Source of the DNA: Closterium sp. NIES-65
Taxonomy: Eukaryota; Streptophyta; Zygnematophyceae; Desmidiales; Closteriaceae
Assembly (NCBI GenBank): GCA_948144175.1
Contig: CANXME010002010.1
Location: 2,046,001 to 2,110,000 of the forward strand
Reading direction: 5' to 3'
Length of the DNA stretch: 64,000 nucleotides
Shown: positions 1 to 64,000 of the stretch, in pieces
How the letters are laid out: each line of letters starts with the position of its first letter
Position numbering within the stretch: the stretch's first letter is position 1
Notes under the pieces: generated by a model
Seen by the model: only the letters and a program-made list of their open reading frames with translations
The model's database searches: none
What the model was told of the DNA's origin: nothing
Translations under genes and position numbers: made by a program

Positions 1-180
1 GACAAGCTTAGCAACTAAGGCAGACGCAGTAATGGACTCAAAGGAAGGGTCAGTGACAACAGTGGCCAGGAGACGCCTGACAGTAGGACTGGCAGCACGA
101 AGGGAGACAGACTCCAGGTCAGCAAGGATAGGAGAAGAGGACTCTGGAGGAGACTGACGCAGAGCAGGACTACTAGTGCG
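1..180 (-). pseudogene. Element B, pol linker/RT-start fragment left of A
   Basis: Reverse-strand translation gives the end of the integrase-RT linker of a short-LTR copia polyprotein: a stretch like LPALADLESVSLRAASPTV, then TDPSFES and LVAELV-like residues that occur just before RT in the sister copies. It is the downstream continuation of the fragment that resumes at 7546. The sequence on the two sides of element A joins in frame once one copy of the GTGCG duplication is removed. The rest of B's RT, RNase H and 3' LTR lie beyond the left window edge. Pseudogene, because B is disrupted by two insertions. Confidence 0.8.
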
Positions 181-313
181 TGTCAAACATTATATGTTTG
201 TGTGGTTCTAGGCTGTAGTGGGTCACACCATAAGGGGTACACCAGATTAGGGTTTCACATATTTGTACTGTTGTTCCTGCTAGTCACCATCATTCTCGTT
301 TCTCATTCTGACA
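181..313 (+). repeat. 5' LTR of element A
   Basis: A 133 bp repeat with TG..CA ends, identical base for base to 7413-7545. It contains a GGCTGTAGTGGG core followed by GGGGTACA, seen with variation in all short-LTR copia copies here (18160-18285, 23529-23653, 32257-32388, 41987-42122, 50622-50746). Being so short, it must hold promoter, start and polyadenylation signals in very little space. No clear TATA box is visible. Confidence 0.95.
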
Positions 314-327
314 TGGTATTACGAGCC
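314..327 (+). other. Primer-binding site of element A
   Basis: TGGTATTACGAGCC starts immediately after the LTR's terminal CA, where copia elements place the site that anneals to the 3' end of initiator-Met tRNA. The usual plant form is TGGTATCAGAGC; this copy is a variant of it, so pairing with a specific host tRNA is inferred. Confidence 0.7.
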
Positions 328-1153
328 TAGGTTTCACCTAGGACCGAAACGTTAGGGCCCACCGTTTCCGCTTGCCGCGCCCTCGTGCGCCGCCTTTTCC
401 TGCGCCTCGAGCGCCTCGTTCTTAAGGCCCCCTAAGGCCCTCTCGCGTCGCCCCTTAAGGCCCCTCACGGCCCCTCGCGTCGCCCTCTTAAGGCCTCTTA
501 CGGCCCCGCGCTAGCCTCTCACGGCCCCGTGTGGCCCCGCGCTAGCCTCTCACGGCCCCCGATCGGCCCCACGCTAGCCTCTCACGGCCCCCTCAGGCCC
601 CGCGCTAGCCCCCCCTAGGCCCCCGTCGGCCCCGCGCTAGCCTCTTACGGCCCCTGAACGGCCCCGCGCTAGCCCCGAATGGCCCCGTGCGGCCCCCGCG
701 CTAGCCTCTCACGGCCCCCCTCAGGCCCCACGCTAGCCCCCTAAGGCCCCCGCCGGCCCCGCGCTAGCCTCTCACGGCCCCCGAACGGCCCTGCGCTAGC
801 CCCGAACGGCCCCCGAACGGCCTCGCCCTCGCCCTTACGGCCCCGCGCTTGCCCCGCGCTAGCCCCGACCTGCCCCCGAACGCCCCCCCCCCCCCCCCCC
901 CGCGCTCGCCCCTCTACGGCCGAGCCGCGCTGCGCGACCCGACCCGAACCGCGCCGCCCTAGCCGAGCCGCGCCGCCCTAGCCGAGCCGCGCCGCCCTAG
1001 CCGAGCCGCGCCGTCCTAGCCGAGCCGCGCCCTCCTTACCTGAGCAGCAGCACCAGTACTGCTACTGCTACTACTACTGCTACTGCTACTGCTGCTGCTA
1101 CTACTGCTGCTGCTGCTACTGCTACTGCTACTTCTGCTACTGCTACTTCAGCT
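328..1153 (+). repeat. GC-rich repetitive leader of element A
   Basis: No gene is seen here. From about 440 to 870 the sequence is a degenerate array of CACGGCCCC and GCGCTAGCC units. A run of 19 C lies at 883-901. Several copies of a CCGAGCCGCGCCGCCCTAG unit follow at about 960-1027, then a CTG/CTA trinucleotide tract up to the gag start at 1154. All short-LTR copia copies in the window carry a leader of this kind with different repeat units, so the leader is a fast-changing part of the family. Its role (packaging, translation control or none) is unknown. Confidence 0.75.
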
Positions 1154-3286
1154 ATGGCTAGCCCTCCAGTTCTCTCGTTCGATACTGAGGGCCGCCCGAT
1201 TAAGTTTGAGACCTGGCTCGATGATCTACATCTGTTCCTCCAGCTCACTGCCAGAGAGGATATCTCGCTGTACGATCACGCACTAGGCACAGTCCCTGCT
1301 CCTGCTACTAATGCTGCTGCTACTGCTCGCTCACAGTGGCAGACTCGCGATGCCCACGCCCGCTTTGCTATTCGCAACTCCCTGCCAGTAGACGAGCGCG
1401 AGCACTTTGGCCAGCATCAGACTGCGCACGCCCTGTACACTGCTGTAGTTGCGCGCTACTCCTCCCCGGCCTCAGCTGCACTAGGCCGCCTCTCGCTTCC
1501 CTACCTGTTCCCCGACCTGTCCGCCTTCCAGACAGTCGCTGACCTCATCACTCACCTCCGCACTAGTGATGCCCGCTTCCGTGCAGCCATGCCCGCTGAG
1601 TTTCTTGCCTCCAACCCTCCCCCGCTCTGGCTCACTCTCTACCACCTAGTCACCCGCCTCCCTGACACTCTGCGTACAGTCAGGGACCACTTCCTAGCTC
1701 GCTGCCCCACTGAGCTCACCATTGCCGCCCTAGAGAAGGAACTACTTGCAGCTGAGAAGAGTATTGTAGCTGTAGGTGCCTCTCGTGGCGACCCCCGCAC
1801 CCCTTACTTCGAGGGGTGTTCCCCCTCCCCCCTGCTCTCCTCTGTCGCCTCTGCTGCTGCTGTCGACCTCCTTGGTGCTGAGCAGGTCGGCTCTGCGTCC
1901 GCTCCCAGCGGGCGCCGCAGCGGCAAGGGCAGGGGATGCAAGGGCGGTGGGGGTGACGGCGGGGGAGGCGGTGGTGGGGGTGGTGGCGGCGGTGGGGGCG
2001 GTGGCGGGGCTGGAGGGGCTAGTGGCAGCGTTGGTGGTGGTGGAGGCAGCGGCGGCGGCGGTGGTCGGGGTGGGGGCGGTGGTGGTGGCGGCAGTGGACG
2101 TGGCGGCGGCAGGGGCGGTGGTGGTCGTGGTGGAGGCGGTGGTGGTGGTCGTGGAGGCTCTGGCACTGGCCAGAGCGCGCAGCACCCTCAGTCCTCCCAG
2201 GAGCTTCGTGAGTGGTACTTACAGCACGGGGGTGGGGGGGGTAGCCTTAGCTGCACGTGCGGGAGGGCGCACACTGCTCAGCGCTGCTTCTCTCGCCTAG
2301 ATGACGCTTGGCGTGCTCAGTTTCCTGACGCTCCTGAGCTCCCTCAGTGGGCTGATCTCCTCAAGAAGGATATCGATATCTATGCTCTTGATTTTGATGT
2401 TATTCTCAAAGCCATGTATGCATTGACTATTAGTGGAGAGGAGGACCAGTACCTGTGTGTTCCGCCAGACCCAGGCATCCGCACGAGTGAGGCTGCCGCC
2501 CTAGGTGCTTGCGCGTCTGCTGCCCCAGGTGCTGGTGAGGCTACTGCTCTAGGTGCTTGTGTGTCCTCCACCCCAGGTACTACTGAGTCCACTAAGGCAC
2601 TGCACACCTTCACTCTAGACTCAGGCGCTTCGCGCTATTTCTTTCGTGACCGCACTGCTCTTGAGCCCCTTGCTCGACCAGTCGCTGTCTCGCTCGCTGA
2701 CCCCTCTGGGGGTCCGGTCGTTGCGACCTCCTCCACTGTCCTTCCTTGTCCTGCTGTCCCGTCGGGCACACTGTCAGGTCTCCACCTCCCCTCGTTCTCT
2801 ACGAACTTGGTGGCGGGTTGTGCGCTTCAGGATGGGGGTGTTCACCAGTTCACCCCTGCCTACGAGCGCGTGACACACTGCACGTGTGCTCGGACGGGCC
2901 GTCACCTGGCTACCTTCACTCGGCAGCCGGGGTCGGACCTGTACACACTGACCACTGAGTCCCCTCAGGTAGCGGCGTCTGCGTCTGCGTCTGCGTCAGG
3001 TCAGCTGTCTGCCCCCTGCTCGTGTCGCTCTCTAGCGCACAAGACTGTCCTCTTGCACCACCGACTTGGTCACCCGTCAGTGCAGCGCCTTCGGGGCATG
3101 CACTCCAAGTACCTTGTCTCTGGTCTTCCTCGGGTACTCCCTCCCCTCCCTCCCTCCCTTGCTCCTCCTTGTCTTCCCTGTGTCGAGGGGCGTTCCCCCC
3201 GACGACTGCTCCTTTGCAGACGCTCCACATGGACGTGTGGGGCCCAGCCCGCGTCCGTGGTCAGGGCCAGGAGAGGTACTTCTTGA
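1154..3286 (+). CDS. Element A gag-protease-pre-integrase polyprotein, frameshifted at its end
   Basis: This reading frame of 710 codons encodes the structural and protease part of the copia polyprotein. Residues 1-250 are the capsid-like gag region (FETWLDDLHLFLQ near the start). Residues about 258-345 are an almost pure Gly tract with Arg. An LREWY motif sits at 351-355. A Cys/His cluster C367, C369, H373, C378 is the likely nucleic-acid knuckle. DSGAS at 489-493 is the aspartic protease active site. HHRLGHPS near 635 is the gag-pre-integrase zinc region. The true frame runs only to about 3190. There a 28 bp deletion, relative to sister copies such as 54430-54500, throws it out of frame, and the last ~30 residues are spurious. 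The ATG at 1154 matches the start of other copies (24666, 42984, 56842). Confidence 0.88.
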   Translation: MASPPVLSFDTEGRPIKFETWLDDLHLFLQLTAREDISLYDHALGTVPAPATNAAATARSQWQTRDAHARFAIRNSLPVDEREHFGQHQTAHALYTAVVARYSSPASAALGRLSLPYLFPDLSAFQTVADLITHLRTSDARFRAAMPAEFLASNPPPLWLTLYHLVTRLPDTLRTVRDHFLARCPTELTIAALEKELLAAEKSIVAVGASRGDPRTPYFEGCSPSPLLSSVASAAAVDLLGAEQVGSASAPSGRRSGKGRGCKGGGGDGGGGGGGGGGGGGGGGGAGGASGSVGGGGGSGGGGGRGGGGGGGGSGRGGGRGGGGRGGGGGGGRGGSGTGQSAQHPQSSQELREWYLQHGGGGGSLSCTCGRAHTAQRCFSRLDDAWRAQFPDAPELPQWADLLKKDIDIYALDFDVILKAMYALTISGEEDQYLCVPPDPGIRTSEAAALGACASAAPGAGEATALGACVSSTPGTTESTKALHTFTLDSGASRYFFRDRTALEPLARPVAVSLADPSGGPVVATSSTVLPCPAVPSGTLSGLHLPSFSTNLVAGCALQDGGVHQFTPAYERVTHCTCARTGRHLATFTRQPGSDLYTLTTESPQVAASASASASGQLSAPCSCRSLAHKTVLLHHRLGHPSVQRLRGMHSKYLVSGLPRVLPPLPPSLAPPCLPCVEGRSPRRLLLCRRSTWTCGAQPASVVRARRGTS
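1925..2185 (+). repeat. Gly-codon (GGN) tract in gag of element A
   Basis: About 260 bp of GGN codons encode a Gly-rich segment just upstream of the Cys/His cluster. Arg residues occur in its later part, giving RGGG-like RNA-binding character. Equivalent tracts occur in B (16300-16430), D (25440-25720), H (37640-37740), L (55540-55750 and 55988-56040) and O (63550-63710), with different lengths. The purine-rich strand could form G-quadruplexes. Confidence 0.85.
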
Positions 3287-6200
3287 TTGTCGTTGACGAC
3301 TACTCGCGCTACACCACGGTCTTCCCCTTGCGCACCAAGGGTGAAGTCCCTGATGTTCTGATCCCTTGGATCAGCAGAGCACGTCTTCAGCTGCGAGAGC
3401 GTTTTCGCTCGGAGTTTCCTGTCCTGCGCTTGCACTCTGACAGAGGTGGCGAGTTCTCCTCCGACCTCTTGGCAACCTACTGTGCCGAGCACGGCATTCG
3501 CCAGTCGTTCACGCTTCCGGCCTCTCCACAGCAGAATGGGGTTGCTGAGCGCCGCATTGGCTTGGTCATGGAGGTCGCTCGTACCTCCTTAGTCCACGCG
3601 GCTGCCCCCCACTTTCTGTGGCCGTTTGCGGTCCGGTACGCTGCGCATCAGCTCAACCTCTGGCCCCGTGTCTCCGCTCCGGAGACCTCGCCCACACTGC
3701 TGTGGACGGGGGAGGTTGGCGATGCGTCACGCTTCCGTGTCTGGGGATCCCGAGCTTTTGTTCGCGACACGTCTGCGGACAAGCTCTCCTCCCGCACTGC
3801 TCCCTGTGTCTTTCTTGGCTTTGTCCCGGATGCGTCTGGCTGGCAGTTCTACCACCCCACCTCGCACCGAGTCTTCCCCTCTCAGGACGTCACTTTTGAC
3901 GAGTCTGTGCCCTTCTACCGCCTCTTCCCCTACCACACTGCCCCGCTCCCTCCCCCGCCTCTCTTCCTCGCGCCAGGTGCTGCAGTGGTAGACCCCCTTC
4001 CCCCTCAGGGTGCCGCTCCCTCATGTGTCTCTCAGGTAGACCCGGTTGAGCCTGCCGAGGTAGCTGTCGACTCGCGTCCTGCTAGAGGTGCTGAGCCTGA
4101 GCGTGCGGATCCTGAGCGTGCGGAGCCTGAGCGTGCTGAGTCTGGGGGTGCTGAGTCTGGGGGTGCTGAGCCTGGGGGTGCTGAGCCTGGGGGTGCTGGG
4201 TCTGGGGGTACTGAGCCTGGCGTTGCTGAGTCTGGGGGTGCTGCGCCTGGAGTTGCTGAGCCTGGGGGTGCTGAGCCTGGTGGTGTTGCGGTTGACTGTG
4301 AGGCGCCTGGAGGACCTCCCTCTTCGCAGCAGCTCCGTGAGTGGTACTCACGGTACTGCAGCCTCCGGCGGGGTGCGTCTCGGGCTCGTGGTGCTACTGT
4401 CGTTGGTACTCGTGTTTCCCCATCACGGCGGGAGCCGCCCTCTTCCCCTCAGCTTCGAGAGTGGTACGCTCGGCACATCAGTCTCTGTAGTGGAGCTGCT
4501 GGTGCTGGGGTCCCCGGAGTTGACGCTGCTGTGGGTGCTACGGACCCTGGTGCTGGAGGTGCTGCTGCTGCTGGCGGTGCTGCTGGAGGTGCTGCTCGTG
4601 TTGAGGACCCGGGCGTTGGAGCTGCTGCTGGCGGTGCTGCTGGAGGTGCTGCTCGTGCTGAGGAACCGGGCGTTGGAGCTGCTGCGGGTACTGCGGACCC
4701 TGGTACTGGAGGTGCTGCTGCTGCTGGCGGTACTGCTGGAGGTGCTGCTAGTACTGAGGACCCGGACGTTGGAGCTGCTGCGGGTACTGCGGACCCTGGT
4801 GCTGGAGGTGCTGCTGCTGCTGGAGGTGCTGCTGGTGCTTCTGGAGGTGCTGCTGCTGCCGCTGGTGTCTCTGCTGGTTCGAGAGTTGCTGCACGGCCAC
4901 GGCCGTACTTCGTTCCGCTCCTTCAGCAGGTTCTTGGTCAGCCTCCTCCTCCTTGTCCTCCTCTCGCCTTAGAGTGTCCGCTGTCTGTCCAGTCACCGCC
5001 ACAGTTACCGCCTGCCTCCCCACTCCCTGTGCCTGCTCCTTACACTGGTCCGACTGGAGGTCTTGCTGAGAGACGTGAGCCTGCGTCACGTCCTGTGTCA
5101 CCTGCGTCTCGTCGAGCGTCGCCTGTTCGTGCTGCTACCACTGGTAGTCGTGTCTCGCGTCAGCGTCCTCCTGCTGTCCCAGGCACTCACCAGATGGCGC
5201 TTCGTCAGTCCACTGCTCCGCAGCGTGTCGCTCTCCCGTCGCCTCCTGCGTCCTCTCTTCCTGCTCTTGCTGACCCGGAGTCAGACACCCTTCGCGCTGC
5301 CAGTCCTACTGTCACACGTCTCCTGGCTACGGTTATTACTGACCCTTCCTTTGAGTCCGCTGCTGCGTCTACCTTAGTCGCTGAGCTTGTCGACTTTGCA
5401 GCTGCGTGTCGTCTAGACTACGCTGCGAGTCTTGTTGCTGAGTCTGAGTCTGTCTGTCCTCCGTCCGTCGGGGGTGAGTGTGCTCTTGGCACGGACGTTC
5501 TTGAGGACAGGCAGGAGGAGTTTGGTTGCCTTGCCGCTGCTTTGCCCCATCTCGTGTCCATGCTTGTTGCCCCTGAGGGAGACCCGGATGCACCAGACAT
5601 CCCGACCCCACGCTCTTACGCAGAGGCGATGGCCGGTCCCTACTCCTCTCAGTGGCAGTCAGCCATGGACACAGAGATGGCTTCCTGGAAGTCCACAGGC
5701 ACCTACGTCGACGAGGTTCCCCCACCTGTGGCGAACATCGTCAGTGGCATGTGGATTTTCAGGGTGAAGCGGCCGCCGGGCTCTCCGCCTGTCTTCAAGG
5801 CGCGTTACGTTGCACGAGGCTTCAGTCAGCGAGAGGGAGTTGACTTCTTCCAGACCTTCTCCCCGACCCCGAAGATGACCACTCTTCGGGTTCTGCTACA
5901 CGTTGCCGCTCAGCGTGACTACGAGCTCCACTCTCTTGGCTTCAGCACAGCTTTCTTGCAGGGCAGCCTGCACGAGGAGATCTGGCTGCGCCGCCCACCT
6001 GGCTTCACTGGGTCGTTCCCTCCTGGTACCCAGTGGAGCCTCCGGCGGCCAGTCTACGGTCTCCGCCAGGCGCCACGTGAGTGGCACGACACACTGAGGA
6101 CTACACTTGCGGCTCTTGGGTTCGCTCCTTCTACTGCTGACCCGTCGCTGTTTGTACGCACCGACACCTCACTGCCGTCGTTCTACATCCTCGTGTACGT

Positions 6201-7179
6201 CGACGACTTGGTCTTTGCCACTTCTGACACAGCTGGTCTCGCTCACGTGAAGTCCGAACTGCAGAAGAGACACACGTGCACAGACCTGGGTGAACTGACA
6301 AGCTATCTTGGCTTGCGGATCACCCGGGACAGAGCACGGCGCACCATCACCTTGACTCAGTCACACATGGTGCAGCAGGTCCTTCAGCGCTTCGGCTTCA
6401 CGTACTCCTCGCCTCAGTCCACTCCTCTGCCTACGGGACACTCGCTCTCAGCTCTGCCTTCGGATGAGTCCGTAGAGCCGAGTGGTCCGTATCCAGAGCT
6501 TGTGGGCTGCCTCATGTACCTGATGACCTGCACTCGACCTGACCTTGCATACCCTCTCAGCATCTTAGCACGCTATGTCGCTCCCGGCCGTCACCGGAAG
6601 GAGCACATGGATGCAGCTAAGAGGGTGTTGCGTTACTTGTGCAGTACGTCGGGCATGGGGCTAGTGCTTGGAGGGCGAGACCGGCCTGTTCTCACTGGGC
6701 ACTCAGACGCTTCTTGGGCAGACGACCAAGCTACTCAGCGGTCGTCTCAGGGTTACACCTTCAGTCTTGGTTCTGGCTCTGTCTCTTGGCGTTCTACTCG
6801 TTCTTCTTCTGTTCTCAGCTCCAGTTGTGAGGCTGAGATCTACGCCACGGCCATGGGTGCCGAGGAGCTTCGCTGGCTCACCTACCTGCTGACTGACCTT
6901 GGAGAGCAGCCTCGTTCTCCTCCAGTGCTGTACGTCGACAACAAGGCAGCCATTGCCTTGTGTCAGGAGCACAGACTGGAGCACAGAACGAAGCACATTG
7001 CTCTGCGTTACTTTCTAGCTCGAGAGCTACAGCAGCGTGGTCAGCTTCTTCTGCGTTACGTGGCCACTCAGGCCAACACTGCTTATGTGTTCACCAAGGC
7101 GCTTCCGCCTGTTGACCATCAGCGTTTTTGCACTCTTCTAGGCCTTGTGTCGACTGTTCCTCACTTGCTTACTTCTTGA
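3190..7179 (+). CDS. Element A integrase-linker-RT-RNase H polyprotein (catalytically altered)
   Basis: An open frame starting at an ATG at 3022 runs to 7179 (1385 codons). The meaningful part starts near 3190, after the frameshift. Counting from that ATG, the integrase catalytic triad is D71 (HMDVWGP), D140 (HSDRGGEF) and E176 (NGVAERR). Residues about 355-435 are GGAE[PS] repeats, two LREWY motifs follow at about 438 and 478, then Ala/Gly-rich repeats. RT spans about 900-1140 with YVDD at 1059-1062. RNase H follows, with HSDASW near 1229, SCEAEIY near 1270 and YVDNKA near 1310. In RT motif A the sister copies read LDFSTAFLQ, but here residue 973 is Gly (GGC, 5938-5940) in place of the first catalytic Asp, which should abolish polymerase activity. 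The frame ends 234 bp before the 3' LTR. Confidence 0.88.
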   Translation, partial: AFPPTTAPLQTLHMDVWGPARVRGQGQERYFLIVVDDYSRYTTVFPLRTKGEVPDVLIPWISRARLQLRERFRSEFPVLRLHSDRGGEFSSDLLATYCAEHGIRQSFTLPASPQQNGVAERRIGLVMEVARTSLVHAAAPHFLWPFAVRYAAHQLNLWPRVSAPETSPTLLWTGEVGDASRFRVWGSRAFVRDTSADKLSSRTAPCVFLGFVPDASGWQFYHPTSHRVFPSQDVTFDESVPFYRLFPYHTAPLPPPPLFLAPGAAVVDPLPPQGAAPSCVSQVDPVEPAEVAVDSRPARGAEPERADPERAEPERAESGGAESGGAEPGGAEPGGAGSGGTEPGVAESGGAAPGVAEPGGAEPGGVAVDCEAPGGPPSSQQLREWYSRYCSLRRGASRARGATVVGTRVSPSRREPPSSPQLREWYARHISLCSGAAGAGVPGVDAAVGATDPGAGGAAAAGGAAGGAARVEDPGVGAAAGGAAGGAARAEEPGVGAAAGTADPGTGGAAAAGGTAGGAASTEDPDVGAAAGTADPGAGGAAAAGGAAGASGGAAAAAGVSAGSRVAARPRPYFVPLLQQVLGQPPPPCPPLALECPLSVQSPPQLPPASPLPVPAPYTGPTGGLAERREPASRPVSPASRRASPVRAATTGSRVSRQRPPAVPGTHQMALRQSTAPQRVALPSPPASSLPALADPESDTLRAASPTVTRLLATVITDPSFESAAASTLVAELVDFAAACRLDYAASLVAESESVCPPSVGGECALGTDVLEDRQEEFGCLAAALPHLVSMLVAPEGDPDAPDIPTPRSYAEAMAGPYSSQWQSAMDTEMASWKSTGTYVDEVPPPVANIVSGMWIFRVKRPPGSPPVFKARYVARGFSQREGVDFFQTFSPTPKMTTLRVLLHVAAQRDYELHSLGFSTAFLQGSLHEEIWLRRPPGFTGSFPPGTQWSLRRPVYGLRQAPREWHDTLRTTLAALGFAPSTADPSLFVRTDTSLPSFYILVYVDDLVFATSDTAGLAHVKSELQKRHTCTDLGELTSYLGLRITRDRARRTITLTQSHMVQQVLQRFGFTYSSPQSTPLPTGHSLSALPSDESVEPSGPYPELVGCLMYLMTCTRPDLAYPLSILARYVAPGRHRKEHMDAAKRVLRYLCSTSGMGLVLGGRDRPVLTGHSDASWADDQATQRSSQGYTFSLGSGSVSWRSTRSSSVLSSSCEAEIYATAMGAEELRWLTYLLTDLGEQPRSPPVLYVDNKAAIALCQEHRLEHRTKHIALRYFLARELQQRGQLLLRYVATQANTAYVFTKALPPVDHQRFCTLLGLVSTVPHLLTS
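4085..4300 (+). repeat. 15 bp tandem repeats encoding GGAE[PS] in the linker
   Basis: The unit CTGAGCCTGGGGGTG and variants recur more than ten times in frame, giving GGAEP/GGAES pentapeptides between integrase and RT. The same array occurs in B (8200-8360), H (35340-35590), D (27110-27320), I (46400-46610) and L (53630-53770). Copy number differs between elements, as expected for slippage. Confidence 0.85.
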
Positions 7180-7412
7180 CTTTACCTGTACTGTGATCAT
7201 TATATATATATACCTTCATGTTTGCCTTGTTAGGTTGTGATCATTGTACCTCTTGCTCTATTATAAAACTGCATGTGAACTGGTCTTGTGACCGCTTGCT
7301 TGTGCTCGGAATTTGTGTGGAATCCTCGAGATCCACCCTGAGCTTGTTTGCCTTGTTTTGCCTTGACTGGTCTTGTGACCCCTAGGTCTCCCCCACTTTG
7401 CCTATGGGGGTG
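7180..7412 (+). other. 3' untranslated tail and polypurine tract of element A
   Basis: No gene is seen here. Directly before the 3' LTR the sequence reads CTATGGGGGTG, a G-rich purine tract in the position where plus-strand DNA synthesis is primed. The same tract precedes the LTR at 32693 and, inverted, follows the LTRs at 50746 and 20345. Confidence 0.75.
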
Positions 7413-7545
7413 TGTCAAACATTATATGTTTGTGTGGTTCTAGGCTGTAGTGGGTCACACCATAAGGGGTACACCAGATTAGGGTTTCACATATTTGTAC
7501 TGTTGTTCCTGCTAGTCACCATCATTCTCGTTTCTCATTCTGACA
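7413..7545 (+). repeat. 3' LTR of element A
   Basis: Identical over all 133 bp to 181-313 and followed by GTGCG at 7546-7550, matching 176-180. No substitution separates the two LTRs. Confidence 0.95.
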
Positions 7546-9265
7546 GTGCGAGCAACACGAGCAGGCGACGCAGGATGAGACGCATGCTCACGACGCTTAG
7601 CAAGACCTTTAGTAGGACCAGCGTAGGGAGAAGGAGCAGGCAGAGGGGAGGCAGGTTGTAACTGTGACTCCGACTGGACAGGCTGTCGACACTCTAAGGG
7701 AGGAGCAGGACCAGTAGAAGGCGGGAGACCAAGAACTTGCTCAAGGAGCGGAACGAAGTACGGCCGCGGCCGGGCAGCGCCTCCAGAACCAGCAGGGACA
7801 GCACCAGTACCCCCGGCAGTAGCACCAGCGCCAGCAGCACCTCCAGCTCCAACAGCGCCAACTCGAGCACCCTCAGACGCAACAGCGCCAGCAGAACCAC
7901 CAGCGCCAACACCTCTAGCAGCTCTAGCTCCAGCAGCTCCAACAGCACCAACTCCATCAGAATCGGCAGCTCCAGCACCGCCAGCAGCTCCAGCAGGACC
8001 AACTCCAGTAGCCCCACCAGCACCCCCAGACCCAGCAGCTCCAGCACCGCCATTACGAGCACCTCCGGGACCAGTAGCAACAGAAGTTCCTCCAGCCCCA
8101 GCAGCACGGCTCCAGCGTCACGCAGACCACTCGCGCAGCTACTACGGAGAGAGTGGCTCCCGCCTCGACGAAACACCGTTAGAGGCCACACGAGCAGACC
8201 CAGTGCCCCCAGACTCCGCACCCCTAGGCTCCACACCCACAGGCTCCGCACCCCCAAGCTCTGCACCTCCAGACTCAGCACCCCCAGATTCAGCACCCCC
8301 AGGCTCAGCACCCCAAGACCCGGCACCCGCAGGCTCAGCACCTCTAGCAGCAGCAGAGTCAACAGCTACCTCGATAGGCTCGAGAGCGTCTAACTGGGAC
8401 ACACCTGACGGGGCAGGACCCTGAGGGGGGAGGGGGTCTACCGGGGGAGGACCTGGTGCAAGGAAGAGCGGCGGCGGGGGAAGGGGCGTGGCGCGGTAGG
8501 GGAAGAGACGGTAGAAAGGTACCGACTCGTCAAAGGTGACGTCCTGGGAGGACAGAACACGGCGCGAGGTGGGGTGGTAAAACTGCCAACCAGGCGCGTC
8601 AGGGGGGAAGCCAAGGAATACGTAGGGAACAGCACGAAGGGAGAGCTTGTCCAAAGACATGTCGCGGACAAACGCCTGGGATCCCCAGACCTGAAACGCA
8701 GACGCATCGCCAACCTTCCCCGTCCACCGCAAGGTGGGGGAGGTCTCTTGCAAGGAGACTCGGGGCTGAAGGTTGAGCTGATGCGCGGCGTACAAAACCG
8801 CAAACGACCACAGAAAATGGGGGCCAGCCGCATGGATCATGGACGTACGAGCGACATCCATGACCATGCCAATGCGGCGCTCAGCAATCCCATTTTGTTG
8901 TGGAGAGGCCGAAAGCGTGAAGGTTTGGCGGATGCCCTGTGCACGACAGAAGGCTCCCAGACGGGCAGAGGAAAACTCCCCGCCTGTGTCCGAGTGCAGA
9001 CGCAGAACAGGAAAGTCGGAGCCGAAACTCTCTCTGAGCTGGAGATGAGCTGCGCGGATCCAGTCGATCAACGCCTCAGTGACATCGCCCTTGCTGCGCA
9101 AGGGGAAGACCGTGGTGTAACGGGAGTAGTCGTCAACCACCAACAGGAAGTAACGCTCGTGCCGCTGGCCACGGACGCGGGCGGGGCCCCACATGTCCAT
9201 GTGAAGAGTCTGCAACGGAGCCTCTATCGGAGGACACTCGGAGGAGTGAGGGGCGACGCGCTGTC
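7546..9265 (-). pseudogene. Element B: integrase and linker fragment
   Basis: On the minus strand, 9215-8142 encodes a clean copia integrase core. It has HMDMWGPAR with the first Asp, HSDTGGEFSS with the second, and NGIAERRIGM with the Glu, then the conserved RVWGSQAFV-like and FYHPTSRRVLSSQDVTFDESVPFYRL regions. After this come the GGAE[PS] repeat array and an Ala/Gly-rich linker with stops and frame changes down to 7546. The fragment is bounded on the left by A (GTGCG duplication) and on the right by C (CTGTC duplication), and joins exactly to B sequence beyond each. Confidence 0.88.
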
Positions 9266-9609
9266 TGTTAAAGACTAAGGATCGAGTCCGTGAAGATTAG
9301 GAGCCTAAATTTCTCAAAATCGTTCGCTTGAAATTCTGGACAGAAACCGCGACTTCACAAGAAACGTTGTCGACGTAAAGTTCACCGTTAGAATCGTCTC
9401 AAACTTGATTATGTTATAGCCCTTGATTGTGGCTATCATTCCCAATTTGAATCGTATCGAAAGGTGGACTAAATCTCGAGTTATGCTTCTCGGCGCACCA
9501 GGGGGTATGCTGCCACATAGAAATTAAATTCACTCACAATAGTTTCACAAGTTCACAAGAGTTGGAGTTCACAGACAGACGTGAATGCAAATGATAGCAT
9601 CACATAACA
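9266..9609 (-). repeat. 3' LTR of element C (short form)
   Basis: 344 bp. It matches the first ~303 bp and last ~40 bp of the right LTR but lacks about 518 bp found there (roughly 14596-15113). It begins TGTTAAAGAC on the plus strand, preceded by the CTGTC duplication. A C-rich stretch (CTCCCCCGC) just inside, at 9611-9619, is the complement of the polypurine tract. Confidence 0.9.
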
Positions 9610-9666
9610 AACTCCCCCGCTGGCTGCCAACCATCATCCCACATGCCATAGCTCAAGCATGCACCC

Positions 9667-11211
9667 TCAATGCACACTCATCCCAGCAAGCTTCATGCCC
9701 TTCCAATGCTGAGGTTCTGCCAGGCGTTTGGTGAGAATGTCAGCCGCCTGCTGCTGGGTCTTCACAATCTCCAGCCGCACCTCCTTGTCCAGGAGCCTCC
9801 TTGTCCAATGCCACTTTGGCCTGATGTGCTTTGTCAAGCCATGAAGACAGGCATTCTTCGCAAGCTTCACCGCCGACTCATTGTCACAGAAAATCACAGT
9901 CGGCTCCCTCTAACACACTCCGATTTCCTTCAACAAACGCCTCAGCCACACCACCTCCTTTGCCCCATGATGAAGGGCCATGTACTCGGTCTCACACGAG
10001 GACAGCCCCACCTCGTTCTGCTTCTTGCTGCGCCAGCTCACTGCACCACCTCCAAAGAGGCACACATAGCCTCCAATGCTGGTGCCATCTGCCTTTACAG
10101 AGTTGAAGCTAGCGTCGGTGTAGCAAGTCAGGCGCATCTCCCCCTTGCTCAAGTCAGCTGCACCCCTCACAGCACTGTACTCCAAACCCACTGATGCCGT
10201 TGCACTCACATAGCGGACCAACCTCTTGGCCGCTTCCAGCTGCTCATGACTGGGGCGTGAAACCACACTGGCAAGCCTAGATGTTGCAAAGGCAATGTCA
10301 GGCCGTGTGTGGTTAGCCGCATAGTTGAGTGCCCCAACCATGGAATGAAAAAGTTTCCTGTCACTCTCACCCACCACCTCCTCATCAACACAGGGCTCCA
10401 CAGTGAACCCCGAAGGCAGTGGGGTGGCTGGCTTTCCTCCATCTTGCAGCCCATACTTCTCAGCCAGCCCCTCACAATACTTTCTCTGGTGCAACCTCAA
10501 CACTCCCTTGTCAAGGTCCCTCTCCACATGCATCCCAAGGTAGTACTTCACATCTCCCATCTTGGAGCACTTGAACTGCATTTCCAGCATCTCCTCCACA
10601 CGTTCAATCATTGCAGACGACTCAGAGAAGAGCAGGATGTCGTCCACGTACACCAGGAGCATGAGGAAGTGCTCCTTCTCTTGCAGCAGGAACAGGCTGT
10701 GATCACACTCGCTCTTCTTGAACCCCCCGGCCAGCAGTGTCTCCTCCAGCTTGTGGTACCATGCGCGAGGAGCCTGCTTCAGGCAATAGATGGCCTTCTT
10801 GAGCCTGCACACCCTGCAGCTCCCATCATCCAACCCCTCAGGCTGCAGCATGTACAGCTCCTCCAGAATGATTCCATTGAGGAATGCAGTGATTATGTCC
10901 ATTTGCTTGATCTTCCAGCCACGGTGTGCAGCCATTGCCAACATCGTCCTCAGAGTAGTGCCTTTCCCTACAAGAGCAAAGATATCATCAAAATCCTTCC
11001 CCTTTGTCTGTTGGAACCCCTTAGCCACAAGCCTTGACTTGTAGCGGGTCAGCTCCCCATCGGGTCCGTACTTATGCCTGAAGATCAGCTTGGAAGAAAT
11101 GGCCTTCTTCCCAGGTGGCAGCTCACACAGCTCCCACGTCTCAATCCCCAGCAGAGAGTCATACTCCTCCTTCACACTCTGCTTCCACTTCTCAGCGTCG
11201 GGCCCGCTCAA
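9667..11211 (-). pseudogene. Element C reverse transcriptase and RNase H
   Basis: From 11211 leftwards the minus strand encodes the copia RT: KWKQSVKEEYDSL at the start, then KSRLVAKGFQQTKG, motif A MDIITAFLNG with its Asp present, KQAPRAWYHKL, and YVDDILLF. RNase H follows with YTDASFNS and SSCETEYMAL. A stop ends the frame at 9910. The remainder (9897-9667: FCDNESAVKLAKN, then QQAADILTKRL) continues after it, so one nonsense change splits RNase H. Upstream the frame links to the integrase C-terminus at 11281. RT itself looks intact. Confidence 0.88.
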
Positions 11212-11280
11212 TGCCTCGGCTAACGTCTTGGGCTCAGGGACGGCTGCCCAGTAGCAGTGTGCTATCTCATCCTCATCACA

Positions 11281-12447
11281 CTACTCAGCCACACTCCCAG
11301 CCCGTACCACCTTTGGCTTGCCAAAGCTCGGATAGGTCAGCCGGTTAGGAGGGTGCACTTCCCTCCGGGGACGGTCAGCCGGACGCGCGGCACCTTGTGG
11401 AGCACCTTGCTGCTGCTGCTGTGGCTGCTGCTGCTGCTGCTGCTGCTCCTCCACCTCAGGTTCTCCCCCATCCTCAGTCACCCCAGAAATCTCCTCCTCT
11501 GAGACAGTGACCTGCACTTGCCTCGAAGGCCGCTGCACCTCATTAGCCTCAATGATCAGCGGTGTAGTGGGAAGCTTCTTCTGCTGCTGCTTCCACTCCT
11601 TGTAGTACAAGGACTCAAGGAACTTCACATCCCTCGACACAGTCAGCTGCTGGCTGGTCAAGTCCCAAATCAGCCAGCCCTTGTGATCCTTAGCAAGCCC
11701 CAAGTGCACACCCCATCTCCCAGAAGCTTCCAGTTTTCCCCTCTTCTCCATAGGCACATGAAACACCACCATACAGCCATAAGTTCTCAGCATGTTGACT
11801 GCAGGCACACTCCCATACCACTTGGTGTAGGGGACCCATTGCTTGTCCCCCACAGTCGCCAGCACCCGGTTCTTCACAACAACGACCTGCCGCAGTGCTG
11901 TCACCCAAAATGGATCCGGCAACCCTGCACGCCCAAGGAGAGTGCGAGCACCTTCCTGCAGGGTCCGGTTGAACCGCTCAGCCACGCCATTCTACTGAGG
12001 GTTGTAAGGCACTGTGAGCTGATGCTGGATCCCCTTCCGCTTCAGCTCCTTCTCAAAATCAGCGCCGATGAACTCTCCTCCGTTGTCAGTGCGGATCACC
12101 TTCACCTTGTGTCCGCTCTCCCTTTGTGCTCTCGGCATCCACTCCTTAAGAACAGCCGCTGCCACCTCCCCCTTAGTCTTGAGAGGGTACACCCACACCG
12201 CACGCGTGTGGTCGTCCACAATTGTCAAGAAGTAGCGGCTGCCCGAGAGAGAAAGGGCCCTCGTGGGGCCCACCACATCCATGTGCACTAGTGCAAGTGG
12301 TGCCTTTGCTGGTCCTGTGCTGCTGCTGAAGGGAAACTTCGTGAGGTAGGGCAGCTCCCAATCTCCTTTGCTCCCCCCTTCACCTCCAGCCCCTTCAAGC
12401 ACCCATCCCTTACCAACTTCTGCAGCATAGGAATGTTCACATGGCAC
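11281..12447 (-). pseudogene. Element C integrase, split by a stop
   Basis: Minus-strand reading gives HMDVVGPTRA with the first catalytic Asp, IRTDNGGEF with the second, then VPYNPQ followed by a stop at about 11990 exactly where Asn-Gly is expected. The next frame starts MAERFNRTLQ with the catalytic Glu. Thus the NPQ-stop-GVAERFN interruption is a point lesion. The C-terminal part (RTYGCMVVFHV, then a Gln-rich tract from a CTG/CAG run at 11404-11454) leads to the RT linker. Confidence 0.85.
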
Positions 12448-13954
12448 AGCCTCTCATGCCACGTCTCCCAATCAGCCTCACCACTCCCAGATGAAGCCTT
12501 TGCCCATGCAGCTGTCGCATCCACACCAGCAAGCACCTCACCATGTGGCTGTTGTGGCTGCTGCACCTTCTTGATTGCATCCAAGGCCCCATCAGTTGGT
12601 GCAGTCTCCTCTCCTCCCGCAGTTGCTTTAGCCGCTGCCGCTGCCTTTGCCGTTGCTGGTGGTTTCCCCTTCCAAGGGATGATGGGCAGCTGCCACAAGT
12701 CCTTGATGCAGCTGCTCTTCTCCCAAGCTTTGCACGGCAGCTGGTTGGGCCGAACGTAACTTTGGCCTTGCTTTTCTGCAGCCGGCACACAGAGAGGAGG
12801 TTAGCGGATAAACCTTCAACCAACAGCACATTTCCCAGCCCCACAAGCCCCCCATTAGCTCCCATAACCTTGGCATTCCCAACACCAATCACAGGGAGCA
12901 AGGCACCTGAAGCGGCAGCCACAAACTTTATCTTCCCAGGGGGCTTCACCTCATCAAGCAAATCTGCCCGTGGAGTCATGTGACTCGTGCAACCTGAATC
13001 GATCACCCAGTGAGTGAGGGGGTGCATCACAACCTTCCCAACTGAACCCACATCACCCCCACTTCCTTGCACGTCCTCAACCATGAGGAACATACCAGGG
13101 TCGGCTTTACCTTGAACACCATCACCTTGTGCACCTGAACCTTGCACAGCACCACCTCGTGCACGTTCACCACTTGGCGGCTTCATGCCTGGAGGCGCCC
13201 ATCCTTCAGGCCGGCTGAAACACTTGAACCATGGGTGTCCAGCCTTCTTGCAGTACCAGCACGCACCCTCCATTCGGGTACTCCCCCTGCCACCAGAGCT
13301 CCCATGCCCCTCATTGTAGTCACCTCGGCCTCTCCCTCTGCCAAAGCCTCTCCCACGGCCTCGGCCTCTCCCTCCCCCTCTCCGTCTGCTGCCTCCTGCA
13401 GCTCCATACCCCTCAGCAGTTTTGTTGGCAGCACCACCTCCAGTGTGGCGCCTGCGGAAGTCCTCCTGCAGGATCTGCTGCCGTAGCCACTCAGGCGTCC
13501 ATTTGTCCTGCTGAACGTTGAGGGTGGGGATGAGGTTGTCCCACGAGTTGTCGAGCACCGAGATGATCTTGGTGCACTGCTGCATCTGCGACACTTCGTT
13601 GCCCGCCGCTGCCATCCTCGCATAGGTGTCCTTGATCTTGTCAAGGACCGGCTTCACATCATCTCCCGGCCGCATGGAGAGGGCAGCCAACTCCTTCTCC
13701 AATACGATCACCATCGGCAGCGTGTTGGGTTGAACCACGTCGCGTAGCAGCTTCCACGCCTTCGGTCCCGAGTCATCGAGCTCCACCAAATCCTTGATAT
13801 GCTGGAACATGTCGTTGTTGACCGACTGTAGAATCAAGTCGTACAGCACCGCGCTCCGCTCAATCCACCGATCGCGGGCATCTCCTTCCTCCGGCATCTT
13901 CTCTTCTCCCATAGCCAATTTTAGCAGCTTGTAGCGCTTGAAGGCGCTCCTCAT
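12288..13954 (-). pseudogene. Element C gag, zinc knuckle, protease and pre-integrase region
   Basis: The 505-codon frame from 13954 encodes a copia gag (WKLLRDVVQPNTL, ISVLDNSWDNLIPTL), an Arg/Gly-rich stretch, a canonical knuckle of the CX2CX4HX4C type (CWYCKKAGHPWFKC), and the protease signature WVIDSGCTSHMT. The frame is then lost near 12760. The pre-integrase motif WHERLCHVN appears in another frame around 12470. The knuckle here is textbook, in contrast to the short-LTR family. The start is uncertain; upstream in-frame sequence to about 14000 may also be coding. Confidence 0.82.
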
Positions 13955-14278
13955 CCGCCCACTCCATTCCTCATAGTTGGAGCCATCCTATGCCTCAATC
14001 TTGGATGGTGGCGGCTCACTCTTCTTCTCAGCTGCTTCTCCACTCCCTTGACTCATCTCCTCTTCTCCCAATCAGAGGTTTCAGCTCCCCCTTTTGCTGG
14101 TCAATATGTAGATCCACACAATCTTCACAATTGTCGGCGCCAACGAAATTTCGGCAGAGTTTCCCCTTAGCGGAAGTCACATTCAACCTCCAGAACTCCA
14201 CTTAGGCACGCCCACAGGCCATGGTGGGTCTAGGAGGGTCTTCACACTTCAGTAGACTCTCCACAAAGTCCTTAATCT

Positions 14279-14290
14279 GCTCTGATACCA
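14279..14290 (-). other. Primer-binding site of element C
   Basis: Minus-strand TGGTATCAGAGC, the usual plant copia site complementary to initiator-Met tRNA, two bases from the 5' LTR end at 14293. Confidence 0.9.
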
Positions 14291-14292
14291 CT

Positions 14293-15154
14293 TGCTAAAG
14301 ACTAAGGATCGAGTCCGTGAAGATTAGGAGCCTAAATTTTTCAAAATCGTTGGCTTGAAATTCTGGACAGAAACCGCGACTTCACAAGAAACGTTGTCGA
14401 CGTAAAGTGCACTGTTAGAATTGTCTCAAACTCGAGTATGTTATAGCCCTTGATTGTGGCTATCATTCCCAATTTAAATCGTATCGAAAGGTGGAGTAAA
14501 TCTCGAGTTATGCTTCTCGGCGGACCAGGGGGTATGCTGCCACATAGAAATTAAATTCACTCACAATAGTTTCACAAGTTCACAAGAGTTGGAGTAGCAC
14601 TAAACCAGATAGGAGGAAAGAGGAGGAAGAGAGGAAGGTCCCAAGGAGTCCCCAATCAAAGAAAACTCCATGCCACACAATTCCCTTTCCCATAGGCAAC
14701 CCAACTTTGACCTTTGTCACTATCCCAACCTCCACAATCCACCTCAACCCAACTTGGCCACACTTGCCAACCTGGTTTGGTTTCTCCCAACCAATTGGCA
14801 GCAACTACAGTAGTAGTGACGAGTTTCCCAACCCCCAAAAGTCTGTACCCCATATTGAGTCAACCCCACAACTCTCCATGGTCACCACAACCAAATATCA
14901 AAAGCATACGAACTCCAACGTTCATAACTTTCTTGTTCGTGCTCCAATTGAAGTGATTCTTGGTTCGTCGGAAAGCTCTTGAGCAGTGGAGTCACTTCAG
15001 ATATCTGCTCAAGCCAAATAACATTCACACACACTCAGAAAATCCAGACCACAGAAAACACAAATTCTTGCGCACGCTCATTTCACACATGCAACGCACG
15101 AACACATGATGGGAGGCAGACAGACGTGAATGCAAATGATAGCATCACATAACA
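14293..15154 (-). repeat. 5' LTR of element C (long form)
   Basis: 862 bp with TG at 14293 and CA at 15153-15154, followed by the CTGTC duplication. The inner part matches the left LTR with about eleven mismatches. The extra ~518 bp (14596-15113) holds AT-richer unique sequence (AACCCAACTTGG, ATATCAAAAGC) with no gene. It is the likely original LTR form, with the left copy deleted. Confidence 0.88.
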
Positions 15155-17162
15155 CTGTCGCCCCTCGACGTAGGGGACGCAGGTAGGGGGAGGCCCCGGA
15201 GGTAGAGGAGGGAGAGAACGGGGGAGACCAGAGACAAGGACACGGGAGGCCATGCCTCAAAGACGAGGCAGAGAGGGGTGACCAAGGCGGTGGTGCCAAA
15301 GGAGAGTCTGGTGAGACAGGAGACGACACGAGCAGGGAGCAGACTCAGGACTAGACCTGGACGCTACAGCAAACACCCGTCTTGACGCAGCGATCTGACC
15401 AGGCTCAGCAGCCGGAGGAGACTCAGTAGTGAGGGTGTACAGGCTCGACCCCGGCCAACGGGTGAACGTGGCCAAGTGTCGGCCTGTCCGAGCACACGTG
15501 CAGTGGGTCACCCGCTGACTCGCAGGAGTGAACTGGTCAACCCCCATATCCTGTAGATCAGCTCCACTCCCCAAGTTTGTAGAGAACAAGGGGAGGTAGA
15601 GACCAGACAAGGTGCCAGAGGGGGCTTCCTGACACGGTAAGACAGTGGAGAAGCAAGCAAGGACAGGAACCCCAAAGGGGTCCGCCATGGAGACCGCAAC
15701 CGGCCGACTAAGCGGCGTAAGTGTGGTGCAGTCCCGAAAGAAGGAGCGGGAAGCACCCGAGTCAAGGGTTAAGGTGTGTAAGGCATGAGCCGGCGTGGTA
15801 CCTGAGAGAGCAGACTCACCAACACCTGGGGTAGCAGACGCGCTAGCACCTAGAGCAGCAGCCTCACCAGCACCTAGAGGAGCAGTCTCAATTCCCGGGT
15901 CAGGCGGCACACATAGGTAACAGTCACCCTCAACACTATCAGCAACAGCATACATGGCAGCAAGAAAAGCTTCGAAATATAGATCAAAGATAGCAACCTC
16001 CTCCCTAGACAGCTTTCCCCAGTGAGGGATCTCAGAGGCCTCAGGGAGCTGGTGACGCTACGCGTCCGTCAGGCGGCCGAAGTTGCGCTGGGTGGAGTGC
16101 GGGCCCCCGCATTGCTCACCAGCGCGATCGCCGGTGCGGAGAACGTAGGTGCAGGGACCCGTACCCCCACCGCACTGACGCGCAGCGTACCACTCACGAA
16201 GCTGATGAGGGGACAGGGTTTCACGACTTCGCTGCTGCTGCTGGCGCGTACCACCACCGGACCCACTCCTCTGCGCAGAGCTGCGACCAGGACCACCGCT
16301 GCCGCCACCGCCTCAGCCACCTCTGCCGCCTCCGCTCCCTCCGCCACCGCCTCCGCCTCCTCTGCCTCCACTGCTGCCACTGACACCTCCACCTCCGCCA
16401 CCACTCCCACCACCACCTCGAAACCAACCTGGTCGGCCGCAGCAGCAGAGGCAACAGAGGGCAAGAGGGGGGAGGGGGAACACCCCTCAATGACGGGGGT
16501 GCGAGGGTCACCACAAGAGGCTCCTACAGCGACTATGCTCTTCTCTGCTACTAGGAGGCCCTTCTCGAGGAGGTCAACGGTGAGAGTGGTGGGTCAAACT
16601 TAGAGGAAGTGGTCCCTGGATACGCGGAGAGAGTCAGGGAGCCGGGTGACTATGTAGTAGAGGGTGATGTACATGGGGGGGGGGGGGGGGGGGGGGGGGG
16701 GGTTCTTGGCGCAGAACTCAGCAGAAGCGCAGCGCGGTAGCGAGTGTCACTAGTGCGGAGGTGCGTAATGAGGTCAGCGAATGTGGGAAAGGCAGCAAGG
16801 TCAGGGAAGAGGTACGGTAGCATGAGGCGGCTCAATGCAGCAGTGGCAGGGGACAAGTAGCGTGCAACTACAGCGTCGTACAAGGTCTGAGCACTCTTGT
16901 ACTGGCTAAAGTGTGCACGCTCAGTGGTCGGTAAGTGGCGACGCACAGCAAGGCGAGCAACAATATCGCGTGTGGCCCACTGTAAGCGAACAGTGCTGCC
17001 AGTAGTAGCAGGCGGGGCAGGAGAGACACCAGAGGTGAGATCGGACAGAGAGAGTCCGTCTGCCCTATGGCACTGGAGAAACAGCTGGAGGTCATCGACC
17101 CATACCTCAAAGTCAACGGCACGGCCCTCAGCATCAAAAGTAAGGACACTGGGGGTAGCCAT
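15155..17162 (-). pseudogene. Element B: gag, protease and pre-integrase fragment
   Basis: Gag starts at the ATG at 17162 (MATPSVLTFDAEGRAVDF) and runs in frame to a 28-base G run at 16675-16702, where the frame is lost in a Pro stretch. The Gly-rich and Cys/His part continues around 16464-16069 in other frames. The protease (LDSGASRSFF) and WHHRLGHPS pre-integrase motif lie in 15955-15257, and the frame meets the CTGTC duplication of element C at 15159. The next downstream B sequence is at 9265. Confidence 0.85.
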
Positions 17163-18159
17163 GACTACAGTGGCCTAGTAGGGAGTGAGCTCACCAGTCC
17201 GAGGAAGGAGGGCCGGGGTGCACCGGTAGGAACAGTAGCGGCTCGACAGTAGGGTGGTTCTGCGGCTCGATGGCTGGGCGGCTCGGCTGCTGGGCGTTTC
17301 GGCGGCTCGGCTGGTGGGCGGCTTGGCTGCTGGGCGGCTCGGCTGTCGGGCGGCTTGGCTGCTCGGCAGGTGGGCGGCTCGGCTGCTAGGCGGCGCAGCT
17401 GCTGGGCGGCTTGGTGGCTCAGTCGCTGGGCGGCTGAGCGGTGATAGGGCCGGTAGAGGCGGCGATGTGGCCGCTAGGGGAGGGCGACGGGGCCGCAGGT
17501 GTCGGCGACGGGGCCGCAGGTGGCGGCGACGGGGCCGCAGGTGGCGGCGGGGCCGCAGGTGGCGGCTGCGTGGCCACAGTTGGCGGCGACGGGGCCGCAG
17601 GTAGCAGCGACGGGGCCGCAGGTGGCGGCGACGGGGCCGCAGGTGGCGGCGACGGGGCCGCAGGTGACGGCGACGGGTCCGCAGGTGGCGGCAACGGGGC
17701 CGCAGGTTGCGGCGTCGGGGTCTCAGAGGGGCCGCAGAGGGGCCTAGACGGGGCCGCAGAGGGGCCGCAAGGGGCCTAGACGGGGCCGAAGAGGGGCCGC
17801 AGGGGGCCTAAACGGGGCGGCGACGGGGCCGTAAGGGGCCGCAAAGGGCGCCGCGAGGGGCCGAAAGGGGGCCGCGCGAGGGCCGCAAGGGCGGCGTGAG
17901 GGGCCGTAAGGGGCTGTAAGGGCAGCGCGAGGGGCCGTAAGGGGCCGTAAGGGCGGGGCAAGGGGCCGTAGAGAGCGGCGAGAGGGGCCGTAAGGGCGGC
18001 CAAAGGGGCCGTGAGAGGGGCCACTAAGGGCGGCGCGAAGGTAGGGAGGGCACACAGAGCGCGACTCGGGCAAGAGTGAAGCGCGCTCCGGGCAGGAAAA
18101 AAAAAATTATCGTGGTGGGCCCTAGGTAGCGTTCCCACTAAGGAACCTGCTCGATACCA
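17163..18159 (-). repeat. GC-rich leader and primer site of element B
   Basis: No gene is seen here. 17250-17440 is an array of TGGGCGGCTCGGC-like units, 17480-17710 an array of a 21 bp GGCGGCGACGGGGCCGCAGGT unit described here only by position and core GACGGGGCCGCAG, and 17750-18020 a GGGGCCGTAAGGG-type array. At 18148-18159 the minus strand reads TGGTATCGAGCA, the primer-binding site. Translations of these arrays give meaningless low-complexity ORFs. Confidence 0.75.
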
Positions 18160-18285
18160 TGATAAGAAACAAGGAATGAATGCATTGAGCAGAATGAGGA
18201 GTACAAGTAGTAAACCCTAAAGTGTTGTACCCCATATGAACTGCCCCACTACAGCCTACACAGACTATAGCATATATGCCTCACA
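18160..18285 (-). repeat. 5' LTR of element B
   Basis: A 126 bp LTR in minus orientation: TG at 18160 abuts the primer site, and the far end is placed at 18285 from its TGTGAGG start and the family length. AGGTG at 18286-18290 would be the target duplication, but B's other LTR is outside the window, so this cannot be checked. Confidence 0.7.
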
Positions 18286-18290
18286 AGGTG

Positions 18291-18716
18291 ATCGTTCCCA
18301 GTATCTTCTAAGGAAGGTTCGCACGTAGCTAGGTAGTGTTGGTGGGCCCTTGAACTCAATAGCAGAGTGAATGTAAAATACTTGAGATGATGAAAACATG
18401 CAAATACAAAGATATAAATATGAGTACAGGGGAATTCGAATCGTCCTAGCTAGCAATGTATTCTAAGGGGTACATTCTCTTATTCAAATTCATTCCCAAC
18501 CGTGCGGCGTGTACAGTTACGAAACTGTTCCCGCATGTTTCCTCTTGCCTGCAGGTGCCCGATGCCGTCCGCTCCGACGGTCCCGATCCACCCTAACCAT
18601 CTGAATCTTCGAGTCAATTATGACCCTTCACATTCATTCTCGATACTGCCTGCTTCCTTGGCTGCAGTGAGGAGTGCACAGTAATGTTCATACATTACTA
18701 TTCGTAATACCCCCCT
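18291..18716 (-). repeat. Probable 3' LTR of element E (boundaries uncertain)
   Basis: No gene is seen between B's LTR and E's coding end. The AT-richer sequence contains TATTTATATC-like motifs on the minus strand and ends at a C run (18710-18715) that is the complement of a polypurine tract next to E's pol end. A hairpin, AGTAATGT/ACATTACT, sits at 18681-18700. I cannot fix the TG..CA ends, and B may have inserted into this LTR. Confidence 0.45.
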
Positions 18717-18734
18717 TCACTCCTAGCCATAGCT

Positions 18735-20105
18735 TTACTTGACGTGCTTGATTACTCCGCTGAGTTCGGAGCAGTGCTGATACTGCTGACGTGACAGTCG
18801 CTTCATCAGGAAGTCCGCTGCCATGTCACCTGTTGGGCAATAGGTCAATTCAACCCTGCCTTTGTCCACTTCATCCTTGATGAAGAAGTAACGCAGCGCA
18901 ATGTGCTTGGTGCGGTTGACGAAGCCAGGTTTGTTGGCGATGCGATCGCGCTTTGGTTGTCGCAATGAAGACGAAAGGTGGGCAAAGTTGGAATTTTCGC
19001 CTCCTGCAAAAGTTCCTACAAGTAGAGCCCTTCGCGAACTGCTGCCGTTGCTGCGATGAATTCCGCTTCGGCCAACGACAGGGCAATCAGCTCCTGTTTC
19101 TGAGAGTTCCACGAGATTGGTCCCGTTGGTTCGAGGCGGAACAGGAAGCCAGTCCTGGACCGTTGATTATCGGGGTATGCTGCGTATTAAGCGTCCATGT
19201 AGCCGATGAGGTTGAAGGATGGGGTGGGTACTGTTGAGTAGCATAGCCCAATCTTGGGCATTGAAATGAAAAACTGCTGCAAATCCAGAAGATTCTCAGC
19301 CATTGGTTTGCGAGAATACTGAGCTAACTGGCTCGCGATGTAGGAAAGGTCGGGCCTGCATGTGACGGATGCAAAAAGCAGACACCCCAACTGCTGCTGG
19401 TAATTCTGGATGCCAGCGGGGGATAGGGCTTTGTTGTTGGGTTTGTGGTTCGGTCCGGGAGTTCGGTAGGGAGTGGAGAGTGGTGCGGGAGAGATGTTGA
19501 AGTGCTTACCAAGCTCCTCTGCATACTTGGCCGCTGAGAGGTGAATCGCTTCCGGCGCGTAGGAGATGTTTCGGCCTAAGAACTGCTTCACCTCGTAGTT
19601 GCAAGTAATATCGACGCGCCCCGCCAGACGCTTCTCGAACTGCTCCAGTAGTTTGTTGCTTGACCCTGTGTAAAACAGGTCGTCGACGTAAACCGTGAGC
19701 AGGGTGTATTCGCCGCGGAAGTCACGGCGGTACATCCCAGGATCATGGGGCATTTGCTTGAACCCGATTTCAAGCAGAATGTTGTGCAGCTACTGCCAGA
19801 GCCTCGGTGCTTGTTTTATCCCGTAAAGGGATTTGCGCAGTTGGCACACGTGCAAGTCCCCTTCGCCGTATGTATGCGGCTGCTCCACGTAGATCACGGC
19901 GTCTACTAACGCATACAGGAATGCGTTCTTCACGTCTATCTGGCGGAGAGGCAGGTGTCTTGCGCCTGCAATTGCGAGCTGGATTCGGACAGAGGTGTGG
20001 TGGCTGACCGAAGCAAATATCTGGTTGAAGTCGATGCCATGCCTCTGGTTATAGCCACGCACCACCCAGCGCACCTTAAAACGCTTGATTGTTCCGTCCG
20101 CTACG
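18735..20105 (-). pseudogene. Element E: RT and RNase H (downstream part)
   Basis: Minus strand, right to left. The RT begins just after the F insertion with IKRFKVRWVVRGYNQRHG. Motif A IDVKNAFLYA, KSLYGIKQAPRLW, a stop near 19790, and TVYVDDLFYTGSS follow. RNase H ends with NRTKHIALRYFFIKDEV and AADFLMKRLS. Stops and a frame change near 19150 break it. Removing F and one CTACG copy joins HVKTV (right) to ADGTIKRF (left) in frame. The protein is a copia lineage distinct from A and C; the Osser-like group of green algae is one possible relative, from general resemblance only. Confidence 0.82.
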
Positions 20106-20345
20106 TGTCGGTATAGTAACACAATAGATAGTTAGGAGAATAGTTCGGCCTAGGCTTAGTAGCCTAGGCCAAGGAGGATCGAGTTGGTTGTGCCAAGGGT
20201 GTCGAGGGAATTTCGGGAAAAGTGTTGTGTTCACTATAGGTTTGCAATCACATATATGCAAGTGAACAAAGGTGCACCACCTAACACAGTTTGTAATAAC
20301 TACACTAACTACAGCTACAGGCATTTACAGATATAAACTCTGACA
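20106..20345 (-). repeat. 3' LTR of element F
   Basis: 240 bp. It contains a perfect 9 bp inverted repeat, GGCCTAGGC..GCCTAGGCC, separated by 6 bp near 20150, shared by the other LTR. About 2.5% divergent from 21415-21654. Confidence 0.92.
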
Positions 20346-21414
20346 CTCCCCCATAACTGCCTGCAGCAGGAGTTTGTGCAGAACACAACCTGCAGGGGTA
20401 CACAAATAGCAGCAGCAGCAGGCAGGTAGGTAGGTAGTACAGCAGCAAAGGTACAGCAAGAATTCCTGCTATCTCCTCACCCTCCCCCTCCCCCCCACAC
20501 TGCTGCAGAAGCAGCAGAGGGGGGAAGAGAGGAGAGATGGAGGGACGGCTGCTGGATGGTCTCACACCCGCCACTCCAGTGCCACTCCCCCAGCTCCCCC
20601 ACACCCTCACACCCTCCCCCCAGCGGCAACTGCAGCAGCGGGAAAGAAAGGAGGAGGAGGAGGGGAAGGGAAGTTGGTCTCACACCCGCCATCCCAATGC
20701 GACTCCCCCAGCTCCCCCACACCCTCACACCCTCCCCCCAGCGGCAGCTGCAGTAGTGGGAAAGAAAGGAGGAGGAGGAGGGGAAGGGAAGCATACCACC
20801 CATCACCCCAACACCCGCCACCCCCATACCCTCCCCCCCACGGCTGCAGGGAAACGAAGGAGGAGGGGGTGGGCGGGGAGAAAGCCGCAGAGCGGCTACA
20901 GTTGGTCGGCGCGGGTAGGTCAGGGCCGGCTGCAGGGAGTGCAGGCGCGGGGAGAGGTAGAGGCGGTTGCACCAAGTGCAGGAGCGAGGGTGACTGCTCC
21001 AAGGGCAGGCGCCGGGTGGTGCAGGGGCGGCTGCAGCAAGTGCAGGCGCGAGTGAGACACCGCCGAGTGTGCCAGGGGCGGGTACGCGGCGGCTCAGGTA
21101 GGTAGGTAGGTACTGCACCGTTGCACGCCACGGGGCGCACGACGGGCAGGGCACCGTCGCGTGCCACGGGGCGCACGACGGGCAGGGCACCGTCGTGTGC
21201 CACGGGGCGCGCGACGGGCAGTTCAGGTAGGTAGGTAGTTTAGTTCCCCGTCGCACGCCACGGGGCGCACGACGGGCAGGGTAGATGTCACTCGCCAACC
21301 GAGGGCGGGACATTAATGAAAATCGCTACGCGACCTAGGCGCGCGACCGGAAAAGAACTGCAGCGGAAGCATACGGCGGGCCCACAGGCCAGGACGAAAC
21401 TAGCTCTGATAGCA
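20346..21414 (-). repeat. Repeat-built interior of element F
   Basis: Two copies of a 118 bp unit lie at 20558-20793 (CTCCCCCAGCTCCCCCACAC core). Three head-to-tail 36 bp units start at 21127, 21163 and 21199, with a fourth copy at 21257 (core GCCACGGGGCGC). The 36 bp length keeps frame, and a 278-codon minus-strand frame (21313-20477) reads through it as a 12-residue repeat (PCPSCAPWHATV). I see no known domain, and an RNA role such as packaging is as likely as a protein. The frame's openness may simply follow from GC-rich repeats. Confidence 0.65.
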
Positions 21415-21654
21415 TGTCGGTATATTAACACAATAGGTAGTTAGGAGAATAGTTCGGCCTAGGCTTAGTAGCCTAGGCCAAGGAGGATCGAGCTGGTTGT
21501 GCCAAGGGTGTCGAGGGAATTTCGGGAAAAGTGTTGTGTTCACTATAGGTTTGCAATCACATATATGCAAGTGAACAAAGGTGCACCACCTAACACAATT
21601 TGTAATAACTACACTAACTACAGCTACAAGCAGTTACAGATATAAACTCTGACA
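21415..21654 (-). repeat. 5' LTR of element F
   Basis: 240 bp TG..CA repeat followed by the CTACG duplication. On the minus strand the adjacent interior reads TGCTATCAGAGC, one base from the plant initiator-Met primer site. Confidence 0.92.
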
Positions 21655-23528
21655 CTACGGTCTTCACATGGAAGACCCACTTTCCCGAAAGAACTCTTGC
21701 GCCTTTGATTGTTGCGCGGTCAACTAACACCCAGATGGCACGGGATTCGAGCACCTTAATTTCCGTATCCATTGCCTCATGCCACTTCTTGTTGTGTGGT
21801 CCAGTGAGGGCTTGGCGCGGGTTTCGTGGTTCGATGACACGTGGCGCCTTTGAGGTTGCGGTGCGCAGTCCAAGCAGATGCAACCCAGAGACGGTGCTGT
21901 CGTGGCGATGCTGCGGGATGACTTCCTGTACGTCTTCGTCATCGCTCTCTGGCTCAAGTGCTGGTGGAGCTGCGCCTCTGCGGCTTCCGCCTGTTCCGCC
22001 CATTCCTCCTCGAGAGGAATCGTCGTCGTCGTCGCTGTTGTGGCGACTACCTCTTGTGAACTCGCCCCTAGTGTTTTGCTCCAGGATTTTTGCGGCGGCT
22101 TCGTCCTCGGGCGATGCGTAGCTGTGCCCATTGTTCGCGTAGACGCGGTTCGCATTTGTCTCCTTGTTGTGGCGGAACTGCTCGAGGAAGAGGCGTTCGT
22201 AGAAAATCACGTCGCGAGCGTGGGCGGTCTTTTGACTGAGTAAGTCCAGCACGATCCACGCCTTGTGCTCTTGGCTGATGCTGAGGTGAATGCCCCAGCG
22301 CGCGCGGCTCGCGAATTTGCCGATGGTTGACGTAGGCGGGCGGTATTGCACCATGCATCCCCACACACGGAGCATGGATGTATCTCCCTTGGTCTCGGTC
22401 CACTTCATATGCGGGGACAGGTTGCCAGTGGTTGACAGCAGGTTGTGCACCCGCACAGCGTGGTGCATCGCGTAGGTCCAGTAGATCGGGGGCGGCTTCG
22501 ACTGCTTCATCAGCGCCCGCACCTTTGTCATAAGCGTGCCATTCGTCTGCTCAGCTACGCCCTGTTGCTGGTGCGTGTAGGGGAGAGAAACGTGGTGCTC
22601 AATCCCCTTTTGCGCCAGGAAATCCTGCATGTCCTTGCTCCTGAATTCCGCTGCGCCATTAGATTGCCAGACTTTTAGCTTCTCCCCAGACTGCCGCTGC
22701 GCGTGCGCCAGCCGGAGGCGAAATACCTTGTAAGCTCTGCTGCGCGATTCCACATTCACAGCCCACACATAGCGCGTTCCGGCGTCGATGAAGGTAAGCG
22801 TGTACATTTCGTCCTCGACTCCGCAGTGCCCTACGTTCAGGAAGTTACTGTACACCTTGTGAAGCTTAGGGTGATGGTTCATCCCTGGCTCGAGTAGCGG
22901 GAATGGCTGGTGGCTTGGTGCGGCTTCAGGGCAGATGGCGCAATTGCGCGGATGTGTCGCGCCTCTCACTTCGGTGCCATCTAGGCGCAGTAGCGCTCCT
23001 GGAGCGAAGACGCCTGCGTCGATGCAGTTTTTCAGTGTCGCGCGAGAAGGGTGGCCGAGGCGCTGGTGTGAGAGCGCATCGTCGACGCGGAACCCGGAGG
23101 TGCGCATGTAGCGCGCGCGAGCTTTTTCAATGTCTTCGTCAGGTACTGGGACAGGTTCTTCTGCTGCTTCATCTGCACCGTTGCCAGTGGTAAGCATAAG
23201 TGCCAAGAACTCTCTGTCGCGGATTTCGGAGAGAGGGATGTTGGTCCCTGGTACAGTTCCGGGTATAAAGGTGGCGTGGTTCGGGAGCAAGTCCGTAAAC
23301 GGTGCGGCGCGACGTCAATGGCTTCTTGCCCCAGTCGATGGTGTCCCAAGGGTTGCGATGCGGCGGAATGTCAGGGGGAGGTAATGCGATTTGAGCACGG
23401 TGTGGAGGGCAACCAAGGGGAACAGCTGCAAGTGTTGCCTTGGTTTCTTCTGCTCCCCCTTTTGTTCTTTGCGGGAAGCCTCCCAGCCGCCGGGATGAGT
23501 GCCCCAGCCGCTGGTTTCGCCGCCAGAT
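21655..23528 (-). pseudogene. Element E: pre-integrase, integrase and RT start
   Basis: A 558-codon minus-strand frame (21614-23290, its last codons lying in F) carries the pre-integrase region (LSHQRLGHPS with the following CxxC-like cluster) and the integrase core: TFIDAGTRYVW with the first Asp, VWQSNGAAEF where the second Asp should be, and QQGVAEQTNGT with the Glu. The expected Asp is Asn (likely GAT to AAT), which would inactivate the integrase. A DDDDD/Gly-Ser linker follows and RT begins with KWVFHVKTV. The element is cut at 23528 by D's LTR; its gag, protease and 5' LTR are not in the window. Confidence 0.83.
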
Positions 23529-23653
23529 TGTCAAACTTATTTGCTATAGTCTGTGTAGGCTGTAGCGGGCTAGACAATACGGGGTACAACATTTCTAGGT
23601 TTTCCTACTTGTACCCACGTCTTTCCTAGCTCATTCATTCCTCAATTCTCACA
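23529..23653 (+). repeat. 5' LTR and primer site of element D
   Basis: 125 bp, beginning TGTCAAAC like element A and ending TCTCACA. TGGTATAGAGC (23654-23664) follows as primer site. Contains the GGCTGTAGCGGG core of the family. Confidence 0.88.
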
Positions 23654-23664
23654 TGGTATAGAGC

Positions 23665-24665
23665 AAGTTCCCAAGTGGGAACTTCCTAGGGCCCACCACT
23701 GAACATCAATTTTTTTTTTCCTGCCCTGAGATCGAGTCGCCCCTGACCGAGGTGGGCCCTGTGTACCGCCCTCCCCTTAGCGACCCGTCACGCCGCCCTT
23801 AGCGGCCCCCCCTCTCTCACGGCCCCTCGCGACCCCGTCGTCGCCCCCTAGCCGCCCGTCACGCTGCCCTCAGCGGCCCCTCCTCCACGGCCCCGTCGCC
23901 ACCCTATCGCGCCCCCTGTCGCCGCCCTCTCGCGGCCCCGTCGCCGCCCTATCGCGGCCCCATCGCCTCCCTCTCGCGGCCCCGTCACCGCCGTTCGCGG
24001 CCCCGCCACCCGTCGCGGCCCTGCAGCTGCCCCTCGCGGCCTCGTCGCCGCCCTCTCGCGGCCACGTCGCCGCCCTCTAGCGCCCCCCAATGCCGCCCTC
24101 TTGCGGCCTCGTCGCCGCCCTTTCGCGTCTCCGTCGCCGCCCTCTTGCGGCCTTGTCGCCGCCCTCTCGCGGCCCCGTCGCCGCCCCCCCCCCCCCTTGT
24201 GGCCTCGTCGCCGCCCTCTTGCGGCCCCGTCACCCCCCCCCCCTCTTGCGGCCCCATCGCCGCCCTCTTGCGGCCCCGTTGCCGCCCTCTTCCGGCCTCG
24301 TCGCCACCCTCTTGCGGCCCCGTCGCCGTCCCGGCCCCTTCACTGCTGAGCCGCCAAGCAGCCGAGCCGCCGAGCAGCCAAGCCGCCAAGCACGCGAGGC
24401 GACGAGCTGCCCAGCAGCCGAGCCGCTGAAACCGCCAAGCTGCCGAGCCGCCCAGCAGCCGAGCCGCCGAGCCGCCCAGCAGCCGAGCCGCCGAGCCGCC
24501 CAGCAGTCGAGCCGCCGCGCCGCCCAGCAGTCGAGCCACCGAGGCCACCGTTGAGCGGCCACTGCCAAGCCGCTGCTACCGCGGTTGCTGCCCTGTTCCT
24601 TCCGGCGCGCCCCGACCCTACCCACCCGGACTGGTGAGAGCACTCCTTGCTAGACCGCTGCTGTC
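23665..24665 (+). repeat. GC-rich leader of element D
   Basis: No gene is seen. About 23760-24330 is an array of CGCCGCCCTCTCGCGGCCCCGT-type units (core CTCGCGGCCCCGT) and 24345-24550 an array of CCGCCCAGCAGCCGAG-type units. The second array matches the minus-strand leader arrays of B and H in unit type. Confidence 0.75.
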
Positions 24666-25860
24666 ATGGCTACCCCTAGTGTCCCTACCTTTGATGCTGA
24701 GGGTCATGCTATTGACTTCGAGGTCTGGGTCCATGACCTGCAGCTTTTCCTACAGTGCGATAGGGAAGACGGACTCTCATTGTTCGATCTCACCTCTGGT
24801 GCCTCTCGTGCCCCGCCTGGTGATGCTGACAGCACTGTTCACTCACAGTGGGCCACGCGCGATGCTGCTACCCGTCTTGCTGTGCGTCGCCACTTACCGA
24901 CCGCTGAGCGTGCACACTTAGTCAGTACAAGAGTGCTAAGACCTTGTACGATGCTGTAGTTGCACGCTACTCTTCCCCTGCCACTGCTGCTCTTAGCCGC
25001 CTCATACTGCCGTACCTGTTTCCTGACCTCGCCGCCTTTCCCACTATCGCTGACCTCGTTACGCACCTTCGCACTAGTGACAACCGCTACTGCGCTGCGC
25101 TTCCTGCTGAGTTCTGCGCCAAGAACCCCCCTCCCATGTACATCACCCTCTAGTACATAGTCACCTGGCTCCCTGACTCCCTTCGCTCGGTTTGGAACCA
25201 CTTCCTCTATGTTTGCCCCACCACACTCACCGTTGACCTCCTAAAGGAGCGCCTCCTGGTAGCTGAGAAGAGTATAGTCGCTGTAGGAGCCTCTCGAGGT
25301 GACTGCCTGCCCCTGTTTTTTAGGGGTGCTCCCCCTCCCCCCTTTTGCCCTTTGTTGCCTCTGCTGCTGCCGTCGAGTTCGTTGGCACCGAGTCGGTCGG
25401 CGCTACGTCTGCCCCTAGCAGGCGACGCCGCACCAGAAAGGGCAAGGGGAACAAGGGCGCTGGAAGGGCTGGCGGGGGCAGTGGAGGTGGAGGTGGAGGA
25501 GGCGGAGGGAGTGGGGGTGGTGGTGGGAGTGGTGGCGGGGGTGGGGGCTTCAGTGGTGGCGGGGGTGGGGGCTTCAGTGGTGGCGGTGGCGGCGGAGGCG
25601 GAGGCGGCGGTGGCGGTGGGAGCGGAGGAGGAGGCGGTGGCGGCCGTGATGGAGGTGGCGGCGGAGGAGGTGGAGCTATTCAGGGTGGCTCTGCGCAGCG
25701 GGGCGGCTTAGGTGGGGATTAGCGCCATCAGCAGCAACGCACTCGTGAGACCCCGTCCCCCCAGCAGCTTCGTGAGTGGTGCGCTGGGCGTCAGCGAGGT
25801 GGGGGTACTGGTCCCTGTACCTACGTCCTCCGTAACGGCGACCACGCCGGTGAAAATTGC
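24666..25860 (+). pseudogene. Element D gag
   Basis: Starts MATPSVPTFDAEGHAIDF. The frame is lost at about 24925, resumes in another frame (YDAVVARYSSPATAAL), and has a stop after MYITL at 25151. The Gly-rich tract is at 25440-25720. The Cys/His region reads CTYVLRNGDHAGENCGGLH then QRCF across 25820-25890, the longer form of the family knuckle (C-x13-C-x3-H-x4-C). Confidence 0.82.
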
Positions 25861-25866
25861 GGGGGC

Positions 25867-27030
25867 TTGCACTCCACCCAGCGATGCTTCGGCCGCCTGA
25901 CGGACGCTTGTAGTCACCAGTTCCCTGACGCCACTGAGATCCCTCTCTCGGGAGAGTTGTCTAGGGCGGGGATTGCTATCTTTGATCTTGACTATGATGC
26001 TATTCTTGCTGCTATGTATACTGTGTTTACTAGTGATGAGGGTGACTGTTACCTGTGTGTTCCGCCTGACCCGGGCATTGAGGCTGCTGCTCTAGGTGCT
26101 GGTGAGGCTGCTGCTCTTGGTGCTAGTGCGTCTGCTGCCCCAGGTGCTGGTGAGTCTGCTCTCTCAGGTACCACGTCGGCTCAAGCCTTACACACCTTCA
26201 CCCTTGACTTGGGTGCTTCCCGCTCCTTGTTTCGAGACCGCACCACAGTTACGCCGCTTAGTCGGCCGGTTGCGGTCTCCCTGGCGGACCCCTTTGGGGG
26301 TCCTGTCCTTGCTCGCTTCACCACTGTCTTACCATGCCCGGCAGCCCCCTCTGGCACCCTGTCAGGTCTCTACCTCCCCTCGTTCTCTACGAACTTGGTG
26401 AGCGGTGCTGATCTACAGGATCGGGGGGTTGACCAGTTCACTCCTGCGAGTCAGCGGGTGACCCACTCTACGTGCGCTCTGACGGGGCGACACTTGGCCA
26501 CGTTTACCCGTCGGCCGGGGTCGAGCCTGTACACACTGACTACTGAGTCTCCTCCGATTGCTGAGTCAGGTCAGGGAGCTGCGTTGAGTCAGGTGTTTGC
26601 TGTTGCGTCCAGGTCTGGTCCTGAGTCTGCTCCCTGCTCGTGTCGTCTCCTGTCCTACCAGACTCTCCTTTGGCACCACCGCCTTGGTCACCCCTCCCTG
26701 CCTCGTCTCCAAGACATGGCCTCCCGTGTCCTTGTCTCTGGTCTCCCCCGGTCCCTCCCTCCCCTCCCTCCACCAACAGGAAGTTACACCAACAGTTTGT
26801 CCGCGAGTTGTTTGCGGATAAGCTGTCCCCCCGTGCTGTTCCCTGCCTCTTCCTTGGCTCCTCCCCTGACGCACTTGGTTGGCAGTTTTACCACCCCACC
26901 TTGCGCCGTGTTTTGTCCTCCCAGGACGTCACCTTTGACAAGTCGGTGCCTTACTACCGTCTCTTCCCCTACCACACTGCGCCCCTCCCCCCGCCGCCGC
27001 TCTTCCTTGTGCCAGGTCCTCCCACGGTAG
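25867..27030 (+). pseudogene. Element D protease and pre-integrase, joined to a truncated integrase
   Basis: The frame carries the knuckle end (STQRCFGRLTDA), then FTLDLGASRSLF at the protease site (Leu in place of Ser of DSGAS, so probably inactive), then the LWHHRLGHPS motif. At about 26775 the sequence jumps to the integrase C-terminal region (FVRELFADKLSPRAVPC, in the neighbouring frame). All three integrase catalytic residues are lost, a deletion of roughly 240 codons. The junction carries ACCAACAG twice around GAAGTTAC. Confidence 0.85.
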
Positions 27031-29450
27031 ACCCTCTCCCCCCTCAGGGTCCTGCCCTGTCAAGTGTGTCCCCGGTAAACGCGATCGAGCCTGTCGAGGT
27101 AGCTGTTGACTCTGGTGCTCCTAGGGGCGCTGAGCCTGCGGGTGCTGAGTCTAGGGGTGCTGAGCCTACGGGTGCTGAGTCTGGGAGTGCGGAGCCTGGG
27201 GGTGCTGAGCCTGGGGGTGCTGAGTCTTGGGGTGCTCAGCTTGGGGGTGCGGAGCCTGGGGGTGCTGAGCCTGGGAGTACGGAGCCTGAGGGTGCGGAGC
27301 CTGGGGGTGCTGGGTCTGCTCGTGTGGCCTCTGGCGGTGCTTCGTCGAGTGGCTTGCCCGGCGCTGGAGCCGTGCTGTTGGAGCTGGAGGTACTACTGTT
27401 GCTGCTGGTCCTCGAGGTGCTCGCACTCGCGGTATTGGAGCTGGTGGGATTGGCGGTGCTGCTCGGGCTACTGGAGTTAGTCCTGTTGGAGGTATTGCTG
27501 GAGCTGGTGGCGGTACTGGAGGTGACGGTCCTACTGGAGTTGGTGCTGCTGGAGCTGGAGCTGCTGGGGGTGTTGGCACTGGTGGTGCTGCTAGTACTGG
27601 TGATTCTGAGGGTGTTGGAGTTGGCGCTATTGGAGTTGGAGGTGCTGCTGGCGTTGGTGCTGCCGGTGGGGGTAGTAGTTCTGTCCTTGGTGGTTCTGGA
27701 GGCGCTGCGCGGCCGAGGCCGTACTTCGTTCCGCTCCTTGAGCAGGTTCTTGGTCTCCCGCCCTCTCCTGGTCCTGCTCCTCCCTTAGAGTGTCCACAGC
27801 CTGTCCAGTCGCGGTTATAGTTACAGCCTGCCTCCCCCCTACCTGCTCCTTCTCCCTACACTAGTCCTACTGGAGGTCTTGCTGAGCGTCGTGAGCCTGC
27901 GCCTCGTCCTGCGTCGCCTGCTCGTGCTGCTCGCACTCGTAGTCGTGCTCTGCGTCTGCGTCCTCCTGTGGTCCAAGGCACACACCAGATGGCACTGTGT
28001 CCTTCACTGCTCCTCTGCGTGTCCCGTTGCAGTCTCCTCCAGAGTCGTCTCTTTGTTTCTTGCTGACTGGGAGTCTGACTCTCTTCGTGCTGCCAGTCCT
28101 ACTGTCACGCGTCTCCTGGCCACTATTCTCACTGACCCTTCCTTTGAGTCCACTGCTGCGTCTGCCTTAGTTGCTGAGCTTGTCGACTTTGCTGCTCGTT
28201 GTCGTCTAGACTACGCCACTAGTCTCATTGCTGATTCTGAGTCTGTCTATCCTCAGTCCGTCGAGGGTGAGTGTGCTCTTAGCAGGGACGTCCTTGAGAA
28301 CGGGCATGAGGAGTTCCAGTGTTTTGCTGCTGATTTGCCTCATCTCGTGTCCACGCTGATTGCCCCTGAGGGAGACCCAGATGCACCAGACATCCCGACT
28401 CCTCGATCGTACGCTGAGGCGATCGAGGGTCCCTACTCCTCATAGTGGCAGTCAGCCATGGACGCAGACATGGCTTCCTGGAAGTCCACAGGCACCTACG
28501 TCGACGAGGTTCCCCCACCTGGGGCGAACATCGTCAGTGGCATGTGGATTTTCAGGGTGAAGCGGCCGTCGGGTTCTCCGCTTGTCTTCAAGGCGCGTTA
28601 CGTGGCTCGAGGCTTCAGTTAGCGGCAGGGAGTTGACTACTTTCAGACCTTCTCTCCCACCCCGAAGATGACCACTCTTCGGCTGCTGCTGCACATAGCC
28701 GCTCAGCGCGACTACGAGCTTCACTCTCTTGACTTCAGCACTGCTTTCCTGCAGTGCAGCCTGCATGAGGAGATCTGGCTGCGCCGCCCACCTGGCTTCA
28801 CTGGGTCGTTTCCTCCTGGTACCCAGTGGAGCCTCCGGCGGCCAGTCTACGGTCTCCGCCAGGCGCCCCGTGAGTGGCACGACACACTGAGGACTACACT
28901 TGCGGCTCTTGGGTTTGCTCCTTCTACAACCGACCCGTCGCTGTTTCTGCGCACCGACACCTCTTTGCCGCCATTCTACATCCTCGTGTACGTCGACGAC
29001 TTGGTCTTTGCCACTGCTGACACTGCTAGACTCGCCCACGTGAAGTCCGAGCTGCAGAAGAGACACACGTGCACAGACCTGGGTGAACTGCGCAGCTACC
29101 TTGGCTTGCAGATCACCCGGGACAGAGCACAGTGCACCATTACCCTGACTCAGTCACACATGGTGCAGCAGGTCCTTCGGCTTCACGTACTCCTCGCCTC
29201 AGACCACTCCTCTTCCTACTCGCCACTCGTTCTCAGCTCTGCCTTCAGATGAGTCCGTAGAGCCGAGTGGCCCGTACCCAGAGCTTGTTGGCTGCCTCAT
29301 GTACCTGATGACCTGCACACGACCTGACCTAGCATACCCTCTTAGCATCTTGGCACGCTATGTTGCTCGTGGGAGACACCGACCAGAGCACATGGCTGCA
29401 GCGAAGAGGGTGTTGCGCTACTTGTGCAGTACGTCAGGCATGGGGCTAGT
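27031..29450 (+). pseudogene. Element D linker, RT and start of RNase H
   Basis: GGAE[PS] repeats are at 27110-27320, then an Ala/Gly-rich linker. RT starts near 28480 with two in-frame TAG stops at 28443 and 28620 where sister copies have CAG. Motif A LDFSTAFLQ keeps its Asp and YVDDLVFAT is present. An 8 bp deletion near 29178, between two CTT-containing repeats, shifts the frame. RNase H begins (RPDLAYPLSILARYV) and is cut at GMGLV by G's LTR. Confidence 0.83.
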
Positions 29451-29852
29451 TGTCACAGGATCGAATTCTCAATCGAAACTTGTTACTAAAACTGAATACA
29501 AGGCCTTTTTGTACTCCGAAAATATAAGGATAAACAAGATAAAACGAACCTTCGGGAACACACCCTTTCCGATATTACAATCACAAGTGCGCATAAGCAC
29601 GCAAGGCTATTGGCACTTGGGATTACGCCCAGATTACACCGTATACACCACTGTCGGCGCTGTCGGTGCCGTATAATAGGTATGTCGGTGGGAAAAGTAG
29701 GAAATAAGAGAAATAAATAGAAAGCACTAGAAAATAGAATAGTAGGCCGATTGAGATGAGATGAAGACCAAAATAAAGAGGAGAAAAGGGAGAATAGGAT
29801 AACGGAAAAATATAATAGTAAGAAATAATTATAACGGGGACGTCCTCTCACA
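29451..29852 (-). repeat. 3' LTR of element G
   Basis: 402 bp with TGTCACAG at the left and CTCTCACA at the right, so in element sense TGTGAGAG..CTGTGACA. The C-rich stretch just inside (CTTCCCCCCCTC) is the complement of the polypurine tract. The interior is AT-rich (29690-29830), unlike the copia leaders around it. No partner LTR is visible, so age cannot be estimated. Confidence 0.85.
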
Positions 29853-29862
29853 CTTCCCCCCC

Positions 29863-31988
29863 TCAAAGCTGGGTGGTAGAAGTAACACCCTGCTTGACAA
29901 GGTAGTCCTGGAGAGGACGGCGGGCGTTATCTATGTCGTGTTCAGGTACCCAGGTATCCTCGGAAGGATCATAGCCTTTCCAACGAATCAAGAGCTCCAA
30001 GGTGCCGCTACGTCGTCGTCGGTGCGCCAGAACGGTTTCGACTTCGTACTCGGGTTCCCCATTAACGATCACTGGGAGTGGCGGCGGCGGCTGGCGACCT
30101 TTGAAGACCGTATTTGGGTCCCGATAGGGCTTGAGAAGTTGAACATGGAAGGCATTGTGAATTCTCCAGGTAGCTGGTAAACGCAAGCGAAAGGTTACTG
30201 GAGTGACCTGCGCCTCGACGAGAAAAGGTCCGCTGAAGCAAGGTCGGAGCTTAGACGGAAGATGGCTAATGTCGAGATTGCGTGTATCCAGAAGCACTTG
30301 ATCGCCAATCTGGATGGAATGTTCGTTGCGACTCCGATCAGCGAGCTTCTTTTGTTGCTGCTGGATAGTCAGAAGACGTTTATGCGTGCGCTCCCACAAT
30401 TGGTGTATAGTGGAAATGAAGTCATGTGCGGGTTGCACCGTGGCGGGTATTGTTGGTTTCTGAGGCGTGAGTGGGTTGCGACCGTAACAAAGGAAGAAAG
30501 GAGTTTGCCCTGTTGCGGTGTGCGTGGCGTTGTTATACGCAAACTCGAGAACCGGTAGGTGTGCATCCCATTTAGAGATATCGTCTTTACACGCTGCCCG
30601 TAGAAGCTGTTCGACAATCTGGTTGAGGGGCTCTGTCTGACCATCCGTTTGGGGATGATAGGCTGATGACATGGCGAGTTTGGTCCCCATGAGCGACATG
30701 AGCTCCTTCCAGAATTTACTCGTGAATTTCGGGTCTGTGTCGGATATCAGCGTGGTTGGAATGCCATGTTGCGAGATGACGTAGCGGAAGAATGATTGCG
30801 CTGTCTCCTCGATGCGAGCCGTTGTGTGTGTCGGAATGAAGTGTCCCATTTTGGAGAATTTGTCGATGACGACTAGAATGGCGTCGTAACCAGCTTTGGT
30901 AGGTGGTAACCCAGTGATGAAGTCGAGGCTAACCACTTGCCAAGGCTGTTCAGGGACTGGAAGAGGCTGTAGTAACCCTGCTTTCTTTTGTTTGCTGCTC
31001 TTCATCCGTTGGCATGTGTCGCACGAGGTGACGAATTTTTGTACGTCATCCGCCATGTGGGGCCAATAATAATGCTTCGCAATACCGGCAAGTGTCTTGT
31101 TACTACCGAAGTGGCCCGCGTAGAGAACATCATGATATTCTTCGAGAAGTAACTGGCGTAAGGGAGGGTAATTAGGTACCCATATTTTTGTGGAGCCCTT
31201 GCGGTATGCGATGTCTTGATCCCATTGTAGAAGATGGCGCTTTTCTGCTACAGAGACTTCGGAGTCGATGGTGTATCCATGCGTGAAGAGTCCCTTCAAA
31301 AGTGGGTTCATGCCATCGACTTGTAGGGCGGCAACGTGTGCAGGGCGACTCAGTGCGTCTGCCTTGTTCTTGTGTCCCGGATTATACACGATGTCGTAAT
31401 GGAAGTGGGTTTCGAGAAAGTCAATCCACCGGACCTGCCGCCTGGAGAGTGTTGGTTGGGTCTTCAGGTACTTGAGGCTGCAGTGGTCAGTGTAGACGGT
31501 CGTTTTTCTTCCTTCGAGATAACACCTCCATGCCTTAAATGCATTAACGATGGCGAGGACCTCTTTGTTATGGATGGGGTGATTGAGTTCTGCCCCGTGA
31601 AGTTTTTTACTGAGGTATGCAAGGGGTTGCAGTCCCTTCCCTTGATCCTGCATGAGCACTGCGCCCACTGCTTGATCGCTAGCATCGGCCTCGATGACAT
31701 AGTCAAGTTCAGGGTCTGGCAGGATAAGGACAGGTGCGGACGTGAGTGCGATTTAAAGTTGTTCCACGGCTTCTTGGTGCTTCGCCTCCCATTGATATGG
31801 TGTATTCTTCTTCAACAGGTTCGTTAATGGTGCGGCAATCTTGGCGTAGTTCGGTACGAACCGGTTGTAGTAGTTGGCGAATCCAAGGAACTGTTGTAAC
31901 TCCTTCACGTTCTCAGGGGACTTCCACGTTTGCACTGCTTCGATCTTCTTAGGTTCCACGTGAACTCCTTGAGCGCTCACCATATGTC
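29863..31988 (-). pseudogene. Element G RNase H, integrase and chromodomain
   Basis: From 31988 leftwards: end of RT ([15 protein letters not shown], then [12 protein letters not shown]), a TAA stop near 31752, then RNase H (EADASDQAVGAVL, YTDHCSLKYL). The integrase zinc region is HDVLYAGHFGSNKT with CDTCQRMK, and the catalytic residues lie in VSLDFITGLP, LISDTDPKF and TDGQTEPLNQ. A C-terminal chromodomain follows (EVETVLAHRRRR, LIRWKGYDPSEDTWVPE). From 31668 to 29863 the frame is open for 601 codons. Chromodomains of this group can direct integration to heterochromatin, which fits a nested block, but that is inference. Confidence 0.92.
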
Positions 31989-31993
31989 CAAGG

Positions 31994-32256
31994 TGAGGAG
32001 CGGCGCGGGGCAGGGACGGGCGGCGCGAGGGCGGCGTCGGGCCGAGACGGGCGACGTGAGCCGTAGCGAAGGGGGGGCGGCGCGAGCCGCAGTAAGGGGC
32101 GGCGGGGCCGCAGATAGGGCGTGGGGAGGCCGCTAGGGCGGCTCGACGACGTAAGAGCCCGGAGCGCGACTCGGGCTGAGCGCGCTTCGGGCAGGAAAAA
32201 AAATCGATGTGGTGGGCCCTAGGCACAGTTCCCACGGGGGAACCTGCTCGATACCA
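31994..32256 (-). repeat. Second, partial leader copy of H, forming its non-LTR end
   Basis: Nearly identical to 39255-39513 (few substitutions) and includes the primer site TGGTATCGAGCAG. It stops at 31994 directly against the CAAGG duplication. In element sense it ends CTCCTCA, which resembles the LTR end TTCCTCA; integrase may have accepted it as an end. Confidence 0.8.
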
Positions 32257-32388
32257 TGAGGAAATTAGAACGAGAATGAAATGAACTATGAATAAAGTGG
32301 GTACAAGTACTAACCCTAATTGGGTTGTACCCCCTATGGGATACCCCACTATAGCCTACACAACAGCAAAAGCTAAAATGTTCTGACA
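32257..32388 (-). repeat. LTR-c of the H complex
   Basis: 132 bp. In sense it starts TGTCAGAACATTTTAGC and ends TTTCCTCA. It differs from LTR-b at three sites. Its TG end is joined to ATGTC and the inverted pol tail. Confidence 0.9.
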
Positions 32389-32692
32389 ATGTCTTCACCA
32401 AGGCACTTGCGCCTTGTGATCATCAGCGCTTCTGCACTCAGCTTGGTCTTGTGCCTGTCTTGCCTCACTTTCTCTCCTCTTGACCTTGCTTGTACTGTCA
32501 CATATATATATATACCTGCTCTTGCTTGTCTAGCTTTATATATATGTGTGTACTCTTGCATGTGAACTGGCCTTGTGGCCTTGTCGTTGTGCTCGGACTG
32601 TGTGGTGACTTTGTGATCCACCCTGAGCTTGCTTTGCTTTGCTTGACTGGTCTTGTGACCCCTTGTTCTCCCCCACTTTGCCTATGGGGGTG
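32389..32692 (+). pseudogene. Inverted 3' end of H: last codons of RNase H and polypurine tract
   Basis: On the plus strand it encodes VFTKALAPCDHQRFCTQ and ends PHFLSS at a TGA (32481-32483). After this come about 200 bp of tail and TATGGGGGTG just before LTR-b. It is exactly the part of pol missing from the minus-strand copy, which stops at ANTADV (32825). This is an inverted segment of one element rather than a separate element. Confidence 0.88.
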
Positions 32693-32824
32693 TGTCAGAA
32701 CATTATAGCTTATGCTGTTGTGTAGGCTATAGTGGGGTATCCCATAGGGGGTACAACCCAATTAGGGTTAGTACTTGTACCCACTTCATTCATAGTTCAT
32801 TTCATTCTCGTTCTAATTTCCTCA
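32693..32824 (+). repeat. LTR-b of the H complex, inverted
   Basis: 132 bp, plus orientation, TGTCAGAAC..TTTCCTCA. It differs from LTR-a at a single base (fifth position). Its CA end abuts GACAT of the minus-strand pol. Confidence 0.9.
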
Positions 32825-34720
32825 GACATCAGCAGTGTTGGCCTCAGAGGCCACATACACAAGCCGCAACTGTCCACACTGCTGTAGCTCACGAGCAAGG
32901 AAGTAGCGGAGAGCAATGTGCTTTGTTCTGTGCTCCAGTCGCTGCTCTCGACACAAGGCCAGCATGGCCTTGTTGTCTACGTACAGGACTAGAGGAGAAC
33001 GAGGCTACTCTCCAAGGTCGGTCAGCAGGTAGGTGAGCCAGCGAAGCTCCTGTGCAGCCATGGCCCCGGCGTAGATCTCAGCCTCACAACTGGAGCCGAG
33101 AACAGAAGACGAGCGAGTAGCCCGCCACGAAACAGAGCCGGAACCAAGGATGAAGGTGTAACCCTGTGACGACCGCTGGGTAGCCTGGTCGTCAGCCTAA
33201 GAAGCGTCCGCGTGCCCAGTAAGGACCACTGGACTCCGCCCTCCAAACACTAGCCCCATGCCCGACGTACTGCACAAGTAGCGCAACACCCTCTTCGCTG
33301 CAGCCATGTGCTCTGGTCGGTGTCTCCCAGGAGCAACATAGCGTGCAAGAATGCTAAGAGGGTATGCAAGGTCAGGTCGTGTGCAGGTCATCAGGTACAT
33401 GAGGCAGCCAACAAGCTCTGGGTACGGGCCACTCGACTCTACGGACTCATCCGAAGGCAGAGCTGAGAGTGAGTGGCGAGTAGACAGAGGAGTGGCCTGA
33501 GGCAAGGAGTACGTGAAGCCGAAGCGCTGAAGGACCTGCTGCACCATGTGTGACTAAGTTAGGGTAATGGTGCGGCGTGCTCTGTCTCGGGTGATCTGCA
33601 AGCCAAGGTAGCTATGCAGTTCACCCACGTCAGTGCACGTGTGTCTCTTCTGCAGCTCGGAATTCACGTGGGCGAGTCCAGCAGTGTCAGCTGTGGCAAA
33701 GACCAAGTCGTCGACGTACACGAGGATGTAGAACGGTGGCAGAGAGGTGTCGGTGCGCAGAAACAGCGACGGGTCGGCAGTAGAAGGAGCAAACCCAAGA
33801 GCCGCAAGCGTAGTCCTCAGTGTGTCGTGCCACTCACGTGGCGCCTGGCGGAGACCGTAGACTGGACGCCGGAGACTCCACTGGGTACCAGGAGGGAAAG
33901 ACCCAGTGAAGCCAGGTGGGCGGCGTAGCCAGATCTCCTCGTGCAGGCTGCCCTGCAAGAAAGCTGTGCTAAAGTCGAGAGAGTGCAGCTCGTAGTCACG
34001 GTGAGCAGCAACGTGCAGCAGTACCCGAAGAGTGGTCATCTTTGGGGTGGGGGAGAAGGTCTGAAAGTAGTCAACTCCCTGCCGCTGACTGAAGCCACGA
34101 GCCACGTAACGCGCCTTGAAGATAGGCGGAGAACCCGGCGGCCGCTTCACCCTGAAGATCCACATGCCACTGACGATGTTCGCCCCAGGAGGGGGGACAG
34201 TGTCAACGTAGGTGCCTGTGGACTTCCATGAAGCCATCTCTGCATCCATAACTGCCTGCCACTGAGAGGAGTAGGGACCCTCTATCGCCTCCGCGTAAGA
34301 GCGTGGAGTCGGGATGTCAAGTGAATCCGGGTCTCCCTCAGGGGTAAGCAGTACGGACACGAGATGAGGTGAAGCAGCAGCCAGACACTGGAACTCCTCC
34401 TGCCTGTCCTCAAGGACGTCCGTGCCAAGGGCACACTCACCCTTGACGTACGGAGGACCGACATACTCAGACTCAGCGACAAGACTAGCAGCGTAGTCTA
34501 AGCGACAGCGAGCAGCAAAGTCGACGAGCTCAGCAACTAGAGCAGACGCAGCAGTAGACTCAAAAGAAGGGTCAGTAACGACAGTAGCAAGGAGACGCGT
34601 GACAGTAGGACAAGCAGCACGAAGAGAGTTTGACTCTTGGTTGGCAAGAGCAGGAAGAGAGGACTCACGAGGAGAAGGCAAAGGGGCACGCAGAGGAGCA
34701 GTGGACGGACGCAGAGACAT
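32825..34720 (-). pseudogene. H complex RT and RNase H
   Basis: Minus strand: SLPALANQESNSLRA, RT core WIFRVKRPPGSPP, motif A LDFSTAFLQG with Asp present, YVDDLVFATAD, and an end at ITRDRARRTITLT followed by a stop near 33554. RNase H continues from 33547 (MVQQVLQRFGF) with DASxADDQ, SCEAEIYAG, and VASEANTADV at 32825. A few point stops break the frame. Confidence 0.85.
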
Positions 34721-36480
34721 CCGGTGCGTGCCAGGGACAGGAGGAGGACGCTGACGCGAACTGCGACCACTAGTGCGAGCAGCACGAACAGGCGACGCAG
34801 GGCGGGACGCAGGCTCACGATGTCAACAAGACCTCCAGTAGGACCAGTGTAGGGAGAAGGAGCAGGCAAAGGGGAGGTAGGCTGCAACTGTAGCTGTGAC
34901 GGGAATGGATGTGGACACTCTAAGGGAGGAGGAGGACCAGTAGAAGGTGGAAGACCAAAAACCTGATGCACGAGTGGAACAAAGTACGGTCGAGGCCGCG
35001 AGGCGACGCCAGAAGCAGCTCGGACAGCACCAGTACCCTCAGCAGGAGCATCCGCTCCAGCGGTTCCAGAACCTCCAGTAGCACCAGGAGCACCCCCAGC
35101 AGGACCGCCAGTGGTAGTCTCAGTGCTAACATTCTCAGCAGCACCAGCTCCAGTCGAACCCGCAGGCCCAACAGCTCCAGTACTCCCAGTACGAGCACCT
35201 CTGGGACCCGCGACCGCAGCACCGTCAGCAGCCGAAGAACCTCCAGCACCAGCAACACGGCGCCAGCGCTTGGCAAACCACTCTCGCAGCTCCTGTGGAG
35301 AAAGTGGCTCCCGGCGAGATGAAGCACCCGGAGAACCTCCAGGCGGAGCACCTCCACGCTCAGCACCCCTAGGCGTAGCAACCCCAGGCTCAGTACCCCC
35401 AAGCGTAGCACCCCCAGGCTCAGCACCCCCAGGCTCAGCACCCCCAGACGTAGCACCCCCAAGCTCAGCACCCCCAGACGTAGCACCCCTAGGCTCAGCA
35501 CCCCCAGACAGAGTACCCCCAAGCTCAGCACCCCCAGGCTCCGCACCCCCTGGTCCAGCACCCCCAGGCTCAGCACCCGCAGCAGCACCAGAGTCACCAG
35601 TAACCTCGACAGGCTCGACCGCGTCTACCTGGGACACACCTGAAGGGGCAGGACCCTGATGGGAAAGGGGGTCTACCTGGGGGGGACCTGGTACAAGGAA
35701 GAGCGGGGGTGGGGGGAGGGACGGAGTGCGGTAGGGGAAGAGGCGGTAGTAGGGGACCGACTCGTCAAACGTGACGTCCCAGGAGGACAGAACACGTCGA
35801 GAGGTGGGGTGGTAGAACTGCCACCCAGGCGCGTCAGGGGGGAACCCCAGGAAGACGCAAGGAGCAGCACGAGGGGACAGCTTGTCCGCAGCCAAGTCGC
35901 GGACAAACGCCCGAGATCCCCAGACCCGGAACGCCGACGCATCGCCAACGTTCCCCGTCCACAGCAAGGCTGGGGAGGTCTCCGGCCTGGAGACCCTGGG
36001 GTGGAGGTTGATCTAATGCGCCGCGTACCTCACCGCAAACGGCCACAGAAAATGGGGGGCAGCCGCATGCATCATAGACGTACAAGCGACGTCCATGACC
36101 ATGCCAATGCGGCGCTCAGCAAGCCCATTTTGCTGCGGGGAGTCCGGAAGCGTGAAGGTCTGATGAATGCCTCGTGTGCAACACTAGGCTCTCAGAAGGT
36201 CAGAGGAAAACTCTCCGCCTCTGTCCGACTGCAGGCGCAGAATAAGAAAGTCCGAGCCAAAGCTATGCCTGAGCTAGAGACGAGCTGCGCGGATCCAGTC
36301 GAACAGCACCGCAGTAACATCACCCTTGCTGCGCAAGGGGAAGACTATGGTGTAACGCGAGTAGTCGTCAACAACGAGGAGGAAGTAGCGCTCGTGACCC
36401 TGTCCACGAACGCGGGCTGGGCCCCACACGTCCATGTGAAACGGGGCCTCTGTCGGAGGAAACTGGGAGGAGTGAGGGGC
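34537..36480 (-). pseudogene. H complex integrase and linker
   Basis: The integrase first Asp (FHMDVWGPAR) is in the frame ending at 36274. The second Asp and Glu region around 36250-36080 is split by stops and frame changes. The frame 35967-34537 carries the conserved C-terminal part (RVWGSRAFVRDLAADKL, FDESVPYYRL), an array of GGAE/GGAT repeats (35590-35340), an LREWF motif and the Ala/Gly-rich linker up to RT. Confidence 0.82.
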
Positions 36481-38530
36481 AGCACGCTGGCGCCCCTCGA
36501 CACAGGGGACACAAGCAGGGCCAGGGCCCTGAGGAAGGGGAGGGAGGGACCAGGGGAGACCAGACACAAGAAGACGGGAGGCCATGCCTCTGAGCCGAAG
36601 CAGAGAGGGGTGGCCAAGGCGGTGGTGCCAGAGGAGAGTCTCGTGAGACAAGAGACGACACGAACAGGGGGCAGACTCAGGACTAGACCTGGACGCTGCA
36701 GCAAACACCTGACCCGACGCAGCTACCCTACCAGACTCAGCACCTGGAGGAGACGCAGTGGTCAGAGTGTACAGGCTCGACCCCGGCTGACGGGTGAACG
36801 TAGCCAGGTGTCGGCCTGTGCTAGCCTCTGTGCAGTGTGTCACTCGCTGACGCGCAGGAGTGAACTGGTGGACACCCGCATCCTGTAGGTCAGCACCACT
36901 CACCAGGTTCGTCGAGAACGAGGGGAGGTAGAGACCAAACAGGGTGCCAGAGGGAGCCGCCGGACACGGGAGGACTGTGGAGAAGCGAGACAGTACAGGA
37001 CCCCCAGAGGGGTCAGCCAGAGACACCGCCCTAGGCCGACTAAGCGGCGTGAGTGTGGTGCGGTTCCAAAAGAAGGAGCGAGACGCCCCAGTGTCAAGGG
37101 TGAAGGTGAGGGAGGCCGAAGCCGACGTAGTACCTGAGAGCGCAGACTCACCAGTACCTGAGGACGCAGACACACTAGCACCTAGAGCAGCAGCGTCGCA
37201 AGCACCTAGGGCATCAGCCGCACCAGTACCTAGGGCAGCAGTCTCAATGCCCGGATCGGGCGGGAAAAACCGGTAACAGTCACCCTTATCACTAATAGAC
37301 ACAGCATACATGGCAGAGAGAATAGCATCAAAGTCAAGATCAAAGATGGCAACACCCGCCCTAGACAGCTTGCCCCAGCGAGGGATCTCTGAGGCCTCCG
37401 GGAACTAGTGACGCCACGCGTCCGTCAGGCGGCCAAAGCAGCGCTGGGCGGGGTGCGCACCCCCACACTACTCACCCATACGGTCGCCGGTGCGCAGGAC
37501 GTAGGTGCACGGACCAAAACCTCCACCCCGCTGGCGTGTAGTGTACCACTCATGGAGCTGCTGAGGGGACAGGGTCTCACGACCGCGCTGCTGCTGCTGG
37601 CGCGAGCCATCACCGGAGCCACTCCTCTGCGAAGACCCGCGACCAGCTCCACCGCCACCCCCACCTCCACTCCCACCGCCACCCCCACTCCCCCCACCGC
37701 CTCCACCTCCACCTCCACCGCCCGCTCCTCCAGTTCCCTTGCCCCCCTTGCCCTTGCCAGGGCGGCGTCTCCCGCTAGGGGCAGACGCCGCACCGACCGA
37801 CTCAAGACCAAGGAGGTCGGCCGCAGCAGCAGAGGCAACAGAGGGCAGCAGGGGGGAGGGAGAACACCCCTCAAAGATGGGGGTGCGCGGGTCACCTCGA
37901 GAGGCTCCTACAGCGACTATGCTCTTCTCTATAGTGAGGAGGGCCTTCTCGAGGAGGTCTATAGTGAGTGTGGTGGGACAGACAGAGAGAAAGTGGTCCC
38001 TGACTACTCGAAGGGAGTCAGGGAGGCGAGTGACTAGGAAGTACAGAGTGATGTACATAGGGGGGGGGGTTCGTGGCGCAGAAGTCAGCAGGAAGTGCAG
38101 CGCAGTAGCGATTGTCACTAGTGCGGAGGTGCGTAATGAGGTCAGCTACGGTGGGAAAGGCAGCAAGGTCAGGGAAGAGGTACGGTAGCATGAGACGGCT
38201 CAGTGCAGCAGTGGCAGGGGAGGAGTAGCGCGCGACTACAGCGTCGTACAAGGTCTGAGCACTCTTGTACTGACTAAAGTGCGCACGCTCGGAGGTAGGG
38301 AGGTGGCGACGCACAGCAAGACGTGCAGGAGCGACGCGCTTTGCCCACTGGGAGCGAACAGTGGCGTCAGCATCAGCAGCAGGGGCAGGGGAAGCGCTAG
38401 AGGTAAGGTCAAAAAGAGAGAGGTCGTCTGCCCTATCGCACTGTAAGAAAAGCTGCAGCTCATCTACCCAGACGTCAAAGTCAATGGCCCGACCCTCAGC
38501 GTCAAAAGCGAGGACACTATGGATAGCCAT
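36274..38530 (-). pseudogene. H complex gag, protease and pre-integrase
   Basis: Gag starts at 38530 (MAIHSVLAFDAEGRAIDF) and runs in frame to a G run at 38060-38069, which shifts it. Gag continues at 38050-37468 with the Gly-rich tract and LHEWY motif. The Cys/His region reads CTYVLRTGDRMGE, then a stop. The protease LDTGASRSFF (Thr for Ser, an allowed DTGA form) and LWHHRLGHPS are in 37311-36274. Confidence 0.85.
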
Positions 38531-39513
38531 GACGAGAGACGACTAGCAGTGCAAACAGTAGGGTGAGGGCAGTACAGGAGAACAAGGCGCTGTGCTCACT
38601 AGACTGGGCAGCTCGGGCGGTCCGGAAGTAGGGCAGCTCAGCGGCTCGACTGCCGGGCGGCTCGGCTGCGCGGCTGCTGGGCGACTCGGCTGCTGGGCGG
38701 CTCGGCTGCTGGGCGGCTCGGCTGCTGGGCGGCTCGGCTGCTGGGCGGCTCGGCTGCTCGGGCGACTCGGCGGCCACGCGGCTCAGTGGGTCTGCCGCTG
38801 GGCGGCTCGGTGGCGCTGGTTCAGGGCAGCGCGGCGGTCGCAGTAAGGGTGGCGGGTCGGCCGCAGGTAGGGCGGCGGGTCGGCCGCTAGTAGGGCGGCG
38901 GGTCAGCTGCTAGTAGGGCGGCGGGTCGGCCGCTGGGAGGGCGGCGGGTCGGCCGTAGGTAGGGCGGTGGGTCGGCCGCTAGTAGGGCGGCGGGTCGGCC
39001 GCAGTTAGGGCGGCGGGTCGGCCGCTAAGTAGGGCGGCGGGTGGGCCGCAGGTGGGTCGGCGGGTAGGCCGTAAGTAGGGCGGCGGTAGGGCCAAAGGTA
39101 GGGCGGCGGTACGGCCGCAGGTAGGGCGGCGAGTAGGGCCGTAGGTAGGGCGGCACGCGACGCCGCCAGGGAGGCGCCGGGTCGTGCGGCGACGGGCCGG
39201 GACAGGCGTAGCGGGGCCGGGACGGGCGGCGCGAGGGCGGCGTCGGGCCAGAACAGGCGGCACGGGGCCGGGACGGGCGGCGCGAGGGCGGCGTCGGGCC
39301 GAGACGGGCGACGCGAGCCGCAGCGAAGGGGGGGCGGCGCGAGCCGCAGTAAGGGGCGGCGGGGCCGCAGATAGGGCGTGGGGAGGCCGCTAGGGCGGCT
39401 CAACGACGTAAGAGCCCGGAGCGCGACTCGGGCTGAGCGCGCTTCGGGCAGGAAAAAAAATCGATGTGGTGGGCCCTAGGCACTGTTCCAACGGGGGAAC
39501 CTGCTCGATACCA
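38531..39513 (-). repeat. GC-rich leader of H
   Basis: No gene is seen. 38640-38770 is an array of GGCGGCTCGGCTGCTG units, 38860-39130 an array of GGGCGGCGGGTCGGCCG units, and 39184-39330 repeats of GGGCCGGGACGGGCGGCGC. The primer site TGGTATCGAGCAG is at 39501-39513 on the minus strand. Confidence 0.78.
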
Positions 39514-39645
39514 TGAGGAAATTAGAACGAGAATGAAATGAACTATGAATGAAGTGGGTACAAGTACTAACCCTAATTGGGTTGTACCCCCTATGGGATA
39601 CCCCACTATAGCCTACACAACAGCATAAGCTATAATGTTCGGACA
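39514..39645 (-). repeat. LTR-a (outer 5' LTR) of the H complex
   Basis: 132 bp. Its TG end (sense TGTCCGAAC) lies directly against the CAAGG duplication at 39646-39650, a normal integration end. Confidence 0.92.
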
Positions 39646-41077
39646 CAAGGAACTGAACTTTTTTCAACGCAAACTCGCTCTTGGATAGTTTTACATAGAA
39701 GCGTTCTCGTCGAAGAATTTCAAACACCCGTCGTAGATGCTCAACGTGCTGCTTCATGTCTTTCGAGTAGATCAGGATATCGTCCAAATATACCACCACG
39801 CACTCGTTCAGAAGGGGCCGAAGGATGTGGTTCATTTCCGCCTGAAATGTGGCTGGTGCGTTAGTGAGTCCGAATGGCATTACGAGATACTCGTATGAAC
39901 CATACCGAGTTCGAAAGGCGGTTTTGTGGATAGAGTTGTCTGCCATACGAATTTGCCAGTATCCCGATCTGAGGTCGAGCTTGGAGAATACCGTAGCACC
40001 GCGAAGTTGATCGAGTAAGTCGTCGATCCGTGGTATCGGGTATTTATTTTTTACAGTCTGCTTGCTCAAGGCTCGGTAGTCGATGCACATTCGCAGACTT
40101 CCATCTGGCTTCGGAGTGAAGAGAACTGGAGCTCCGTACAGCGAAGTCGAAGGTCGAATCAGCCCTTTCTCCAGGAGATACTCTATTTGTTTTTTCATAT
40201 CGGCAAGCTCTGTCGGGCTCAGCCGGTATGGTGCTCGGAACGTTGGCTTGGACCCCGGCTCTTCTACGATCTCGTGTTGATGTGTCCGGTATGGCGGTAG
40301 TTGATCAGGTAAATCGTCGGGGAGAACGTCCTGGAACTCTTCAAGAATTTTCTTGACTGCTGGAGGAAGTTCCTGGGTCTGCTTCTCTCCGTTGTCTGCT
40401 TTGTTGACTATCGCCATGAATCCCGCCGTGGTCCGTTTGACGTCCTTTTCAAAGCGTGCGAGTGTCTCGACTGGAATATTTTCCGTGTCGTCCCATTTGG
40501 GAAGGCTGATTTTCCTCCCGTTGTTGTTGATGTTGGCCGTCCGGTTAACCCAGTTGATCTCGGGGTTGAACTTTTTAAGAAAGTCTCTCCCGAAGATTAC
40601 GTCGAGTCCTTTGATATTTGTGACGGGGAGAGCAGGCTTCCATCGAAGGGGTCCAATATGGAGTAGTAACCGTGTTTCCCCGTAGATGGGTAGCTTACTG
40701 CCATCCACCATCGTTGCAGAGAAGCTTGAGGACTTGATGTCACCTCCGAGTCGATCGATAGCCTTTTTGTCATAGACGCTGTGCGACGCCCCGCTGTCCA
40801 CGAGTGCTTGGAGGCGCTGTCCGTTGCAGATCACCTCGAGCAGGAGTGGTGAGCGTTGCTTGGAGTACCCAAAATTAGTCTCATTAATAGGATCATAGGG
40901 TACATCCCAATATTTAGTACACACCGTGGTTCCACTGTTTTCTCCTGGACAACTAGCTGGCCTGGGCTGCGTGGAGAAAGGCTCCTCTCCAATGCCAGGA
41001 GTAGAGGTAGTAACCGTACAGGTTGACCCTGAGTGGGTGGATCCGGTCGACGCCTGCGATCCACTAGATGCATCCAA
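39646..41077 (-). pseudogene. Element G protease and reverse transcriptase
   Basis: Minus-strand frame from 41077: a retropepsin region with [11 protein letters not shown] and [11 protein letters not shown], a linker, then gypsy RT ([33 protein letters not shown], motif [23 protein letters not shown]). It ends at KKVQFL where the H complex inserts. Within this part the frame is open and catalytic residues are present. Confidence 0.9.
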
Positions 41078-41986
41078 GAGGGGTTTTCGGAGTTTCCGCA
41101 GCTTCTTTGAACTCCCAGCTGCCTCTTCAGCTGCTTCAGCTCCATAGACTTCTTCCCTGGGGAGTGGAGAGTCGTCTTGGGCTGGTTCCGGGAGAGGACA
41201 TTGACGCCGTGAAAAGGTCTACTCCTTTCCACACTCCTTAATTTTTTCCCCAGCTCCGTAGGCACCGGTACCAGTTCTTTAATTGTCTGCTTCCTCTGGA
41301 GTTCTTCCCGGAATTTGTTTATGGCTCCGGACCCGCGAAAATCGCCAGTCTTCATTAAAGCATCTTTGAAAGATAGCTTTAACAAATTCTGTTTTTTTCC
41401 GGGGTCGAATTGGAGAGTTCCCGTCTTGGTCGAGTCTGTTTTCGCGGAGTTTTTCTTTTCCTCAGCGAATTCCTCTGACAAATTTTGGTCAAGGGGCTTG
41501 GGATTTCGCCCTTGATTCTCCAAATCTCGCGCCCAATGCTGTCCTTCAATTTCGATTTGGTCCAGATTGCGCTGACGCTTTCGGATCTGTTTTTCCTCGC
41601 CAGCACGATCCGCAATTACTGGCGAGATCCGTTTTTTGACTTTTTGTTTTTAGATTCGCCACTCCCACGAGCTCGGAATGCCGCACGTGCAGATTTCATG
41701 TGAAAACAGTCGACAATCCGATGTCCGTTTCCGCCGCAAAATTCGCAAATTGTTTTGTTTTTTGCAGGTCGTGAATTCGCGTCGAATTTGTCGACTTCCA
41801 TGGGGTCGGCGAACGTGGTTGAAGTCGAGCGATCCCCTTGTCGTGATCCGACGACGTGGGGCCGTCGTGTTCCGGAGTTGACCAAGTCAAAACGCTCCGC
41901 AGCCGATACGATTTCGCTGTAGCTGCTGCAATTCGCTGCTGCAACCTAGCGCCGAATGTCGGTTTTTAGCCCCGCGATGTAGGACT
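41078..41986 (-). pseudogene. Element G gag (C-terminal part)
   Basis: Reading left from 41986: KSYIAGLKTDIRR, a stop, then VAAANCSSYSEIVSAAERF, then a canonical zinc knuckle CEFCGGNGHRIVDC (about 41730), and a Lys/Arg-rich region with several stops. 41523-40831 holds a further decayed Lys-rich segment leading to protease. Element I enters at 41987; the gag N-terminus and 5' LTR are absent from the window. Confidence 0.8.
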
Positions 41987-42134
41987 TGTCAGATGATTAT
42001 ATATCGCTGATGCATATATGTAGGCTGTACTGGGGTAGCCCATAGGGGGTACAACCCAATTAGGGTTGGTACTTGTACTTGTTTCATTCCATAGTGCATC
42101 ATTCCTCGCCTCTATCTCAACATGGTATCGAGCA
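41987..42134 (+). repeat. 5' LTR and primer site of element I
   Basis: LTR 41987-42122 (136 bp, TGTCAGATG..TCTCAACA), then TGGTATCGAGCA (42123-42134). Shares GGGGTAGCCCATAGGGGGTACA-type core with the H LTRs, seen here as GGCTGTACTGGGG. Confidence 0.87.
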
Positions 42135-42983
42135 GGTTCCCTAGTGGGAGCTGTTCCTAGGGCCCACCTACTATTCCGTCCTGCCCGGAGCGCGCTCTGC
42201 CCTAGCCCGAGTCGCGCTGGGCCTTTTTTTTCCTTTGGCGGCCCGATCGCGTCGAGCCGCCCGCGATATTTTTTTTTTGGCGCGCCACCTACGCGGCTTC
42301 GTCGCGCCGCCCCTAGACGGCCGCGCCGCGTCGCGCGTGCCGCCCTCCAGTCGCGCGCCGCCCCCCTCTGACCCTCGCGACGTCGGCGCCGTCTCTGACG
42401 GCCCCGCGATCGCCTGCGACGGCCTCGCCGTCCCCTCTGCCGGCCCCGCCGCTGCTTCAGACGGCCCCGCCGCTGCACCTGACGGCCCCGCCGTCCCCTC
42501 CGACGGCCCCGCCGCTGCACCTGACGGCCCCGCCGTCCCCTCTGACGGCCCCGCTTCTGCACCTACCGGCCCCGCCGCTACCCCTGACGGCCCCGCTACT
42601 GCACCTGCAGGCCCCGCCGTCTCACATGCCGGCCCCGCTGCTGTACCTGACGGCCCCGCCGCTTCACCTACCGGCCCCGCAGCTGCATCTCCCGCCCCCC
42701 CCCCCCCCCCCCGCCCCAGCAACTGCGCCGCCCCAGCAGCCGAGCCGCCCCAGCAGCCGAGCCGCCCCAGCAGCCGAGCCGCCTCAGCAGCCGAGCCGCC
42801 CCAGCAGCCGAGCCGCCCGAGCCGCCCGAGCCGCCGATCCGCCCGAGCCGCCGATCCGCCCGAGCCGCCCAGCAGCCGAGCCGCCGAGCCGCCCGAGCCG
42901 CCCGAGCCGCCCGAGCCGCCTGCACTACCCTGTCTGGTGAGCACTGAGCTTACGCAACGCACTGCCCTCACCCTACTGCTGTC
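42135..42983 (+). repeat. GC-rich leader of element I
   Basis: No gene is seen. 42380-42690 is an array of ~30-45 bp units around GACGGCCCCGCCG, followed by a C run at 42695-42714. 42730-42930 is an array of CCCCAGCAGCCGAGCCG units. Both strands give long meaningless low-complexity frames. Confidence 0.75.
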
Positions 42984-45135
42984 ATGGCTACCCCCAGTGT
43001 CCTCACCTTTGACGCTGAGGGCAGAGCCATCGACTTTGACGTGTGGGTAGACGACCTCCTGCTTTTCCTACAGTGCAACAGAGCTGACGGCTTCTCTCTC
43101 TTTGATCTCACTTCTGGTGCCTCTCCCGCCCCTGCTCCTACTAAGGATGCCACTGTTCGCTCAAAGTGGGCCACACGCGATGCTGCTGCACGTCTTGCTG
43201 TGCGTCGCCACCTCCCTCCCTCTGAGCGTGCACACTTTGGGTCGTACAAGAGTGCTCAGACCTTGTACGATGACGTTATTGCACGCTACTCCTCCCCTGC
43301 CACTGCTGCACTGAGCCGCCTCATGCTACCGTACCTCTTTCCCGACCTTGCTTCTTTTGCCACAGTCGCCGACCTCATTACCCACCTGCGCACTAGTGAC
43401 GCTCGCTTCCGCGCTGCGCTTCCTGCTGAGTTCTGCGCCAAGAACCCCCCCCCCCCAGTACTTCACTCTCTACTACATTGTCACCCGCCTCCCTGACTCC
43501 CTTCGCGGAGTCAGGGACGACTTGCTCTCAGTCTGCCCCACCACTCTCACTTTTCTACTGGTGCTGGTGCGTCTGGGAGTGCTGCTGAGGCTGCTGGTGC
43601 TGACGGTCCTACTAGAGTTGGTGCTATTGGAGCCGGAGCTGCTCGGGGTGTCGGCGCTGGCGCTGCTGCTAGCGCTGGTGCTCCTGAGGGTGCTGGAGTT
43701 GGCGCTGTTGGAGCTGGAGGTGCTGCTGGCACTGGTGCTGCTGCTGGGGGTACTGGTGCCGTCCTTGCTGGTACTAGAGGAGCTGCGTGGCCGAGGCCAT
43801 TCTTCATTCCGCTCCTTGAGCAGGTTCTTGGTCTCCCGCCCTCTACTGGTCCTGCTCCTACCTTACAGTGTCCACTGCCTGTCCAATCGCAATCACAGTT
43901 CTAGCCCGCCTCCCCTCTACCTGCTCCTTCTCCCTACACTGGTCCTACTGGAGGTCTTGCTAAGCGTCGTGAGCCTGCGTCTCGTCCTGCGTCGCTTGTT
44001 CGTGCTGCTCGCACTACTGGTCGTTCTCCACGTCCGTGTCCTCCTACGGTCCCCGGCACACACCAAATGGCACTGCGTCCTTCCACTGCTCCTCCACGTG
44101 TCCCGTAGCCGTCTCCTTCAGAGTCCTCTCTTCCTTCTCTTGTTGACCTGGAGTCTGACTCCCTTCGTGCTGCTAGTCCTTCGGTCACGCGCCTTCTTGC
44201 TATTGTCGTTACTGACCCTTCCTTTGAGTCCACTGCTGCGTGTGCTCTAGTTGCTGAGCTTGTCGACTTCGCTGCCCGCTTTCGTCTAGACTACGCTGCC
44301 AATCTCGTTGCTGAGTCTGAGTCCGTCTGTCCTCCGTCCGTCGAGGTGAGTGTGCTCTTAGCACAGACGTCCTTGAGGACAGGCAGGAGGAGTTCCAGTG
44401 CTTTGCGGTTGCTTTGCCCCATCTTGTGTCCACGCTGATTGCCCCTAAGGGAGACTCGGATGCACCCGACATCCCGACTCCTCGATAGTACGCTGAGGCG
44501 ATCGAGGGTCCCTACTCCTCTCAGTGGCAGTCAGCCATAGACGCAGAGATGGCTTCCTGGAAGTCTACAAGCACCTACGTCAATGAGGTTCCCCCACCTG
44601 GGGTGAACATCGTCAGTGGCATGTGGATTTTCAGGGTGAAGCGGCCGCCGACCAGTCCTCCGCCTGTCTTCAAGGCGCGTTACGTGGCTCGAGGCTTCAG
44701 TCAGCGGCAGGGAGTTGACTACTTTCAGACCTTCTCTCCCACCCCGAAGATGACCACTCTTCGGGTGTTGCTGCACATAGCCGCTCAACGCGACTACGAG
44801 CTTCACTCTCTTGACTTCAGCACAGCTTTCTTGCAGAGCAGCCTGCACGAGGAGATCTGGCTGCGCCGCCCCCTTGGCTTCACTGGGTCCTTTCCTCCTG
44901 GTACCCAGTGGAGCCTCCGGCGGCCAGTCTACGGTCTCCGCCAGGCGCCCCGTGAGTGGCACGACTGCACTTGTGGCTCTTGGGTTTGCTCCTTCTACAG
45001 TCGACCCGTCGCTCTTTCTACGCACCGACACCTCTTTGCCGCCATTCTACATCCTCGTGTACATTGACAACTTGGTCTTTGCCACTGCTGACACTGCTGG
45101 ACTCGCCCACGTGAAGTCCGAGCTGTAGAAGAGAC
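42984..45135 (+). pseudogene. Element I gag joined to linker and partial RT
   Basis: Gag starts MATPSVLTFDAEGRAIDF and keeps frame to a run of 12 C at 43445-43456, where it shifts. At about 43545 gag stops and Ala/Gly linker follows directly, so protease, pre-integrase and integrase are deleted here. RT begins at 44549 (MASWKSTSTYV), has LDFSTAFLQ in motif A, loses ~20 codons near 44965, and its YVDD has become YIDN (45058-45070). It breaks off after HVKSEL and a stop. Confidence 0.82.
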
Positions 45136-47150
45136 AGACGTGCACAGACCTCCGGTTGTGTCTACTGAGTCTGGCCAGGTCACGTGTGTCCGAGCTGTAG
45201 AAGAGACACACGCGCACACACGCCTACTGAGTCTCTTCCGGGTGCTGAGTCTGGCCAGGTAGCTGCGTCGAGTCAGGTGTTTGCTACAGCGTCCATGTCT
45301 GGTCTCGAGTCTGCTCCCTGCTCGTGTCGTCTCCTGTCACACCAGACTCTCCTCTCGCACCACCGCCTTGGTCACCCCTCCCTGCCTCGTCTCCGAGGCA
45401 TGGCCTCCCGTGTCCTTGTCTCTGGTCTCCCTCGGTCTCTCCCTCCCCTACCTCCGGGGCCTGGCCCTACCTGCGTCCCTTGCGTCGAGGGGCGACAGCG
45501 CGCCGCCCCTCACTCCTCCGAGTTTCCTCCGACAAAGGCTCTTCTAGAGACCCTCCACATGGACGTGTGGGGCCCCGCAGGCGTCTGTGGGCAGGGGCAC
45601 GAGCGTTACTTCTTGTTGGTGGTTGACGACTACTCGCGTTACACCACAGTCTTCCCCTTGCGCAGCAAGGGTGGCGTCACTGAGGTGTTGATCGACTGGA
45701 TCCGCGCAGCTCGTCTCCAGCTTAGGGAGAGTTTTGGCTCGGACTTTCCTGTTCTGCGTCTGCACTCGGACAGAGGCGGGGAGTTTTTCTTTGCCCGTCT
45801 GGGAGCCTTCTGTCGTGCACAGGGCATCCACTAGACCTTCACGCTTTCGGCCTCTCCACAGCAAAATGGGATTGGTGAGCGCTGCATTGGCATGGTCATG
45901 GACGTCGCTCGTACGTCCATGATGCATGCGGATGCCCCCCATTTTCTGTGGCCGTTTGCGGTTCAGTACGCCGCGCATCAGCTCAACCTTCAGCCCCGGG
46001 TCTCCTTGCCAGAGACCTCCCCCACCTTGCGGTGGACGGGGAAGGTTGGCGATGCGTCTGCGTTTCGGGTCTGGCGATCTCGGGCGTTTGTCCGCGACTT
46101 GTCTGCGGACAAGCTGTCCCCCCGTACTGTTCCCTGCGTCTTCCTTGGCTTCCCCCCTGACGTGCCTGGGTGGCAGTTTTCCCACCCCACCTTGCGTCGG
46201 GTTCTGTCCTCCCATGACGTCACCTTTGACGAGTCGGTGCCTTACTACCGTCTCTTCCCCTACCGCACTGTGCCCCTCCCCCCGTCGCCGCTCTTCCTTG
46301 CGCCAGGTCCTCCCCAGGTAGACCCCCTCCCCCCTCAGGGTCCTGCCCCGTCAGGTGTGTCTTAGGTAGATGCAGTCGAGCCTGTCGAGGTAGCTGTTGA
46401 CTCTAGCGCTGCTAGAGGTGCTGAGCCTGCAGGTGTCAGATGTGGAGGTTCTGAGTCTGGGGGTGCTGAGACTGGGGGTGTTGCGTCTAAGGTTGCTGAG
46501 CCTTGGGGTGCTGAGCCTGGGGGTGTTTGGTCTGGAGGTGCCGAGCCTGGGGGTGCGGAGCACGGGGGTGCGGAGCCTAGGGGCGCTGGGTCTGCTCATG
46601 TGGCCGCCGGCGGTGCTTCGTTGAGGCGGGAGCCACTCTCTCCATAGGAGCTGCTGAAGCTAGAGGCACTGGAGCTGCTGGAGCTGGTGGTGCTGCAGGC
46701 GTTGGAGCTGGAGCCGCTGGTCCCGGAGGTCCTCGTACTAGAGGTACTGGAGTTGCTAGATTTGGAGGTGTTATAGGAGCTGGAGTTGCTGGAGGTGCTG
46801 GAGCCGCTGGTCCCAGAGCTGCTCGTGCTGGAGGTGTTGCGGAAGATAGAGCTGTAGCTGAAGGAGGTGCTGGAGCCACTAGTCCCAGAGGTTCTCGTAC
46901 TGAAGGTACTAGAGCTGCTGGAGCCGGTGGTACGGCACATGTTGGAGCTGGAGACTCTAGAGCTAGAGGTGTTGGCCCTGGCGGTGCTGGTGCTGTCGGT
47001 GCTTGTTCTGGAGGCGTTGTGCGGCCGCTACCGTTCTTCGTTCCGCGCTTCAGCTGGTTCTTGGTCTCACGCCTTCTACTGGCCTTATTCCTCCTTTACT
47101 GTGTCCACCGCCTGACCAGTCCCAGCCGCAGTTACATCCAGCCTCCCCAC
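45136..47150 (+). pseudogene. Element I second segment: pre-integrase, integrase, linker
   Basis: A ~75 bp stretch (GTCCGAGCTGTAGAAGAGAC.. and ..CTACTGAGTCTGGCCAGGT) occurs twice across 45115-45260, marking the join. After it come HHRLGHPS, HMDVWGPAGV with the first Asp, HSDRGGEFFF with the second, a stop at 45831, and NGIGERCIG in place of NGVAERRIG, keeping the Glu. The integrase C-terminus and GGAE-type repeats (46400-46610) follow. Several stops are present. Confidence 0.82.
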
Positions 47151-48271
47151 TGTTCACAGCTAATACGTTATGAGGAAGCGACTAAAGCTTGAACTACAAA
47201 CTTTGCTTGGCAACACTCAACATCACTTGCAGCCCTTCGAGTGTGACAGCTTGTCACCTCCTAGCCAAGGGCGTAGAAAATAGCAAGTGAGTAGTTATGC
47301 CTTGCTCAGCTTGTAGGACGAGCAAACTGGTCGAGAAGAATTTAGGCAGCACCAAGATAATGTTTCTACTTTCGTCAATACGAAGTAGTAGAATACGAGC
47401 TTGAAAAACGCAAATGCATTGGATTCATTTCGACAGGTACAAGCACACATTTATATTGATTCTACATACAGGCAGGAGCAACTAGAAAACAGTTGTTTAA
47501 CTGGCTCGCAGGATTTCGCCACGCTGTATCTTGAAAACAGATGCACAACTCCTTGAGTATTTGGCTATATCCTCCTGTTGTTAAAAACTGTCTTCAAATT
47601 GCACTTGTAACAATCGCCCCTGCTGACTCAAATGTGTACACTCATGAGACTCGCATGTTGCTCCAATGTAGCTCAAATTTCATGCGAGCTCACAGTTGTA
47701 TAACGGTTTTTACCGTTTGAAAAACGGAGTAACCGATTTGCACCTGTGTCTAAATGATTCCGCAAAGCGAAATGACTTTCGCGAGAAATTTCCCGTCCCG
47801 TGAGTCAACTCGCAAAACCGTTTTTCACCTGTAAATTCCGAGCACCCCTCGTGCCACACGCACGACCGAGTTTTTTTCTCGGTCGTGCTTTACAGCGCGC
47901 AATTATTGAAATCATGCACGTGTACATTACCAGACAGGGCCAAAATGGGCCCTGTCTTGTTGCGATCGTGCTGTACAATACGCTCACAATAGTACGCGGC
48001 CCACGTGCATGCCCTGTGGTCCCACACGCGTGTACCTTGACCCACGATCAGGTTTTGACTTTCGCGCGAGAAAAGTCAAGGCGCCTCTTGACCAGTCAAA
48101 GAACCGAGCACCCTCCGGTACACCACCCCTCCTCACATGACACTCCAATAAGTCTCACATGAAAATTCGAGACTCATTGGACTTTCATGGTCACTCGCAT
48201 GAGCCTGGCATGAAACATTGAAGTCCCATGCGAGCTTCGTTTGAGCTCCATAAGGGCCCTGATCGGTAGCC

Positions 48272-48895
48272 CTAACTCCGAGTAAGCTTTGGTCACGTTG
48301 GCATGCTCGGGGGGGTACACCGACTCACACGTGCGTGCACGTGTCGGTGGGTGCTTCCCATCTCCGAGTGTTACTTTCCCAACTCCGGTTAGTGATCGGC
48401 TCGCCCCCGTTACTCAGAGTTAGGAAGTTGCGAGGGTATTTGGTGCGATTTCGTGTGTCTCACTGTAGCGTTCAGCCCAGACTGCCCCATACGCCACCAA
48501 ACAAATAATATTTCTTGGGGTGGTTGCGTAGGAGGGGGGGGTTGGGGAGGGGGGGGGGAAGGGTTAGTTTTGACCGTGTACTTCGAGGTATTCCCGGCAA
48601 AAAAAAACCCAATCGGGATCCCGATTGGGTTTACCCCTTGAAGCCTAACTCAGAGTAAGCCAGGAGTCCTCCGCCAAAATCGTGGAGTTGTGGGAGGCCT
48701 AACTCGGAGTAAACTTTGCCCGTGTTGGAAGCATTCAGGAGGGTTCGGTGGAGTCGTACTCTGAGTAATGCTAACTCCGATCGTTTGCCCATTTTTGCTA
48801 ACTCCGAGTAAGCCACGTCGGTGTGACTATATGAGACACACGTGCCAAGGGGGAGTTAGTGAACCCCCACGAAGCCCACCAACTCGGAGTAAGAG
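48272..48895. repeat. Dispersed CTAACTCNGAGTAAGC motif copies
   Basis: Close copies start at 48272, 48645, 48699, 48756 (core only), 48798 and 48880. An inverted copy is at 48411-48422 and a partial at 48771. The core ACTCNGAGT is palindromic, as for a dimeric transcription-factor site, which would suit an LTR enhancer. Function is inferred only. Confidence 0.6.
48605..48632. repeat. 28 bp perfect palindrome
   Basis: Self-complementary over all 28 bases with no spacer, centred on GGGATCCC. It could extrude a 14 bp hairpin. Confidence 0.9.
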
Positions 48896-49200
48896 GGCTA
48901 CCGATCAGGGCATAGGTCTTCATTTGAGCCCTCATTTGAGAGCTTCGCATGAGTCTCATTTGAGAGCTTCACATGAGCCTCACATTTGGGCGCGTCATGA
49001 GGGCCTCATTTGAGATTTTATGGGAGCTTCATGAGAACAGTGAAAACGAAACTGAAAATGCAAAAACACAAAATGCACTTATGAATGAAAATGAGACACA
49101 CAAGACGCAAGAACAAATGCGCACAGAACGTTCACAAAATAAAAATGAAAAATGCACACACACACAAATGTGCAAAATGCGACTTAGGCGGCTGGTTGAC

Positions 49201-49222
49201 GTGCAAAAATATATTTTTGCAC
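49201..49222. repeat. 22 bp palindrome at the right end of J
   Basis: GTGCAAAAATA followed by its exact reverse complement, six bases from the terminal CA. Confidence 0.9.
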
Positions 49223-49228
49223 CCAACA

Positions 49229-49750
49229 CCCACTTCCGGCTCCTCCTTACACTGAGCAGCCCGGAGGTCTTAAATAGTGTCGTGAGCCTGCGCCTCGTCC
49301 TACCTGTTCGCGCTATCCGTATTGGTTGTCATGTTCTGCGTGAGCGTCCACCTCCTATCCCCAGCACGCACCAGATGGCACTTTATCCTTCCTCTGTTCC
49401 ACTGCGTGTCCCTTTGCCTTCCTGCGTCCTCCCTTGCTGACGGTCCGGACCCATAGTCCGACTTACTTCGTGCTACTAGTCCTACTGTCACTCGTCTGCT
49501 AGCCACTGTTGTCACTGACCCTTCGTTTCATTCCACTGCTGCGTCTGCCCTTGTTGCTGAGCTTGCTGATTTTGCTGCCGCTTGTCGCCTCGACTACGCC
49601 GCTAGTCTTGTTGCTGAGTCTGAGTCTATCTGTCCTTCGTCCGTCAGGGGTGAGTGTGCTCTTGGCACGGACGTCCTTGAGGACAGACAGGGGGACTTAA
49701 AGTGTTTTGCAATTGCTATACCTCATCTCGTGTCCATGTAGATTGCACCT
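49229..49750 (+). pseudogene. Element I, continuation after J: linker before RT
   Basis: Encodes the linker end (VVSLRLVLP-type frame shadow; true frame RREPAPRPT) and the pre-RT region (SFHSTAASALVAELADFAA, then LVAESESICPS). It stops at a TAG near 49739 and ends after HLVSM. An LTR-like sequence of K then begins. No RT follows. Confidence 0.75.
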
Positions 49751-49894
49751 TGCTATACCTTCTATAATTCTATAGTTCTAGTCTAGGTGTTCTCCCTTGT
49801 GTTATTTTGTACTTGCACTAGGGTTATGTTTTGCATATATCTTGTTTGTACTTTCTGTTTGAGTCCATTATGACATTATAATATGGTATTGAGC
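49751..49894 (+). repeat. 5' LTR and primer site of element K (approximate)
   Basis: About 125 bp ending ATGACA at 49875, a short spacer, and TGGTATTGAGC at 49884-49894. It shares the CTAGGGTTATG..TTGTACT features of the family. The start is placed by length. The target duplication cannot be tested. Confidence 0.6.
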
Positions 49895-50621
49895 TTGGTT
49901 CACAATAGCGAGATTTCTCCTTTAGGAAATTCTACCCACCTAGACGCACCTCGTACTAGTCACTCGCTGTAGCGCGTTTAGCGCGCCTGTCGCCCGGTTC
50001 CCCCCCCCCCCCCGGCCGTCGCCCGTCGCCCGTTTCCCCCAGTCGCGCGTGGCCCGTTTTCTCCCCGTCATCCGTCGCCCGTAGATTTACGAGCGCGCCT
50101 CGCGGCTTACCGTTAGGGGGCCACGCGGCCATTTCGATAACGGGCCCCGCGGTCCCGTCGTTAGTCGCACGCACGCACAGCAGTAGCAACGCGCACGTGC
50201 AAATCATCGCCCCACCCGTTACTCGCCGCCTTAGACGTTGCCCCACACTTTAACCACTACCTTATCCACCGCCCCATCTGTTAGCCGCCGCCCCACCTGT
50301 CACCCGTCGCCCCACCTGACACCCGCTGCCCTACGAGCTGCCTCAACCGTCGCCTCGCCAATTCGCCTCAGCCCCACCAACTACCAACACCTGGAAACCA
50401 GAGTCTACCACCCGTACCCGCAGAACCGCACAAAATTGCACTCCACCATGCTAGCTCCCCTGGAACTGCACACAGCCGCGCTCCACCCGTGCTAGCTCCC
50501 CTGGAACCGCACAAAACCGCATAAAAATACACAGAGCCGCACTCCACACGTGCTAGCACAGGCTGCCCCCCCCCCCCCCCCCCCCCCGCCAAGCAAAACC
50601 AGCAGCAGCATAGTAGGTCGT
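49895..50621 (+). repeat. Leader of element K, left part
   Basis: No gene is seen. It contains CGTCGCCCGT repeats (49985-50070), GCCCCACCTGTCACCC repeats (50260-50340), TGCTAGCTCCCCTGGAACCGCAC repeats (core GCTCCCCTGGAAC, 50450-50510), and a 22-base C run (50566-50587). It resumes at 57658 beyond element L. Confidence 0.65.
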
Positions 50622-50746
50622 TCTCAGAATGAGAAGTGTGTGAACTATGAAAAGATGGAGTGCAAGTAGTGAACCCTAGTTTTGTGTACCCCCTAAAGGC
50701 TAACCCACTATAGCCAACACAAGAACAACACATATAGTGTTTGACA
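50622..50746 (-). repeat. 3' LTR of element L
   Basis: 125 bp, TCTCAGAATG..GTTTGACA on the plus strand; the second base is C where the other LTR has G. Confidence 0.9.
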
Positions 50747-50989
50747 AACCCCCATAGGCAAAATGGGGGAGAGCAAGGGGTCACAAGACCAGTCAGGAAA
50801 GACAAGCAAGCTCAGGGTGGATCACAACGTCACCACACATTCCGAGCACAAGCAAAGGGCCGTATGGCCAATTCACATGCAGAAGTATATATGTAGTACA
50901 AACAACAAGGGTGATCTTAGCCTAGTAGAGCAAACAGGCAGGAATATATATAGAGATCACAGTACACACAAAGCCTGCAAGAATTGAGG

Positions 50990-52800
50990 AAAAGTGGGCA
51001 CCAGCCCCAGCAAAGTACAGAAGCGCTGATGATCACCAGGCTGAAGTGCCTTGGTGAATATATCAGCAGTGTTGGCCTGAGAGGCCACGTAGCGCAGACG
51101 AAGCTGACCACGCTACTGCAGCTCTCTAGCAAGGAAGTAACGGAGAGCGATGTTCTTCGTTCTGTGCTCCAGTCTGTGCTCCTCACAAAAGGCGACGGCA
51201 GCCTTGTTGTGGACGTACAGCACTAGAGGAGAACTAGGCCTCACTCCAAGGTCGGTCAGCAGGTAGGTGAGCCAGCGTAACTCCTGTGCAGCCATGGCTG
51301 TGGCGTAGATCTCAGCCTCACAACTGGAGCTGAGAACAGAAGACGAACGTGTAGAGCGCCACGAAACTGAACCAGAACCAAGGCTGAAGGTGTAACCCTG
51401 TGACGACCGCTGAGTAGCCTGGTCGTCAACCCAAGAAGCGTCTGAGTGCCTAGCGAGAACAACTGAGCTCCCTCCTTCAACCACGAGCCCCATGCCCGAT
51501 GTACTGCCCAAGTAGCGCAACACCCTCTTTGGGGCATCCTAGTGCACCTTTCGGTGCCTGCCAGGAGCTACGTAGCGGGCCAAAAGGCCAAGAGGGTATG
51601 CTATTTCAGGACGAGTGAAACTCATGAGGTACATGAGGCAACCAACTAGCTCTTGTTAAGGACCACTCGACTCTACGGACTCATCCGATGGCAGAGCTGA
51701 GAGCGAGAGACCTACAGCCAGAGGAGTGGCCTGTGCCAAGGACTAGGTGAAGCCGAAGCGCTGAAGGTCCTGCTGCACCATGTGTGACTGAGTCAGGGTA
51801 ATGGTGCAGCGTGCTCTATCCCGGGTGATCTGCAAGCAAGGGAACAACGCACTTCACCCAGGTCTGTGCACGTGTGTCTCTTATGCAGCTCCGAGTTCAC
51901 GTGGGCGAGAGCCTCAGTGTGAGCAGTGGCAAAGACCAAGTCGTCGACGTACACGAGGATGTAGAACGGTGGCAGCGAAGTGTCGGTGCGTAGAAACAAC
52001 GACAGGTCAGCAGTAGAAGGAGCAAACCCAAGTGCCGCAAGAGTAGTTCTCAGTGTGTCGTGCCACTCACGTGGTGCCTGGCGGAGACCGTAGACCGGCC
52101 GCCGGAGGCTCCACTGGGTACTAGGAGGAAATGACCCAGTGAAGCCAGGAGGGCAGCGCAGCCAGATCTCCTCGTGCAGACTGCCCTGCAAGAAAGCTAT
52201 TCCAAAGTCAAGAGAGTGAAGCTCGTAGTCATGCTGAGTAGCAACGTGCACTAGTACCCCAAGAGTGGTCATCTTCGGGGTGGGGGAGAAGGTTTGAAAG
52301 AAGTCTACTCCCTGCCGTTGACTGAAGCCTCGAGAAACGTAACGAGCTTTGAAGACAGGTGGAGAACCCGGCGGCCGCTTCACCCTGAAAATCCACATGC
52401 CACTAACTATGTTCGCCCCAGGTGGGGGAACCTCGTCGACGTAGGTGCCTGTGGACTTCCAGGAAGCCATCTCTGTGTCCATGGCTGACTGCCACTGAGA
52501 GGAGTAGGGACCCTCAATCGCCTCAGCGTACGATCGAGGAGTCGGGATGTCTAGTGAATCCGGGTCTCCCTCAGGGGCAATCAGCATGGACACGAGATGG
52601 GGCGCAGTGGGTGCAAGACACTGAAGGTCCTCTTGCCTGTCCTCAAGGACGTCCGTGCCTAGAGCACACTCACCCCCAACAGACGGAGGACAAACACACT
52701 CAGACTTAGGAACAAGACTGGCAGCGTAGTCTAGACGACAGCGAGCAGCAAAGTCGACAAGCTCAGCAACTAGGGCAGATGCAACAGTAGACTCAAAGGA
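50990..52800 (-). pseudogene. Element L RT and RNase H
   Basis: RT frame 52593-51793 has WIFRVKRPPGSPP, motif A LDFGIAFLQG with Asp, KQAPREW-like LRQAPREWHD, and YVDDLVFATAH. It loses frame at about 51845 by a small indel. RNase H around 51523-51113 has RHSDASWVDDQ, SCEAEIYAT and YVHNKAAVAF (His for the third catalytic Asp). The end VASQANTADIFTKAL lies near 51060. Confidence 0.85.
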
Positions 52801-53807
52801 AGGGTCAGTGTCAGCAGCGGCCAGGAGACGCGTGACAGTAGGACTGGCAGCACGAACGGAGTCAGACTCCGGGTCAGCAAGAGACGCAGTGACATCCGGT
52901 GTGTGCCAGGGACAGGTGGTGGACGTTCACGTGGTACACGACGACTAGCACAAGCAGTACGAACAGGTATCGCCGGACAGGACACAGGCGACACAGGACG
53001 AGACTCAGGCTCACGACGCTCCTTAAGACCGCCTGTAGGACCAGTGTAGGGAGGAGGACGAGGAAGCGGTGAGGAAGGCGGTAGCTGTGACTGCGACTGT
53101 ACAGGCAGAGGACACTCTACGGAGGGGGGAGGACTAGGAGGAGGTGCCTGACCAAGAACCTTCTGAAGGAGTGGAACAAAGTACGGCCGCGGCCGTGGAG
53201 TGCCCCCAGCAGCAGCAGAGACAGCACCAGAACCTCCAGCAGCTCTAGCAGACCCTCCAGCAGCTCCAGCAGCACCTCCAACACCTTTAGTGCCTCCAGC
53301 GGCTCCAGCAGAACCGTCAGCACCTCCAGCAGCACTAGCAGCACCGTCAGGAGCTCCAGGACCTCCAACAGCTGTAGCGTCTCCAACTGGCGGTACCTCA
53401 CCACCAGGAGCTCCACTCCGGAGGCTGCAGCGCCGAGCGTACCACTCACGTAGCCGCTTAGGGGAGGGAGGCTGCGGCTGCGACACGGCACCCGCAGGAT
53501 TACTAGCCCCAGCTCCAGGAGCCCCACGGCGAAGGTTGCAGCGCTGGGAGTACCACTCACGCAGCTGCTGTGAAGAAGGAGCACCAGCAAGCGTAGCACG
53601 GTCTGTCTCAAAGCCCCCAGCCTCCGTCCTTCGAGGCACAAAACCCCCAGTCGCAGCACCTCTAGGCTCAGCACCTACAGTCTCCGCACCCCCAGACTCA
53701 GCACCCCCAGTCTCCGCACCCTCAGACTCAGCACCCCCAGTCTCCGCACCTGCAGTCGCAGCACCCCCAGGCTCACCCGGCATGAGGTGGGGTGGTAAAA
53801 CTCCCAA
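52770..53807 (-). pseudogene. Element L linker with GGAE repeats and LREWY motifs
   Basis: Frame from 53807: GGAE[ST]/GGAES repeats, then SSQQLREWYSQRC and SPKRLREWYARRC, then Ala/Gly repeats and the pre-RT Pro-rich region. At 53773 the integrase C-terminus (FYHPTSCR) is fused directly to the repeats, a deletion of about 50-60 codons that removes the FDESVPFYRL segment. Confidence 0.82.
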
Positions 53808-54660
53808 CCAGGCGCGTCAGGGACAAAGCCAAGGAAGACACAGGGAACGGCATGGGAGGAGAGCTTGTCCGCAGACGTATCGCGGACAAAGGCTCGACAT
53901 CCCTAGACTCGGAACACCGACGCATCGCCAACCTCCCCCGTCCAACGCAGGGTAGGCGAGGTCTCCGGAATAGAGACACGGGGCCAGAGGTTGAGCTGAT
54001 GCGCGGCGTACTGCACTGCAAACGGCCACAGGAAATGGGGGGCAGCCGCATGGATCATGGAGGTACGAGCGACCTCCATGACAAGACCAATGCGGCGCTC
54101 AGCAATCCCATTCTACTGTGGAGAGGCCAGGAGCGTGAACGACTGGGTGATGCCGTGCTCCGCACAGTAGGCTGCCAAGAGATCAGAGGAAAACTCGCGA
54201 CCTCTGTCAGAGTGCAGACGCAGGACTGGAAAGTCCGACTGGAACCTCTAGCGGAGCTGGAGACGAGCAGCGCGGATCCAGGGGATCAAGACATCAGGGA
54301 CCTCACCCTTGGTACGCAAGGGGAAGACTGTGGTGTAGCGCGTGTAGTCGTCGACGACCAGTAGAAAGTACCACTCGTGGCCCTGTCCCCGAACGCGGGC
54401 GGGGCCCCACACGTCCAGGTGGAGAGTCTGCAAGGGAGCCTCTGTGGGAGGGAACGAGGAGGAGTGAGGAGCAGCGCGCTGCCGCCCCTCGACACAGGGG
54501 AGACAGGGAGGAGCAGGCGAGGCTGGGAGAGGAGGGAGAACCCTGGGAAGAACAGAGACAAGGTACCTGGAGTGCATGCCGCGAAGGCGCTGCACTGACG
54601 GGTGACCAAGGCGGTGGTGCCAGAGGACAGTCCTGTGTAACAGGGAGCGACACGAGCAAG
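53773..54660 (-). pseudogene. Element L integrase
   Basis: The frame 54595-54248 carries the pre-integrase end, CVEGRQRAAPHSS, TLHLDVWGPAR with the first Asp, and ends at a stop after AARLQLR. The second Asp (HSDRGREF) and a stop just before NGIAERRIG follow in 54240-54090. The C-terminal part WTGEVGDASVFRV leads to the linker deletion. The intact linker region 54430-54500 is the reference that shows element A's 28 bp deletion. Confidence 0.83.
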
Positions 54661-54670
54661 GGGCAGACAG

Positions 54671-55252
54671 CTAACCTGACGGAGACGCAGACGCAGCTAC
54701 CTGAGGAGACTCAGTGGTCAGTGTGTACAAGTCCGACCCCGGCTGCCGAGTGAAGGTAGCGAGGTGACGTCCCGTCCGCGCATAGATGCAGTGCGTCACA
54801 CGCTCGTAGGCTGGGGTGAACTGGTGAACACCCGCGTCCTGGAGTGCGGAACCCGCCACCAAGTTCGTAGAGAACGAGGGAAGGTAGAGGCCAGACAGCG
54901 TGCCAGACGGGACAGCAGGACAAGGGAGGGCAGTGGTGGAGGTCGCAAGGACCGGAACCCCTGAGGGGTCAACCAGGGAGACAACAACTGGTATAGGGAG
55001 CTTCTCTAGGGCAGTGCGGTCGCAAAAGAAACAGCGGGAAGCACCTGAGTCCAGCGTGAAGGTGTGTAGTGCCTCAGTAGGTGCGGTGCAAGCAGGCGTA
55101 GATGCACTAGCACCTAGGGCAGCAGCCTCACCAGGACCTAGAGCAGCAGACGCGTTGGCACCTAGAGCTGCAGCCTCACTAGTCCCAATGCCCGGGTCAG
55201 GCGGAACACTCAGGTAACAGTCACCCTCAGCACTTATAGTCAATGCATACAA
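54671..55252 (-). pseudogene. Element L protease and pre-integrase
   Basis: Minus-strand frame of 193 codons, MYALTISAEGDCYLSVPPDPG at the start (family-conserved), FTLDSGASRCFFCD at the active site, and a stop near 54671 before the HHRLGHPS region. Protease looks intact. Confidence 0.85.
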
Positions 55253-56842
55253 AGCAGCAAGAAGAGCATCATAATCAAGAGCAAAGATATCAATCCCCTT
55301 CTTAAGCAGATCAGCCCAGCGGGGCAGCTCAGAGGCGTCAGGAAACTGCTCACGCCAGGCGTCGTCGAGGCGAAAGAAACAGCGCTGCGCAGTGTGAAAC
55401 CTCCCACAAGTCTGGCCAGTGCGGTCACCTGTGCGGATGACATAAGGGCAGGTACCCCCTCCCCCAGACCCCCCACATTAATAGTACCACTCACACAGGT
55501 GCTGGGGCGAGGGAGCCTTGCCGGGGCGCTGCTGCTGCTGCCTCTGGCCACCGCCAAACCCCCCACGTTGTACCGCTCCACCGCGCCCGCCACCCGCTCC
55601 ACCGCCGCCACCACTGCCAGCACCACCGCCACCACCTCCACCACCGTCGCCGCCGCCACCACCCCCGGTGCCGCCACTGACCCCCCCACCACCCGCGCCA
55701 CTCCCACTCCCGCCACCACCCCCGCCCCCCCCCCCCACCTCCTCCACCGCCGTGTCAAGAATAATATATATTTCTATATATTGTTTTTGTAACTGCCTGT
55801 AGTGTAGACTACTGTAGTTATATAATGTTCTGTTTGGTGGTGCACCTTTCTTCTTGCCTATTTGTACTCCTCGCTCTATAGTGAAAACCCTTCTTTTTGT
55901 TGAAACTTCTCGACTCTCTAAACTGCTCGATACCCAATTCTCGTTCTAACTAGCTATGGCTCCTTAGCCTAGCTCAAGCTTTTGACACGCCGCTGCCCCC
56001 GCCTCCACCTCCACCACCCCTGCCTCCCTTGCCCCTGCCGCCCTTGCGTCTCCCACTAGGAGTAGATGCGGCCTCGACTCTCTCAACTCCGAGGAAGTCG
56101 ACAGCAGCAGCAGATGGAATGGAGGGGAGGAGAGGGGAGGGGGGAGGGGGAGCACCCCTCAAAGAAGGGGGTACGGGGGTCACCACGAGAGGCACCTACA
56201 GCGACAATGCTCTTCTCAGCTGCTAGGAGCTCCTTCTCGAGGAGGTTGACAGTGAGGTCAGTAGGGGAGAGGGCGAGAAACTGGTCCCTGACAGTGCGAA
56301 GGGAGTCAGGGAGGCAGGTGACAAGGTGGTACAGTGTGAGGTACATCGGGGGGGGGGGGGGGGGGGGGGGGGCGGGAGGGGTTCTTGGCGAGGAAATCGG
56401 GGGGGAGTGCTGCACGGTAGCGGAGGTCACTGGTACGGAGGTGGGTGATGGGGTCAGATACAGTGGTAAAGGCGGACAAGTCGGGGAAGAGGTAGGGCAG
56501 TGAGAGACGGCCTATGGCAGCTGTGGCAGGGGAGGAGTAGCGCGCGACTACTGCGTTGTACAGCTCCTTGGCGGTCTTATGCTGTCCGAAGTGCTCGCGC
56601 TCATCTAACGGTAGGTGACTGCAAACGGCTAGGCGAGCGTGTGCATCACGGGTCTGCCACTGGGAGCGAGCAGTACTGTCAGTAGTAGCGGGAGGTGCAG
56701 GAGCAGCGCCTGATGTATGGTCATATAGTGAGACATCGTCCTTGGCAGTGATCTGAAGGAACAGATGAAGATCATCTAGCCATACCTCAAACTTAATCGG
56801 GCAACCCTCACTGTCAAAGGTGAGAATGGATGGGGTGGCCAT
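55253..56842 (-). pseudogene. Element L gag, interrupted by a solo LTR-like insert
   Basis: Gag starts at 56842 (MATPSILTFDSEGCPIKFEVW). It shifts frame at a 25-base G run (56348-56372), continues to the Gly-rich tract, and is interrupted by 55753-55987. The tract resumes at 55752 and the Cys/His region follows (CPYVIRTGDRTGQTCGRFH then QRCFF, 55470-55370). The knuckle is the long family form C-x13-C-x3-H-x4-C. Confidence 0.83.
55753..55987. mobile_element. 235 bp solo LTR-like insert in gag of L
   Basis: CGCCG at 55748-55752 and 55988-55992 flanks an AT-rich block with TGTCAA..TTGACA ends. Size, TG..CA ends, a 5 bp duplication and absence of genes fit a solo LTR. It does not closely match the other LTRs here. 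It carries GCTCGATACC near 55943, resembling a primer-site complement. Confidence 0.82.
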
Positions 56843-57532
56843 TGTGGCAGTTGGAATAGTAGCAGTAGTAGCAGTAGTACAGTAGGAACAGGAACAGGAG
56901 TTGATGCAGGTGGGGTACAGTAGGGCGGCGCGGCTCGGTTCGGGCGGCGCAGTTCGGTTCGGGCGGTGCGGCTCGGTTCGGGCGGCGCGGCTTGGTTCGG
57001 GCGACGCGGCTCGGTTCGGGCGGTGCGGCTCAGTTTGCGCGGCGCGGCTCGGTTCGCGCGGCGCGGATCGGTTTGGGCTGTGCGGCTCGGCTCGGTCTGG
57101 GCTACGCGGCGGTGCGCGCCTAGGGGACGTGCGCGTGGGCGGCTGTAGCGGGCAGGCCGGGGCCTCTCGTGGGCCTTACTAGCGGGCGGGTGGCCTAGGG
57201 AGGGCGTCGCGACGGCCTACGGGTGGCTCACGGGCGGCGCGCGGCTAGGGGGGGCCGGTCGACGGGCTGCTCGTGGCGGGGTGGGCGGCTAACGGGCGGC
57301 GCGCGCTCAGAAACGGCCGCGAGCGGGCTGCTAGGGGGCGACGCGCGGGAAAAAAAAAAGGGCCGCGCGTGGCACAAGCGAGCCGCGCACAGGCAGTAGG
57401 AAAAGACGAGGCGCACGAGGGCGCACTAGGGGAATGGCGCTCAAGGGCGCTAGGACGATGGGGCGCTCGAGGGCGCTTCTAACGGTGGGCCCTTAGGTGA
57501 GTCCTAGGTCTAGAGCTTAAGCTCTGCTACCA
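56843..57532 (-). repeat. GC-rich leader of element L
   Basis: No gene is seen. 56930-57110 is an array of GGGCGGCGCGGCTCGGTTC units; the rest is GC-rich unique sequence (57120-57500) with GGGCGGCGCGCG motifs. The primer site is next to the LTR at 57533. Confidence 0.75.
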
Positions 57533-57657
57533 TGTCAGAATGAGAAGTGTGTGAACTATGAAAAGATGGAGTACAAGTAGTGAACCCTAGTTTTGTGTAC
57601 CCCCTAAAGGCTAACCCACTATAGCCTACACAAGAACAACACATATAGTGTTTGACA
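57533..57657 (-). repeat. 5' LTR of element L
   Basis: 125 bp with intact TG..CA; three mismatches to 50622-50746. Confidence 0.92.
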
Positions 57658-58573
57658 GTTGCTCCCAGCAGAACCAGCAGCAGCATAGGCTCCCCCCAGA
57701 GCACCACTAGCAGCTTAGGCTGCCCCCAGCAAAACCAGCAGCAGCATAGGCTGCCCCCAGCAGAACCAGCAGCAGCATAGTATGCTGCCCCCAGCAGAAC
57801 CACCAGCAGCTTAGGCTGCCCCCAGCACAACCACCAGCAGCGTAGGCTGCCCCTAGCAGAACCAGCAGCAGCATAGGCTGCCCCAAGCACATCAGCAGCA
57901 GCTTAGGCTACCACCAGCGCACCCCCCCCGTATCTAGCTCCTCAGATGGCGTGTACTAGAGTTCTACAGCAACAGGGCCAGCCGTAGCACTCCCGGTAGT
58001 GGGGACCTGCGGGTCCAAAGTGTGGAACCCCCAGCAGTGGCTCAGCTAGCAGTGGGCGAGACGTCGGCCCCTGCGGGTACCATGCTCTGGTGCTGGCACT
58101 ACCTGCTCGATTTTTTACCACTCTGCGTCCAGCTGCTACCTTCGACTCGACGACCTCCACCGTGAGCGTTTTGGTCCTCACGCTATTACACCGCACTGGC
58201 CCTCGCGACTTCGCCAGCGCACTGCTGCACCATTTGAGTCTCACCTACCTGGTCTAGGACCATTCCCGACTACACGAGTAGAGACCTGTGCTCCCAGTCT
58301 TGGTGCGTGTGTTGTTTCCAGTCCAGGCGCCTCTGAGGGTCTTTGTGCAGGAGCTGCAGCTACCACTAGTCTAGCACCAGCCTTTGTAGCTAGTTCGGGT
58401 GCAACCTCATAGACTGCACAGCTTTCCTTCACCCTAGACTCTGGAGCGTCCAGCTGTTTCTTTCGCGACTGTACTGACCTCACGCCACTATGCACTCCAG
58501 TCACTGTCGCCTTGGTTGACCCCTCTGTGGGACCTGTAGTTGCCTGCAGCACCACCACTCTCCCGTGTACTTG
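57658..58573 (+). pseudogene. Element K: repeat leader and a protease remnant
   Basis: 57658-57925 is a ~32-34 bp tandem array (core CCAGCAGCAGCATAGGCTGCCCC, varied), the same unit as left of L. 57950-58400 shows no domain I recognise. At 58425-58573 the plus strand encodes a family protease (FTLDSGASSCFFRDC, LVDPSVGPVVA), which stops abruptly at 58573 where minus-strand M sequence begins. Most of gag is missing. Confidence 0.7.
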
Positions 58574-61500
58574 GCCTCAGAGACCACACGTCGTACAAGT
58601 GCCTCGCCACGCTGCTGCAACTCACGCAGAAGGAATTAAAAAAGCTGGATGTGCTTTGCCTTCCCAACCAGTCGGGGCTCCTCACACAACAGGACAGCAG
58701 ACCTGTTGTCGGCAAACAAGACTGGGGGAGAGCGAGGCCGTTCACCAAGGTCAGTGAGGAGGAAAGTCAGCCAGCAAAGCTCTTGAACGGCCATGGCCGC
58801 AACGTACACCTCTGCCTCACTGGTGGAAACCTCATACAGACGACGCCCGAGTAGACTGCCACGAAACAACACCTGTCCCGAGGCTAAAGGAATACCCCTG
58901 TGTAGACCAACGCGTCTTCGCGTCGTCGGCCCACGACGAGTCTGAGAAACCTGTGAGTGTAACTGGCTGCTTCCCTCCAAGGACAAGTCCCATGCCTGAT
59001 GTACTCGCCACATACTTCGCCACCCTCTTAGCAACGTACCAGTGAGACGGACGGTGTCTCCCAGGTGCAACAAAACGCGCAAGGACGCTAAGAGGGAAAG
59101 CTAGGTCTGGGCGAGTACAGGTCATCACGTACATGAGACAACCCACCAGCTCAGGATATGGACCGCTGGACTGAAATGGCTCATCCGAAGGTGAAGCCGT
59201 GAGCCCATGATCCAAACTAAGAGGGGTAAGCTGTACCTTGGAGAACAGAAAGCGAAACTGCGTGAGGATCTGCTCGACCATACGCGACTGAGTCAGCGTA
59301 ATGGTGCGAGCTGCCCTGTCCCGGGTGATCTGCAAGCCAAGGTAGTGCTGCAGCTCACCAAGGTCAGTGGAATTGTGTCTCCTCTGCAGTTCCTCCTTCA
59401 CGGAGGCCAGCGCGCGTCGGCTGGTAGTGGCGAAGACCAAGTCGTCAACGTAGACCAGGACAAAGAACGGGGTCAAGCCATGGCGGACGAATAGTGACGG
59501 GTCGGCAGACGACGGAAAGAAGTCAAGTGCTGCAAGGGTCGAGCGAAGTGTATCAGGCCACTCACGTGGAGCCTGACGCAGGCCGTAGACTGGTCGACGC
59601 ACCCACCACTCGGTCCCAGGTGGGAAAGAGCCAGTGAAGCCAGGCGGGCGTCGCAGCCAGATCTGCTCGTGCAGGCTCCCTTGAAGGAACTCGGTGGAAA
59701 AGTCCAAGGAGTGCAACTCGTAGTCGCGCTGGGCTGCAATATGCAGCAACACTCGAAGAGTACTCATCTTCGGGGTGGGAGCAAAGGTCTGGAAGAAGTC
59801 CACCCCCTCTCGCTGAATGAAGCCTCTCGCCACATAACGCGCCTTGAACACTGGTAGTGATCCCGGTGGCCGCTTCACCTTGTAGAGCCATTGGCCACTG
59901 ACGATGTCCGTCCCAGGTGGTGGGACTAAGTCAATGTAAGTGCCTGTGGACCTATAAGATGCCATCTCTGCCTCCTCAGCTGCTATCCAGTACGACGCCC
60001 AAGATCCCGAGACCGCCTTAGCGTGATTGCAAGGGATCGGGATGTTAAGTGCGTCTGGATCCCCCTCAGGGGTAAGCAGCATGGCGCAGAGATGAGGAAC
60101 ATCGAGCGCATGGAAACCAAGCTCTAACTGCCTATCCTTTAGGACCTCTATGGGAAAGACAGGAGCACCCCCAGAGGACAGAGAACAAGCAGGGCCACTC
60201 ATCAAGTGAGCGGCGTAGTCACGGCGGTGGGAAGAGGCAAAGCCAGCGACAGTGGTAACAAGTGCTGAGACAGACGACAGGGGTGCAGTCGAGTGAGTCA
60301 CCAATGCAGACAAAACACGGGAGACGACAGGACGGGAGGCACAGAGGTAGTCAGAAAACGGGTCGTGAAGCACAGTGAGGGACGACTCAGGGGGTTGTGG
60401 AAAGACTGGAGGAGGTGGAACACGAGAGCGAAGAACAAGGTGGTACGGACCGTCTGCACGGTAACGGGACCGACGATGCTCTAGGGACACAGCACGAATG
60501 AGGGGAGATAAACGAGTCCACTGGGACGAGGAAAGGGACTGGACGGGTGGAACAGGAGGGGACGGTAGGGGACCACAAACAAAGCGTGCAGGTGCTGGGT
60601 CGGGGAGGCCGCGTAGTCGCAGTCGCTACTGCTCCGCCTCCTCTGGCGTCTGCTGCGACGGTACCTGCCCCTTCTGCTGCTCTTGTGGCTCCTCCTCTGC
60701 CCTCTCCTGCTGTGGTTGTGACTCCTCTACTCTCTCCAACTGTTTTTGTAACTGCACTTGCTGCTACGGGCGGGACTCCTGCTCTACCCTCTCCTGGTGC
60801 GGTCGTGACTCCTCCTCTACTCTCTCATGCTGCGACTGCAACTGCACCCACTGCTGCACTCGTGACTCCTCCTCTGCTCTCTCTCCTGCTGCGGCTGCAA
60901 CGACACCTGCTGCTGCTGTGACTCCTCCTCTACTCTCTCTTGCTGTTGCGACTGAGACTACTCCTGCTGCTGCTGTTGCTGTGCCCTCTCAAACCGCTCA
61001 CGCTCCTCCCTTTCCAACCGGAGGAGACGCTGCTCACGGGTTTGGAAACGTACAGCGCACGGTGTGGGTGCCAAAGTGCCAATGCCTCCAGCTCCAGCAC
61101 CCCCAGAACCAGCACCTCCTCCACCGACACCCCCGGGGCCTGAGTACCTCCCGCAAGAACACCCCCAGGCTCCGCAGCAACTGGCTACAAAGAAGAACAA
61201 GAAGGGAACTGAGGGACGGACGGGAAGCCAGGGGGTGACGCGAGGCGAGGCCGCCGAGTCGTGGCTGCCGTGTCCTCCACGGGAGTGGCCTCCACGCCCA
61301 CACCCCCTGCAGCCCCAGAGCCGACACCACTAGCTTCTGCAGCCCCAGTACCCTCACCCTCCGCAACTGCACCTCCCGCACCCCCAGACACGTCAGGGGC
61401 TGGACGCTGCGGGGGGGGTGACTGCGGAGTGACGTGCGACACACCTGACGAGGCAGGACGCGAAAGGGGGGGTGCTACCGGGGCGACTGTGTGGGGCTCA

Positions 61501-61604
61501 AGGGTGAGGAACGGCGGGGGGGAAAAGGCCTCAGTACCTCGGTGGGGACGACTCCTGTAGTAACAGACAGACCCGTCGTGTGAGAGTACGACGGCTTATG
61601 CCAC
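58574..61604 (-). pseudogene. Element M: RT, RNase H and a Gln/Glu-rich linker
   Basis: A 552-codon minus-strand frame (60490-58832) carries RT with motif A LDFSTEFLQG, LRQAPREWPD and YVDDLVFATT, and RNase H with SDSSWADDAKT. RNase H continues to about 58576 with SEAEVYVAAM and FADNRSAVLL, then breaks off before FTKAL. The linker (60640-60960) is unlike its sisters: ERVEEESQQQ-type repeats that look like coiled coil, not GGAE repeats. The integrase C-terminus (HDGSVCYYRSR) is at 61600-61550. A related but distinct subfamily. Confidence 0.82.
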
Positions 61605-62271
61605 CTATGCTTGCTTGACTTTACTTTATTATGCTATTTCTTACGGGCTGCCCTGTAAGAAAGTGTCAACATATATTTTATATGTGTTGTTTAGTTTAGC
61701 CTAGGTGTTACATTCACAATTCCTAGGGTTTGCATATATCTCCTTGTACCTTGTTTCCTTAGTCAATTTCTTACGCTGGTTAGTCCTTGACATGGTTTAG
61801 AGTTAAGCGATCCGATGGGCCCACCGCCCCGTGACCTGACCTAGCCCGTAGCGCCCTAAGGCCCGAAGCACCTCGGTAGCCCCGTAGCCCGTTTGTCACT
61901 CGTTTTCAGCCCTTCGCGTCACCCGGTTTGCCCCTCGCGTCACCCGTTTCTGCCCTGTGCGTCACCCGTTAGTGCCCCTCGCGATTTGCCCGCCAGCCCG
62001 CTAGCGCGTGTTAGACCCGCGCGCGCCGTCTTAGATGCTTGCATAGCCGCCCGCACGTACGTCGCGACGGTTCGCAAGTAGAGGAGGAGCCCGCTACCCG
62101 CGCCCGTCGCCTCACCCGTCGTTTTTTCGTGCTGAAATCGCGCCCCACGTGTAGCACGACCCCTTACCCGTCGTCCCACTCGCTAGCACCATCCTCACGC
62201 CCTTAAACTCGCGTTTAGGGTTTAGGGTTATACCCCATCTAGGCTACCCCACTACAGCCCACACAAGACAT
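61605..62271 (+). mobile_element. Fragment N: LTR, primer site and leader, with an inverted LTR remnant
   Basis: An LTR at 61664-61792 (129 bp, TGTCAACA..CTTGACA) is followed by TGGTTTAGAGTT, a degenerate primer site, and a ~420 bp GC-rich leader with CGCGTCACCCGTT repeats. At 62212-62271 a truncated family LTR lies in the opposite orientation (GGGTTATACCCC..CTACCCCACTACAGCC). Upstream of the LTR is a ~26 bp near-perfect hairpin (61637-61662, TTTCTTACGGG arms). There are no coding domains. Confidence 0.62.
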
Positions 62272-64000
62272 AGTGCAGACGCAAGATAGGGAGGTCTTGG
62301 CGGAACCGCTCGCTCAGCTGGAGACGAGCTGCTCGGGTCTAGGGGATCAGGACAGCAGGGACCTCACCCTTGGTGCGCAAGGGGAAGACTGTGTTGTAAC
62401 GCGAGTAGTCGTCGACAACCAGCAGAAAGTATCGCTCGCCGCTCTGTCCACAAATGCGGGCTGGGCCCCACACGTCTATGTAGAGGGTCTACAAGGGAGC
62501 CTCTGTCGATGGAACTGAGGAGGAGTGAGGAGTGGCGCGATGCCGCCCCTCGACACAAGGAAGGCAGGGCAGTGCAGGCGAGGCAGGGAGGGGAGGTAGA
62601 GACCTGGGAAGACCAGACGCAAGAAGGCGGCGGTGCATGCCACGTAGACGTGGCAAGGAGGGGTGACCCAGACGGTGGTGCCAAAGAAGAGTCTGGTGTG
62701 ACAAGGAGCGACACGAACAAGGGGAGGCTACTTGATCTGACGCAGACACCTGACCAGTAGCAACTACCTGCAGAGACGCAGCCGTCAGTGTCAAAAGACT
62801 CGACCCTGGCCGACGGGTAAATGTGGCTAGGTGGCGGCCGGTCCGGGAGCATGTACAGATCGCCACACACTGTCCTCCAGGGGTAAAGGTGTCAACCCAC
62901 TGGTCCTGGAGAACTGCGTTGCTCACCAAGTTTGTAGAGAATGAGGGGAGGTGGAGGCCTGATAATGAGCCAGACGGAACCGCCGGGCACGGGAGCACAG
63001 TCGTGGACCGTGCTAGAACTCGGCCCCCTGAGGGGTCAGCAACAGGTGCAGTGAGTGGTGTGAGTGCAGTACTGTCACGAAAGAAACAGCGGAAAGCACC
63101 TGAGTCAAGCGTGAAGGTGTGCAAGGCCTCAGCAGGAGCAGTATCTGAGAGAGCAGACTCACTCGCACCTAAGGCAGAAGCCTCTATACCTAGGTTAGGA
63201 GGAACACACACAAGTAACAGTCTCCCTCGGCACTAACAGTCGATGCATACATGGCAGCAAGGATAGCATCATAGTCAAGAGCAAAGATGTATACACTAGC
63301 CCTAAGCAGCTCATGCCAGCGAGGGCGCTCGACTTCCTTGCCCATCTCCTCACGCCAGGCATCGTCAAGGCGGGAAAAGCAGCGGTGCTGGGTGTGGAAC
63401 TTCCCGCATGTTTGACCAGTGTGGTCACCTATGCGAATGACATATGGGCAGCAACCACCACTCCCAGACATCCCACGCTGAACAAGCCACTCACAAAGTT
63501 GCTAGGGCGTAAGAGCCTCACGGGGACGCTGCTGCTGCTGCTGTCCCTGGCCAGCGACAGCGCCTCCGCCCTGACCACCACTGCTGCCGCCACCGCCGCC
63601 ACCGCCGCCCCGACTGCCACCGCCGCCGCCACCACCTCCACCACCACTCCCACCGCCGCCACGAATGCCACCACTCCCGCCAGCACTCCCGCCACCACTA
63701 AGTGCAGCAGTGCCAGGGGAGGAGTAGCTAGCAACGACAGCGTCTTACAGGGCCTTAGCAGTTTTGTGTTCGCCAAAATGCGTGAGTTCGGCTAACGGCA
63801 GGTTGTTGCAAATGGCTAGTCAAGCTGCAGCGTCACGAGTCTGCCATTGGGAACGGGCGCTAAGCTCAGCTGTGGCAGCAGGAGCAACTGAGGCACCAGA
63901 CGTATGGTCAAAGAGAGAGACATTGTCCTTGCTATCGCTTATTATGAACAGCTGCAGGTCATCGAGCCAGGTCTCGAACTGAATCGGGCGGCCCTTAGTA
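62272..64000 (-). pseudogene. Element O: gag, protease, integrase start (probably the 5' part of M)
   Basis: Gag enters from the right edge (GRPIQFETWLDDLQLF, 63990-63945) and runs to AALS. It is then fused to the Gly-rich tract (63710-63550) with about 90 codons missing. The Cys/His region is CPYVIRIGDHTGQTCGKFH then HRCFSRL. Protease LDSGAFRCFF (Phe for Ser) and LWHHRLGHPS are in 63211-62489. The integrase has RVGPSPHLW-type decay and ends at ILRLH at 62272, where N begins. M lies downstream in the same strand, so O and M are plausibly one element lacking ~150 integrase codons. Confidence 0.78.

What the first reader, a model, noticed from the sequence alone, without database searches (positions are those of the whole stretch)
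32257..32829. Autointegration scar: inverted 3' end of H with the same 5 bp at both junctions
Seen directly: minus-strand pol of H stops at ..GCTGATGTC (32825). The missing end of pol, its polypurine tract and an LTR lie inverted beside it. One junction is LTR CA-end|GACAT (32824|32825), the other LTR TG-end|ATGTC (32388|32389), and ATGTC/GACAT is one 5 bp site of pol. Known: retroviral and Ty1 integrases can insert cDNA ends into their own cDNA, giving inversions with the usual target duplication. Inference: this is such an inversion, later fixed in the chromosome. Random inversion would not hit two exact LTR termini and duplicate 5 bp.
Basis: partly seen in the sequence, partly recalled or inferred. 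Interest (0 to 1): 0.86.

Follow-up and report, generated by a model that had tools for sequence, protein, structure and literature searches.

The report
Fossil of a self-integrated retrotransposon circle
A jumping element of a green alga appears to have pasted both its ends into its own DNA, forming a scrambled circle, and slightly more than one full turn of that supposedly dead-end circle then became part of a chromosome.

Summary
In a Ty1/copia element (H, minus strand), the last 304 bp before the 3' LTR plus that LTR lie inverted. Both junctions fall exactly at LTR termini and share one 5-bp pol site (ATGTC/GACAT). Both ends of the composite (31994-39645) carry one 5-bp duplication (CAAGG) in a gypsy chromovirus, whose reading frame runs through when the flanks are joined. 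The repeat distance, 7257 bp, equals one turn of the circle expected from inversion-type autointegration. Best reading: a cDNA autointegrated into its own pol, and a little more than one turn of the resulting circle entered the chromosome by recombination or break-repair copying. Nested insertion, random inversion or assembly duplication explain it poorly. Autointegration circles are known; this chromosomal capture is a new variant, seen once. How the circle entered, and how the 6-bp right end formed, are inferred. A genome-wide survey could not be run because the search machine stopped answering. The host is a Closterium alga, probably strain NIES-65.

The parts
31989..31993 (.). left target-site duplication CAAGG in host gypsy chromovirus pol
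   Evidence: joining 31993 to 39651 gives one gypsy RT frame that runs through the join (a stop lies further inside the left flank)
31994..31999 (-). TCCTCA (sense): last 6 bp of an LTR, right terminus of the composite
   Evidence: identical to the 3' end of LTRa/b/c; ungapped homology to the first-turn leader stops at 32000
32000..32256 (-). second-turn PBS and 5' leader (257 bp) of H, a repeat of 39257-39513
32257..32388 (-). LTRb, second-turn copy of the 5' LTR; its TG end abuts ATGTC at 32389
32389..32393 (+). ATGTC, one copy of the 5-bp self target
32389..32692 (+). inverted 3' end of pol, 3' untranslated part and polypurine tract (segment B)
32693..32824 (+). LTRc, the original 3' LTR, inverted with B; its CA end abuts GACAT at 32825
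32825..32829 (-). GACAT (+), i.e. ATGTC in pol sense, the other copy of the self target
32825..38530 (-). gag-pol of H up to the self target (segment A): gag_pre-integrs, SH3_retrovirus and RVT_2 domains; broken into several open frames. Gag start codon placed by eye
38531..39513 (-). PBS and GC-rich repeat leader of H (first turn)
39514..39645 (-). LTRa, 5' LTR of the composite, TG at 39645
39646..39650 (.). right target-site duplication CAAGG

Best explanation
Step 1 (strongly supported by anatomy): integrase joined both LTR ends of one copia cDNA to a staggered 5-bp site, ATGTC, in the cDNA's own pol. In the inversion outcome this closes a 7257-bp circle: LTR - leader - gag - pol - ATGTC | inverted LTR - inverted PPT/pol end - GACAT | back to the LTR. 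Step 2 (the product is seen, the route is inferred): slightly more than one turn of that circle (7257 bp + LTR + 257 bp of PBS and leader) was joined into an H insertion that carries the TSD CAAGG in a gypsy pol. The route was either a crossover between circle and element, or copying from the circle during repair of a break near the element's 3' end. Step 3 (inferred): the right side was closed without visible homology, 6 bp from the LTR terminus, either by end joining that finished the copying or by a later deletion.
For: Both junctions lie exactly at LTR termini and share one 5-bp site in inverted orientation. Both copies of the site carry a state found in only 2 of 24 matches in relatives. 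The family makes 5-bp TSDs: of 11 paired elements examined, 8 match exactly, 2 differ by one base and 1 by two; about 8 sites are independent, of which 5 are exact. LTRa-to-LTRb distance is 7257 = 6821 + 132 + 304, one circle turn. LTR+leader copies match over 389 bp with 11 differences. In the first 320 bp 4 changes fall to Ha (39645 side), one of them (244) poorly polarised, and 3 to Hb; 2 states shared by both and absent from 13 relatives lie in a gappy part of the alignment and are weak. This fits one source, copied and then decaying. Outer TSDs are identical and the joined flanks give a gypsy frame through the join. An apparent tandem sharing one LTR exists in this family (L038: PPT upstream, PBS downstream), so multi-unit arrays do form. 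Inversion circles from autointegration are described in print (passages of PMC4751563, and PMC2644782).
Against: One locus only; no reads seen. The target ATGTC shares TGTC with the LTR start, so junction 2 reads GACA-T-TGTC, a small palindrome that a foldback process might also favour. Junction 1 has 1 ambiguous base. The right end has no homology signature and lies 6 bp from the terminus, which needs an extra event. PMC4751563 found only one Ty read consistent with autointegration, and it was of the deletion type, so such circles may be rare. No earlier case of a captured inversion circle turned up in the papers searched, so the capture step has no direct precedent here.
Confidence: 0.8

Rival explanations
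1. Ordinary nesting: a second family member inserted in opposite orientation into H's pol at ATGTC, then deletions removed most of it.
For: Such nesting occurs in this genome: in L036 a family member sits inverted in another member's pol, 18 bp (start to start) upstream of the same site, with 5-bp TSD CTCAG/CCCAG and the outer element continuing beyond it.
Against: Nesting never joins the start of B (GACAT side) to an LTR TG end. It would need a further deletion or insertion landing on exactly that base and a third LTR followed by leader. The outer H lacks its own B in direct orientation.
Confidence: 0.06
2. Reverse-transcription template switching or foldback self-priming made the inversion without integrase.
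For: 3-LTR complexes with one TSD have been ascribed to template switching (PMC1950507, main text read). Junction 2 contains GACA-T-TGTC.
Against: A foldback primed by GACA on TGTC would overlap the two, giving GATGTCAGAACA, not the tandem GACAT|TGTC seen (own reasoning). Template switching between RNAs gives direct, not inverted, order and does not predict both exact termini plus a 5-bp duplication.
Confidence: 0.07
3. Assembly artefact: a chimeric or hairpin read, or copies joined wrongly.
For: Repeat-rich genome. Several insertions recur with the same flanks on different contigs, so the assembly holds duplicated stretches.
Against: Exact LTR termini, a 5-bp duplication, identical outer TSDs with a host frame through the join, and private changes in both repeat copies are not what misjoins give.
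Confidence: 0.05
4. Variant entry routes that keep autointegration: a linear dimer cDNA autointegrated, or the circle was transcribed and reverse transcribed again, so that the composite entered as one cDNA. (Not exclusive of step 1; the 0.8 of the best explanation covers capture of the circle by any route, this one included.)
For: Canonical TG at 39645 and the 6-bp CA end with TSD; read-through RNA around the circle could give the second leader.
Against: The PPT next to the last LTR is inverted in the circle, so normal plus-strand priming and a complete LTRa are hard to explain (own reasoning from the known replication scheme).
Confidence: 0.15

Closest known systems
Inversion-type autointegration circle of retroviruses and Ty1 (2-LTR-inverted circle; Shoemaker 1980 and Garfinkel 2006 known here only as cited in PMC4751563)
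   Same: Both LTR ends joined to one internal site and a segment with one LTR inverted; a short inverted target duplication is expected from the reaction.
   Different: Those are extrachromosomal and called nonproductive (PMC2644782); here more than one turn sits in a chromosome within a normally flanked insertion.
Multi-LTR complex insertions of Triticeae and other grasses (PMC1950507)
   Same: Internal LTR, outer LTRs alike, one flanking 5-bp TSD.
   Different: Those have two complete bodies in direct order; here one body with an inverted end and only 257 bp of a second body.
Ty1 cDNA entering the genome by recombination with a resident element (review passages of PMC5911963)
   Same: Offers a route by which extrachromosomal cDNA joins a chromosomal copy.
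   Different: There the donor is ordinary cDNA; here it would be an autointegrated circle.

Membership tests
inversion-type autointegration product | both outer LTR termini joined exactly to internal element DNA | tested here: met
   32388|32389 and 32824|32825 at TG and CA ends
inversion-type autointegration product | target duplication of the family's TSD length, inverted | tested here: met
   ATGTC/GACAT, 5 bp; family TSDs 5 bp, 8 of 11 exact
inversion-type autointegration product | closed circle with one forward and one inverted LTR | tested here: inconclusive
   indirect support only: repeat distance 7257 bp equals one turn and sequence runs on into LTR + leader; no circle DNA seen
inversion-type autointegration product | dependence on active integrase | not testable with these tools
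   needs an active element
Ty1/copia LTR retrotransposon | LTR TG..CA, PBS, PPT, RVT_2 type reverse transcriptase | tested here: met
   naming the sequence after the LTR a PBS and the purine run before it a PPT is from position and recall
ordinary nested insertion | host element present on both sides of the insert in direct orientation | tested here: not met
   H has no direct-orientation B; contrast L036
template-switching complex (Sabot and Schulman) | two complete bodies in direct order with three LTRs | tested here: not met
   second body is 257 bp of PBS and leader; one segment is inverted

The most novel reading that the evidence does not exclude
The inversion circle was not a dead end. 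A break at the just-integrated 3' LTR end (strand transfer is known, from recall, to leave gaps there) was repaired by invading the autointegrated sister circle, copying round it for more than one turn, and end joining to the last 6 bp of the LTR. In one repair event a failed cDNA was thus written into the chromosome.
Probability: 0.35. Interest if true: 0.68.

Novelty: new variant of a known kind. Interest (0 to 1): 0.52.

Why it matters
Autointegration is described as a suicidal, nonproductive end for retroviral and retrotransposon cDNA (PMC2644782, listing and passages). A fossil with more than one turn of an inversion circle would show that such circles can reach a chromosome. It also gives a sequence signature: an LTR terminus next to antisense internal sequence, a 5-bp duplication, and a repeat of one circle turn. 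That signature lets autointegration and circle capture be counted in assembled genomes. Eight paper searches bearing on this listed no title or abstract opening that describes a chromosomal example. Only the start of each abstract is shown, three of the lists were capped (20 of 26, 20 of 699, 15 of 3,209), and the library is open-access only, so priority is not claimed.

Tried and rejected
Random inversion: rejected, since both breakpoints are at exact LTR ends with one 5-bp site. Solo LTR pairs: L043/L046 show an inverted-looking LTR pair about 460 bp apart, but this is a solo LTR beside another element's 5' LTR. L047: an LTR followed 29 bp later by antisense family sequence at 80-84% identity, taken as ordinary insertion in an older relative. 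Leader end at 32000 as a natural family variant: not seen in L031, but only that one relative was compared over this stretch, so the test is weak. Dating: H's LTRs differ by 1, 3 and 4 of 132, similar to other elements (0-5 of 131-133); no rate is known, so no age is given. The genome-wide count of other LTR terminus | internal junctions, the copy number of the two junctions and the search for an allelic empty site were planned, but the genome search gave no answer. Papers PMC1676259 and PMC10691919 are not held. Two further paper searches (on Ty1 multimers, on Closterium retrotransposons) gave little.

Full report
What was checked. The stretch 31500-34000 and its surroundings were read directly and compared with the whole window. 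The LTR of H is 132 bp, TGTCAGAACA...TTTCCTCA. Three copies belong to H: LTRa 39645-39514 (-), LTRb 32388-32257 (-) and LTRc 32693-32824 (+). They differ at 1 (a-c), 3 (b-c) and 4 (a-b) positions of 132.

Junctions. In the sense of H (minus strand) pol runs ...CTGCTGATGTC and then meets TGAGGAAATT, the reversed CA end of LTRc (32825|32824). The reversed pol end ...GGTGAAGACAT then meets TGTCAGAACA, the TG end of LTRb (32389|32388). ATGTC is thus present at the end of segment A and at the start of segment B (B is the 3' end of the element from the pol site to the LTR). In relatives the two segments match with an overlap of exactly 5 bp in L031, L038 (second copy), L045 (plus copy) and L048 (plus copy); elsewhere the match stops one base earlier at the variable base. 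Of 24 matches to the site in the fetched relatives, duplicates included, 14 read GATGTT, 2 GATGTC (L031 and one copy in L048), 3 GATATC and 5 otherwise. Both halves of H read GATGTC, which fits one site of one element.

LTRb is not the end of the element. It is followed by TGGTATCGAGCAGG (called a primer-binding site from its position and from recall) and more leader, 257 bp in all, so 32000-32388 repeats 39257-39645 with 11 differences over 389 bp. Polarised on 13 related 5' ends (some of them copies of one insertion), the first 320 bp hold 4 changes assigned to Ha (39645 side), one of them at position 244 poorly supported, and 3 to Hb. Two states shared by Ha and Hb but absent from the 13 lie in a gappy part of the alignment and are weak. 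The other four differences, beyond 320 bp, were not polarised. This fits one source with independent decay afterwards.

The outer ends. The composite begins at 39645 with TG and ends at 31994 with ...TCCTCA, which equals the last 6 bp of the LTR; homology to the first-turn leader stops at 32000. On both sides stands CAAGG (31989-31993, 39646-39650). Joining the host flanks across one CAAGG gives a gypsy reverse-transcriptase frame that runs through the join; a stop lies further inside the left flank. The host element carries RVT_1, RNase H, integrase and chromodomain matches. So the composite sits in one integrase-type insertion.

The circle. Inversion-type autointegration of a linear element LTR-A-ATGTC-B-LTR gives the circle LTR-A-ATGTC-rc(LTR)-rc(B)-GACAT. 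Its length from the window pieces is 6821 + 132 + 304 = 7257 bp, and the distance from LTRa to LTRb is 7257 bp. The chromosome holds this circle opened at the LTR, read once round and then on through LTR, PBS and leader. A linear inversion fixed in the chromosome would not give the extra LTR and leader. No circle DNA was seen; the circle is inferred from this arithmetic and order.

Controls. One search classed the flanks of 43 LTR copies of at least 90% identity in L029-L053 plus the window; weaker LTR matches, seen, were left out. 17 have a PPT upstream and unrelated sequence downstream, 12 unrelated sequence upstream and PBS downstream, 1 both PPT and PBS (L038, an apparent tandem), 2 neither, and 11 have some family-internal sequence in one flank. 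Of these 11, four have antisense family sequence of more than 85% identity at or within 18 bp of the LTR: the two H junctions (100% by construction, since H is the reference) and the two ends of L036. L036 is an ordinary inverted nested insertion: the outer element continues on both sides and the TSD is CTCAG/CCCAG. Its site lies 18 bp from H's, so the pol end may attract insertions. The other seven are sense-strand or more distant matches (L041 twice, L042, L044, L047, L049, L052). The loci come from the best LTR matches of the genome (40 scored of 1598 first-look candidates; all 40 lie in sequence I hold), so this is a biased sample, and several loci are copies of one insertion. Junctions 1 and 2 and the right end, with up to 3 substitutions, occur among 54 held sequences (351,752 bases, overlapping) only in the window and in L001 and L005, which are the same place.

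Family TSDs. Of 11 paired elements, 8 have identical 5-bp TSDs, 2 differ by one base and 1 by two. L032, L033 and L035 share one site and L034 and L037 another, so about 8 independent sites, 5 of them exact.

Mechanism. Shown by anatomy: LTR termini at both junctions, one 5-bp site, more than one turn, one outer TSD. Inferred: that integrase made the junctions in a free cDNA; that the circle was joined to an H element by crossover or by repair copying; that the last junction (leader | TCCTCA) is an end-joining scar or a later deletion. The repair-copying version explains the overrun and the homology-free right end in one event; the crossover version needs a later deletion that happens to stop 6 bp from the terminus. 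The data do not decide.

Against it. One locus; no reads; target and LTR share TGTC, so junction 2 is a small palindrome; the planned genome-wide survey could not be run because the genome search gave no answer after (21 requests unanswered). In yeast one study found a single read consistent with autointegration, of the deletion type (PMC4751563), so inversion circles may be rare.

Host. The 120 best of 7919 protein hits to an H pol frame are all named Closterium. One hit's contig (NIES-65, 7,027,731 bases) has the length of contig C1642 of the window's genome, so the genome is probably Closterium sp. NIES-65.

Literature seen. Passages of PMC4751563, PMC9694575 (three LTR elements of a fungus said to form circles mainly by autointegration), PMC12786077, PMC9258317 (only a reference-list mention), PMC5911963, PMC11044480, PMC3952818 and PMC2644782; the main text of PMC1950507. 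PMC2644782 calls autointegration products nonproductive deletion or inversion circles and gives opposite-strand to same-strand joining as about 1 to 9 for HIV-1. Eight searches bearing on the point listed no title or abstract opening about a chromosomal fossil (the last three lists capped). Subscription journals are mostly not held, so priority is not claimed.

Recounts changed wording, not odds: the site alleles are now given as 14, 2, 3 and 5 of 24; the L036 distance is 18 bp; the shared leader states are marked weak; the circle row of the membership test is now inconclusive.

Verdict. Real, well explained at its core, a new variant of a known process, and a usable signature; a single case with an unresolved entry step.

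Noticed in passing
L038 8042-8173: Family LTR with PPT upstream and PBS downstream: an apparent tandem array sharing one LTR, a product of recombination or template switching; its far end was not fetched.
   Followed up: partly
L036 5186-9212: Inverted nested insertion of a family member 18 bp upstream of the same pol site used in H; possible local insertion preference near the pol end.
   Followed up: partly
L032/L033/L035/L045, L034/L037, L043/L046, L044/L049: Insertions with the same flanking sequence occur on different contigs, so the assembly holds haplotype copies or large duplications.
   Followed up: no
window 32385-32393: Junction 2 reads GACA-T-TGTC on the minus strand, because the self target ATGTC happens to contain the first four bases of the LTR.
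   Followed up: partly
window 38774-39166: Leader of H contains GC-rich tandem repeats of mostly 23 bp; leaders differ strongly between family members while LTRs stay alike.
   Followed up: no
window 41987-42104: A second, about 81% similar copia LTR, followed by PBS-like and leader-like sequence, lies on the plus strand close to the host gypsy element.
   Followed up: no
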